Origin: a virus
Direction: 5' to 3' (one strand)
Virus record (IMG/VR): IMGVR_UViG_3300037852_000168
Location: 1 to 38,934 of that record
DNA length: 38,934 nucleotides
Shown: positions 1 through 38,934 of the stretch, piece by piece
How the letters are laid out: the number at the start of each line of letters is the position of its first letter
Position numbering within the stretch: position 1 is the first letter of the stretch
Notes under the pieces: generated by a model
The model's input: the letters and a program-made list of their open reading frames with translations, nothing else
What the model was told of the DNA's origin: nothing
The model's database searches: none
Made by a program: the position numbers and the translations under genes

Positions 1-127
1 GATCATATCCTCCTCCTTGCTGCTGCATGCCCATAGCTTGCTGTAGAAGTTGATTGTGAAGTGCTGTTTGCTCGGGTGTGCCTGTAGGAATTTGTTTTAG
101 CTTGTCGGGAGAGCCCAAAAAGAATTT
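1..127. repeat. Terminal direct repeat, left copy (contig circularisation overlap)
   Basis: Bases 1-127 are identical to bases 38808-38934. A perfect 127-base end overlap is what a de Bruijn assembler run with k=127 leaves on a circular path, so it shows that the molecule is circular or circularly permuted rather than that the phage has 127-bp physical ends. The same open reading frame continues across the join. Confidence 0.95.
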
Positions 128-178
128 CTTTGGATTGCTACTTGCAGCGCCGAACAGAAAGTCTGTAACTTTGACCAT
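1..178 (-). CDS. Ejection protein 1 (P22 gp7 / T7 gp14-like), 5' part
   Basis: This is the first 59 codons of a gene cut by the contig ends; the rest is at 38934-38314. The ATG is at 178-176. Joining 178-128 to 38934 keeps the frame and gives a 223-residue protein. The 17 residues encoded by 178-128 are present only at this end of the contig. It lies 7 bp after the stop of the 167-residue gene in the same minus-strand morphogenesis operon. The function is inferred from size, Gln/Gly/Ala richness and position before two larger ejection-type genes. Confidence 0.8.
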   Translation of the reverse strand, partial: MVKVTDFLFGAASSNPKKFFLGSPDKLKQIPTGTPEQTALHNQLLQQAMGMQQQGGGYD

Positions 179-185
179 ATTTCAC

Positions 186-689
186 CTAGTTTTTCAAATA
201 TTCCATAACCCATACGGCCCAAGTCAGGCTATTACCCGTATTATTAGTAATAGTAATCGTATTTGTCGAGGCAACATATTCCACGTATACGTTTGGATCG
301 TTTAAGAAATAAGAAGTGCCTCCCGTGTCGACTGCTCCCCCAAATCCTTGCACAGGATAAAGATAGCCATTGATGGCCATAGGTTGTGTCGTCGTAGTGA
401 GAACTAAAGCTGTTACACCTGGAGGAATATTTCCACCATTCAAAAAGACAAGATCGGCCGTGATTCTATAGGCGTTGCGATTCTGACCAGGCTTTCCGAT
501 TTGGTACCATTGCTCAAAGGGGGCATTTTCTTGCAAAAGGAAGAGGCCGCTTTCCTTGGTGTTGACCGCATTGGCTATCCTGCGCAAGTACAGCATCAAG
601 GTAGATTGAAAATCACTCTCGTCAGGGTTAACGTCAAGAGAGATAGGTACTTGGTTTGTGTTAAGAGCATTGTCGCTAGAGAATGTCAT
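186..689 (-). CDS. Hypothetical virion protein, 167 aa
   Basis: The 167-residue protein has no signal peptide or membrane segment. Its second half is rich in Thr, Asn, Gly and Val, typical of an all-beta virion protein. It lies between the nozzle-like protein (stop at 701) and the first ejection protein (start 178), where P22 carries tail-needle and assembly genes. I do not recognise the family. A tail accessory, needle-like or decoration protein is possible. It belongs to the continuous minus-strand late operon. Confidence 0.75.
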   Translation of the reverse strand: MTFSSDNALNTNQVPISLDVNPDESDFQSTLMLYLRRIANAVNTKESGLFLLQENAPFEQWYQIGKPGQNRNAYRITADLVFLNGGNIPPGVTALVLTTTTQPMAINGYLYPVQGFGGAVDTGGTSYFLNDPNVYVEYVASTNTITITNNTGNSLTWAVWVMEYLKN

Positions 690-700
690 GTTACCTCATT

Positions 701-3229
701 CTAATTAATTAACCTGCCACCCTCTCTCATCCACAGGTTCATGGCGTTGAGTTCCATGGGGCTTTGATGCGTGGCAAGCTGGTTCATGAGGCTATCATCG
801 TAGGTTAGGGCAACGCGCAAATACTGGCCAAATTGGGTGCTGTAGAAGCGATACCAGGCATATTCAGAACCAGGGATGTAAGTTTGTCCATTGACCGTGT
901 TCGTGTTCCAGGTACCACCTTTGATGTAAGCGGTGAATCCTGTTGAATCTATGCCATTCAAAGTAAAGTTGTTGGCATCCACGACCGTTATCGTATAGAT
1001 GGCCGCATTGAGTTGAGTCATGCCTTGAACATTAGCGATGTAAATCGTGGTACCGGGAATCAGACTGTGATCGGGACTTGTGATTTGACAAGCGCTTGAT
1101 TGAGTTGCTGCCGTGATAAAGCCACAGTTTTGAGAGGAATTGAGTACTTCTTGGTTGGTGGCTATCAGATTGGCTTGCTCATTCATGTAGGAGTTAACAA
1201 AAAGTTGGACCGTGACAGCAGTGATGGCAGGTGAAAGGATATTGGAATCCATTTGAAAATCGATGAAGGACAGTTTGAATTGCTTTCCCGTTGCCTGGAA
1301 GGGATTAAAGTCCTTGCCCACAATATTCATCTTGGGAAAGAGCGTTACTATACCTCCACCCAGATAGGTAGCAACCGACGTTTTGTTGACTGCTTCATAA
1401 CTTTGTGAGGCTTGATTCCATGTGCTCAATGTGATGACGTTAGCATCTACAATCGATACACTGTAGATCATGTTGTTAAGGCCGGGATCAGTGCCACTCC
1501 AGATTGTATTTTGGATGTATATGATCTCACCATTCTCCAAGTTGTGACTTGGAATCGTGATTTGATTGGGGTTTTGGGTAAAGTCTACAGCCGTGATCGC
1601 CATGGTAGGAGCATAGAGAGTAGGGCTACCGTTGGGTGTCTCGGCTTCAGGGTTCTGGTAGATGTTGATGAAGCCTTGCTGTGTTCCTAGAGTTATGTAG
1701 TCTACATATTGCTGGTCGTCTACACTGTCCCAAGAGACATTGCTCTCCCAAAGTGTCGTTAAACTGTCCCAGGTGACAGAGAATTGGAATTGTGAAGGGC
1801 CAAAGCAAGTAATGGTATCGCGAAACTTTGCCCAGGTGTTGTTTCGATAGTTGAAGACAAGGACTGTGTTAGGATAACTTTGAGTTTCGGACGCATTGGA
1901 TGTGTCTAAGTAGTTCCAATAGACAAGTTCCTTTTCGAAATCCCTGATTCCATGCACAAAATTAGGAGCATTATTTTGGATCTCAAAGCTAAATACCTGT
2001 TCCGGTATCTGCTCATCAAGGCGTGTGACCCCACTTGCGGCAGCCTGGATGATGCCACGATCGCTCACTGTCATGACTCCCTGATCAAATACAATAGGAC
2101 TGTAAGTACAAACAGACCCAAAATCGGAAGAGATTCGTTCGAAAATGAAGGGAATACCATATTCTCCAATATACCGAAGTTGCCAGGTAGAATACTCGAA
2201 AAAGACAATTAAAGTATTTCTAAAAAATGCCGCACTAACGATAGCTTCGTTTGTGGGAGCATCGAGAAAACCGCCTCTTCCAACAATATCAACGCGCCAT
2301 GCATTGGTTTGGTCTGTTGCATCTCCAAGCTGACTAAAGCGGCATCTCGCGAAGAAGTTGGCAGCACTGCCAACACCATCTGCCGTTGTGCCTTCCCAAG
2401 TGTTGAGAACCAGTAAGCGCCCGTAATAAGGAATGATAATAAGCCCTTGCCACAAAGTGACGGTAGCTGTAATCAAAGGCTGAAAATCGGTCCATGTTGA
2501 ATTGTTATAATAGCGAATCGGATCGTAAGGAGTGGCAGATCCCTGCTTTATATTGTTATTGGTTACAAAGAAATAACGCAGGTTAGGACTTAATCCCTGA
2601 TAGTTTGCAGCCCAAAAGAAGTTGGTGTTTGATCCTGTCCAGGTGGTGCCTACAACTAGTTCCTGAAATCCTCCGTTGTACTGATAGGCATAAACGGTAT
2701 CGAAGAAAACAGTAGAGTCAATACCGATGGTAGGAGCGTCTCTTTTTATAATGCCCATCACGGGAAGCGCTGGAAAGTAATTCACCGAAATTGTCGTGGC
2801 GTGACCAGCGCCGACGGTCGTTATCAATGTTACGTTGCCAGTCATATAGTTGATTGTGCCGGAGTTGCCAGCAATCGCATTTGTAAGCGTTCCATTGCCT
2901 TGATCTACAAATGGATCGGCCAAGGTTGCAATGACGATTTTAACGCTTCCTGGCTCAATCTGTGCGTTTGTTTCTGGAGTGATCGTAAGCTTTGTGTAAA
3001 TGTTGAATGTCCAGGGAGAAGCGCCGCTGTCGTCAATGGATTGAGTAACAAAAACACGGCGAAGACGACCAATAGGTACTTCTCCATCACGCTTTTTCGT
3101 TCGTTCACGCCACACATAGGCATTCTCTAAGTCTGAATAAGCCTCATTGGAAAGCATGAGAGGTTTCTTGTCTTGTGTAAGACCACCTCCAGGATATCCA
3201 CCGATGAGAACCTGTTGAAAACTTGACAT
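701..3229 (-). CDS. Putative tail nozzle/stabilisation protein (P22 gp10 / T7 gp12-like) with two FCCH-type domains
   Basis: The 842-residue protein has an N-terminal segment (about residues 30-60) with an RERTKKRDG stretch of the kind seen near the start of nozzle proteins. A long beta-rich middle (about 170-520) resembles the propeller of the P22 gp10/T7 gp12 families. Two inserted domains of about 75 residues (about 544-625 and 704-773) match the pattern that databases label 'E1 FCCH domain' in phage tail proteins: PxHxLxxGxxIYIxN, then YxVxxVDANxxTL. The adaptor and fibre genes lie upstream and the ejection genes downstream, as expected for a tail-tube or nozzle gene. Its stop codon lies 12 bp before the next gene. 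The nozzle assignment rests on layout and remembered family features; the FCCH repeats are directly visible. Confidence 0.75.
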   Translation of the reverse strand: MSSFQQVLIGGYPGGGLTQDKKPLMLSNEAYSDLENAYVWRERTKKRDGEVPIGRLRRVFVTQSIDDSGASPWTFNIYTKLTITPETNAQIEPGSVKIVIATLADPFVDQGNGTLTNAIAGNSGTINYMTGNVTLITTVGAGHATTISVNYFPALPVMGIIKRDAPTIGIDSTVFFDTVYAYQYNGGFQELVVGTTWTGSNTNFFWAANYQGLSPNLRYFFVTNNNIKQGSATPYDPIRYYNNSTWTDFQPLITATVTLWQGLIIIPYYGRLLVLNTWEGTTADGVGSAANFFARCRFSQLGDATDQTNAWRVDIVGRGGFLDAPTNEAIVSAAFFRNTLIVFFEYSTWQLRYIGEYGIPFIFERISSDFGSVCTYSPIVFDQGVMTVSDRGIIQAAASGVTRLDEQIPEQVFSFEIQNNAPNFVHGIRDFEKELVYWNYLDTSNASETQSYPNTVLVFNYRNNTWAKFRDTITCFGPSQFQFSVTWDSLTTLWESNVSWDSVDDQQYVDYITLGTQQGFINIYQNPEAETPNGSPTLYAPTMAITAVDFTQNPNQITIPSHNLENGEIIYIQNTIWSGTDPGLNNMIYSVSIVDANVITLSTWNQASQSYEAVNKTSVATYLGGGIVTLFPKMNIVGKDFNPFQATGKQFKLSFIDFQMDSNILSPAITAVTVQLFVNSYMNEQANLIATNQEVLNSSQNCGFITAATQSSACQITSPDHSLIPGTTIYIANVQGMTQLNAAIYTITVVDANNFTLNGIDSTGFTAYIKGGTWNTNTVNGQTYIPGSEYAWYRFYSTQFGQYLRVALTYDDSLMNQLATHQSPMELNAMNLWMREGGRLIN

Positions 3230-3834
3230 TAGTTACCTATAGCAGTCCAATAGAAACCTGTGTATTTATTTGAAGCAGATAAAGCTAACCAGTTAAATCC
3301 AGTTGCAGTTAATCCGTTAATTGCGATACTGATTGGATTTGTATTTGGGGCAGATACACCATAAAATGGAGTCGTCTGAACGTTAAAACAGTTATTAGGA
3401 AAGGCTAAGCCTGTAGCAGCAAAGAAATTAACACTTCCGTTATTTGGCAATGCAGATGTTACACTTCCCCATTGAATGATAATGCCACCAGGCAAGAACG
3501 AGCGACCGTTTGCAGCAGCTGAAGGTGTTATATTCGTTGTAAGTTGTTGGACTAACCCATTGCCTGTTTCCCAAAAAAGGGCTTGGTCAGCATTGACTGT
3601 TTTAGAATAAAGTTGACCATAACCTGTTACAGCAACCGGATTACCAGCTTGAGGGACCCAATGGGTGATATTATGGTAACCAGCTGGCTGCGTGCCTGGC
3701 AGTCCATTATTGTTAATATGGTCGACACCCAAGGTTAAAAACGTGCCATCTAGGTTGTTTCTAATGGTTGTCTTGGTTTGTCCCAACGATGATTGATCAG
3801 GTGGATAACCCTGATTATATTCTGGTATAGGCAT
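3229..3834 (-). CDS. Tail fibre / receptor-binding tip with gp53-like C-terminal domain
   Basis: The 201-residue protein has a linker-like N-terminal half. Its C-terminal half (from about residue 113) contains FLPGGIIIQWG, followed by a beta-rich segment ending in FYWTAIGN. This pattern (G-G-x-I-x-Q-W-G near the start, an aromatic-rich AIG end) is characteristic of the 'gp53-like' C-terminal domain of phage tail fibres, which forms the trimeric receptor-binding tip. Its stop overlaps the start of the nozzle gene by one base. It is short for a fibre, so it may be a tip subunit on another protein. Confidence in the domain is good; the receptor is unknown. Confidence 0.75.
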   Translation of the reverse strand: MPIPEYNQGYPPDQSSLGQTKTTIRNNLDGTFLTLGVDHINNNGLPGTQPAGYHNITHWVPQAGNPVAVTGYGQLYSKTVNADQALFWETGNGLVQQLTTNITPSAAANGRSFLPGGIIIQWGSVTSALPNNGSVNFFAATGLAFPNNCFNVQTTPFYGVSAPNTNPISIAINGLTATGFNWLALSASNKYTGFYWTAIGN

Positions 3835-3843
3835 GTAAAACCT

Positions 3844-3981
3844 CTAGCTTACTGCAACGGTTGGAATCGGCTGACAATCTTGTGGACGCTTTAACTTTTT
3901 CTTAGCCTTCGCGCTCATCTGTGCGTTGATAGCTATTAACGGCTTTTTCAGCACTTTCTCTTTACCTTTGATGACGGCCAT
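3844..3981 (-). CDS. Small basic protein, 45 aa
   Basis: The ATG at 3981 opens a 45-codon frame ending in TAG at 3844. The protein is lysine-rich with a central KAKKKLKRP patch. It starts 2 bp after the end of the preceding 37-residue basic gene and 9 bp before the fibre start region, so the tight packing supports a real gene. No family is recognised. The charge suggests nucleic-acid binding or a minor virion component, but this is inference. The ribosome-binding site is weak (AGGTTG). Confidence 0.55.
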   Translation of the reverse strand: MAVIKGKEKVLKKPLIAINAQMSAKAKKKLKRPQDCQPIPTVAVS

Positions 3982-3983
3982 AT

Positions 3984-4097
3984 TCAACCTGTGGTATGAC
4001 GACCAACAAACGGACCACCACCCATAGGGATCGGCTTGTCAGGCAATGGTTTGAGCTTCTTCTTTTTCTTCTTGATCGGTGGCTGTTTCTTTTTCAT
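3984..4097 (-). CDS. Small Lys/Pro-rich protein, 37 aa
   Basis: This 37-residue frame starts with an ATGA overlap on the stop codon of the adaptor gene, the classic sign of translational coupling. It is dominated by lysine (KKKKKK run) and proline, followed by a glycine-rich tail. It resembles in composition the 42-residue protein at 14093-14221. The function is unknown; a DNA-associated or minor capsid peptide is possible. Confidence 0.6.
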   Translation of the reverse strand: MKKKQPPIKKKKKKLKPLPDKPIPMGGGPFVGRHTTG

Positions 4098-5266
4098 ATT
4101 GATCCAAAACTTGTGAGTCCACCGCCTGACCCATAGTTGTAGGTCAGTTGGTCTGTGTAAATGGTATTGATGCGCTGCTGTCCTATCTGAGCATATGTGC
4201 GCGTCTCAATCACGTCGTAACGCTCTTTCAGCATCTTATCGATGAACATGACACCATCTGAGTCAAGGCGCTCCTCGAATATTTTCTTTGCAGCACCGAC
4301 CGACAGGATTTCCCACCATTCAGATAGCTCAGGATTGCCCGACATGTCAGCTGCTAATAGCGCCTGAATAGGCTGTCGATAGCATTGCAACTCGATAGTG
4401 TAACCCTGGTCTGGAATTGGGGCTAAAGTAAATTGATTTTGATAATACATAATCGATAGAGGAATAGAGAATTGCTTTGGATTGTACTGAATCTGGATCG
4501 GTGTGCCTTGAGGAATCGCTTGAGCAAAGACTAGGCCTGTGATCTCGCCAGTCTGGTAGTTAATGGTAGCATTCCCTGCAAGGCTAGGTGTAGAGGAGGC
4601 ATACTGACGATAGAGTTGATAGCCGTATTCTTGCTTTAAGGCATTGCCGCCCAAATCTGCGGTGCTGAAGATTTGGATAAGGTTTCCCTCTCCATCATCG
4701 GTGACGTTTTGCTGTATTCCTATTCCGTTGTCAGTGTAGGCAGTTGCTGTAATCAATATGTTTTGAACGCGTCCTTGAGGGAAAAAAAGATTATTACCGC
4801 GCTGATTTCCAATCGCGTCAGTAATGAGCGCGCCTGGATCGTTATTGAAGCTCGCAATGAATGGAGCGGCTGTTGTGAAACCGCTGTAGGGTCCTGTCGT
4901 GCCATCTCCAGAAGTGAAGTTGGTAAATGACTGCCAGTTATAGTTTACCCCGTAAAATTGCCAAGGATCGGTGAATAGCTTGATTTCTCTTTTGGAGCAA
5001 TAGCACGGCTGCTCCACAGTGATGTAGAGTTCGCTATTGAAGGGATAGACCGCCTGACCCACATTCGTGGTAAATGTGTAAACATCCTTAAGCTTCAGAG
5101 ACCTAAACTTGGCAGGTAAGTCATAGGAATAGAAGCTGTGCATCTGCTGCACAATGTAACTATCTGTCACCTGAAAAGCGTTGCTAGACCCTGTTAGCTT
5201 GCGTGCCTTGGTGACAGCATTGGCAAGGTTAGGATAGAGGGGGAAAGTCGGTACAAATACGCTCAT
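4094..5266 (-). CDS. Head-to-tail adaptor / tail tubular protein A-like (P22 gp4 / T7 gp11 type)
   Basis: The 390-residue protein is unusually long for an adaptor because of a beta-rich insertion (about 95-280). The C-terminal helical region carries the pattern expected of the family: SEWWEILSVGAAKKIFEER, a further helix with D, then RTYAQIGQQRINTIY. Adaptors of this kind dock on the portal and connect it to the nozzle. Here it follows the capsid genes and precedes fibre and nozzle genes. It overlaps the preceding gene by 4 bp (ATGA) and the following small gene likewise. Confidence 0.75.
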   Translation of the reverse strand: MSVFVPTFPLYPNLANAVTKARKLTGSSNAFQVTDSYIVQQMHSFYSYDLPAKFRSLKLKDVYTFTTNVGQAVYPFNSELYITVEQPCYCSKREIKLFTDPWQFYGVNYNWQSFTNFTSGDGTTGPYSGFTTAAPFIASFNNDPGALITDAIGNQRGNNLFFPQGRVQNILITATAYTDNGIGIQQNVTDDGEGNLIQIFSTADLGGNALKQEYGYQLYRQYASSTPSLAGNATINYQTGEITGLVFAQAIPQGTPIQIQYNPKQFSIPLSIMYYQNQFTLAPIPDQGYTIELQCYRQPIQALLAADMSGNPELSEWWEILSVGAAKKIFEERLDSDGVMFIDKMLKERYDVIETRTYAQIGQQRINTIYTDQLTYNYGSGGGLTSFGSI

Positions 5267-5643
5267 AGTATCGGTTGGTTGTCAAAGGCATCATCTAAAA
5301 TTGTCATGGCTGTACCGGCAGCAATGCCCGAACCAACAGGCACGGCTACACACGGCACTTGAGGGTCTTGGACGTTTATAAAAGGATAAAAACCCAAGCT
5401 GTCCACGTCTATTGTCACACTCATAGGGGTCACTCCAACTATCAAAGCTTTCTGATTGTTTAGCTGAATCATGCCGTTAGCCGGAGGAATCCTGAAACTA
5501 ATCCACTCGTAGATGAAGAAGTTATGGTTCGTAGTGAATGTGACAACCGCCTGACTTGCTTGGGTGATATTCGTCACGTACTGCAAATTCGGAATAAAGT
5601 CCGTACCAAAAGGAGGACCATAATTTGAATTTGGTTGACTCAT
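5263..5643 (-). CDS. Virion protein, 126 aa, paralogue of the C-terminal domain of the 363-aa capsid-region protein
   Basis: Residues about 23-126 align with residues about 205-340 of the protein at 6050-7141. Shared features are an ITQAxQAVVxF start, a GMxQLxN segment, SxTIDVDxxGF, PxVxxPxGSGI, and a DAFDNxxxx end. This is a within-genome duplication. The pattern resembles the phage FCCH-type fold also seen in the nozzle protein. It overlaps the adaptor start by 4 bp. A structural role in the capsid vertex or tail collar is inferred from position only. Confidence 0.75.
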   Translation of the reverse strand: MSQPNSNYGPPFGTDFIPNLQYVTNITQASQAVVTFTTNHNFFIYEWISFRIPPANGMIQLNNQKALIVGVTPMSVTIDVDSLGFYPFINVQDPQVPCVAVPVGSGIAAGTAMTILDDAFDNQPIL

Positions 5644-6005
5644 AGCACCGAACTAGGCGTGAATCGCAGACGTGATATCGTATCGTATGTGCGTAGAGGT
5701 TTCCCTCCAGCAATAGGTATCTCCATAGAGTAGCGCCGCACTTTCTTCTTGGTGTTATTCAAATGCTTCACGATGCCCATAGTTAAGTCGCAAATCTCTC
5801 CATGGACAAGCTTAATAATCTGGAGTACCTCTCCAGGGTATTTTCTATAGGAGAATTCGATCCATCCACCCTGAGCATCAAGAAACTCAAACATGCCATT
5901 GACGATCTTTTCGTCTTCTTTTTGCATTTTCTTGAGACGCTCATCTCTTTCGGCTTTTGGAAGTGTATTTCTTATCTTTCTTCCAATTTCTCTTACTTCA
6001 ACCAT
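5640..6005 (-). CDS. Hypothetical virion/assembly protein, 121 aa
   Basis: The 121-residue protein has a basic, helical N-terminus (about 1-45, many R/K/E), then a more compact segment and a basic TKKKVRR patch near residue 88. The ribosome-binding site AAGAGGAC lies just upstream of the ATG at 6005. A GC-rich hairpin (6024-6041) separates it from the 363-residue gene. It overlaps the next gene by 4 bp. I do not recognise the family; position suggests a head-completion or adaptor-associated role. Confidence 0.7.
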   Translation of the reverse strand: MVEVREIGRKIRNTLPKAERDERLKKMQKEDEKIVNGMFEFLDAQGGWIEFSYRKYPGEVLQIIKLVHGEICDLTMGIVKHLNNTKKKVRRYSMEIPIAGGKPLRTYDTISRLRFTPSSVL

Positions 6006-6023
6006 TGTGTCCTCTTGTTACGC

Positions 6024-6041
6024 AGGGGGCACTTGCCCCCT
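6024..6041 (-). other. GC-rich intergenic hairpin (AGGGGGC-AAGT-GCCCCCT)
   Basis: A perfect 7-bp stem with a 4-base loop lies between the stop of the 363-residue gene and the ribosome-binding site of the next. No U-tract follows on either strand, so it is more likely an mRNA-stability or partial termination element than a standard terminator. Near-identical GCCCCC/GGGGGC hairpins occur at 21717-21733 and 27621-27636. Confidence 0.7.
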
Positions 6042-6049
6042 ACTTTTAA

Positions 6050-7141
6050 TTACGCATTAGTGATGGCATTATTGAAATCAGACTTAAACGCGAATACTTC
6101 CATGACTGCGTTTGCTACACCGACAGCAGCAAGTCCAATGTTCATAACGTACTGTGCCTTGTTGTCGAAGGCATCAGCCAGGTTTGTGCCTGGAGGAGAT
6201 GCAGGGATCGTTGCACTTCCATTAAGCGGTATGACACCTGAACCAGCAGGGATACATACAGCAGGTGAAGCACCACCAGCAAAAGCCGCTGATGTTGGGA
6301 ATTGGAATGCTGTGAATCCGGTTGTGTCTACATCTATGGTGATCGAAGAAACAGTAGCTGAATTCGTTACACTCAATACACGTGCTGCACCAGATGGATT
6401 GCTTGTGAGGGCTCCGCTTCCCGATTTGCCAGTCAGATTGCTAAGCTGGGTCATGCCGTAAGGCGTAGGGATTTGGAAGTCTACGAGCTCACCAGGTGTG
6501 TATGGATTCTGCCTGAAGAAGTACACAACCGCCTGAGTAGCTTGCGTAATGTACGCCACAGGGAGCGTGTTAGGCACAAATTGACCAGGGTAAACCTTTT
6601 GATAGAATCCGGTCGTACCGTTGGCAATGACCAAACCAGCAGTTACAGCAGAAGCAGCATACCCGAGAGTAATGCTAGTCGCCGCTGAAACAGCAGTCAC
6701 TTGATACAGGTTAGAACCGCTGATCTCTTGAGCCCCTACAACATTGATCAAGCGCACCGTGTCGCCAACGTTAATACCTGTAGTAGTTCCTGTAGAAACT
6801 ACGAAGGTCGTCCCGTTCACAGCTGTAATCGCCACTTTTGTGAAAGTAGGCGGAGCGGTTTGATTAATGAAGGTAAAGCCGCCAGATGCGCCTTGTGAGG
6901 CATATGTGGTGACTCCTGTAGTCGTTGAGCTAGGCTGACCAAGGGCTAAGTAAGAACCTTGCGCCATTGAGCTAAACCATTCAGAGTAAATTGGATTAGC
7001 CGCAGTATTTTGCGCTCCCCAATTGGTTGTATCCTTAACGAAAACCCAGTCAGGTTTGTCTGTCATAGGAATATTCTGAGCCACAATAGTAGCAGGATTG
7101 GTGTAGGTCCAAGAACCAATGAAAGAAAATGGTAATGCCAT
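6050..7141 (-). CDS. Capsid-region structural protein (decoration-like), 363 aa
   Basis: The 363-residue protein is rich in Thr, Ser, Ala and Gly with no membrane segment. Residues about 105-170 (VAITAVNGTTF...INVGDTVRLINV) form a domain of the FCCH/decoration type. Residues about 205-340 are duplicated as the separate 126-residue gene at 5263-5643. It lies directly downstream of the major capsid gene with a strong GGAGG site in the 11-bp gap, which suggests high expression. A head decoration or fibre protein is the most likely role, by inference. Confidence 0.75.
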   Translation of the reverse strand: MALPFSFIGSWTYTNPATIVAQNIPMTDKPDWVFVKDTTNWGAQNTAANPIYSEWFSSMAQGSYLALGQPSSTTTGVTTYASQGASGGFTFINQTAPPTFTKVAITAVNGTTFVVSTGTTTGINVGDTVRLINVVGAQEISGSNLYQVTAVSAATSITLGYAASAVTAGLVIANGTTGFYQKVYPGQFVPNTLPVAYITQATQAVVYFFRQNPYTPGELVDFQIPTPYGMTQLSNLTGKSGSGALTSNPSGAARVLSVTNSATVSSITIDVDTTGFTAFQFPTSAAFAGGASPAVCIPAGSGVIPLNGSATIPASPPGTNLADAFDNKAQYVMNIGLAAVGVANAVMEVFAFKSDFNNAITNA

Positions 7142-7152
7142 ATATGACCTCC

Positions 7153-8100
7153 TTAAATACCTGTTGAGCGTAGGTTTTGAATCCAGAGGTCATTCGTGAT
7201 GCATTGGCCTTGATAGAACGAGCAACCTGCTGTGTGTCTAAGCATGCAAGGGTCGTTGTTGTATCCTGGAGGTAGATAGATAAAGCGAGCTTTACCTCCG
7301 GCCTGCCATACAACCTTATATGCTTCCTTAGCAGCCACAAAGCAGTTAGCAATGTCGTTACCAAGTAGAGACGCATTAGGAGATACAGAACCTTGCTCAG
7401 AAATAAAGAAGCGAACGTTGTTAGCTCCCCCAATCTCTGTACTAAGCGTCTGATCGATATTTGGATATTGAAATTTCTTAGTAAAACCCGTCATGTTATA
7501 TAGGACAGGGATCATTCGGCTCGTCAGCATACACCCATAGGCATCGCCTATAGGGGATGTGCCGAATCTGAGTTCTGCCTCGACTATGTTCGTGATAAAC
7601 TCTCCAGAGTTGTTCTGAAGCACGGTAAACACGTCGTCAACGTCTGCAATGGTCATTTCCGTTGGAATATCCCCATTGCTGCCCGATACGCAGTTTATGA
7701 TACTTGCCGAACTTTCGAGGTTATCGCGCTGGAGGGCGTCCTGTGTTTCTCGAAGACTTTGGCCTAAACGGGACGCAGCACTATTGAGAACAGGATCTTC
7801 GTTCGTGATGGTAACCTGACGGGTTAAAACAATGTAAGTAGCGTACACACGTACTCTACAGTCAACATCAACGCGATTAAGCTGTTGAGGTGGTGGGTTG
7901 TTTTGTCCATCGTCGAGAGGCACTTCAAACAGGTCAAGCCTATCGTAGCGCGATTGACGATCGATAAAACCTTGGTTATCTGGCAGCTCCACAGGTGAAG
8001 CAAACAACTGGTGAATCAAGTTGTGCTCAGGAGTTGACAGAAGCTTAGCGTTGTAACGCTGCTGAATCTGGGGAGGTAGAGATGCGATGGATACTGACAT
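7153..8100 (-). CDS. Major capsid protein, N4-gp56 family type
   Basis: The 315-residue protein carries the family pattern near residues 49-65: QSRYDRLDLFEVPLDDG. This is followed by a PxQxLxRVDVDCRVRVYATYI segment and a long helical region with RLGQSLRETQDALQRDN (spine helix). Its length is close to the usual 300-400 residues. It follows the scaffold gene by 22 bp with a clear AAAGGAAA site. It builds the icosahedral shell (HK97 fold in the family). The assignment is by motif and by position between scaffold and decoration genes. Confidence 0.85.
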   Translation of the reverse strand: MSVSIASLPPQIQQRYNAKLLSTPEHNLIHQLFASPVELPDNQGFIDRQSRYDRLDLFEVPLDDGQNNPPPQQLNRVDVDCRVRVYATYIVLTRQVTITNEDPVLNSAASRLGQSLRETQDALQRDNLESSASIINCVSGSNGDIPTEMTIADVDDVFTVLQNNSGEFITNIVEAELRFGTSPIGDAYGCMLTSRMIPVLYNMTGFTKKFQYPNIDQTLSTEIGGANNVRFFISEQGSVSPNASLLGNDIANCFVAAKEAYKVVWQAGGKARFIYLPPGYNNDPCMLRHTAGCSFYQGQCITNDLWIQNLRSTGI

Positions 8101-8122
8101 CGTTTATTTCCTTTTTGGCCTA

Positions 8123-8887
8123 TTAAGCCATTTCAGGAACGGAACTGGCGAGAGCAGCATACCCATGCATTTCACGGTACAGGTCTTTCTTAGCGGCATC
8201 CGTGAGCTTGAAGGCTTGAGCAATAGGACGCTTATCAAAGGCCAGTGGAGACGAAACCGCCTTCTCTGACTTTTCGATAGCCTTGTCTATTTGCTTTTCT
8301 CTACGAGACTCCGTTGCCTTTTGGGAAAGCCCCATTGCCTTGATGTATTTGTAGCTCTGTACTCCGATTTTATAGGGGTCTTTCGACTCCGCAATCGTAG
8401 CCGCCAACTCCGGTTCCTTTTCTTCTAAAAGAGATAAGGTTTCAGGATTAACGATCTCGGAAAAGTCTGAATATTGCCGATTCAGGCGGTCCATGAATTG
8501 ACCTTGCTCTTGAGCCTTGAGTGCTTTCGCTACCTCATTACGAATCAATTCCTCGGTATTTTTAAGAGCTCGCTGATGATTTTTTTCAGCCAGTTTCTTA
8601 ACCTTACCAAGAGGGACAAACTCGTCGTCGCCAATTGAGTCAAATTCATCAACTTCCTTTGGTGCAGGTACAACATTTGCAAGTTGAGCTTGCACAATCT
8701 GCATCTGCATATCGCGCATTTGTTTCAGCTCTCTTTCGAGCTCGGAATTCTTAAGACGCATCGCCTTCAAGTGCTGATTTGTCGTCGGCTCTTGACTAGC
8801 TTGCGTCTCCTTGACTTCATTGACTTGATTGTCAACCGGAGGAGCTACCTCTTGGATTACGCTATTTGGGTTTTCGTTCTCAGTCAT
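8123..8887 (-). CDS. Scaffolding protein
   Basis: The 254-residue protein is highly charged and mostly helical: an acidic disordered N-terminus (about 1-38), a coiled-coil segment (about 40-75, LKAMRLKNSELERELKQM), a DEFDSIGDDEF acidic patch, and a long Lys/Glu/Gln-rich helical part. This composition and the position immediately before the major capsid gene are typical of scaffolds that direct procapsid assembly and then exit. It is first in its minus-strand unit, with AAAGGAAAAA before the ATG. The start region faces the divergent plus-strand promoter at 8965-8993. Confidence 0.8.
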   Translation of the reverse strand: MTENENPNSVIQEVAPPVDNQVNEVKETQASQEPTTNQHLKAMRLKNSELERELKQMRDMQMQIVQAQLANVVPAPKEVDEFDSIGDDEFVPLGKVKKLAEKNHQRALKNTEELIRNEVAKALKAQEQGQFMDRLNRQYSDFSEIVNPETLSLLEEKEPELAATIAESKDPYKIGVQSYKYIKAMGLSQKATESRREKQIDKAIEKSEKAVSSPLAFDKRPIAQAFKLTDAAKKDLYREMHGYAALASSVPEMA

Positions 8888-8964
8888 TTTTTCCTTTTGT
8901 TCCGTGGCTGGCTAACCCCACAATACGCCATGGCGCAGAGCTACCTCGCCTAGTTCGCTCTAAG

Positions 8965-8993
8965 TTGACTTTCTATAATAAAATTATTATAAG
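8965..8993 (+). promoter_or_regulatory. Sigma70-type promoter for the 9014 operon (TTGACT-N17-TATAAG)
   Basis: TTGACT at 8965-8970 and TATAAG at 8988-8993 have exact 17-bp spacing; the spacer is AT-rich. Transcription would start about 15 bp before the ribosome-binding site AGAGAGG of the 9014 gene. The TTGACT box recurs at the phage's other strong promoters (21340, 26906, 27390, 34837 and 34894). Confidence 0.75.
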
Positions 8994-9013
8994 TCTATAA
9001 AAAAGAGAGGGTT

Positions 9014-9316
9014 ATGTTTTGTGAAAAATGCAAGATAGATCGTTCAGATAAGGATTTCGTAAATAATAAAAAATTGTGCTTTCGGTGTGAATATCAGGAA
9101 AAGCTAAGGAAAGCACCGCAAATGCAAGACGTTCGAAGACCCCTTTTCTGTCGCATGTGCACAAAACAAATCGCGCATGATGAAAGCTTAAAGAAAAGGC
9201 AAAGAACCGTATTTTGTTCCTTGGAGTGTGCACAAAAAGGACAAAAGGAGTTAAATAATAACTATTGGACTAGAAAGCTAAGCATTGCGAGAGTCCCCTA
9301 TTTCAGTTCTGACTAA
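9014..9316 (+). CDS. Small zinc-ribbon-like protein, 100 aa
   Basis: The 100-residue protein has three cysteine pairs: CEKC near residue 3, CFRC near 22, and CRMC/CSLEC near 47-73. This suggests one or two treble-clef or ribbon zinc sites. The AGAGAGG ribosome-binding site lies 3 bp from the ATG. It is the first gene of a two-gene plus-strand unit inserted between the scaffold gene and the accessory block, opposite to the surrounding genes. The function is unknown; a nucleic-acid-binding or regulatory role is possible. Confidence 0.75.
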   Translation: MFCEKCKIDRSDKDFVNNKKLCFRCEYQEKLRKAPQMQDVRRPLFCRMCTKQIAHDESLKKRQRTVFCSLECAQKGQKELNNNYWTRKLSIARVPYFSSD

Positions 9317-9330
9317 AGGAAGACCACCTC

Positions 9331-9870
9331 ATGGAACACAAGTCACTCATAGATCCATCCAGGAATACTGTAGGGTCCATTTATCGAGATGCGCTCATCA
9401 ATGGAGAAAGGGATGTCATCATTGGTGACGTGAATCATGAGATAAAGAAAGATCTTGTGAAGGACATCAATGAGGCAATTGATCATGGTGCTAGGGAAAT
9501 GGGGGACAAGCCTTTCTATCTAGCCATATACGAGAAGTATGACCTCATGCTGAAACGGGGCCTAGTCAGAATTCGAAAGATAACGAAGTATAGGCCTTAT
9601 CCTGAACAGGACAGCATGGTGTTTCATGTGTATCCTGGAGGTGACATCTTTTTCTGTTGGGAATTGCCGCACAGAACGCAAATGATCAACATCTTGATGA
9701 ATCCTGATCTTTACGATGCTGAACAGGTGAGCAAACTTAGACAATGGGAAAACCTTCAACTTGAGTACTTTGGCTTTACAAAAGATGAGAATGCTAATTG
9801 GGTAGAGAATCAGTTCTATCGAGGTGACACTCTCATGAAGTTGCCAGAAAGGAAAATCCTGCTGGCATAA
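9331..9870 (+). CDS. Hypothetical protein, 179 aa
   Basis: This soluble protein of mixed composition has no signal or membrane segment. It starts 14 bp after the preceding zinc-ribbon gene, so they are probably co-transcribed from the 8965 promoter. The middle of the protein (about 75-125) is rich in aromatic residues and His (VFHVYPGGDIFFCWELPHRTQ). I do not recognise a family. No terminator follows; the next genes face the opposite way and end 6 bp downstream. Confidence 0.7.
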   Translation: MEHKSLIDPSRNTVGSIYRDALINGERDVIIGDVNHEIKKDLVKDINEAIDHGAREMGDKPFYLAIYEKYDLMLKRGLVRIRKITKYRPYPEQDSMVFHVYPGGDIFFCWELPHRTQMINILMNPDLYDAEQVSKLRQWENLQLEYFGFTKDENANWVENQFYRGDTLMKLPERKILLA

Positions 9871-9875
9871 GATAT

Positions 9876-10091
9876 TCAGTTGTTTATGTTTTTGATTATT
9901 TGATGTAGAGCGTTGATTTCAATGCGAAGTCTTTCGTTTTCTCTGATAAGTGCATTCATTTTTTTTTCGATGGTGTCTATTGCTGTCTGATCTAATGGCA
10001 CCGAATTGTCTGGTGGAAAGCGTATTCCGTTCGGATATGCAATAAGTCCTTCAGGAGACATGGGAAATGGTGTTTTGCTCTCTATTGACAT
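9876..10091 (-). CDS. Small coiled-coil protein, 71 aa
   Basis: The N-terminal 40 residues are Pro/Gly-rich. Residues about 40-68 form a heptad-like helix (MNALIRENERLRIEINALHQIIKNI). The helix resembles the C-terminal helix of the protein at 10330-10587 (ELIRENKHLRARLDDLYE), so the two may be related or may pair. It overlaps the 3' end of the preceding gene by 10 bp and is the last gene of the accessory block. The function is unknown. Confidence 0.65.
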   Translation of the reverse strand: MSIESKTPFPMSPEGLIAYPNGIRFPPDNSVPLDQTAIDTIEKKMNALIRENERLRIEINALHQIIKNINN

Positions 10092-10333
10092 TCATCCTCC
10101 GACATACATGTACATGCTACTTTTTCATTCCAACATTCTTCACAACATTCATCTTCTGTTTCTTTTTCATTAAGATAAGCCCAAAGAGGAAATACAGAGT
10201 CATCCTTGCATTCAATCCAATGCTCTTCAGACCCCCAATAACGTATCAATTCTTTGCGGTGTGAATGTGAATTCCATACCCATATCAGTTCTCCGTGAGG
10301 AGGGCGATGATCTTTTATTTCGTACCATTTCAT
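10082..10333 (-). CDS. DUF551-like small protein with C-terminal cysteine cluster, 83 aa
   Basis: I place the start at the ATG at 10333, not at an upstream ATG (10366). It overlaps the previous stop as ATGA and has AGAGAGAG upstream. Residues 1-55 follow the DUF551 pattern: W near the start, 'KDHRPPHGELIWVWN', then an aromatic-rich second half. The C-terminus has CCEECW and CTC, a possible metal site. DUF551 proteins are common in phages and lack a known function. It is one of three related genes in this block. Confidence 0.65.
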   Translation of the reverse strand: MKWYEIKDHRPPHGELIWVWNSHSHRKELIRYWGSEEHWIECKDDSVFPLWAYLNEKETEDECCEECWNEKVACTCMSEDECQ

Positions 10334-10587
10334 TTGTCTCTCTCTACTGGAATTTGCGGATGCCATTGTTTGTAAAATCTTTCGTATAAATCATCCAGTC
10401 GTGCTCTAAGATGCTTATTTTCTCTGATCAGTTCTTCATGTACATACAGGAGGTCCTGGATACTATAATCTTTTGATCCCATGGGCATAGAAATGTCGCA
10501 TTCCTCCAGCGAAGAACAGAGAGGAGGTCTTAATGCCAAACAAATATACCGATTGCAAGAAGGACATGTGATTGATGTTCTATTCAA
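10330..10587 (-). CDS. Small zinc-finger/coiled-coil protein, probable TTG start, 85 aa
   Basis: The frame is open from an ATG at 10650, but the best start is TTG at 10587. It is preceded by AGGAG at a spacing of 4 and sits on the stop region of the upstream gene. From there the protein has CPSC...C...C (about residues 9-31) and a C-terminal helix with ELIRENKHLRARLDDLYE. ATG codons further in (MPMG) are alternatives, with GGAGG 14 bases upstream. The gene is coupled to the next by ATGA. The function is unknown. Confidence 0.55.
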   Translation of the reverse strand: MNRTSITCPSCNRYICLALRPPLCSSLEECDISMPMGSKDYSIQDLLYVHEELIRENKHLRARLDDLYERFYKQWHPQIPVERDK

Positions 10588-10792
10588 AAAAACTCCTATA
10601 GAATTCTTCAACTTGTTCTTTTGGAAACCTAGAGAACCAACACTCATCACATTCTCCTATGTGATCTCCATAGCTATCTAAACAATAGGATTTGTTACAT
10701 TTGAAGCAATGTTTTTTCTGGATCTCGGAATTCATCAACATATCTGCCAATTTATTTATGTCTTCAATTGTGATTTCTGTTGGTTTATCCAT
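10580..10792 (-). CDS. Small zinc-ribbon protein, 70 aa
   Basis: The 70-residue protein has CFKC near residue 28 and CDEC near residue 50, a classic two-knuckle zinc ribbon, flanked by acidic helical ends. It overlaps its neighbours on both sides by 8 bp, consistent with a translationally coupled operon. The function is unknown. Confidence 0.65.
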   Translation of the reverse strand: MDKPTEITIEDINKLADMLMNSEIQKKHCFKCNKSYCLDSYGDHIGECDECWFSRFPKEQVEEFYRSFFE

Positions 10793-10946
10793 TTATCTTC
10801 TCCTTATGCACACAAAACTCTGGCAAGCATTTTGGACAAACATACAATCCATCTGATCGCTGTGCACTTTCACATTCATGGCAGTTTCGGAAGTTCAATA
10901 TATTTGTTAATGGGATCTTTTTTAGATCCAAAACCCCACCATTCAT
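10785..10946 (-). CDS. Small zinc-ribbon protein, about 53 aa (start uncertain)
   Basis: CHEC and CPKC are separated by about 13 residues, followed by a further Cys and His, indicating a zinc ribbon. The chosen ATG at 10946 has GGAG 6 bp upstream. It lies inside the upstream DUF551-like gene (10876-11091), giving a 71-bp overlap in another frame, so a later start (TTG at about 10905) is possible. The ribbon itself lies mostly beyond the overlap. Confidence 0.45.
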   Translation of the reverse strand: MNGGVLDLKKIPLTNILNFRNCHECESAQRSDGLYVCPKCLPEFCVHKEKING

Positions 10947-11091
10947 CACTTTCTCCATAAATCTCTGATGTCCAAATATCTTCCCATTTATCTTCTCCAA
11001 TATATTCGACTAGCTTATAGCTGTATCCATCAGTGATTACGCATTCAGCACCTTTTTTAGGATACCCGTCCTTGACTCTATTGAATTGCAT
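10876..11091 (-). CDS. DUF551-like small protein, 71 aa
   Basis: The 71-residue protein matches the DUF551 layout: N-terminal 'RVKDGYPKKGAECVITDG', a central YKLVEYIGEDKW, and a C-terminal YIELPKLP in place of the usual THWxPLP. It is related to the genes at 11559-11747 and 10082-10333. It is separated by no gap from the upstream gene (stop at 11092). The function of the family is unknown. Confidence 0.65.
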   Translation of the reverse strand: MQFNRVKDGYPKKGAECVITDGYSYKLVEYIGEDKWEDIWTSEIYGESDEWWGFGSKKDPINKYIELPKLP

Positions 11092-11274
11092 CTAATCTCT
11101 CCTGATTATATATGCAGGACCGAATGGCGTTTCTTCTAGATCATCTTGGTTATATGGGATGTTGTGCTGTATCAAAAATGACTCAAGAAGATGAATGTTG
11201 CTTGAGAACTTCCATCCTATTTTCGCATCTTGCACTTGCGGTGGTTCGTTACCTTGAGGAGGCCTATAGATCAA
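11092..11274 (-). CDS. Hypothetical protein, 60 aa
   Basis: The 60-residue soluble protein has a Pro/Gln-rich N-terminus and ends in FGPAYIIRRD. It begins 2 bp after the stop of the previous gene and stops directly at the next start, consistent with the packed operon. No family is recognised. Confidence 0.55.
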   Translation of the reverse strand: MIYRPPQGNEPPQVQDAKIGWKFSSNIHLLESFLIQHNIPYNQDDLEETPFGPAYIIRRD

Positions 11275-11275
11275 T

Positions 11276-11557
11276 TTATTCCTCTTTCTCTCTCGAATCG
11301 TTTGAATTCATGACTTTTGTTTTAAAATCACCGTATCTTTTTCCATCAAGGAATTCTTGCAGCTGTTTCATATTGAGTTTCAGTCTCATTTGCAAGCACT
11401 CAGCCTCATCTGGTCCTATTTTTGAATAATTAATAAGACGTTTAATATCTAGCAGACAGCCAGCAAGCGCTTGTGCAATGAGTCTAGGGTCTTGGGCGCA
11501 AAAATAGTCGGTGAGTTCATCAAGAATCTCTTTGTTGTTCTTGCAATTATCTTTCAT
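11276..11557 (-). CDS. Hypothetical helical protein, 93 aa
   Basis: The 93-residue protein is predominantly helical and charged, with a C-terminal KE-rich tail. Residues 30-40 (AQALAGCLLDIK) form an amphipathic helix. It is tightly packed between DUF551 genes. No domain is recognised; a small regulator or inhibitor is possible, by context only. Confidence 0.6.
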   Translation of the reverse strand: MKDNCKNNKEILDELTDYFCAQDPRLIAQALAGCLLDIKRLINYSKIGPDEAECLQMRLKLNMKQLQEFLDGKRYGDFKTKVMNSNDSREKEE

Positions 11558-11558
11558 G

Positions 11559-11747
11559 TTATTCCTTTGGTGCGTCTGGTAAAGGAGTCCAGTGAGTTAC
11601 TCCAAATACAGCACTATCTTCATAGCATACAGGAAAGCTACACCAGCTATCATAAAGACGGAAAGCTACGCAAATGTCATCATTTGCAAACACAATTACC
11701 CGTTCATTGTCTTTTGGTAGTTTTTCGTTAACATTTATCCATTGCAT
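11559..11747 (-). CDS. DUF551 protein, 62 aa
   Basis: This is the clearest DUF551 member in the block. It starts QWINVNEKLPKDNERVIVFA and ends VTHWTPLPDAPKE, which are the two conserved halves of the family (W-I-x-V-x-x-x-L-P and T-H-W-x-P-L-P). The length is typical. DUF551 genes are frequent in phage early or accessory regions; their biochemical role is not known to me. The neighbouring HTH gene ends just upstream. Confidence 0.8.
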   Translation of the reverse strand: MQWINVNEKLPKDNERVIVFANDDICVAFRLYDSWCSFPVCYEDSAVFGVTHWTPLPDAPKE

Positions 11748-11748
11748 G

Positions 11749-12024
11749 CTATCTCCTTATCATCTTTTTCCTATAATATTCTAGTAGAGCCAGTTGCATC
11801 TTTGTGTTTTTTGCCATTTGCAACGCTTCGAAATGTTGTTGCGCCTTTTCAGGGTCGTAATCTTTGACATTACCCAAGCGCCTTGACTCCCTTCTTATCG
11901 TGCTCTTGGAGCGATTCATTTTCGTAGCAATCTCTTGATAAGTAAGAGTTGTTTGTATCAATTCATGAATGTGCTTGCGTTCATCCAATGACAATGGATT
12001 CTTGACAGACCATTTGCTAATCAT
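11749..12024 (-). CDS. IS30-type helix-turn-helix regulator, 91 aa
   Basis: The start is placed at 12024, where GAGG lies about 6 bp upstream and the ATG overlaps the previous stop. Residues 10-50 match the HTH found at the N-terminus of IS30 transposases: PLSLDERKHI, then LTYQEIATKMNRSKSTIRRESRR with the HTH at about 28-49. There is no transposase catalytic domain and no inverted repeats, so this is a stand-alone DNA-binding protein, probably a transcription regulator rather than a mobile element. The C-terminus is basic. Confidence 0.75.
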   Translation of the reverse strand: MISKWSVKNPLSLDERKHIHELIQTTLTYQEIATKMNRSKSTIRRESRRLGNVKDYDPEKAQQHFEALQMAKNTKMQLALLEYYRKKMIRR

Positions 12025-12202
12025 GTTTATCCTCATCAATATTCAAGACAACCTGCTCCTTCGTAATATTCCAGTGATATCCATTGCTCATCACACAATC
12101 ATAACATTTATCCCATGGTTTAAAATCACCTGTGTGTGTGTTTTCAAGTCCTGTGTTATGTTTCTTGCCACAAGATATACATATCCTAGATTCAGGTGCC
12201 AT
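12017..12202 (-). CDS. Small zinc-ribbon protein, about 61 aa
   Basis: It has CISC near the N-terminus and CYDC about 30 residues later, so a two-knuckle zinc ribbon is likely. An upstream ATG at 12235 would add 11 residues; I prefer 12202 because AGAAG lies upstream and the protein starts close to the first knuckle. It overlaps the HTH regulator start by 8 bp. The function is unknown. Confidence 0.6.
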   Translation of the reverse strand: MAPESRICISCGKKHNTGLENTHTGDFKPWDKCYDCVMSNGYHWNITKEQVVLNIDEDKHD

Positions 12203-12249
12203 AATCACTTCTCTCATGGGTAGGTTGATGGGCAATCTTTAAGGACGGA

Positions 12250-12474
12250 CTACTCATCTAGTCCATCGAGTCCTGTCTCTATTCCATTAAGATAGTCATT
12301 TGAAACTTTCAGTATGCATTCTGCTACTTCAATTGCTTCTTGGGGAGAAAGAAGCAGTTCTATAACTGTTTTATCCAATTCTACGCATGCCATTCGGATG
12401 GCCATATCTTCACCACACGCACAAGAAGAATATATGTAAAAACCTTCATGAGGACTTCGTTTATATATTTTCAT
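12250..12474 (-). CDS. Hypothetical protein, 74 aa
   Basis: The 74-residue acidic protein has a CAC motif near residue 18, a mixed centre and an acidic end. There is no membrane segment. It is flanked by small zinc-ribbon genes with gaps of 13-48 bp. No family is recognised with certainty. Confidence 0.6.
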   Translation of the reverse strand: MKIYKRSPHEGFYIYSSCACGEDMAIRMACVELDKTVIELLLSPQEAIEVAECILKVSNDYLNGIETGLDGLDE

Positions 12475-12487
12475 AATTTAACTCATG

Positions 12488-12805
12488 CTAGGGATAAGTT
12501 GAGGGACAATCTTTATTTTGGCATGGAGTTTTCACGGGCCACCAGTTGAAACAATAGGGGCATTTCCATTCTTTGACATAGCCTGATTCTTCCCACTTTA
12601 CGATGTTGGACTCTAGCGTATAAAGTCCAGAGCGATCTTGTGAGATAGATTTCGTTTCAAGCCAGTGATTGTGTCCAATATGGATTTTAAACATTCCCTT
12701 AGACATATCCAATTCTTCAGTGTCTATGTACATTTTTTCATCAACAATGGCCCCTAGAGGCGATAGAGATGATAAAAATAACAGCGCGCAGATAATCTTT
12801 TTCAT
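12488..12805 (-). CDS. Exported small zinc-ribbon protein, 105 aa
   Basis: The N-terminus is a typical Sec signal peptide: MKK, a hydrophobic core (IICALLFLSSL) and a likely cleavage after PLGA at about residue 19. No lipobox cysteine is present. The mature part contains FKIHIGHNHWLETKSI and a C-terminal zinc-ribbon-like CPYC...CQNKDC. An exported zinc ribbon in a phage accessory block is unusual. The body weakly reminds me of small conserved proteins of environmental Chlamydiota, but that is memory, not a search. It could alter the host envelope (superinfection or host interaction) or be a host gene acquired by the phage. Confidence 0.7.
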   Translation of the reverse strand: MKKIICALLFLSSLSPLGAIVDEKMYIDTEELDMSKGMFKIHIGHNHWLETKSISQDRSGLYTLESNIVKWEESGYVKEWKCPYCFNWWPVKTPCQNKDCPSTYP

Positions 12806-13053
12806 GTTTCCTCTATATTGTCTTGATTAGTGTCACTTTCAAATTCTTTATAACATTCAATCACGTCATCATAACCAAAAATGACTGGATCATCTCCACA
12901 TTTGTGACATCGAAAATAGACAATCCCTACTGTCCTCCAATCGAAATCATCACCTATCTTGAATGCTTCCTTATAGCATGAAGCGCAAAGCCATTTCTTA
13001 TCACATTCACAATCTAGGCAATGATCTGAACATGATTCACACTCTCCACTCAT
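12802..13053 (-). CDS. Cysteine-rich zinc-binding protein, 83 aa
   Basis: The start is at 13053, where ATG overlaps the upstream TGA (ATGA). The first 35 residues have CESC, CLDCEC and CASC, and a further CHKC lies near residue 52. Nine cysteines in 55 residues indicate at least two zinc sites (treble-clef or RING-like spacing, not proven). It overlaps the exported protein's start by 4 bp. The function is unknown. Confidence 0.65.
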   Translation of the reverse strand: MSGECESCSDHCLDCECDKKWLCASCYKEAFKIGDDFDWRTVGIVYFRCHKCGDDPVIFGYDDVIECYKEFESDTNQDNIEET

Positions 13054-13244
13054 ATAACAGCACCACAAGAACAGACCCATACTGCATATTCTTTTCCAAT
13101 TAACATGGTTCTATAACCATTTGTACACCTGTTGCATATAGGAATTTCCACTTCATTTCCTTCTGAATCAAAGGCGGTCGCATTAATAAATAAAGCTCCA
13201 CCGTTGCTTCCAAATTCTGCTTGCAGTTCGCTTTCATCACTCAT
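13050..13244 (-). CDS. Small zinc-ribbon protein, 64 aa
   Basis: CNRC near residue 37 and CSC near residue 58 form the knuckles of a ribbon with a beta-rich centre (TMLIGKEYAVWVC). The N-terminal half is acidic. It is coupled to both neighbours by 4-bp overlaps. The function is unknown. Confidence 0.65.
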   Translation of the reverse strand: MSDESELQAEFGSNGGALFINATAFDSEGNEVEIPICNRCTNGYRTMLIGKEYAVWVCSCGAVI

Positions 13245-13621
13245 GGCTCTGCCCTTATAATGCTTTCAGGATACTTTTCACAGGCTTCTAAATATAGTCC
13301 AGTAAAGGAAACAAGATGGCCGTAGGTACCCCATCCATTTTCAGGACTCAATAGCAAACACGTCTCTTTAGATGTCCTAAGTTTCTCAAGTCCTTCCTTC
13401 AAAACAGGAATCAATTGTAAGGCCTTCACAAAACCATGTTCTTCAGGTCGCCATAATGCCTCATATAAACCACAATGTGCAGCCATTGCGGTTAAATTAT
13501 GCGTGATTTTCCCATAGAAATACTCTTTGCGCATCTGTTCAGTCTTCACTTGACCACAAGCATGGCATTCGCTTTGCACGGTCATCTCTTCGGCGTCTTC
13601 GAGATATACAGCTAAACCCAT
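13241..13621 (-). CDS. Conserved phage/bacterial protein of unknown function, 126 aa
   Basis: The 126-residue protein has a CHAC pair near residue 19, then ITHNLTAMAAHCGLYEALWRPEE, and NGWGTYGHLVSF followed by YLEACEKYP. I recognise the ITHNL-x-x-MA...YxxLWRPEE...NGWGTY signature as a widespread uncharacterised family in bacteria and phages. It is first in its transcription unit; the preceding base pairs hold an intrinsic terminator whose U-tract runs into the AGGG ribosome-binding site. Confidence 0.75.
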   Translation of the reverse strand: MGLAVYLEDAEEMTVQSECHACGQVKTEQMRKEYFYGKITHNLTAMAAHCGLYEALWRPEEHGFVKALQLIPVLKEGLEKLRTSKETCLLLSPENGWGTYGHLVSFTGLYLEACEKYPESIIRAEP

Positions 13622-13635
13622 AAATATGACCCTAT

Positions 13636-13671
13636 AAAAAATCGGACCTGGCTATGTGGAACCAGATCCGA
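13636..13671 (-). terminator. Intrinsic terminator/attenuator upstream of the 13241-13621 gene
   Basis: On the minus strand, TCGGATCTGG and CCAGGTCCGA pair (10 bp with one G-U) around a 10-base loop and are followed by TTTTTT. The U-tract leads straight into ATAGGG, the ribosome-binding site of the next gene. It would end transcripts from the 13739-13972 gene or act as an attenuator for the accessory operon. Confidence 0.8.
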
Positions 13672-13738
13672 CCAACTTCAACTAGGAGGACTTGAAAATC
13701 AGGAGGAAGCCTTCTAAACGCCTGCTGATAGCGCCATC

Positions 13739-13972
13739 TTACGAAACTTCATTTTTATCCGCAAGTGCAGCTTGCATGTCCTTAAGACTTTTTTCTTCAA
13801 AGATTCGCTTAGACATGACGAAAGCTGCCTTCATCTCTTGAGTCCAATGAAGAATTGTCTCAATATAATCAGATTCATCTTTTGTGATGGTCGTAAAGTA
13901 TGTCCAAAAAAATTCCATCATTTCAGGTATGGACTTTGTGGAGTCTACTACAGGAGGTTTTGGATTAGACAT
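13739..13972 (-). CDS. Hypothetical acidic helical protein, 77 aa
   Basis: The 77-residue protein is predominantly helical (EMMEFFWTYFTT, ILHWTQEMKAAFVMSKRIFEE), without a signal or membrane segment. A modest AGG site precedes the ATG at 13972. It is isolated: an intrinsic terminator follows and a region with a candidate plus-strand small RNA precedes it. The function is unknown. Confidence 0.6.
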   Translation of the reverse strand: MSNPKPPVVDSTKSIPEMMEFFWTYFTTITKDESDYIETILHWTQEMKAAFVMSKRIFEEKSLKDMQAALADKNEVS

Positions 13973-13994
13973 GATACCTGCATAAGAAAGTGGG

Positions 13995-14101
13995 TTGACA
14001 ATAAGAATATTGAATTGATAAGATGCGATTGCATATAGCGTGCTTCATACCTCTCTTTAAAGGTTGGCATCCGGTCATCTTGGCCGGATGTTTTATTTTT
14101 T
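13995..14101 (+). ncRNA. Candidate plus-strand small RNA (promoter + terminator, no gene)
   Basis: TTGACA (13995-14000) and TAAGAT (14019-14024) at 18-bp spacing form a plausible plus-strand promoter. An intrinsic terminator follows at 14068-14101: CATCCGG, a 9-base loop, CCGGATG, then TTTTATTTTTT. The predicted RNA is about 70 bases (about 14030-14100). Its middle contains CCUCUCU, complementary to the AGAGAGG-type ribosome-binding sites used by several genes here. No plus-strand gene lies upstream for over 4 kb. The U-tract overlaps the end of the 14093-14221 gene on the other strand. Confidence 0.5.
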
Positions 14102-14221
14102 AGGAGGCTTTTCCGGTATACGAGGCAAGCCTTTAAGCGGTGGAGGATTGCCTATAGTGCGCAACTTGGGAAGCGGAGCCAACTTCTTAAGATCTTGGAG
14201 ATTGCTTTTCAGCTTCTGCAT
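14093..14221 (-). CDS. Small Pro/Lys-rich protein, 42 aa
   Basis: The 42-residue frame starts with ATG at 14221 and AGGG 5 bp upstream. It begins with a basic helix, then a proline-rich tail (PPPLKGLPRIPEKPPKK). In composition it matches the small K/P-rich protein at 3984-4097. It sits between portal-linked genes and the candidate small RNA. The function is unknown. Confidence 0.6.
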   Translation of the reverse strand: MQKLKSNLQDLKKLAPLPKLRTIGNPPPLKGLPRIPEKPPKK

Positions 14222-14232
14222 GATATCCCTAT

Positions 14233-14265
14233 AAAAAGAGGGTGCAGGTTGCGTAACCTGACCCC
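14233..14265 (-). terminator. Intrinsic terminator between 14279 and 14221 genes
   Basis: On the minus strand CAGGTT-ACGC-AACCTG forms a 6-bp stem extended by GGG/CCC across a small internal loop, and is followed by TCTTTTT and then ATAGGG, the next gene's ribosome-binding site. The layout is the same as at 13636-13671: a terminator whose U-tract abuts TATAGGG. Confidence 0.6.
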
Positions 14266-14278
14266 ATGTAAAGCGGCT

Positions 14279-14458
14279 TTACTTCTTAGGAGTATGCAAA
14301 GTTAGCGTGCTCTTTTCTTGACGCATACGCAAATTCTCCATGTCACGCATCGTATTCTCTGGCTCTCGATAAAAATTGAGAGAATACTGATCTTTCATGG
14401 ATATTGGGCCTCTTTGCACTTCCACGCCATTCTGCTTATGAGAGTCTCGTTTAGCCAT
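14279..14458 (-). CDS. Hypothetical protein, 59 aa
   Basis: The 59-residue frame has a near-perfect GGAGG site 6 bp before the ATG at 14458. It is rich in Arg, Met and Asn, with a helical middle (MRDMENLRMRQEK). It lies in the portal-distal small-gene group and is probably translated well. No family is recognised. Confidence 0.65.
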   Translation of the reverse strand: MAKRDSHKQNGVEVQRGPISMKDQYSLNFYREPENTMRDMENLRMRQEKSTLTLHTPKK

Positions 14459-14469
14459 GAGAGACCTCC

Positions 14470-14667
14470 TTAAGAATAGCGTCCATTGTAGACCTGCTTA
14501 TTCAGCTCTTTGCACATGCCAGACTGACGCTTGTCTTGTCTTTCGATGTACTCAGTTGTCTTGTTGAAGCCGCGCTCTGCAAAGTCCTTTTCAGGCTTTT
14601 GATAGCTTTCAACAGTTGGAGACATATCACCTTGAGTATAGCCGTGTTTTGCCATTTTCTCTTTCAT
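14470..14667 (-). CDS. Hypothetical basic protein, 65 aa
   Basis: The 65-residue protein is basic and polar (many Lys, Gln, Tyr), probably partly disordered, with a helical YIERQDKRQ part. AAGG lies upstream of the ATG. It follows the portal gene by 40 bp, which contain a 14-bp palindrome. No family is recognised. Confidence 0.6.
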   Translation of the reverse strand: MKEKMAKHGYTQGDMSPTVESYQKPEKDFAERGFNKTTEYIERQDKRQSGMCKELNKQVYNGRYS

Positions 14668-14693
14668 ACTGACACCTTGTTAACAGTTTACTT

Positions 14694-14707
14694 CACTAAA
14701 TTTAGTG
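14694..14707. repeat. Perfect 14-bp palindrome after the portal gene
   Basis: CACTAAATTTAGTG is its own reverse complement and lies directly after the portal stop codon (14708-14710). It could be a dimeric protein-binding site or a weak hairpin; there is no U-tract, so it is not a standard terminator. Confidence 0.5.
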
Positions 14708-16723
14708 TTAAGCAACATTTTGGTTATTTGCAACAACTTCTTTCTCTGGATTTGCCGCAGGACTTATAGCATTTAGCAATTCGACTTGTTGCATTAAATG
14801 GTCTAGGTCCATGCCCCTAATTTCCTTAAGCGCCTTAACGACATTGAGCAAGCTGGCCGTGTCTTCTTGATGAGCACGACGCAACTTATCTTGCGCAATA
14901 GCGGAGTCTGTTTGAATCTTGGCAACGCGCTCTTTAGCTAGGCCTTCTTGGCTATGGGCGTAAGCAACTTTGGTCAAGTTATCAACTTCCATTTGCTGCA
15001 TCTGCATCTGTTCTATTTTCGCTTGTTGCTCTTGTTGCGCCTTCTGTTTAGCCATGATCTTTTCAATGATGCGATCCTTGTTTTGGAGCGTCATACATTC
15101 TATGATTTCATCGGGAGGCACCAAGTCGGGATAGAGCTGTTGAAGGTGGAGAATTTGAGCTAGTTCAAGTTGCTGTTGAGTCTCTGTGAGAGGTGCCTGG
15201 ACTACTTTACACCCATACTTGAAGAAGATGCCGCTGTCGAATTCAGACGTAGGCTCTTCACCAATTATCTGTTTGACTTTCCCATAAGTCCAATTCTTCT
15301 GCATGTACTCAATTTCAATATCACCGCAAAGTCTTTGAGATTCGTCTGCTTGGTCAAACAGGCGCTGTAAGTTGCGCGCTGTAGCAGCCTGACGCATCAT
15401 AGAGATAATGCCGGCCTTGTCGTCTACTTCCATTCCCATGGCGCTTGGATCAATGCCCGCGATGTTATAGAATATGCTTTTGAGCATGTCTTCCATTTGA
15501 AGCATGACGGGTGAAGGCGGCACAATAGGCATTGCCTGAACGTCATCCATTTGGAAGTCGTTATCAATGGTAAGGACGCGTCCATGCCCATTATTTAATG
15601 CATCATCTGGCGTAACCAGTGCGCCTTTCTTAACTTTCAGTCCTTGCTGTTGCGCGTCAAGTATTTCTAGATTGCTTACTTTGAGCCTGTTCAGCAAGTA
15701 TTGTGGATCACGGAGCATAGTCATGGGGCTGTTAAACTTGTAGGCGTAGTACGGCGTATCAGCAGTAAAAAAGGCAAGCATGGGGACAACGGGGTATCGG
15801 TCCATGCCGTAAGGGTTAGGTTCATCAACAATGACCCTATCATTAAGAATAATACTACGCCGCACAGTTGGGACGGGCTTCTTGATGGTGGCAAGCTTGC
15901 CCTTGAATGCTTGCATGACCTCTTTGAGCTGCTCTTTAGTGCCTTGGAATTCTTGACACTCTTCAGTCTGCTTATCAACAAGGAAAGTCGCTTCACGGCT
16001 AGTCGCATACCAATATTCATCGAAGGCAATCAGGTTAGGAAATTGGATTTGATAGACTTCTGGCATGTAATAGAACTTGTCGTCCCTATAAGTACCCTTG
16101 GGCAATGATAGTATCTCGTCACCGAATTGAGGATACATAAGAGCCGCTTCTTGCGCATCAAAGAAAGTTCTTACCCACCAAAAGCGAGCATCGGACATGT
16201 CGTGCTTGCGGAAATATGGATCAAACAAGCACGACTTCATGTCGATATAGCGCCATCTAGGGTCTGGGCTGAGTGGGTCCTTTGTAGAGTCTCCATACAT
16301 ATACATGAAGCCTAAACCCTGAATGATTGCGCCTAACTGGAAAGCGTCGCTAAAGGTTTGGTGAAAGCCTTGCTTATGATTATGATATAGGCACTTGGTA
16401 AGCTGATCAGATGTCTTTTGAGCGCCGTTGTGAATAGGAATTACAGCCGAACTCTTACGAGTCTGGCGTTGCTGGCCGCTGATTGCCTCACTAATGGGAT
16501 TCATGATATTGAAGTTCCAGACCTTACGGCGGTAGGTTGCTACGCCTGGAAAGATGAGGCCCCAAATCTCTTGATCATTGATTGTGAAGCGCTGATTGAT
16601 GTCGGCTTGATACCATTGAGCCTGTAAGATGTTGATGCTGTCTGAGTAATTCTTTTCCATGCTTTGGCGCAATGAAACATTCAGTGAGTCTTCGGGCCAG
16701 AAAATCGGGTCATTGTTTCGCAT
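14708..16723 (-). CDS. Portal protein (podovirus type), 671 aa
   Basis: The length and layout are those of podovirus portals: an N-terminal QWYQADINQRFTINDQEIWG region, a wing region (NPISEAISGQQRQTRK), a stem/crown with NRLKVSNLEILDAQQQGLKVK, and the GIDPSAMG...AGIISMMRQAA segment typical of the family. A long Gln/Lys coiled-coil tail (about 555-650, KAQQEQQAKIEQMQMQQME) corresponds to the barrel. It forms the dodecameric ring through which DNA is packaged. It is separated from the scaffold gene by a 5-kb accessory insertion, an unusual place for a break. Confidence 0.85.
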   Translation of the reverse strand: MRNNDPIFWPEDSLNVSLRQSMEKNYSDSINILQAQWYQADINQRFTINDQEIWGLIFPGVATYRRKVWNFNIMNPISEAISGQQRQTRKSSAVIPIHNGAQKTSDQLTKCLYHNHKQGFHQTFSDAFQLGAIIQGLGFMYMYGDSTKDPLSPDPRWRYIDMKSCLFDPYFRKHDMSDARFWWVRTFFDAQEAALMYPQFGDEILSLPKGTYRDDKFYYMPEVYQIQFPNLIAFDEYWYATSREATFLVDKQTEECQEFQGTKEQLKEVMQAFKGKLATIKKPVPTVRRSIILNDRVIVDEPNPYGMDRYPVVPMLAFFTADTPYYAYKFNSPMTMLRDPQYLLNRLKVSNLEILDAQQQGLKVKKGALVTPDDALNNGHGRVLTIDNDFQMDDVQAMPIVPPSPVMLQMEDMLKSIFYNIAGIDPSAMGMEVDDKAGIISMMRQAATARNLQRLFDQADESQRLCGDIEIEYMQKNWTYGKVKQIIGEEPTSEFDSGIFFKYGCKVVQAPLTETQQQLELAQILHLQQLYPDLVPPDEIIECMTLQNKDRIIEKIMAKQKAQQEQQAKIEQMQMQQMEVDNLTKVAYAHSQEGLAKERVAKIQTDSAIAQDKLRRAHQEDTASLLNVVKALKEIRGMDLDHLMQQVELLNAISPAANPEKEVVANNQNVA

Positions 16724-16789
16724 CTTACCCCATAGGAATTATTAGCTTCATGTTGTAGAATAAAATAGATTACACGCAAGGGGGAGAGC

Positions 16790-17038
16790 ATGGAAATGCA
16801 TAAGGTATCGAGAGACGACTTGCTAGACGTTGAAGAATTGACGGTGAAGTTGCAAGAGTCAATTTCCGAAGTCCTTGCAGATCAAGTCTTGTATTTGTCG
16901 ATGCCCGCGTTGATAGGCGCAACAATAAGATGCATCCTTTCACAATGTGAGACGGTTGAACAGGCCGTGTTCTATAAGGATGTGTTTTTGCATTTATTTG
17001 AGGCGGTTATCAAGCAACGCAATGTTACGAATCCATAG
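16790..17038 (+). CDS. Hypothetical plus-strand protein, 82 aa
   Basis: The 82-residue, mainly helical acidic protein is encoded against the surrounding operon. A very strong site (AAGGGGGAG) lies 3 bp before the ATG at 16790. Its 3' end overlaps the convergent gene at 17025 by 14 bp. Residues 35-75 form hydrophobic helices (MPALIGATIRCILSQC, AVFYKDVFLHLFEAV), which may form a four-helix bundle. The function is unknown; a small regulator or inhibitor is possible. Confidence 0.65.
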   Translation: MEMHKVSRDDLLDVEELTVKLQESISEVLADQVLYLSMPALIGATIRCILSQCETVEQAVFYKDVFLHLFEAVIKQRNVTNP

Positions 17039-17285
17039 CGTCTTTCGATTCTTCCTTTTCTTTTTTGTGCACCTTCACAAAATAAAAAGTTGAAATCTGT
17101 TCTTCTATGTTAAACAACCTTTGACTAATCTCTCTAAGTTGTGCACTTTCTGCACTGCACGTTTGTTGCACATGAACGCGTCTCACTTCATCGCGTAACA
17201 TTTTGAGAGAGTCGTCTATGTGAGTGAAGCGAGCATTAATAGGCTCTAACATTTCTTTAATCTGCTTGTTGCTTATCCACGGCAT
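17025..17285 (-). CDS. Small coiled-coil protein, 86 aa
   Basis: The 86-residue protein is dominated by a heptad-type helix (about 5-60, with LEPINARFTHIDDSLKMLRDEV and LREISQRLFNIEEQI) and ends in a Lys/Glu tail. It resembles the neighbouring coiled-coil proteins at 17477-17668 and 17665-18015, which share 'ISxRLxxIE' helices. A paralogous or interacting set is likely. It overlaps the previous gene by 29 bp. Confidence 0.65.
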   Translation of the reverse strand: MPWISNKQIKEMLEPINARFTHIDDSLKMLRDEVRRVHVQQTCSAESAQLREISQRLFNIEEQISTFYFVKVHKKEKEESKDAMDS

Positions 17286-17484
17286 CGGCTACCCATAAGT
17301 TTAACAATGTTTCAAAACAGTTCTTTGCATCTTCCTCAGTGGCCACGTCAACAGACATACAGTCCGTGTAAAAGTAAAAGCTAAGGCGTTTACCTTCCAC
17401 GCTCATATGAGTAACGTGCTCTAAGTTGATTGCAGTAGGCTTTTCGCCGTTGAAGCGGAAGATATCTCGTTTTGCTCTATTCAT
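17257..17484 (-). CDS. Hypothetical protein, 75 aa
   Basis: The 75-residue protein has the pattern 'INLEHVTHMSVEGKRLSFYFYTD...EEDAKNCFETLLNLWV'. This is a short alpha+beta layout seen in many small phage and bacterial proteins of unknown function. It overlaps both neighbours by 8-29 bp. No enzymatic motif is visible. Confidence 0.6.
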   Translation of the reverse strand: MNRAKRDIFRFNGEKPTAINLEHVTHMSVEGKRLSFYFYTDCMSVDVATEEDAKNCFETLLNLWVADAVDKQQAD

Positions 17485-17668
17485 GTTTACCTAAAAGTTT
17501 AATTATCAACGCCAATTGGTCTGATATTCTGTCTATCTTTTGAACTGCTTCCTCTATATGCGCCAGTCTCTCAAAAATAGAGGCCTCATCTTCTGGAAGC
17601 AAAGCCATTTCAATACTATGCAAGCGGCGCGAGATATCATGAAGATGAAATTGGGGTGTTGTCGTCAT
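17477..17668 (-). CDS. Small coiled-coil protein, 63 aa
   Basis: I choose the ATG at 17668 rather than one at 17707: it overlaps the upstream stop (ATGA) and has GGAGAGAG at good spacing. The helix LHDISRRLHSIEMALL resembles that of the 86-residue protein at 17025. A second helix (LAHIEEAVQKIDRISDQLALIIKLL) follows. The function is unknown. Confidence 0.65.
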   Translation of the reverse strand: MTTTPQFHLHDISRRLHSIEMALLPEDEASIFERLAHIEEAVQKIDRISDQLALIIKLLGKHE

Positions 17669-18015
17669 GGTGCTCTCTCCATCATGTAAAGGCGGAATAT
17701 GCCACATATTTCTTTTAATTGTAATGCCAGCGTTTCACTTGCATCTTGTGTCTGCTTGACTTGACTCCTCGCAATAGCTACAAGGCCCTTGAATTCGTTT
17801 ATCATGGCGTTTAACTTGTCTACGTTTCGCATGTAATCGTCAAACTTGTCACAAGTCTTTAGCGCCAATTGCGCCCTGTCTTCAATACGACTCACTTCTA
17901 TCAATTGATTTATTTTGTCGTGTAGCCGATTGAAAGGGGCATATTCCTCTTCAGAAAAGAAAAACTCTTCTAGTGACTCTTTGATAAGCTCTTTGATATC
18001 GTGCTCGTCCATCAT
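17665..18015 (-). CDS. Helical protein, 116 aa
   Basis: The 116-residue protein is almost entirely helical: an acidic N-terminus (IKELIKESLEEFFFSEEE), then long heptad-like segments to the end. AGGGG precedes the ATG. It is coupled to the previous 54-residue gene by a stop/start overlap. It may pair with its coiled-coil neighbours. Confidence 0.65.
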   Translation of the reverse strand: MMDEHDIKELIKESLEEFFFSEEEYAPFNRLHDKINQLIEVSRIEDRAQLALKTCDKFDDYMRNVDKLNAMINEFKGLVAIARSQVKQTQDASETLALQLKEICGIFRLYMMERAP

Positions 18016-18176
18016 TTAACCCCTGCTCCTTCAAACTTCCAATAACGCCACACCGCAAATTCTGCTATAGTTTTATGATTGCAAATAAATGATATGACCC
18101 CATTTTCTATATCAATGCAATCAGCATATATCTCTACAGTGGTTTTTTCGTCTACATCTACTAAATACTTATTCAT
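18012..18176 (-). CDS. Hypothetical protein, 54 aa
   Basis: The 54-codon frame starts at the ATG at 18176, overlapping the previous stop as TGATG, and ends on the next start. It is beta-rich (KYLVDVDEKTTVEIYADCIDI), with a WRYWKF stretch near the end. The double coupling supports a real gene. No family is recognised. Confidence 0.55.
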   Translation of the reverse strand: MNKYLVDVDEKTTVEIYADCIDIENGVISFICNHKTIAEFAVWRYWKFEGAGVK

Positions 18177-18544
18177 CATTCACTCTCCGACTTTCTTGTG
18201 AGTTCACCCAAAGACTTTTCGATGTAAATCATTGTTTTTGCTATCTGTAACAGGTGTTTTAAAGCGTCTGAGGAAGACCTAAGATTTGGACAATAAAAAC
18301 CAAAAAGCCTTTCAACACTGTCCCACAATTCAACTATACCTTCCTGTTTCGATTTAAAATAAAATACCTCTATAGCAGGAGGGGATTCAGTTGTGTAGAA
18401 ATATGGAGCGCAGATATCAATCTTTGAAAATCCAAGCTTTTCCAGCTTTTCAAAATGGTCCAAGCGCTCTAACGAGTCTGACGCTTCATACTCAAAAGAT
18501 CTAATTAATCCTGTCTCATAGTTCTCATACTCAATCTTTTCCAT
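18176..18544 (-). CDS. Hypothetical protein, 122 aa
   Basis: The start is at the ATG at 18544, in a TGATG overlap with the terminase stop. The 122-residue protein is acidic and of mixed helix/strand character, ending in a helical segment (ALKHLLQIAKTMIYIEKSL). Its place immediately downstream of the large terminase suggests a late, packaging-linked unit, but no function can be assigned. Confidence 0.65.
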   Translation of the reverse strand: MEKIEYENYETGLIRSFEYEASDSLERLDHFEKLEKLGFSKIDICAPYFYTTESPPAIEVFYFKSKQEGIVELWDSVERLFGFYCPNLRSSSDALKHLLQIAKTMIYIEKSLGELTRKSESE

Positions 18545-20055
18545 CACACCCCATAATACGCGTTTACCGCCTTGATATCGTCGTCGGGCCCTCTATCATC
18601 CTTTCGCTCTATAGACTTGAGACCAATACACAAATACCTAAAGCTATCAGCCGCATGTGAATGCTCGTCATGCAAGGGCGTATTCTTGTAGCAGCCTAGC
18701 CTATCGTCCCATACTTTCTTGTAGGCTTCTAAATGTTCAAGCCCCACCTTTGTCTTTGCTTCATCAAAAACACAACGCGAAAGTGTTGCTCGTACCGTTT
18801 GAATACCTTCAAGTTTGTCACACTCCTTGATATCCAATACCGTGAAGCGCCCGTCGAGAAGCGGCGTAACGTAATCAAGATATTGTGTCTTAGAGCCAAT
18901 ATCACGCTTTCTCGCATCATGAGGGAAGATATGGCGCCCAAAGCGGTATTTTTGCTTGTTAAGCCAATCGCAATAATGTGAGGCACCTTCATCCCAATTC
19001 TCATAATAGTTTATAATTGAAACTTGTCCTCCACGATTGACTTGGAAGCACCATATAGCTGTAAAATCATCCAGGCCGATATCCCAAGCGGAATAAACAG
19101 GAAGGCTGTCATTATAAGGAACGGGACAGACAGCGCCACTACTCCTAAGCTTGCTAATTTGTAACCCATAATAGAGACCTTCATTTGCGCTCTCGAACGC
19201 TTCTTTCGGGGTAGATGGATATTCCTGTTTCATTGCTTCACCAAGCATCTTATGCTTGACTTCATACCATCGGCGTTGCTCTTCATCAATCTTGCGCTGG
19301 CGTTCTAGTTCTATTCGGTCTAGGTATTCGTTTGTCTCTTTACTCACAATCACGTCGTCCCCTTGGGCTCTATATCCGGGCTCGTCGTACCAAGGGAAGA
19401 AAAAGAAGCGCTGTTGCATTGGAGATAACTTAACTCCGGAAAGTGAAAGACTTTCTGATTGCTTTGCGAAATCGTAGAAATAGCCCTCTCGTCCTTCAGC
19501 GGTAGACTCGATAGCGACAATTTGATCTGCTGAAACAGTGTTAAGACTGCCCGTAATGATTTCCTTTGCGACGTCGGGACTTTTTGCACATATTTTCCCG
19601 AACTCAGATACAAGTAAGCGTTGATATGTTCCTGATCTAAACCCTGTAGATACTCGATAAGCACTTCCATTTTCAAAAGCAAGTTCCCCAGCTCTATCGT
19701 TTGTTGCGGAGTTAAAAGCACGCGTCCATTTTGGCATTCGGTCATAGGCAAATTTAACCTTTTTTTTGAAGATATCTTCAGCGTCTTCCTTCCTGTGCGC
19801 GATAATGCCAGCATGCGTATTTTTGTACCAGAAGCAGTCATCTAAAAAGTTTATTGCGAAATAAGTTGTGACACCTAACTGCCGTGCCTTAAGGACTAGC
19901 ATTTGATGCCATTCTCTATCAAAGAGCTGCTGTTGCGCCCAATTTAGATTAAAGATTATCTCGTGGCCGGACTTGTCTGTAATATGATAGAGGTTAGTAA
20001 GGCGCCAGAGTTTCGAGCAGAGTTGCTCTTTCGTGGGTATGTACTCATCGTGCAT
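18544..20055 (-). CDS. terL: Terminase large subunit (packaging ATPase and nuclease)
   Basis: The 503-residue protein carries all the motor motifs. The ATPase has a deviant Walker A at residues 56-64 (KARQLGVTT), Walker B at 147-153 (LLVSEFG) and the coupling motif at 181-188 (AIESTAEG). The RNase H-like nuclease has acidic residues at D325 (SAWDIG), D380 (PHD) and D470 (HAADSFRY). It cuts concatemeric DNA and pumps it into the procapsid through the portal. The short 5' gap has no clear ribosome-binding site, so translation may depend on the upstream gene 5 bp away. Headful packaging is suggested by the circular map but not proven. Confidence 0.93.
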   Translation of the reverse strand: MHDEYIPTKEQLCSKLWRLTNLYHITDKSGHEIIFNLNWAQQQLFDREWHQMLVLKARQLGVTTYFAINFLDDCFWYKNTHAGIIAHRKEDAEDIFKKKVKFAYDRMPKWTRAFNSATNDRAGELAFENGSAYRVSTGFRSGTYQRLLVSEFGKICAKSPDVAKEIITGSLNTVSADQIVAIESTAEGREGYFYDFAKQSESLSLSGVKLSPMQQRFFFFPWYDEPGYRAQGDDVIVSKETNEYLDRIELERQRKIDEEQRRWYEVKHKMLGEAMKQEYPSTPKEAFESANEGLYYGLQISKLRSSGAVCPVPYNDSLPVYSAWDIGLDDFTAIWCFQVNRGGQVSIINYYENWDEGASHYCDWLNKQKYRFGRHIFPHDARKRDIGSKTQYLDYVTPLLDGRFTVLDIKECDKLEGIQTVRATLSRCVFDEAKTKVGLEHLEAYKKVWDDRLGCYKNTPLHDEHSHAADSFRYLCIGLKSIERKDDRGPDDDIKAVNAYYGV

Positions 20056-20060
20056 ATAGA

Positions 20061-20240
20061 CTATTTATGCATCTTCTTTAGTGTTTCAGCAAGATGAGCA
20101 CGTTTAGCAGTCGTAGGATTCTTGCTATGCTCCGCTTTCTTAAGCTTGCCTTCAGGTATCGTTTCACCCTTCTTGACACCTAGCGTCTTCTTAAGAGCGC
20201 CAGGATGCTTGATTGCGCCTTGTATCCACTTACTACTCAT
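20061..20240 (-). CDS. Conserved small basic phage protein, 59 aa
   Basis: The 59-residue protein shows the pattern of a common small phage protein found near terminase genes: GALKKTLGVKKGETIP near residues 14-30 and KRAHLAETLKKM near the end. It is strongly basic. It begins on the stop of the previous gene (TCATGA) with AGAGAG upstream. Its role is not known to me; a nucleic-acid-binding or packaging accessory function is possible. Confidence 0.75.
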   Translation of the reverse strand: MSSKWIQGAIKHPGALKKTLGVKKGETIPEGKLKKAEHSKNPTTAKRAHLAETLKKMHK

Positions 20241-20416
20241 GAGGGCTCTCTCTCTTTTTCTTTATCACTGATATGCTTTCTAACAAAACCTTTGCTATCC
20301 TGTTTCAACTCGTAAAACGCATCCTTACACTCCACTATTATACGAGAGTCGTCAGGTGTCACCCTGTATCCAATAACTTCACTAGGAAAGGTAACGTAGC
20401 TCTTTCTCTTCTTCAT
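20237..20416 (-). CDS. Hypothetical protein, 59 aa
   Basis: The 59-residue frame starts 10 bp after the small-terminase candidate and ends overlapping the next gene by 4 bp. The N-terminus is basic, the middle beta-rich (VTFPSEVIGYRVT) and the end Lys/Glu-rich. The ribosome-binding site is weak. No family is recognised. Confidence 0.55.
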   Translation of the reverse strand: MKKRKSYVTFPSEVIGYRVTPDDSRIIVECKDAFYELKQDSKGFVRKHISDKEKEREPS

Positions 20417-20425
20417 AGATGCTAA

Positions 20426-20860
20426 TTAAGAGAGCTCTCTCTTATTGCGTTGCACTTCATCCAAGACTCTTTGCTTCTCTTCTTCAGCAGCTCGTGCCTC
20501 TCCCTTAAGAGCTGAAGCCTTGCGTGCCGCCTCTGCATCTGCATCAATATCTTCACTCTCTCTTAGATCTCCAAAATAAACTCTTTGCCATCTATTAGAT
20601 ATGCCATCTCTCACATTTGAATTTTTATCGAGGTACTTCATACCAACTAATTTCAGCGCTTGCTCATAATAGGGAAGGAAAGACTTGATCTGTATAAAGG
20701 TTTTCCACTCATTATAAGTGAGGCCCATTTCAATCGTGTACCATTCAGATAAATGAAGCATAGTTTTCTTGTGCTTATTAACATAAGCAACCATCTCTTT
20801 ACCAAGAGCTACCATTTCCTCATCGCTTCCTGATACTGTTCTAGGAGCTCCTACAGGCAT
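20426..20860 (-). CDS. Small terminase subunit candidate (DNA packaging)
   Basis: The 144-residue protein has a helical N-terminal DNA-binding-like part (about 1-70: MPVGAPRTVSGSDEEM, then LHLSEWYTIEMGLTYNEWKTF) and a Glu/Ala-rich helical tail. The N-terminal pattern matches proteins annotated as small terminase in related phages as I recall them. The position, two genes before TerL in the same operon, supports this. TerS recognises the pac or cos site and stimulates TerL. The sequence shows no motif that decides it. Confidence 0.6.
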   Translation of the reverse strand: MPVGAPRTVSGSDEEMVALGKEMVAYVNKHKKTMLHLSEWYTIEMGLTYNEWKTFIQIKSFLPYYEQALKLVGMKYLDKNSNVRDGISNRWQRVYFGDLRESEDIDADAEAARKASALKGEARAAEEEKQRVLDEVQRNKRELS

Positions 20861-21045
20861 TATACTATCTCCATGTGAATCTTTATTTGCACCGTATCCA
20901 CCTCACCATCAAAATTCTGTTGTGCCTCGTGAATACACCTTAAAACAACCTGATCATCTTCAGACACCCCATAAGTCTCATATAACAGAAACTTTTGCCT
21001 GTAAGTCTTATCCTCACCCTTGAATATAACGGTAAGCTCGGTCAT
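20860..21045 (-). CDS. Conserved small phage protein, 61 aa
   Basis: I place the start at the ATG at 21045 (GGGG 3 bp upstream); a TTG further upstream is less likely. The protein is beta-rich (LTVIFKGEDKTYRQKFLLYE) with an acidic QQNFDGEVD segment, a pattern familiar in small phage proteins of unknown function. It overlaps the next ATG by one base (TAATG). Confidence 0.65.
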   Translation of the reverse strand: MTELTVIFKGEDKTYRQKFLLYETYGVSEDDQVVLRCIHEAQQNFDGEVDTVQIKIHMEIV

Positions 21046-21074
21046 AAACCCCAAATTAGGAAATCAAAATACTT

Positions 21075-21317
21075 CTAGTCAATAACCTTGGCCAAAATGG
21101 TAGCTTCTTCCACGACTAGATACTTTTGCTTATCATGCTCTATCTCCGCCCCATAATGCTTTTCAAGGTAGATGACGTCTCCCACTTTCACCTTTGTGAC
21201 CTCATCTCCAATCCCCATCACTTCATACTGGCTAGGCTTTCCACCCGCAATAAAAAGCTGCCCTGCCTTTATCTGTACAGCATTCACAAGCACTCTTTTC
21301 CCAAGCGTCTTTAGCAT
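21075..21317 (-). CDS. Phage-encoded GroES-like co-chaperonin (miniature, 80 aa)
   Basis: From the ATG at 21317 (GGAG 5 bp upstream) the 80-residue protein follows the Cpn10 fold: KTLGKRVLV at residues 3-11, a short mobile loop with LFI at 21-23 (the GroEL-binding hydrophobic tripeptide, IVL or IML in GroES), VKVGDVIYLEKHYGAEI at about 43-59, and a C-terminal YLVVEEATILAKV. It is about 17 residues shorter than bacterial GroES (about 97), mainly in the roof hairpin. It should work with the host GroEL, probably to fold the capsid or another large phage protein, as T4 gp31 does. It is the first gene after the strongest minus promoter. An ATG 60 bases upstream in frame is less likely. Confidence 0.85.
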   Translation of the reverse strand: MLKTLGKRVLVNAVQIKAGQLFIAGGKPSQYEVMGIGDEVTKVKVGDVIYLEKHYGAEIEHDKQKYLVVEEATILAKVID

Positions 21318-21339
21318 AAATACTCCATTGTTTGTTCTC

Positions 21340-21368
21340 ATTATAGCAAGGACGCGATTTTCAGTCAA
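21340..21368 (-). promoter_or_regulatory. Strong sigma70-type promoter for the packaging operon (TTGACT-N17-TATAAT)
   Basis: On the minus strand TTGACT (21368-21363), an exact 17-bp spacer and a consensus TATAAT (21345-21340) precede the GroES gene by about 23 bp. It is the strongest minus-strand promoter seen and should drive GroES, small genes, TerL and portal. No obvious operator palindrome overlaps it. Confidence 0.85.
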
Positions 21369-21403
21369 TCGTATCACATGCTATATACATAAATGAAGAA
21401 GTG

Positions 21404-21424
21404 TGGCATAATGTAAGGTATAGT
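21404..21424 (+). promoter_or_regulatory. Candidate extended -10 promoter for the 21513 operon
   Basis: TGGCATAAT at 21404-21412 fits an extended -10 (TGn then CATAAT). TATAGT at 21419-21424 is an alternative. No good -35 is present. It would transcribe the structured leader at 21442-21470 and the 21513-23588 operon. Confidence 0.4.
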
Positions 21425-21441
21425 GCATGTCTCCTTGGTGA

Positions 21442-21470
21442 CCGGGCTACCAAACCCGGCAAGTTGTAGC
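21442..21470 (+). promoter_or_regulatory. Structured 5' leader with possible H-type pseudoknot
   Basis: CCGGG (21442-21446) pairs with CCCGG (21455-21459). The loop CTACCAAA contains CTAC, which can pair with GTAG at 21466-21469; equally GGGCTAC can pair with GTAGC-AG-CCC as an alternative stem. The element lies about 43 bases before the first start codon. Mutually exclusive or pseudoknotted stems in a leader suggest regulation of translation. No known riboswitch consensus is matched. Confidence 0.4.
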
Positions 21471-21512
21471 AGCCCTATAAAGAATATAGACACAAAACTT
21501 AAAGAGGACAAA

Positions 21513-21701
21513 ATGATTGATTACGAAATACATTCAGGTTGTGGAGCTAGAAAGAATATCAAAGCATCTAGTTTAAGAGGCGCAAAAGCCCAAGCTACAA
21601 GATTAGGTTTTGGAAGCAGATTTTCAGTGTGGATAAGAGACAATAACGGCAAAGTTCTCACTAGAAAATGGTGTGATCACGACGGAAAATGGACAATCTA
21701 G
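21513..21701 (+). CDS. Small basic protein, 62 aa
   Basis: The ATG at 21513 has AGAGGAC upstream; an earlier in-frame ATG at 21423 lies in the structured leader and is rejected. The 62-residue protein has CGARKNIKASSLRGAKAQATRLG in the first half and a beta-rich end with WCDHDGKW. It is basic and might bind nucleic acid. It is first of a six-gene plus-strand operon. No family is recognised. Confidence 0.65.
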   Translation: MIDYEIHSGCGARKNIKASSLRGAKAQATRLGFGSRFSVWIRDNNGKVLTRKWCDHDGKWTI

Positions 21702-21716
21702 ATTAAAACAAAACAC

Positions 21717-21733
21717 GCCCCCGAATAGGGGGC
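21717..21733 (+). other. GC-rich intergenic hairpin (GCCCCC-GAATA-GGGGGC)
   Basis: A perfect 6-bp GC stem with a 5-base loop lies between two genes of the same operon. It is followed by CAACAAA, not by a U-tract. The same hairpin with a GAAA loop is at 27621-27636, including the ACGCCCCCGAA and GGGGGCAA flanks, so the element has been copied between the two plus-strand operons. Confidence 0.75.
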
Positions 21734-21761
21734 AACAAACCCAAAACTTAGAGAGAACACA

Positions 21762-22256
21762 ATGCAATACCTTTACGGACACAACAGCCTAGAAACCGCC
21801 TACATCGTGGAAGATTACCCATGGGGCTTTAGATTACGCACCAAAATGCGCTATTGGATAGAAAGCAAAAAAGGCCAAGGCCAGCGCATTGTAAGTCAAA
21901 GCATGAATCCAAAAACTGGCCTATGGTGCGCTCCCAAAAAAAGCACCTATCATTCGATTGCCATCTTGTATCTAGACGAATTTAAACACGTCCATTGGGA
22001 GGCCCTGAGCCTATATAGCAGCGCAAAAGATATAGAAAGCTTTAAGGACACACACTTTGAAGAGCTTGACGACTTTCAAACGCAATATCTTAAAGAGATT
22101 ATGGCCTACGAAAAAGTTATGCGAAACGTGACCTGTACTTGTGAAATTGTTCAGCCGGGCGCAAAAGATAGAGAAGAGAGACAAAAAGAACAGGCCCAAA
22201 CATTCGAAAACATTAAACGCGCCATCTCTTTTGAGATGAGCAAAATACCATTTTAA
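21762..22256 (+). CDS. Conserved phage protein of unknown function, 164 aa
   Basis: The N-terminal half (about 10-90) is aromatic and basic: YIVEDYPWGFRLRTKMRYWIESK, VSQSMNPKTGLWCAPKKSTY. This pattern is familiar from a widespread uncharacterised phage family. The C-terminal half is helical and charged with a CTC motif near residue 125. The leader AAAACTTAGAGAGAACACA closely resembles that of the previous gene. No catalytic motif is recognised. Confidence 0.75.
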   Translation: MQYLYGHNSLETAYIVEDYPWGFRLRTKMRYWIESKKGQGQRIVSQSMNPKTGLWCAPKKSTYHSIAILYLDEFKHVHWEALSLYSSAKDIESFKDTHFEELDDFQTQYLKEIMAYEKVMRNVTCTCEIVQPGAKDREERQKEQAQTFENIKRAISFEMSKIPF

Positions 22257-22270
22257 GAGGACACAACACC

Positions 22271-22534
22271 ATGAAAGGAAGCCAAATAAGAAGACTATTC
22301 AACAGAAAGAAAATGGAATTCGTTACAGATAATACGTGTGGCATAGAATACGATACCTGTAAAACTCCATACGGATATTACCAATGGCAATTTGACGGGA
22401 ATGTATGGGAGGATGAAAAAGAATCGGATGATGTTGTAGCAACATTTAAGCGTGTTTTAGGTCCTATTTGGACTGTGGAAAAATGGTTTCACAACTTGAA
22501 AGAATTAAGGGAGCATATAAAAGAAAATGAGTAA
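22271..22534 (+). CDS. Hypothetical protein, 87 aa
   Basis: The 87-residue protein has a basic N-terminus (RRLFNRKK), aromatic-rich middle (YGYYQWQFDGNVWEDE) and an acidic helical C-terminus. The ribosome-binding site AAGAGGACA is repeated from the upstream genes. Its last bases overlap the next gene's start. No family is recognised. Confidence 0.6.
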   Translation: MKGSQIRRLFNRKKMEFVTDNTCGIEYDTCKTPYGYYQWQFDGNVWEDEKESDDVVATFKRVLGPIWTVEKWFHNLKELREHIKENE

Positions 22535-22757
22535 GAAAATACAATCCTTTCAACTTGACAAGCTTGAACACTTGACAAAGTTTACGAATAACACAGATTA
22601 CATGTGCTGGATTAACGCGAAACCCATTCCTCCAAAAAGGAAATTGCAAAAGATTTGTCGGGTAGGTCCGGGAGAGTGGAAACTTTTTGAATGGGACGCA
22701 CACACGACATGGAATTTGTCATCGATAGCAATCACATTTGAATCAGTACTTGAATAG
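22527..22757 (+). CDS. Hypothetical protein, 76 aa
   Basis: The 76-residue protein is rich in Trp and Lys (MCWINAKPIPPKRKLQKICRV, WKLFEWDAHTTWNLSS). It overlaps the previous gene by 8 bp. No membrane segment or known motif is visible. Confidence 0.6.
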   Translation: MSKKIQSFQLDKLEHLTKFTNNTDYMCWINAKPIPPKRKLQKICRVGPGEWKLFEWDAHTTWNLSSIAITFESVLE

Positions 22758-22768
22758 ATAGAGGAAAC

Positions 22769-23032
22769 ATGAAATTTTCATTAGATCACATGAAAGAAGA
22801 AAAAGAAGTTTTAAGCGCTTCCTTTACACCGCAACAAATCAAGAAATTCAGAGCAACATGTGCTTTGATTGATGAATGCACAGAAGAGCACGCCGCCTTA
22901 ATCCTTAATGAAATATTGATGTGTCATAGTATTATGGCATTCAACCCTAACCATAACTGCTTACGCGATGTGGAATCGGTGTGTATGAACGGAAAGTCTA
23001 TTCAATTGAATTTACAGAAATGGGAAACATGA
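22769..23032 (+). CDS. Hypothetical protein, 87 aa
   Basis: The 87-residue, helical protein contains QQIKKFRATCALIDECTEEHAALILNEIL, a small alpha-helical domain. AGAGGAAAC precedes the ATG. It is coupled to the next gene by ATGA. The next gene has a similar helical layout, so a small family of regulators is possible but not shown. Confidence 0.6.
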   Translation: MKFSLDHMKEEKEVLSASFTPQQIKKFRATCALIDECTEEHAALILNEILMCHSIMAFNPNHNCLRDVESVCMNGKSIQLNLQKWET

Positions 23033-23238
23033 CAAACGACAAAAAAAGGCTAAATCTGCTATTACCTAGCACCCTACTCAAGATGCATGCGAAAGTATGC
23101 ATCGATTTAGGCATTAGTCAAACGCAAGCATTCACGCAATATTTGCTGTGCGTGCAAGAACAGAATGAAAAATCAGGTGAAGATAACGCACCAATTCACA
23201 TCTGTTTTTATTTGAAAAAACAAAAGGAAACCAAATGA
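23029..23238 (+). CDS. Hypothetical protein, 69 aa
   Basis: The start is set to the ATG at 23029 (ATGA overlap), not one 48 bases upstream. The 69-residue protein has LNLLLPSTLLKMHAKVCIDLGISQTQAFTQYLL. This resembles a short ribbon-helix-helix or Arc-type layout (strand, helix, turn, helix), so a DNA-binding dimer is possible. It ends in a Lys-rich tail and is coupled to the next gene by ATGA. Confidence 0.55.
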   Translation: MTNDKKRLNLLLPSTLLKMHAKVCIDLGISQTQAFTQYLLCVQEQNEKSGEDNAPIHICFYLKKQKETK

Positions 23239-23588
23239 AAAGAGTGTCAAAGGAAAGTTTAGAATTGACAGAGGCCCTTCTCAAAAATTTACAGCAGCTA
23301 GTGGCAATCAGAGATGAAATGATGGGAGAAAACGAAACAGAAAGTGATAGCGATGAGCAAAAAATTCTTGATTCTATGAAAAAAGATTATGAAGATTGCT
23401 TTGAATGGGCGCTGAATCTTAAGGACCATGAAAAGCTTGATGTAGGAGCGTCAAAGCACCTATGGGAAGCCTTACACCCTACTTTGCCCGTGCCGCGCGT
23501 TTGTCTTGTCTCTCCCGAAAAACTCGGCTCCGGTTACACCATGCTCTTTCTCATGGATGCTTACCCTCTCTATCTAAAGAGAAATTAA
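23235..23588 (+). CDS. Hypothetical protein, 117 aa
   Basis: The 117-residue protein has an acidic helical first half (ELTEALLKNLQQLVAIRDEMMGENETES) and a more globular second half with Pro/Trp. It is the last gene of the operon, followed immediately by a terminator stem shared with the convergent RusA gene. No family is recognised. Confidence 0.6.
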   Translation: MKRVSKESLELTEALLKNLQQLVAIRDEMMGENETESDSDEQKILDSMKKDYEDCFEWALNLKDHEKLDVGASKHLWEALHPTLPVPRVCLVSPEKLGSGYTMLFLMDAYPLYLKRN

Positions 23589-23592
23589 GGCT

Positions 23593-24129
23593 CTAATAAA
23601 CAAACTCTAGTATTACATAATACTCAGAGTTTGTTTCTTGTTCATATGAAACTGTAATTCGTTCGTCATCGTCGGCGCGGCCGGGCCTAAAATCTCCCGT
23701 GATGATGGCGCAACATGTGTCAAGAATATATTTCACAGACATTGGTAAATTATCCCATCGGTCTAGTTTTCTAGGCGCAACTCGCGTTATTTTAATATGA
23801 CAAGGCAACTTAATTTCGGCTTTGTGCGGATTCAAAGCCAAGGCCACGGCGCGCTTTTGCTCTTTGTGGCGCTTATGCTTTTTCGTCCAATGCTCAAAGT
23901 TATTTGCCTCGCTTACCGTGCGAATAGGGAGCCGTAAAGTAAAGACCTCGTTTTTGCCACCTAGCATCGCGTCTGTTGCGTTATCAGGGTCCGGTGGCAT
24001 GTTGCCATGGCCGGACCCCGTTTGCGCGACTGGAGGTGCCTTACTTTGCGAAATAGAGGCATCTGCGTTTTGATTCACGATATCAAAACGGAACGCTGGT
24101 ATCTTTCGCAACACTTGCCCTGCCTCCAC
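23593..24129 (-). CDS. RusA-like Holliday junction resolvase, N-terminally extended
   Basis: Residues about 62-178 resemble RusA: FTLRLPIRTVSEANNFEHW at the start, then APRKLDRWDNLPMSVKYILDTCC and ADDDERI. The acidic residues D123/D126, D137 and D153-D155 match the usual RPDxDN...D...DD metal cluster. It would cut recombination or replication junctions before packaging. The GTG start adopted at 24129 gives about 60 extra Ser/Pro-rich residues and overlaps the upstream gene; a later start (e.g. near residue 44 or 56) is possible but has no good ribosome-binding site. The last codons form a terminator stem. Confidence 0.75.
   Translation of the reverse strand: MEAGQVLRKIPAFRFDIVNQNADASISQSKAPPVAQTGSGHGNMPPDPDNATDAMLGGKNEVFTLRLPIRTVSEANNFEHWTKKHKRHKEQKRAVALALNPHKAEIKLPCHIKITRVAPRKLDRWDNLPMSVKYILDTCCAIITGDFRPGRADDDERITVSYEQETNSEYYVILEFVY
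23601..23633. terminator. Bidirectional terminator stem between convergent operons
   Basis: CAAACTC/GAGTTTG and GTATTA/TAATAC form a 13-bp stem with small internal loops, flanked by A-rich sequence on one side and T-rich on the other. It can end both the plus operon (stop 23588) and the minus replication operon. The stem encodes the C-terminal residues of RusA on the minus strand. Confidence 0.75.
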
Positions 24130-24388
24130 TTTCCCAGCTACGACTTTCGAGGAAGCTCATGATGTCCTCACGGAGGAAATTGCTGTCCTGAGCATACGCC
24201 TTGAGGTACTTCTTCTCACCGCGACTTGTCACACCAGCCGAAATAACATCCCAAAACATGCCCCCATTCTTCATTTTCTTGCGTATGTAGGTCACTCTAT
24301 GCTTTCCTTCGATAGCCAACACTACAGCCTCAAGCGTGTATGGGTCTTCTGGATATGCCTCGTGGCTAATAAAATCAAAACCGTTCAT
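24083..24388 (-). CDS. Hypothetical protein, 101 aa
   Basis: A strong AGAGGAG site lies 7 bp before the ATG. The 101-residue protein is mixed alpha/beta with a basic middle (YIRKKMKNGGMFWDVISAGVTSRGEKKYLKAYAQD). It lies between the DnaC-like loader and RusA, so a replication or recombination accessory role is suggested by context only. Its C-terminal coding overlaps RusA by 47 bp if the GTG start of RusA is right. Confidence 0.65.
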   Translation of the reverse strand: MNGFDFISHEAYPEDPYTLEAVVLAIEGKHRVTYIRKKMKNGGMFWDVISAGVTSRGEKKYLKAYAQDSNFLREDIMSFLESRSWESGGRASVAKDTSVPF

Positions 24389-24438
24389 CGTTAAACTCCT
24401 CTTTGTTTCATGATAACCTATCTACAACCATCTGTCAA

Positions 24439-24942
24439 CTAGAATTTGCTACATCTTCGGTCAGGTCCATCCCATCGCAAACATACTCCGGAAGATACAC
24501 GACTAACAAACGGGTCTCCAAACCGTTCTCGAAGCATTTGAGAATTTAAATTTGTCGTAATTATCGTTCCACATGGCACCTTTGACTCGAATCTTCTTTC
24601 AGAAAGAAAATAAAGAAAATCCATGAAGGAATCGGATGGAGTTCGCACTCCAAGGTCATCTAGGACAAGAAGAGGAGCTTCTACCAATCTTTGCAACAAA
24701 TAACTTGTGTCCTGATATTCCTTGAACACCCTTTGCCACTCCATATTGAGTTCTACCTGATTCCACATGGCTTGACTGCGGTGTGGATGCCAAAAATGGT
24801 CATAAATGGCGCGCGCTGTAAAGCTTTTACCTCCTCCATTAGACCCAGCAATGAGGAAAAACCCGTAAGGCTTAATGACAAAGTCATTTACGGCTTGCAT
24901 AAACTCGGGTGACTTGTCATTTATTTCGTGTAATTTTGGCAT
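24439..24942 (-). CDS. DnaC-like helicase-loader ATPase, 167 aa
   Basis: Walker A GSNGGGKS is at residues 33-40 and Walker B LLVLDDLG at 91-98. A TIITTN sensor follows at about 126-131, with a candidate arginine finger R148 (SRVSSG). The protein is the size of the AAA+ core of DnaC, without the N-terminal helicase-binding domain of the 245-residue host protein. It should load the host replicative helicase at the origin with the initiator. Its ATG overlaps the initiator's stop (TAATG), so the two are translationally coupled. Confidence 0.85.
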   Translation of the reverse strand: MPKLHEINDKSPEFMQAVNDFVIKPYGFFLIAGSNGGGKSFTARAIYDHFWHPHRSQAMWNQVELNMEWQRVFKEYQDTSYLLQRLVEAPLLVLDDLGVRTPSDSFMDFLYFLSERRFESKVPCGTIITTNLNSQMLRERFGDPFVSRVSSGVCLRWDGPDRRCSKF

Positions 24943-25832
24943 TAAAACTTACCCTCACTTGCGCTAGAGATCGGTTTTCCATCAATTCCTTTTGTTCTCC
25001 TGTCTTGTGGGGCACTGCCGAATTTTTTGTTTTCGAGTGATTTATCCTTGCTCAAATCTTCTCTCGTGCGTTTTTCTACCCATCCGCCTTTCTTCATCAC
25101 AGCATAGTCACAACCATATAAAGCGATTTTTTCTTCCTTAGATCCATGTTTAGATCCCTTGTAAGCATCTAAAACATCTATCATGTGTTCTACGAACTGT
25201 TCTCCATGTTTCGACAAAAGCGATGAGTGCTGTTCTTTGGTGAGAGAAACGAATTCCCCGAAAAAGCATTTGATTTCTGAAATCGAAAAAAAAGGGGTTG
25301 GGGATATTTCTTCTTTCTTTCTTTTCTTTACCTTCTTTCTTTCTTGTTCGTGGCGATTCGGTGGCGATCCGGTGGCGATTCGGTGGCGATCTGGGTGGTT
25401 ATTTGGGTCGTCAACATGATTGTTTTTCAAATCAATATTAATATCATAAACAGAGCTGCTACATAGCTGTACGAGTGTTCCTATTGTGGTTAATCCGGTC
25501 GTCATTTCGGTGGTTGTGTCGGTGGTCAAAGTCTGGCGATGCTCGTGAGATGGTGTGGCGCTCAAGTTTTTTCTTGTACGGCAAGTTTCAATGATTTCGA
25601 TATGTTTTCTGTTTTTAAGAATGTCTTTTGCTGTTCGATATTCTGAGCGAGTCAATCCATAAGATTTGTGATCGCCCAAATGACATTGACCCATAGAAAG
25701 TCCATCTGCTCCATTCATGAACCTACGCGCTCTCTCTGCGATAATGGTAAGCAAGATGAATGCGTTAGGATGATTCCTAACAAGGAACATAGCCTCAGAC
25801 GAGGGGATGAATTTGATGAATCTTTCACACAT
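24942..25832 (-). CDS. Replication initiator-like protein (lambda O / DnaD-type layout)
   Basis: The ATG at 25832 has GGGAG 7 bp upstream; an ATG 24 bases earlier is less likely. The 296-residue protein has an N-terminal winged-helix-like DNA-binding part (about 10-100, with GLTRSEYRTAKDILKNRKHIEII), a Thr/Asn/His-rich linker (about 105-170) encoded by the iteron DNA, a KKxKKRKKEE patch, and a helical domain (about 180-240). An initiator plus a DnaC-like loader in one operon, with iterons inside the gene, mirrors lambda O-P. Initiator identity rests on layout and weak motif similarity. Confidence 0.7.
   Translation of the reverse strand: MCERFIKFIPSSEAMFLVRNHPNAFILLTIIAERARRFMNGADGLSMGQCHLGDHKSYGLTRSEYRTAKDILKNRKHIEIIETCRTRKNLSATPSHEHRQTLTTDTTTEMTTGLTTIGTLVQLCSSSVYDINIDLKNNHVDDPNNHPDRHRIATGSPPNRHEQERKKVKKRKKEEISPTPFFSISEIKCFFGEFVSLTKEQHSSLLSKHGEQFVEHMIDVLDAYKGSKHGSKEEKIALYGCDYAVMKKGGWVEKRTREDLSKDKSLENKKFGSAPQDRRTKGIDGKPISSASEGKF
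25350..25456. repeat. Iterons and AT-rich segment: putative replication origin
   Basis: Four direct copies of GTGGCGATYCG with an exact 11-bp period run from 25350 to 25393 (TGGCGAT at 25351, 25362, 25373 and 25384). An AT-rich segment follows (25421-25450) with the palindrome ATATTAATAT. Degenerate relatives (CGGTGGTTGTGT, CGGTGGTCAAAG, CTGGCGATG) lie at about 25508-25545. The array is inside the initiator gene, as in lambda. It is a good candidate for the initiator-binding and unwinding site. Confidence 0.75.
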
Positions 25833-25855
25833 GATGAATCTCCCTGTAAAAAGCA

Positions 25856-25962
25856 TTGCGCGTTTTTCCCAGGGATGCTATAACGAAAGGTACACCAGTC
25901 TTTCGGATTGCGTCCCTGCAATCACAATCGCCTCGATTGAACGTCGAGGCGATTTCTTTTTT
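25856..25962 (+). ncRNA. Candidate plus-strand small RNA opposite the replication operon (OOP-like)
   Basis: TTGCGC (25856-25861), 17 bp, and an extended -10 TGC-TATAAC (25879-25884) form a plus-strand promoter. A strong intrinsic terminator follows: AATCGCCTCGA (25926-25936), 7-base loop, TCGAGGCGATT (25944-25954), then TTTCTTTTTT. The RNA would be about 70 bases (about 25891-25962), with no plus-strand gene in it. It lies between the initiator and its upstream gene on the other strand, like lambda OOP RNA. It includes the shared 17-bp element at 25863-25879. Confidence 0.55.
25863..25879. repeat. 17-bp repeated element, copy A (TTTTTCCCAGGGATGCT)
   Basis: This copy differs at one base from the copy at 26293-26309. 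On the minus strand it lies 31 bp upstream of the initiator start; on the plus strand it forms the spacer of the candidate small-RNA promoter. An operator or 5'-UTR control site for the replication genes is equally possible. Confidence 0.75.
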
Positions 25963-25993
25963 AGCACAAAATCTCTTACATTCGCAAGCGCAT

Positions 25994-26269
25994 TCAATCA
26001 TTCAAATGCGCCCCTGCAATGTTTATGCGAAACTTTTCGTCGTTTTCAACGAAGCTTACAACGTTCAGGGACATCAACGGTGTAAGTAGATTCCTAAACA
26101 TGGTCGGGGATAACAGATAGTCTTTGCGAACGTCTTCTTTTTTTGCTTCAACGCGAAGCCTTTCATCTCGTTTTTTCCATAACTGAGCATAAAGAAGGGC
26201 AGATTTGGGACAGACCTTTAGCACTCTTATAAAATTGTTTTTGGGAGGGAATTCCTCGTAATCCTGCAT
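25994..26269 (-). CDS. Small DNA-binding-like protein upstream of the initiator, 91 aa
   Basis: AGAGGAAAT precedes the ATG. The 91-residue protein looks like a single winged-helix domain: NFIRVLKVCPKSALLYAQLWKK, a basic loop (KKEDVRKDYLLSPTMFRNLL) and a strand pair ending NVVSFVENDEKFRINI. A role as a regulator or initiation accessory is inferred from the shape and the position just before the initiator. Confidence 0.6.
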   Translation of the reverse strand: MQDYEEFPPKNNFIRVLKVCPKSALLYAQLWKKRDERLRVEAKKEDVRKDYLLSPTMFRNLLTPLMSLNVVSFVENDEKFRINIAGAHLND

Positions 26270-26286
26270 ATTTCCTCTGGAAAAGA

Positions 26287-26416
26287 TTGTGATTTTTCCC
26301 AGGAATGCTTATGGTTGTTTGCATAGCGCTTCTTTCCTAGGAGTTAGGGGCGTTTTTGGTAGTGTCCTATGTGTTCTAGTGAAGCACCTGGTTGGCGTTG
26401 GGTGCTTCACCTTTTT
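26287..26416 (+). ncRNA. Second candidate plus-strand small RNA with the same promoter module
   Basis: TTGTGA (26287-26292), the shared 17-bp element as spacer, and a weak TATGGT (26310-26315) form a promoter-like unit. A strong plus-strand terminator follows: GTGAAGCACC (26379-26388), a 12-base loop, GGTGCTTCAC (26401-26410), then CTTTTTAATATTTT. The predicted RNA is about 95 bases. No plus-strand gene lies between. The promoter's -10 is poor, so transcription is uncertain, but the terminator is excellent. Confidence 0.45.
26293..26309. repeat. 17-bp repeated element, copy B (TTTTTCCCAGGAATGCT)
   Basis: This copy differs at one base from 25863-25879. On the minus strand it lies 24 bp upstream of the start of the 91-residue gene at 26269. 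The two copies thus sit at nearly the same distance before two consecutive minus-strand genes. Confidence 0.75.
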
Positions 26417-26515
26417 AATATTTTATAATTTTATTTGCAATTGACTGACCGTATTCACTACTCTCCAGACTAAGAGTGTCACAGAGGGAGTTCAGTGAGT
26501 AAGGTTTTTTCTTTT

Positions 26516-26779
26516 TCATGTCTCTTGCGCGACTTTTTTTCTCTTTTCTTTGGCTACGACCTCACTTGCTTCCTTCTTCTTTGCCTTGATAACGTCTATC
26601 CAGTCGTAGAGCGTAATGTCTCCGTTTGTGTACTTTTCTATTTCGTAAGCAATCTTAAGGCTTGGCACGAGATCTTTTCTAAGTATGTCGTGCAACGTCG
26701 ATGTGCTAATGCCCAGCTTCTCAGCTACACCCCTTTGCTTTTTGTGATTGTAGTATATCCAGGAAGCGAATTTGTTCAT
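26516..26779 (-). CDS. Cro/CI-type helix-turn-helix repressor, 87 aa
   Basis: The ATG at 26779 has AAGGG 8 bp upstream; an upstream frame extension (to 26902) is rejected as non-coding leader. Residues 14-38 form the HTH (QRGVAEKLGISTSTLHDILRK), followed by VPSLKIAYEIEKYTNGDITLYDW, which is a typical Cro-family dimerisation layout, and a Lys/Glu-rich tail. It heads the minus-strand replication operon and faces the early plus promoter 26906-26934. It is probably the switch repressor. A palindrome at 26806-26821 lies 27 bp upstream of its start and suggests autoregulation. Confidence 0.8.
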   Translation of the reverse strand: MNKFASWIYYNHKKQRGVAEKLGISTSTLHDILRKDLVPSLKIAYEIEKYTNGDITLYDWIDVIKAKKKEASEVVAKEKRKKVAQET

Positions 26780-26805
26780 TTGATCACCCTTTTCTATGTG
26801 TTTGC

Positions 26806-26835
26806 CTGTATGAAAATACAGTATTGCGATACAGG
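26806..26835. promoter_or_regulatory. Operator-like palindromes upstream of the repressor (CTGTAT/ATACAG)
   Basis: CTGTAT-GAAA-ATACAG (26806-26821) is a perfect inverted repeat; another ATACAGG lies at 26829-26835, paired with CCTGTAT at 26805-26811. Three CTGTAT half-sites lie within 31 bp in front of the repressor gene. The neighbouring promoter contains a related ACAGTAT. They are likely binding sites for the repressor or its antagonist. Confidence 0.6.
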
Positions 26836-26905
26836 GGCAGCATACCGTTTGAGGCGCTATAAACGCAAGATAAACGAGAAAAAAACAGCTTTCTTTCAGC
26901 ATCTA

Positions 26906-26934
26906 TTGACTTGTATGTAACAGTATGGTACAAT
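26906..26934 (+). promoter_or_regulatory. Early promoter (TTGACT-N17-TACAAT) with overlapping operator
   Basis: TTGACT (26906-26911), 17 bp, TACAAT (26929-26934). The operator ATGTAACAGTATGGTA (26915-26930) overlaps the spacer and -10 and is 14/16 identical to 34913-34928. It should drive the genes from 26985 and be shut off by the repressor. Confidence 0.8.
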
Positions 26935-26984
26935 ATAGAACATAGGGGCAAGAGCCGCCAGTCAACCGTTAAGGAGAACATAGG

Positions 26985-27170
26985 ATGAAAAAGAACATCA
27001 TTGAGGAAGCGATAGCCAACATCTCTTCCACATCAGCAGCGCTAAAAAAGTACTGCAATGATCAAAACAATTACAACGCAGCAGGGTTTAATTTCTTGGA
27101 GCGTGTCGTTTGGGAGTTGTCCCTACAATTGAATGACCTGCAAGAAATTAAAGAAGAATACGGGATTTAA
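26985..27170 (+). CDS. Small helical protein, 61 aa
   Basis: AAGGAG lies 9 bp before the ATG at 26985. The 61-residue acidic protein is almost all helix (LKKYCNDQNNYNAAGFNFLERVVWELSLQLNDLQEIK). It is the first gene under the early promoter, where phages often place host-takeover or regulatory proteins. No family is recognised. Confidence 0.6.
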   Translation: MKKNIIEEAIANISSTSAALKKYCNDQNNYNAAGFNFLERVVWELSLQLNDLQEIKEEYGI

Positions 27171-27172
27171 CT

Positions 27173-27346
27173 ATGGAAATACAATTAACGCCACCAGAGT
27201 TTTCCCCGATATACTTCATACCTGAAGAAGAAACCATGGATGATCTTATGGAACTTTATTATCCAACCGATTGTCCTAGGTATCAGTCCTGTAAGTGCGG
27301 ATGCTGCATGAGCTGTGTCGGTCTCTCTGATAGAGACTTCATGTAA
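27173..27346 (+). CDS. Small cysteine-cluster protein, 57 aa
   Basis: The 57-codon frame begins 2 bp after the stop of the preceding gene. It has an acidic, Pro-rich N-terminus and a tight cluster CPRY-x-x-CKCGCCMSC near residues 38-50, a possible metal site. No clear ribosome-binding site is present, so translation is probably coupled. No family is recognised. Confidence 0.55.
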   Translation: MEIQLTPPEFSPIYFIPEEETMDDLMELYYPTDCPRYQSCKCGCCMSCVGLSDRDFM

Positions 27347-27352
27347 GATATG

Positions 27353-27386
27353 CCTAGAGAACGATTTTCACTATTTGTTCTCTAGG
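27353..27386. repeat. Perfect 10-bp inverted repeat before a promoter
   Basis: CCTAGAGAAC (27353-27362) and GTTCTCTAGG (27377-27386) form a perfect 10-bp stem with a 14-base loop, ending 3 bp before the -35 box at 27390. There is no U-tract. It is either a weak terminator for the 26985 unit or a dimeric protein-binding site controlling the next promoter. Confidence 0.65.
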
Positions 27387-27389
27387 CCC

Positions 27390-27418
27390 TTGACTCAAAA
27401 TACACGATATGATACACT
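27390..27418 (+). promoter_or_regulatory. Second early promoter (TTGACT-N17-TACACT)
   Basis: TTGACT (27390-27395), 17 bp, TACACT (27413-27418); an ACTATATAGT palindrome overlaps the -10 end. It would transcribe the 27473-29443 operon with XRE regulator, ERF and exonuclease. The -35 and spacing match those at 26906 and 34894. Confidence 0.7.
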
Positions 27419-27472
27419 ATATAGTATAGTCGGTAAGCAATCCGACAAGACATAAAACAAAGAGAGAAGCAG

Positions 27473-27613
27473 ATGAAAACAGCAAGACCAGTAAGAAGCA
27501 TAGAAGCAGAAGAAGCAAGAATTGAGGCAGAAAGAAAAGCAATTAAAGAAAGACTAGAGGAAATAAAGAGAAGGGCGGCAGCACACACGCTAGCAAACGT
27601 AACAATAGTCTAG
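27473..27613 (+). CDS. Small charged helical peptide, 46 aa
   Basis: The 46-codon frame has AGAGAGAAG upstream. Residues 9-35 are a continuous Glu/Lys/Arg/Ala helix (EAEEARIEAERKAIKERLEE). It is the first gene of the second early operon and is followed by a GC hairpin. The function is unknown. Confidence 0.5.
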   Translation: MKTARPVRSIEAEEARIEAERKAIKERLEEIKRRAAAHTLANVTIV

Positions 27614-27620
27614 AGACTAC

Positions 27621-27636
27621 GCCCCCGAAAGGGGGC
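27621..27636 (+). other. GC-rich intergenic hairpin (GCCCCC-GAAA-GGGGGC)
   Basis: A perfect 6-bp GC stem with a GAAA tetraloop lies between the small peptide gene and the XRE gene. It is almost identical to the hairpin at 21717-21733, including the flanks. There is no U-tract; a role in mRNA stability or partial polarity is likely. Confidence 0.75.
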
Positions 27637-27655
27637 AATTAAAACCAGGGGAGAT

Positions 27656-27838
27656 ATGAACGCACAAGAAATTAAACAGCTACGCATTACAATGGGCATG
27701 ACACAGCAAGAGTTCTGCCATGCTCTGGGAATAGCGCACTCAACGTTGTGCCACTGGGAAAGCGGAAGGAAAGAGCCTTCCAAGATGGCTCGCAAAATAC
27801 TTGAACAGCAGAGAGAAGCTGTAAGCCTGAGAATTTAA
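27656..27838 (+). CDS. XRE-family regulator (Cro-like), 60 aa
   Basis: The 60-residue protein is a single HTH_3 domain: QLRITMGMTQQEFCHALGIAHSTLCHWESGRKEPSKMARKIL, with the HTH at about residues 16-37. GGGGAG lies 3 bp before ATG. It is probably the Cro-like antagonist of the repressor at 26516, encoded in the opposite early operon, as in lambdoid phages. It precedes the recombination genes by 43 bp. Confidence 0.85.
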   Translation: MNAQEIKQLRITMGMTQQEFCHALGIAHSTLCHWESGRKEPSKMARKILEQQREAVSLRI

Positions 27839-27881
27839 ACGCCAAGATACTACCAAAAACGCCAAATTAAGGAAGTAAATT

Positions 27882-28577
27882 ATGTCACAATCAGAATTCA
27901 TTCACGAATTAGCCTCGGCCTTATCAAAAGCTCAAGGCGAAATGCAAGCCGCTATCAAGGATAAAGTAAACCCGTTTTACACTAGCTCATATGCTGATTT
28001 GGGTAGTGTATGGGATGCTGCCCGACCCGTTCTAGGTAAGAACGGGCTTTGCATCATGCAGACAACCGAAATGGTAGATAAGCAGATTATCATGGTGACA
28101 ACGCTGGCCCATACGTCGGGCCAATGGGTGAAATCATATCTGCCGCTTCTCCTAAAAAAAGACGATAGCCAAGGAATAGGCGCAGCAATGACTTACCTAA
28201 GAAGATATTCGCTTTCTGCCCTAGTTGGCGTAGTGTGCGAAGATGATGATGATGGAGAAACGGCAGTGGGGAGAGGTAAAGCACAAAAGGAAGAGAAGGA
28301 AGCAAAACAAAAGGAAGAGAAGGAAGCAAAACAAAAGCAGTCGGTAGCGCCATCCCCTCAAGTTGCGCCAGTAGAAAAGATAGATCAAAACCAAATGGAC
28401 ACCTTGAATGCGTTGGTTGGACATCTAGAAGAACCCAAGCCTTTTTTCGACTGGATTAAAAAGTCTTTCAATGCCGTATCTTTGCAAGACATTCCAAAGG
28501 ATAGTTTTGGTAAGTGTGTTACATTACTTCATGCCAAGATCAAGTTCTTAGCAAGTGAAGAAAGAGGGGTAGCATAA
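27882..28577 (+). CDS. erf: ERF-family single-strand annealing protein
   Basis: The 231-residue protein shows the ERF signature: NPFYTSSYADLGSVWDA at residues 30-46 and QGIGAAMTYLRRYSLSALVGV at about 97-117, followed by an acidic EDDDDG. A Lys/Glu linker (about residues 130-150) is encoded by tandem 24-bp DNA repeats. It anneals complementary DNA in phage recombination, as does P22 Erf. It partners with the exonuclease encoded by the next gene, whose ATG overlaps its stop (TAATG). Confidence 0.9.
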   Translation: MSQSEFIHELASALSKAQGEMQAAIKDKVNPFYTSSYADLGSVWDAARPVLGKNGLCIMQTTEMVDKQIIMVTTLAHTSGQWVKSYLPLLLKKDDSQGIGAAMTYLRRYSLSALVGVVCEDDDDGETAVGRGKAQKEEKEAKQKEEKEAKQKQSVAPSPQVAPVEKIDQNQMDTLNALVGHLEEPKPFFDWIKKSFNAVSLQDIPKDSFGKCVTLLHAKIKFLASEERGVA

Positions 28578-29443
28578 TGAAAATTATTAACGTAGAACAA
28601 GGCAGCCCAGAGTGGCTGTCTTGGAGAAAGACGGTTATTACAGCTACTGATTGCCCTGCTATTCTAGGCTCTTCTCCATGGTCTACGGCGTATAAGTGCT
28701 GGCAAAGGAAGCTCGATTTGATAGAAGAGCAGCCGACCAATTACGCCATGGAAAGAGGAAAGGGTCTTGAGCCTTTCATTAGAGAAAGGTTTATAGAGAA
28801 GTTCGGGATTAATATGACCCCTGCCGTCGTAGAAAGCTCAGAATATGACTTCTTGGGCGCGTCCCTGGATGGGATATCTGATTGCGGCAAATACATTCTA
28901 GAGATAAAAACGGGAGGGCTTAAACTTTACGGCATGGGGCGGCAGGGGATGATACCGCAATATTATCTAGATCAAATACAGCATCAATTGCTAGTTACGG
29001 GAGCTGATAAGGCATTTTATCATTTGGGGGGTGAAGATGAAGAGAAGGATATTGTGATAGAAGTCTTGCCTGACCCAGCATTTAAGGCGAAATTCCTTCC
29101 AGTGGCGAAAGCATTCTTGAAGTGCATGGCATTTAGTGAGCCGCCGGAGTTGCAGGATTCGGATTATGTAGATATGTCAAAAGAGCCAGCATGGAACGAG
29201 GCGGCTAAGGAGTATCGCCAACTGAGCATACAAATTAAGATGCTGGAAGAGATAAAGGAACAGTACCGCAAAGAGCTTTTAAAGCGCTGTGCTGATCAAA
29301 ACTGTTCAGGTGGCGGTGTAAAGATAATGAAGATGGTTAGGCGTGGACGTATAGTCTATGATGAGATTCCAGAGCTCAAGGATGTTGACTTGGATAAATA
29401 CAGAGAGGAAGCTAGTTCCAGTTGGAAAATACTTACCACATGA
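28577..29443 (+). CDS. YqaJ/lambda-type recombination exonuclease
   Basis: The 288-residue protein has the YqaJ/RecB-like nuclease motifs: SPEWLSWRKTVITATD at residues 10-25, E65 (GLEPF), D98 (GASLDG), and E109/K111 (LEIKTG). The C-terminal third is helical. It digests DNA ends to give 3' single strands for the ERF protein, making a two-component recombination system like lambda Exo/Beta. It is the last gene of the early operon, followed by a hairpin. Confidence 0.88.
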   Translation: MKIINVEQGSPEWLSWRKTVITATDCPAILGSSPWSTAYKCWQRKLDLIEEQPTNYAMERGKGLEPFIRERFIEKFGINMTPAVVESSEYDFLGASLDGISDCGKYILEIKTGGLKLYGMGRQGMIPQYYLDQIQHQLLVTGADKAFYHLGGEDEEKDIVIEVLPDPAFKAKFLPVAKAFLKCMAFSEPPELQDSDYVDMSKEPAWNEAAKEYRQLSIQIKMLEEIKEQYRKELLKRCADQNCSGGGVKIMKMVRRGRIVYDEIPELKDVDLDKYREEASSSWKILTT

Positions 29444-29453
29444 GAGAGGGATA

Positions 29454-29481
29454 GGCGCGTTTACATGGAGTAAACGCGTCT
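29454..29481 (+). terminator. Likely terminator after the exonuclease gene
   Basis: GGCGCGT and ACGCGTC, extended by TTAC/GTAA with one bulged T, form a strong stem with an ATGGA loop directly downstream of the exonuclease stop. The T-tract is weak (CTTGTCT), so the terminator may be inefficient. Transcription from the other strand converges here. Confidence 0.5.
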
Positions 29482-29508
29482 TGTCTACATGGAACAGCCC
29501 TTCATCTT

Positions 29509-29625
29509 CATGGCTTTCTTTTCTCCAATCTTCTCATGCTTCTTGTCATTCTTCTTGTCCATGCTTGCGAGCTTGTCCATGCCCTTATCCATGATCTTCT
29601 TTTCTTTCTTTATCTGTTTATCCAT
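29509..29625 (-). CDS. Small Lys/Met-rich peptide, 38 aa
   Basis: The 38-codon frame starts at ATG 29625 and ends at TGA 29509. It is highly basic and repeats MDK (three or more times in an IMDKGMDKLASMDKK stretch). AAGAAGTAACTTT upstream gives a weak site. Similar Lys/Met-rich tails occur next to the following small gene's family in phages. It may be a pseudo-repetitive peptide without function. Confidence 0.45.
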
Positions 29626-29629
29626 AAAG

Positions 29630-29782
29630 TTACTTCTTTCCTTTTTTGGGGATTTTAGCCCCTGATTTTCTGGCTACACTTAATGCAATAGCCACGGCCT
29701 GACTCTGCTTTTTTCCAGCGTGCATTTCTGTTTTGATATTAGATGAAATGTCTTTTTTTGACGTACCTTTTTTCAGCGGCAT
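29630..29782 (-). CDS. Conserved small basic phage protein, 50 aa
   Basis: The 50-residue protein contains the pattern KKDISSNIKTEMHAGKKQSQ followed by AVAIALSVARKSG. I recognise this as a widespread phage family (often linked to DUF6496-type annotations). It is very basic, with a Lys-rich C-terminus. It lies directly after the glycine-rich fibre protein. Its role is unknown; nucleic-acid binding is likely. Confidence 0.75.
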   Translation of the reverse strand: MPLKKGTSKKDISSNIKTEMHAGKKQSQAVAIALSVARKSGAKIPKKGKK

Positions 29783-29797
29783 GATGCACCTTTTTTG

Positions 29798-30685
29798 TTA
29801 GAAGTATTCAACTATCATTATCATTCCATCTCCGCCTTTTCCTCCGGCACCCGAAGGAGCTTGCGCACTAATACCACCACCGCCACCACCGCCGCCGCCA
29901 CCTGGCTGTGATCCGGCTCCTCCTGTGCCTCCAGTAGATCCAGACTTGGCACCACCTCCACCACCACCGCCCATTCCTGCACCCATTACACCACCAGCAG
30001 CATAAGCAGTACCACCAGGAGATCCGTTGATAGTTCCCGTTTCAATTCCTCCGGTAGCTGCTGCCACAAGAACAGTTCCAGCTAAATTCAATAAACCACC
30101 TCCCAACGCACCGGCTCCAGCAGTAACAGTATTCGCTGTTGCTCCTCCTCCTCCACCTGTGGTTACGGATAATACAGCATGAGTCACGCTGTCCCCGACA
30201 GATGCAGCATTTGCAGGTGATCCACTTCCTCCCGATCCAGCTACGGAACCAGAAGAAAAAAATGATCCATAAGATGCTGTGGATGCGCCTCCTGGTGGAG
30301 AGCCTGTCGTACCGGCTGATCCAAAATTTCCACCCAAAGCTACAATAGCTCCAAGCGTTGTATTATTTCCTACAATACCAGGATTTCCATTGGTTAAATC
30401 AGTTGATTGTGCAAGACCTCCAGCGCCACCTGTTCCTATAGTATATGAAAGTCCTCCTGCGAATATAGCTGCTGGTCCTTCTACATGTGCCGCTTGTGCA
30501 CCTGCTCCACCTGCACCACCACCGGATGTCCCAGTAACTCCTTTTCTTCCAGATCCTCCACCCCCTCCACCACCATATAAGTATGCCTCTACCCACACAG
30601 TGTTAGGATTAATAGTCCACGTTCCAGACCCCGAAGTGTATGTGGTCACAATAGGTGCGCCGCTTTTAGGTCCGCTGTAAGCCAT
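29798..30685 (-). CDS. Glycine-rich fibre-tip / adhesin-like protein
   Basis: The 295-residue protein is extremely Gly-rich. Residues about 40-55 (GGGGGGGSG) and 240-280 hold poly-Gly runs separated by short beta segments, the pattern of a polyglycine-II sandwich like that in the S16 gp38 adhesin. Residues 19-40 begin with a Gly-rich-domain signature (SGTWTINPNTVWVEAYLYGGG). The C-terminus ends in GGDGMIMIVEYF. It is the promoter-distal structural gene of the fibre operon and overlaps the 674-residue fibre by one base. A receptor-binding tip is likely, by homology of pattern. Confidence 0.75.
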   Translation of the reverse strand: MAYSGPKSGAPIVTTYTSGSGTWTINPNTVWVEAYLYGGGGGGGSGRKGVTGTSGGGAGGAGAQAAHVEGPAAIFAGGLSYTIGTGGAGGLAQSTDLTNGNPGIVGNNTTLGAIVALGGNFGSAGTTGSPPGGASTASYGSFFSSGSVAGSGGSGSPANAASVGDSVTHAVLSVTTGGGGGATANTVTAGAGALGGGLLNLAGTVLVAAATGGIETGTINGSPGGTAYAAGGVMGAGMGGGGGGGAKSGSTGGTGGAGSQPGGGGGGGGGGISAQAPSGAGGKGGDGMIMIVEYF

Positions 30686-32709
30686 TAAAATACCTCATAG
30701 TTAGAACCGTCAAAAATAACGTTGATAGACTGATAGTTTGCACTCATGGTGTATGTGGTCTGCCCATCAATGGTGACAGAGCCCCCTACTGTGGTCACAC
30801 TGATGTTGCTCGTAGCTGCTGCGCCGTTACTATCTTTGATGTAGATTACGCGTCCAGTTGTTGGGGCATTGGGCAGCTTGATAGTGATCACGCCACCAGA
30901 TGTTTGGCATGCTAGGAATTGATCTGCGACTAGAACTGTATAGGGAGATGCTCCGTGTGTCACACTCGTGATAGCAAGAACTGATGCGCCATCTGCCCAT
31001 ACTGGACTAGTAGCAGGTCCTGCGCTCGTCAAGACTTGCCCAAGGACTCCGAAGCCTAGGTCGCTTAGCTGGCCAAGAGAGTTAACGGCAACTGGAGAGG
31101 AAGCTGCGACGGTGACTCCAGTGATACCAGCGACGTAGCATGAACTTTGTCCGGCGCCTGCTCCAGGTGGAGTACCTATGCGCGTTACATTGGATTCTCC
31201 TGTAACACCACTATTTCCAATTGCAATGTTATAGCTTTCAGTTCCTGTATAATTTCCACCAGCAGCGTGACCTAATCCTATATTAAACGACCCATTAGTT
31301 TGATATAATGCAGCTGCACCGACACCTATATTATATTGACCTGTGGTTACTGCTTGAAGCGACCCTTGACCTACTCCAACTGATCCGACCGTTGTTGTGC
31401 CACTGATTAGGCTGTTTTGCCCTATAGATACGTTGTTAGTGCCGCTATTTAGAGCAGTTCCAGAATTAAAGCCTACACACACATTTAGTGACCCACTTGT
31501 GATAGAATTAAGGGCACCTGATCCCATTCCTACGTTGTTTGTGGCCCCTGAAATGGAGGGCATGCTACTGCCTAGCGCCAGATTGGTAAGGTTGAAATCT
31601 ACGGTTTCTACTGTGCCTACTAAGTTAAATTGCGGCGTAGCATTGGCAGTAAGTACGCTTGTAATATCTCCAGAAGCAGAATTTGGTTGCCATGTCGGGC
31701 TAACTCCTGCACCATTACTCGTCAATATATAATTTACAGTTCCGAATCCAAGAGAGGAAAGCTGGCCCGTTGAAGCAACACCGACTGGAGCTGAAGCAGC
31801 TACAGTAACGCCTGTAATGCCTGCCGCGTAAGCAGAAGTCTGAGAGCCAGCTGTGCCTAAGCGCATCACATTGGATTCGCCTAAAGTACCTGCATTGAAA
31901 AGAAGAATATTAGAGCTTTCTGTTCCCGTATAGTTGCTTCCTGCTGATGTTCCAATAGCCGTGTTGCTATTGCCTGTGCAGTTCAACAGAGTTTCATATC
32001 CAAACGCGGCATTGCTGTTTCCACTCACCAAAGAAGCAAGACTTTCATATCCATAGCCACAGTTTTGTCCCCCGCTAACTAGATCCAATCCGCTTTGAGA
32101 GCCTGTCATGGTGTTGAAACTACTAGTAGTTAAACTTTGAAGTGAACCTGCTCCGATTCCGGTATTGTGACGGCCGCTGATTATACTGTTTAAAGCTGCT
32201 GAGCCATAACCTGTGTCTGCTTGACCACCTGCTGTAATGGAAGGAAAAGAACTCCCAATACCTAGATTCACAAGAGCACCACCAGAGCAATCGAAAAGTA
32301 GGGTATGGCTGCTTCCTATAAATTCGATTGTCGTGTTTGCCGTCACAATATTGATGTTTCCTGAAGCATCTGGCGTGGCCGTTCCGCTATTTCCCGTTAA
32401 TTCCACCAGCACACCCGACTTATTCACAGATACCCAACCATTGGCATCAACCACGAATTGGGCGCTATTGAATGAAGCAAATCCGGCATGTGTTGTTGTC
32501 GTTGCTACAGTAGCAGAAGTATATTGTGCGACAACTGTAACGGTATTGCCTGAGCCTGTTGTCTCTAAAGGAATACCATGAGCGGCAACGGTAGTGGCGA
32601 AAATCTCCAAAACGTTGCCAATAGGAACTGCCGTTCCCATGTTGGTGACAAAAGATGTCGGGATTTGAGGAAAAGCACTTTCAAATTCAATTATGCCTGC
32701 TTGTGACAT
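30685..32709 (-). CDS. Large tail-fibre protein with duplicated repeat modules
   Basis: The 674-residue protein contains two copies of a module of about 200 residues (about 145-340 and 375-572). Each begins LGSSxPSI, has several NxAxGxxA/GSGALNSI-type repeats and ends in GITGVTVAASxPV...GQLSxLGFG. These repeats resemble trimeric fibres of the YadA-like 'G-x-N-T-x-x-G' type. The C-terminus (about 575-674) is a separate beta domain. It is Ser/Thr/Gly-rich with no enzyme motif. It follows the coiled-coil protein with a 19-bp overlap and is probably trimeric. Confidence 0.78.
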   Translation of the reverse strand: MSQAGIIEFESAFPQIPTSFVTNMGTAVPIGNVLEIFATTVAAHGIPLETTGSGNTVTVVAQYTSATVATTTTHAGFASFNSAQFVVDANGWVSVNKSGVLVELTGNSGTATPDASGNINIVTANTTIEFIGSSHTLLFDCSGGALVNLGIGSSFPSITAGGQADTGYGSAALNSIISGRHNTGIGAGSLQSLTTSSFNTMTGSQSGLDLVSGGQNCGYGYESLASLVSGNSNAAFGYETLLNCTGNSNTAIGTSAGSNYTGTESSNILLFNAGTLGESNVMRLGTAGSQTSAYAAGITGVTVAASAPVGVASTGQLSSLGFGTVNYILTSNGAGVSPTWQPNSASGDITSVLTANATPQFNLVGTVETVDFNLTNLALGSSMPSISGATNNVGMGSGALNSITSGSLNVCVGFNSGTALNSGTNNVSIGQNSLISGTTTVGSVGVGQGSLQAVTTGQYNIGVGAAALYQTNGSFNIGLGHAAGGNYTGTESYNIAIGNSGVTGESNVTRIGTPPGAGAGQSSCYVAGITGVTVAASSPVAVNSLGQLSDLGFGVLGQVLTSAGPATSPVWADGASVLAITSVTHGASPYTVLVADQFLACQTSGGVITIKLPNAPTTGRVIYIKDSNGAAATSNISVTTVGGSVTIDGQTTYTMSANYQSINVIFDGSNYEVF

Positions 32710-33344
32710 GCTTCACCTTTTTTATTGATTCTTTCTATCAGCGTGTAAATGTTCTCTATCTTCTTTTCTATGATAAAGATGGATTTTTGATAGATTCTAA
32801 TTTCTTTCGACACACCATCCTTATCAATTCTTGAAACAGAAAAATTGCTGTCCACCTTTTTATCTTGCTCATCCATGCGCTCCTGTAATGTTGTCTTAAG
32901 CGCATCCAATTCACCTTTAAATGATTTGATTACGCTGTTTACAGAGTGCTGCCAGCATTGAAAGGTGTTAAAGTCAGCTATGTTTGCCTGTTGCATCATG
33001 GAGGACAGGTCACGTCTCACCTTGTCTACATCCTCTTTATTGGCATGGGTATGATAAAACCGATGGATGTCCTCGTAGAGAGAAAGTATCGTTTGTTTCT
33101 GATCAGCAATGAGAGCCTGATGGACCTTATCTTTTTCTTGAAGCGCCGCTATAGCAAAACCAAAATCAGTGGCTTGTTGCTTTATCTGTGCATGTGAATG
33201 TTCAAAGAGAGAATCAAATCTCTCCATGGACATTTTGAGAGCATCGCGCAAAGCTTGCATTTCCTTGTGATGCGAGGAAATGATGGCTTGATGTTCCATC
33301 ATTTCCTGTTTCACTAAGGCGTCAAAGCGTTTATCACCCTTCAT
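32691..33344 (-). CDS. Coiled-coil fibre-region protein, about 217 aa
   Basis: The start at 33344 is chosen because upstream codons have no ribosome-binding site; an ATG at 33416 is an alternative that would give 241 residues. The protein is almost entirely helical with heptad patterns (FDALVKQEMMEHQAIISSHHKEMQ, LIADQKQTILSLYEDIH). A trimeric stalk or assembly chaperone is plausible. It lies between two fibre-type genes and overlaps both. Confidence 0.6.
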   Translation of the reverse strand: MKGDKRFDALVKQEMMEHQAIISSHHKEMQALRDALKMSMERFDSLFEHSHAQIKQQATDFGFAIAALQEKDKVHQALIADQKQTILSLYEDIHRFYHTHANKEDVDKVRRDLSSMMQQANIADFNTFQCWQHSVNSVIKSFKGELDALKTTLQERMDEQDKKVDSNFSVSRIDKDGVSKEIRIYQKSIFIIEKKIENIYTLIERINKKGEACHKQA

Positions 33345-33696
33345 TGAAAAAAGTAGACTGTGGTTGAGCGTAGAGGACTTCAATGTACACCGCGTTTTTG
33401 GTTGGCATTGCTGCATATCTTACATACCACTGAGTGCCAATGGCAAAACAAAAGTCGTCCTGATTGACTGGACGATGATTGGTGGTAATATCAAATAGCT
33501 TAAAGCCACCTGCCGGGACAATCAGTTCGTCTTGTGAAGGGTCCATGGTGAAGATAACGTCACCATCGGATGTGTTGGTGAAGCATATAATGCGCGCCTG
33601 GTGGGCTAAAGGAGGGCCTATTGCCACGAAAGTTGCTTCCAGGCTCGTATATGCCAATGTCCTTAAAGGATCTAGTTTTGCTTGAGTTGTAAACAT
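33334..33696 (-). CDS. Conserved phage virion protein, 120 aa
   Basis: The 120-residue protein carries a pattern I recognise in many podovirus genomes: RIICFTNTSDGDVIFTMD, IVPAGGFKLFDITTNHRPVNQDD, and FAIGTQWYVRY. It is widespread but without a known role; probably a small fibre-attachment or head-associated beta protein. It lies between two fibre genes and is co-directional with them. Confidence 0.75.
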   Translation of the reverse strand: MFTTQAKLDPLRTLAYTSLEATFVAIGPPLAHQARIICFTNTSDGDVIFTMDPSQDELIVPAGGFKLFDITTNHRPVNQDDFCFAIGTQWYVRYAAMPTKNAVYIEVLYAQPQSTFFNEG

Positions 33697-33707
33697 AAAT
33701 AGACCTC

Positions 33708-34805
33708 TTAGGTGAATGTTAGCCCTGTAGTGCCTGTACCACCAATCACCTGAAATTCAAGGTTGGCAATTGTGCACACCAAAACCACAGATGTTGACTT
33801 AAGTCCGGCTAGAGTTCCTGTAGCACCGTTTGTGGTGTGATTTGTGTTTAGCCAAATTTCTTGGCTTGCTCCTTGTGTGATAATCCAACCATCTGTAGCT
33901 TGTGAGCTTGCTACAATTAAAAACATGTCTCCAACGGCTGCCGTAGCAGGAAGAGCAAAAGAGACTTGGGGGAAGTTTTGGCTGAACATATAAGAGTTTT
34001 GAGCCACTAGGCTACCACCAGAAGAAGCAGCATTCACATGGTAACCACCTGACTTTACATCGATGGCCAATGCAGCTGCACCTAACGTGTAGGCAAGACC
34101 TGTGGAAGTTGTAAGCGTGCCAAATGCAGGATCTGCACCAGTAGAACCAAGAAAGACTTCACCATTTGTTCCAGCGGCACTAGCCACAAAAGCACCAGTG
34201 TTTTCTGCCAATACTACTCCGTGAGCGGTTAGTCCTGAGTTAACACCTAACGCTGCAAAGGCTGGGTCGGCTGAGGTTGTGGCTGTTAAGACTTGGCCAG
34301 TAGTTCCTGCGGCTGTTGCAGAAAAGGCAGATAGGTTTTCTCCTATAAGAACACCGTGGGCTGTTAGGCCAGAGTTAGTACCTATAGCAGCGAATGCAGG
34401 GTCTGCGGCTGTGGTTGCTGTAAGTACTTGCCCAGTGGTTCCGGCTGCTGTAGCTACGATTGAACCTGTACCTTCACCAACTAACACGCCGTGAGCTGTG
34501 TAAGTAGCAGGCGTATAAGGGCCAATCAAGGAGAGGACGACGTTTCCAGTGGTGGGACTGGCTAAAATCTGGTTAGCTGTGCCTGTTACTGAAATGACAT
34601 CGCCTGAGGCTGTAGCAAATTCGATCCAGGCTCCGCCGCCGCCGTACATGTAAAAGGCAGTGGGATTGACGGGAGGATAGTAGACAACTTGGCCGATTTC
34701 GTAGTTCGTTTGATTGGCTGTGGGAGGATTTTGAAAGGCTAAAGGAGGTGGAAGAACAGGGATAAGAGCCTGGCCAATACCATACACTTGAAACAACTTA
34801 GACAT
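33708..34805 (-). CDS. Tail-fibre protein with three 45-residue repeats
   Basis: The ATG at 34805 is chosen because GGAG lies 7 bp upstream; an ATG at 34817 overlaps that site. Residues about 103-237 (365-residue count) contain three tandem 45-residue repeats (TAHGVLxGExxxxFxAxAAGTTGQVL...), encoded by 135-bp DNA repeats at about 34499-34095. The N-terminus has QALIPVLPPPLAF and an AFYMYGGGGAWIEF segment; the C-terminus is a beta domain ending GGTGTTGLTFT. It is the first gene of the fibre operon, probably attached to the tail at its N-terminus. Confidence 0.78.
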   Translation of the reverse strand: MSKLFQVYGIGQALIPVLPPPLAFQNPPTANQTNYEIGQVVYYPPVNPTAFYMYGGGGAWIEFATASGDVISVTGTANQILASPTTGNVVLSLIGPYTPATYTAHGVLVGEGTGSIVATAAGTTGQVLTATTAADPAFAAIGTNSGLTAHGVLIGENLSAFSATAAGTTGQVLTATTSADPAFAALGVNSGLTAHGVVLAENTGAFVASAAGTNGEVFLGSTGADPAFGTLTTSTGLAYTLGAAALAIDVKSGGYHVNAASSGGSLVAQNSYMFSQNFPQVSFALPATAAVGDMFLIVASSQATDGWIITQGASQEIWLNTNHTTNGATGTLAGLKSTSVVLVCTIANLEFQVIGGTGTTGLTFT

Positions 34806-34836
34806 GCTTTTCTCCATAAAAGGATTGTTTAATCAA

Positions 34837-34866
34837 AAATTACTGAATAACATTCGTGGAAGTCAA
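34837..34866 (-). promoter_or_regulatory. Fibre-operon promoter (TTGACT, weak -10)
   Basis: On the minus strand TTGACT (34866-34861) is followed after 17-18 bp by GTAATT/TAATTT. It diverges from the plus-strand promoter at 34894 and should drive the genes from 34805 to 29509. The -10 is imperfect. Confidence 0.55.
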
Positions 34867-34893
34867 CAAACCTATTCATTGATTGATAGGTGA

Positions 34894-34928
34894 TTGACTT
34901 CTATGGGCGAATATGTTACAGTGTGGTA
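34894..34928 (+). promoter_or_regulatory. Promoter with shared operator (TTGACT-N17-TACAGT; ATGTTACAGTGTGGTA)
   Basis: TTGACT (34894-34899), 17 bp, TACAGT (34917-34922). The operator-like ATGTTACAGTGTGGTA (34913-34928) is 14/16 identical to the site at 26915-26930 in the main early promoter. It suggests that the same repressor controls the small 34956-35484 operon. Confidence 0.7.
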
Positions 34929-34955
34929 ATATGTAGCACACAAGGAGAAAGGTAT

Positions 34956-35150
34956 ATGATTTTCTTAACAGTAGAAGAATTCGCAGGGCGTTTGAAAATG
35001 CATCCGGTGAGCATTAGAAGGGCAATAAAACAGGGTAGGATTTACGCATCGAGGCCATCATGTGGAAAGCGTGCGCCTTATCGTATATGTGAATCTGAAC
35101 TTGAGCGCTTGCACTTTCAAGGTATGTGCGAACCACAAAAAAAGGGATAG
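34956..35150 (+). CDS. Excisionase/MerR-type HTH protein, 64 aa
   Basis: The ATG at 34956 has AAGGAG 9 bp upstream; an earlier ATG at 34890 lies upstream of the promoter and is rejected. Residues 3-50 (LTVEEFAGRLKMHPVSIRRAIKQGRIYASRPSCGKRAPYRI) are the helix_turn_helix_17 pattern seen in excisionases and small regulators. It heads an operon with two small membrane proteins. In the absence of an integrase a regulator of this operon is more likely than an excisionase. Confidence 0.8.
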   Translation: MIFLTVEEFAGRLKMHPVSIRRAIKQGRIYASRPSCGKRAPYRICESELERLHFQGMCEPQKKG

Positions 35151-35155
35151 ATCAT

Positions 35156-35401
35156 ATGGAATGGTTTGAAACAATCAGATCTTTTTTCATGGTAATCTTC
35201 ACTGCATGTGCATCTTATATGTTGATACAAATGCAAAAAGACATGAAAACACAAGCAGAGCATATTCACCATCTGTATATCATGTTTTATGATAAACTAT
35301 CAGAGTACAAAGTTAAGAATGTTGTCGATGTTCCACAATCTGAAACACCCAGGATTGCGATGCCTAACAATCCTGATATACTTAAGGAGAATGAAAAATG
35401 A
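35156..35401 (+). CDS. Small membrane protein, 81 aa (lysis candidate)
   Basis: The ATG at 35156 is preceded by AGGGATAG. Residues about 10-28 (FFMVIFTACASYMLIQM) form one membrane segment. A helical part follows (QKDMKTQAEHIHHLYIMFYDKL) and then a polar tail. One N-terminal membrane helix plus a coiled-coil-like part is the layout of an inner-membrane spanin or small holin. No endolysin is found nearby. It is coupled to the next gene by ATGA. Confidence 0.6.
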   Translation: MEWFETIRSFFMVIFTACASYMLIQMQKDMKTQAEHIHHLYIMFYDKLSEYKVKNVVDVPQSETPRIAMPNNPDILKENEK

Positions 35402-35484
35402 TTATAATATATGGAACGATAGGTTTTCTTTTTGCTGGTTGGGTGTATAGCTTTATCAATCCCGACGACTATTTGCCTTTTTAG
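35398..35484 (+). CDS. Tiny membrane peptide, 28 aa
   Basis: The 28-codon frame starts with an ATGA overlap on the previous gene. Residues 2-20 (IIIYGTIGFLFAGWVYSFI) are hydrophobic, a single membrane segment. Its end overlaps the convergent ejection-protein gene by 29 bp. Coupling supports it being translated. It could be a holin partner or a regulator of membrane insertion; nothing in the sequence decides. Confidence 0.45.
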   Translation: MIIIYGTIGFLFAGWVYSFINPDDYLPF

Positions 35485-36976
35485 CTTCCATTTTTGATGC
35501 CTCTGTGTCAAACTTTTCTATTTCTTTAACAACCTGTGGCAATAATCCCTGTGAAGTCAATCGGATAACATTCAAATAATGACTCCTTAACACAGAGCTG
35601 TGCATCATGCGATTCATTATTTGAATTGTTTTTCCTATTGCTAATGCTCCAGGAACAGCCAATGCTGCTGAAGGAAGCGAAGAAGCTAAGACAGGAGATG
35701 CTGCATAAAAAAGATTTTTTGCCATTTGACTTTGAAGCGGTTTTGCATGTTTCTCGACCAAGTCAGAAATTAAACGACTTCTTTGTGTGATTCCCCATGC
35801 TTGATTTGCTAACTGATAGTCTCTTAACCAGTGTGGATTAACATTATTTCCATAATGTTGAAATGATTCTAACAAGGCATCATCAACCTGATCTAGGTAT
35901 CTTCTAGCGCCAGCACGATCAGCAATAGGGTTTAATTGAAATCCACCCAAATTTCTGCGAGCTTCATTAATATCTCTTCTCAACTGCATAGCTACATGCG
36001 CATCTATGGTGCCGTTCTGTATTTGCGCCTCTATCCTTGCTATTTCATCCATGGCCGGCCCTTTTGCCGGAGTTCTACCAGTTGTAAACCAATTAGAGCG
36101 TCTTATATTAGCAAGCGCATGTTCTGTAGGCTGAGCGGAAAATCTCATCCCTTGAGGAATCATGTTCTCGGCATCCCTAAGAGCTTCTCCTGCCGCCCCT
36201 CGTGCATTTCCTAGATTAGCCAAGGAGGCGAGTGCCATAAATCCTAATTTTCCTAATTCCTGATTACGTTCACTAGCACCCGATTTCTTTAAAACTTGTT
36301 TTGTTATCTGTCCTCCCACGGGAAGGGCTAGTTTAGATAAAAATGCTAATCCAGGAGTGGAAAACATTGAACCAATGTCGCTAACCGTTTCTTGAAGAAT
36401 CTTAGAAGTCTCACCTTTAGGCTCTAGATATTTACCCGTCTTTGATTTCGTAAATTCGCGTAAATCTCCTGCACCTGGAAACCGAGCTCCTATTTCATAG
36501 GGTGTTTTTCCTCCCAATTCTTCCATGGGTTCAAATAATTCAGGTGTCAAAAGGTTTAGAAAAGAGCCGATTCCCCCGAAAAAACCTTCTGCCGCCCTTG
36601 CCCCATAAGATAAAACATTTCTTTTAGCGCTTTCGAATGGAGTTTCTTTTTCATAGGCTTCGGCATCAGCAATATCCTGTGCAATCTCTTCATCATTTTG
36701 TACATTTTCTTCAGGTAATTTTATGGATTCAGGATTATTTTCCTCTACAGGAGCTGCAAGATTATTTGTACCTAAAGTGTTTACAGGGATATTATCCTCT
36801 TCAGGAGCTACAATATTGTTTTTCTCTACAGGGAATACAGGCTGTTTTTTCTCTATAGAATTCACGGGGGATGATGATTGCTTTGTTTTTTGCTCTTTGA
36901 TAGCTTTAAAGATTTGAGGAACTTCTTCAGGTTCCTCATCTGTGTTTTGTCGGGAATATTGAAAAATGGATGTCAT
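35456..36976 (-). CDS. Ejection protein 3 (P22 gp16-like position), 506 aa
   Basis: The 506-residue protein has a Pro/Glu/Asn-rich disordered N-terminus (about 1-100, with repeated VEKNNIVAPEE / VEENNPE units encoded by imperfect DNA repeats), then an Ala/Gly-rich amphipathic middle with ALSY-type helices (RAAEGFFGGIGSFLNLLTP, LAFLSKLALP) and a long helical C-terminal half with basic ends. The third gene in the ejection set, overlapping the second by ATGA, it probably enters the host with the DNA. No lytic transglycosylase motif is visible. Confidence 0.7.
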   Translation of the reverse strand: MTSIFQYSRQNTDEEPEEVPQIFKAIKEQKTKQSSSPVNSIEKKQPVFPVEKNNIVAPEEDNIPVNTLGTNNLAAPVEENNPESIKLPEENVQNDEEIAQDIADAEAYEKETPFESAKRNVLSYGARAAEGFFGGIGSFLNLLTPELFEPMEELGGKTPYEIGARFPGAGDLREFTKSKTGKYLEPKGETSKILQETVSDIGSMFSTPGLAFLSKLALPVGGQITKQVLKKSGASERNQELGKLGFMALASLANLGNARGAAGEALRDAENMIPQGMRFSAQPTEHALANIRRSNWFTTGRTPAKGPAMDEIARIEAQIQNGTIDAHVAMQLRRDINEARRNLGGFQLNPIADRAGARRYLDQVDDALLESFQHYGNNVNPHWLRDYQLANQAWGITQRSRLISDLVEKHAKPLQSQMAKNLFYAASPVLASSLPSAALAVPGALAIGKTIQIMNRMMHSSVLRSHYLNVIRLTSQGLLPQVVKEIEKFDTEASKMEAKKANSRRD

Positions 36977-38310
36977 TGAGTTCCTCGTTGATATGTTGAA
37001 TCTAAAGGAATTTTGAACCCTAGTCTTTTTGCTTCCTCAAAGGCTTTTTTCTCATTATCATTGTTCTTTATCATCAATACCCTTGCTGCACGTACTGTCA
37101 AAGGCGTATCCTTGGGAACATTTTTTGCAACTATCTCTCTCGTGAGGGTTTCATTATCCATTTCATCTTCGGTTCTTTTTCTGATATCATACGCCATTTC
37201 GTCTTGCCTTTTCTCGGCGTAAGGTCCCATAAGTTTGTTGGCGCGTGCGTTTAAGTCGCCTCTTTCATATCCATGTTTTTCAAAATCTTCGGCGGCAAGC
37301 TGCTCGACATACTTAGCTCGCTGAACCTTCATATCTTCAATGAATTCTTCCAAATCTAACACAGTTTGGTTTGCTAAAGCGGATCGTCCTATAGCAGGTT
37401 GAGCCTGTGTCAACTGCTGTTCGATAAACTGGTTTGGACGTGCTCCAGCACCGCCTAGCTCTGCAAGGCTCTCTACAAATCTGTTCTTTGATATGTTTTT
37501 AAATCTTGCAGATTCTGGATTCCTGTATATCTCTAGATTAAGCTTGTCAGCCATAAATTGCGGAAAGCCTTCCACGTTTCCTGTAGCAATATCTCGTCTT
37601 TGCTGATCTAAAAGACCCTTTTTTATAGGATGTGTTTGTAGGATTGTTTCAGCCTCTTGCACTACCGGATAGGAACGTTTCGTATGAAATTCTCTTTCTC
37701 CCTTAAATTGCTCGACATTCTGAATCCCTTGTTGTCTACGATTTTCAATATAAGGATTAGAGAATACGGAAGGGACTTTTTCTAAATCCATCTGAAGACG
37801 CAATTCATCGGCGTTTGCTTTGGGATTATTTTTAAGTATTTCCGCAATTTTATTTGCCACTGCTGGAGGGGTTGGCTGAGCAGTTACGCCACCTTCCGCT
37901 TTTGGATGATATGCCTTTTGCAAAGCTGCTACTTCTTGAGGCGTAAAGCGTGACCATTCCTCATCAGACAACTGCTCGCCTTTGTGAAGCTTACCAATCG
38001 CTTTTCCCTTGATCTTTTGAAGGCCTTCCTGTTTCTTAACCTCCTTCTCTTGCTTTTCCTCCTGCTCTATCTGCATACGCTGTTGAAGGATCTCCTGACC
38101 TTTCTCACCATAAGGACTAAGAGCCGCACGAATCGCTTCCAGTTTCTTGGATTGCGGAGCACCTTCAAGGGCTTTATCTTGTAGCACACTGTCCAGACTG
38201 CGATTGGCAAAGTACGTATTGAGACCATTGCCAATGCCTTGACCTAGGCTCATTCCAAGCGATTCGGATAGCTTTGATCTAGGATCTTCTGTCCTGATTA
38301 CTTGAACCAT
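36973..38310 (-). CDS. Ejection protein 2 (P22 gp20-like position), 445 aa
   Basis: The 445-residue protein is highly charged and helical: QQRMQIEQEEKQEKEVKKQEGLQ at about 75-100, then NRFVESLAELGGAGARPNQFIEQQL near the middle (the GAGARPNQ segment is typical of internal virion proteins), ending in a basic tail. It starts 4 bp after ejection protein 1 with GGGGG upstream and overlaps ejection protein 3 by 4 bp. The three-gene set mirrors P22 7-20-16 in order and size (229, 471, 609 residues there). Confidence 0.75.
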   Translation of the reverse strand: MVQVIRTEDPRSKLSESLGMSLGQGIGNGLNTYFANRSLDSVLQDKALEGAPQSKKLEAIRAALSPYGEKGQEILQQRMQIEQEEKQEKEVKKQEGLQKIKGKAIGKLHKGEQLSDEEWSRFTPQEVAALQKAYHPKAEGGVTAQPTPPAVANKIAEILKNNPKANADELRLQMDLEKVPSVFSNPYIENRRQQGIQNVEQFKGEREFHTKRSYPVVQEAETILQTHPIKKGLLDQQRRDIATGNVEGFPQFMADKLNLEIYRNPESARFKNISKNRFVESLAELGGAGARPNQFIEQQLTQAQPAIGRSALANQTVLDLEEFIEDMKVQRAKYVEQLAAEDFEKHGYERGDLNARANKLMGPYAEKRQDEMAYDIRKRTEDEMDNETLTREIVAKNVPKDTPLTVRAARVLMIKNNDNEKKAFEEAKRLGFKIPLDSTYQRGTQ

Positions 38311-38313
38311 GGA

Positions 38314-38934
38314 TTAACCCCCTACCCTGAATGAGGCACCGCCGCCTTGTTGTGGAAAAGGACTAATACCACCCGAAGGTTTTTTATACAGGCTACTTAT
38401 TCCTCCAGCAGTCATATCGCCAATAGCTCCGCCAATCGGTCCAGCGGCGGCGTTTCCAATACCTTGAAGGAAAGGACCTAAGAAGCCTGCGCTTCCCGGC
38501 TGTTGCTGATAGGCGAATTGCTGGTGATTGAGGCCTGTTTGAGCTAGCTGATTGTATTGATTTGTTTGTGCTCCAGCTGCTTGACTTTGTAATGCGGAGA
38601 ACAGCTGAGCCAGTTGAGATTGTAAACTTGCTCCTGCTCCTGATAATGCCTGTCCAAAACCACTGGAAGAAAGTGCCCCTGCACCAGCAAATCTTTCAGC
38701 AATTTGTGGAAGTGTTTGCTCGTTAAATTGTTGCATGTAAGGTGCTGCAAAGTTCTGATATGCGTCACTACCAGGCTGAAGGAGATTATTGTAATGTTGC
38801 TGTGCTAGATCATATCCTCCTCCTTGCTGCTGCATGCCCATAGCTTGCTGTAGAAGTTGATTGTGAAGTGCTGTTTGCTCGGGTGTGCCTGTAGGAATTT
38901 GTTTTAGCTTGTCGGGAGAGCCCAAAAAGAATTT
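38314..38934 (-). CDS. Ejection protein 1 (P22 gp7 / T7 gp14-like), main part
   Basis: This is the remainder of the gene starting at 178. The protein is Gln/Gly/Ala-rich with LLQQAMGMQQQGGGYDLAQQHYN, a hydrophobic GFLGPFLQGIGNAAAGPIGGAIGDM segment (about 160-190) suited to membrane insertion, and a Gly-rich end. Joined length is 223 residues (P22 gp7 is 229). It would form part of the channel that carries DNA across the host envelope. The 5' end is missing here only because the contig was cut open. Confidence 0.78.
   Translation of the reverse strand, partial: KFFLGSPDKLKQIPTGTPEQTALHNQLLQQAMGMQQQGGGYDLAQQHYNNLLQPGSDAYQNFAAPYMQQFNEQTLPQIAERFAGAGALSSSGFGQALSGAGASLQSQLAQLFSALQSQAAGAQTNQYNQLAQTGLNHQQFAYQQQPGSAGFLGPFLQGIGNAAAGPIGGAIGDMTAGGISSLYKKPSGGISPFPQQGGGASFRVGG
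38808..38934. repeat. Terminal direct repeat, right copy
   Basis: This copy is identical to 1-127 and should be removed when the circle is closed. It lies inside the first ejection-protein gene, where an authentic terminal repeat would be unlikely. Confidence 0.95.

Follow-up and report, generated by a model that had tools for sequence, protein, structure and literature searches.

Organization of the replication locus

The viral DNA analyzed here (hereafter the window) is a stretch of 38,934 nucleotides that carries an operon of replication genes on its minus strand. The initiator gene (24942 to 25832; 296 aa, matching the replisome organizer family phrog_13246 with an E value of 6e-8) likely begins with a start codon at 25832 behind the Shine-Dalgarno (SD) sequence CAGGGAG and is directly followed by the gene of a DnaC-like loader (24439 to 24942, minus strand). 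Upstream of the initiator lies a 91-aa gene, p91 (25994 to 26269, minus strand), that encodes a conserved winged-helix protein with 26 residues invariant among 14 homologues and a confidently modelled winged-helix fold (pLDDT 88). The initiator gene itself contains 11-bp tandem repeats (25350 to 25391, minus strand) that resemble iterons and likely mark the origin; repeats with a period of ~11 bp occupy the same position in the initiator gene of most relatives and differ in sequence. The lambda O gene likewise holds its origin internally, a feature that the initiator gene described here would share. Elsewhere in the window, we noted a phage-encoded GroES-like co-chaperonin (Cpn10, E value 3e-8; 21075 to 21377, minus strand) and, divergent from the replication operon, a recombination pair in which a YqaJ/RecE-like exonuclease comes after an Erf-type annealing protein (27882 to 29443, plus strand).

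No tyrosine or serine recombinase of the integrase and resolvase families was found in any of the 15 records examined (15/15, each of ~38 to 40 kb), and ParA is encoded in 5 of them beside a small ribbon-helix-helix-like protein without a Pfam match; the window itself is without ParA. Where present, this pair forms an insertion adjoining the portal gene (e.g., at 1465 to 2445 in L070 and 1465 to 2427 in L071). Because no recombinase was found in 15 records and ParA was found in 5, an extrachromosomal prophage lifestyle appears plausible for phages of this group. The initiator has no match among 72,556 plasmids. Clues to the host come from 2 MAG contigs only, which are labelled Deltaproteobacteria and Verrucomicrobia and are possibly misbinned.

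Relatives were collected by terminase and Erf searches of viral contigs, which succeeded where a protein scan with the initiator alone retrieved none. Judging by the phage collection, none of the relatives has been cultured: a nucleotide search of 50,697 phage records gave no match to the region, and the terminase is less than 60% identical in all 443 matching records. The gene order regulator, p91, initiator is kept entirely or for the most part in 26 relatives, which together with the window make up the comparison set of 27 phages.

A small RNA predicted opposite the initiator leader

An earlier note on this DNA had placed a promoter and a terminator on the plus strand between the initiator and its upstream gene, both on the minus strand, at a site without any plus-strand gene. 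The coordinates of the region agree with this description, no plus-strand gene is supported there, and the promoter TTGCGC-N17-TGC-TATAAC (25856 to 25884, plus strand) is present exactly as given, with the -35 element TTGCGC at 25856 to 25861, a 17-nt spacer, the TGC of an extended -10, and TATAAC at 25879 to 25884. The predicted transcript, which we call RNA1, comprises ~70 nt from 25891 (predicted 5' end, accurate to 3 nt in either direction) to the T tract at 25962 on the plus strand. From its fold, RNA1 contains hairpin H2 (25906 to 25923; GATTGC-GTCCCT-GCAATC), whose loop is designated A and the mRNA complement of that loop A', and hairpin H3, which together with the T tract forms the predicted intrinsic terminator (25926 to 25962); the complementary sequence would fold into the hairpin with which the initiator mRNA begins. 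The note's terminator stem of 10 to 11 bp with a T tract exists but is somewhat longer, comprising 12 bp (25926 to 25954) that are followed by TCTTTTTT up to 25962 (a T6 tract).

The promoter is not listed by a sigma-70 scan demanding 9 of 12 consensus bases, because its -35 element agrees with the consensus at only 3 of 6 positions. The pattern TTGC-N15/17-TGnTATAA occurs once in the window compared to 0.11 expected occurrences, with at least one occurrence in 10 of 100 shuffles, and terminator-like sites are as frequent in the scan (18) as in shuffles (18.2), with the RNA1 stem among the 2 longest. Within one genome, the combination of promoter and terminator is barely beyond chance, modestly unusual, and weak evidence.

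The comparison of 27 phages argues convincingly that both elements are clearly non-random, because they are conserved throughout. At the promoter, the TTG of the -35 element is present in 27/27 phages, the T and G of the extended -10 in 26/27 and 24/27, the following TA in 27/27, and the final T of the -10 in 26/27, and the sequence between the invariant TTG and TA varies in step with 2 other sites. The terminator stem and T tract contain invariant bases, and 6 of the 9 stem pairs show compensatory changes across the 27 sequences. As a prediction from promoter, hairpins, and terminator conserved in 27 phages, the small RNA proposed to lie opposite the replication genes is well supported.

Searches against Rfam, with the gathering as well as permissive thresholds, turned up no credible match. 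A covariance model built from the 27 sequences detects the element in L069, which was outside the training set (E value 7e-13), as well as in L066 (0.0014) and L073 (0.0065). L063, L066, and L073 retain the element at their initiator leader, although similarity of their initiators to the one in the window is undetectable and searches of these 3 genomes did not find p91; the comparison hence indicates that the RNA is selected for itself and is not a by-product of p91. A Vibrio phage with a distant homologue of the initiator has only ~54 bp upstream of it and no such element. In L074 (upstream of 3455) and L078 (upstream of 3154), phages whose initiators are distantly homologous, the strand facing the initiator leader likewise has a promoter, inverted repeats, and a terminator, but the complementary sites are arranged differently.

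The initiator mRNA leader and its covarying sites

The predicted start of the initiator mRNA falls close to the end of RNA1, because the putative mRNA promoter P_init (25958 to 25987, minus strand; TTGCGA-N18 ending in TGC-TAAAAA, predicted mRNA start ~25957) lies just beyond the RNA1 terminator, between it and the p91 stop. The family motifs TTG and TGnTA of P_init (minus strand) are found at the aligned columns in 25 to 27 of the 27 phages (TGnTA in 26/27); the window's own P_init -10 is weak and sits off the aligned columns, and its RNA1 -35 is weak as well. From 5' to 3', the leader is composed of H3' (the terminator complement), H2' with loop A', hairpin H1', the anti-SD segment B', and the SD site C'. 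H1' (25884 to 25905, minus strand; CGAAAG..CTTTCG) has a 3' arm that overlaps the complement of the RNA1 -10, and RNA1 would for this reason be without that arm, so that H1' seems to be chiefly an mRNA structure. B' (25866 to 25878, minus strand; GCATCCCTGGGAA) lies opposite the spacer of the RNA1 promoter, to which it is complementary, and covaries with C' (25840 to 25846, minus strand), the initiator SD CAGGGAG. On the minus strand, a scan for terminator-like sites found none from 25832 to 25957.

RNAalifold on a plain MAFFT alignment recovered the terminator stem only, because H1 and H2 shift register, and permutation tests were used instead in which each phage's own partner sites were compared to permuted partners over 27 phages, with relatedness not removed. 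In these tests the arms of H1' covary (z -10.5, 0 of 20,000 permutations as good), as do those of H2 (z -6.8). The pairing of A' with B' has an energy of -12.2 kcal/mol with own and -8.6 kcal/mol with permuted partners (z -7.5, 0/20000), and that of B' with C' -12.4 compared to -9.2 kcal/mol (z -6.6, 0/20000). In the window, the energy is -16.0 for A' (ATTGCAGGGACGCA) with B' and -12.9 for B' with C'. Counting of pairs gives the same picture, with 6.07 of 7 positions paired in A'B' compared to 5.51 after permutation (0/20000), and 24 cells of B'C' changed on both sides compared to 11.6 in shuffles (0/500), slid registers giving lower values. The control pairings give z -2.1 (A with B') and z +0.9 (A' with C'), and direct pairing of the RNA1 loop with the SD reaches z -1.7, with 848 of 20,000 permutations as good. 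Independent exchanges, for example in L036, L010, L021, L022, L058, and L066, count against ancestry alone as the cause. We interpret this covariation as the signature of 2 mutually exclusive pairings of B', either with A' or with C'.

Accessibility modelling, in which A' and B' were blocked together given that blocking B' alone is uninformative in many phages, predicts a median opening of C' over the phages of 0.37 with A' and B' engaged, 0.22 in the free leader, and 0.17 in the antisense-bound leader; for the window, the predicted values are 0.33, 0.26, and 0.19, respectively. The direction of this modelled shift fits a switch and its size is modest, with a nearest-neighbour model that does not score pseudoknots.

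A second copy of the element upstream of p91

The earlier note had named a single RNA and overlooked the copy that precedes p91. The window contains exactly 2 occurrences of the motif TTTTTCCCAGGNATGCT, one at 25863 and the other, upstream of p91, at 26293; the latter belongs to a promoter (26287 to 26315, plus strand; TTGTGA-N17-TATGGT) that shares its motif with 25863 to 25879 and is conserved in relatives. The predicted antisense transcript, RNA2 (26322 to 26416, plus strand; terminator stem 26379 to 26410), lies opposite the p91 leader. Beside it, where the p91-initiator operon begins, an AT-rich stretch (26412 to 26440, minus strand) is the putative promoter/operator region, with the conserved AT palindrome ATAATATTTGATAAATATTAT in relatives. 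An HTH regulator gene (26516 to 26779) adjoins this palindrome, which is perhaps the operator of that regulator.

In the relatives, RNA2 is longer and repeats the three-site arrangement seen at the initiator, and where an extra gene is inserted before p91, the element precedes that first gene. Over 24 phages, A'B' and B'C' of the RNA2 system covary (z -5.4 and -3.9) with direct pairing at z -0.4. Within phages, each loop prefers its own anti-SD partner (-12.0 for A'1B'1 and -14.9 for A'2B'2) over the crosswise combinations (-8.4 and -6.7), suggesting that the RNA1 and RNA2 systems are orthogonal.

The terminator loop of RNA2, in the window as in relatives, carries a strictly conserved UUGGCG (AAUUGGCGUU), usually with a second GGCGUUUUUGAU upstream; the title of a work in the reference list of PMC10724649 names UUGGCG as the loop motif in the target RNA of plasmid ColIb-P9. 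RNA2 of several relatives (e.g., L002, L012, L014, and L050) also contains a conserved CCTCCTG, which yields AGGAGG in the leader of the p91 mRNA. This is a perfect SD that no start codon consistently accompanies, and it is perhaps a standby site or belongs to a leader peptide.

A two-state switch as the most likely reading

The comparison of genomes brings out conserved promoters, a terminator, hairpins, and both pairings of B'. We think it likely, with a probability of roughly 70%, that RNA1, encoded in cis, acts as an antisense RNA and restrains initiator synthesis via a two-state switch in the mRNA leader. In the off state, B' would pair with C' and close the SD; in the on state, loop A' would capture B' in a pseudoknot across H1' and leave the SD free for initiator synthesis. 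The complementarity between RNA1 and the leader begins at the 5' end of the leader and reaches into the H1 loop. Through its H2 loop, RNA1 would contact A', so that A' could no longer capture B' and B' would close the SD. Because each copy of the genome would transcribe RNA1 from the RNA's own promoter, the brake would grow with copy number, as in plasmids, and convergent transcription from promoters whose starts lie 66 bp apart may add interference. The purpose would presumably be copy control of an extrachromosomal prophage. A wider proposal, that an undescribed family of uncultured phages carries 2 tandem, mutually orthogonal antisense/pseudoknot switches (at the initiator and the first operon gene) that evolved independently of plasmid RNAI and serve such copy control, is more tentative and, in our estimate, falls a little short of even odds.

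The earlier note had likened this RNA to OOP of phage lambda, and the likeness holds for a small terminated RNA encoded on the opposite strand between the initiator and an upstream gene, here a small regulator-like one. If it extended to function, RNA1 would hit the 3' end of the p91 mRNA for RNase III cleavage, with its promoter also affecting the origin, and a read-through transcript of p91 and initiator would indeed be complementary to it. Yet OOP is antisense to the cII 3' end with an overlap of 52 bases (PMC5869508), whereas RNA1 ends at 25962, ~32 nt short of the p91 stop codon (25994 to 25996), and is antisense over its full length to the 5' leader of the initiator itself. With no overlap with the upstream gene and the initiator leader as probable target, we rejected RNA1 as an OOP homologue. 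Given also that the element persists in 3 genomes where p91 was not found and that the covariation sits in the initiator leader, we regard an attack of the OOP type as improbable; the covariation suggests instead that initiator translation is what is controlled, in the manner of plasmids regulated by antisense RNA.

The C-rich loop of RNA1 could also bind the initiator SD directly, leaving the A'B' match a by-product, and the loop GTCCCT is complementary to CAGGGA of the SD in the window, with a mean loop/SD duplex energy of -11.3 kcal/mol across phages. However, loop and SD hardly covary at either RNA while loop and anti-SD do, and in L036 and L066 the RNA1 loop tracks B' even where the match to the SD is gone, so that we give this explanation little credence. 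Very improbable, in our view, is a self-contained mRNA leader (a thermosensor, an attenuator, or a protein-binding site) with the plus-strand promoter and terminator as by-products. Such a leader would suit the fact that H1' and B'C' function solely in the sense RNA and that RNA1 is so far predicted from sequence; it accounts poorly for a plus-strand -35, extended -10, and T tract that hold fixed spacing while the spacer sequence changes, for the repetition of the layout at p91, and for a leader in which the scan found no minus-strand terminator.

If the antisense switch is real, translational antisense/pseudoknot control of an initiator, known from low-copy plasmids, would exist also in phages, with 2 copies in a single operon, and would have given rise to many specificities among the relatives. 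These phages would gain a replication-based incompatibility, i.e., an immunity by copy control that is independent of a repressor, and would offer a set of natural orthogonal RNA switches. The corresponding prediction is that relatives sharing an A loop exclude each other and that relatives with different loops coexist.

Comparison with known systems

The open-licence literature yielded no paper describing antisense/pseudoknot control of an initiator in a phage, and a 2025 review of phage small RNAs lists, in its accessible part, OOP, sar, PreS, VpdS, and others without naming an antisense RNA of an initiator leader (PMC12197685). Lambda OOP is similarly a small terminated RNA, transcribed away from the initiator and opposite the replication operon, but it overlaps and attacks cII, whereas RNA1 would target the initiator leader without overlapping the upstream gene. 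Cluster A mycobacteriophages are integrase-less, carry par genes, and use an RNA in extrachromosomal replication (PMC7157519); there, however, the noncoding RNA itself is required for replication in phages without repA, whereas an initiator protein is present here and the RNA is the proposed brake.

Among plasmids, CopA/CopT of R1 and the countertranscripts of pT181 and pIP501 share with the phage element an antisense RNA that is transcribed convergently and complementary to the rep leader throughout, as well as the logic of copy-number control, and differ in that no tap-like peptide was recognized in the phage leaders. Attenuation as in pT181 and pIP501 needs an intrinsic terminator on the sense strand, and none was found in the phage leader (25832 to 25957). 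Functionally closest among known systems, by analogy, appears to be Inc RNA (RNAI) and repZ of ColIb-P9 and the I-complex, where repZ is translated only if a pseudoknot forms ahead of the ribosome site, which Inc RNA prevents (PMC8383071; PMC10724649). Sequence homology to the RNA or initiator of the I-complex was not found (no Rfam match, and no counterpart of the initiator in the plasmid set). Common to both are a short antisense RNA (predicted here) arising within the initiator leader, a hairpin loop complementary to a leader loop, the ability of this leader loop to pair with a segment next to the SD (suggested here by A'B' covariation), and an alternative structure that closes the SD (suggested here by B'C' covariation and folds). 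ColIb-P9 has a translated leader peptide, repY, that opens the structure; on reading the phage leaders, no conserved frame of this kind was recognized. Unlike ColIb-P9, the phage system places H1' between the loop and the anti-SD, is doubled within its operon, and resides in phages.
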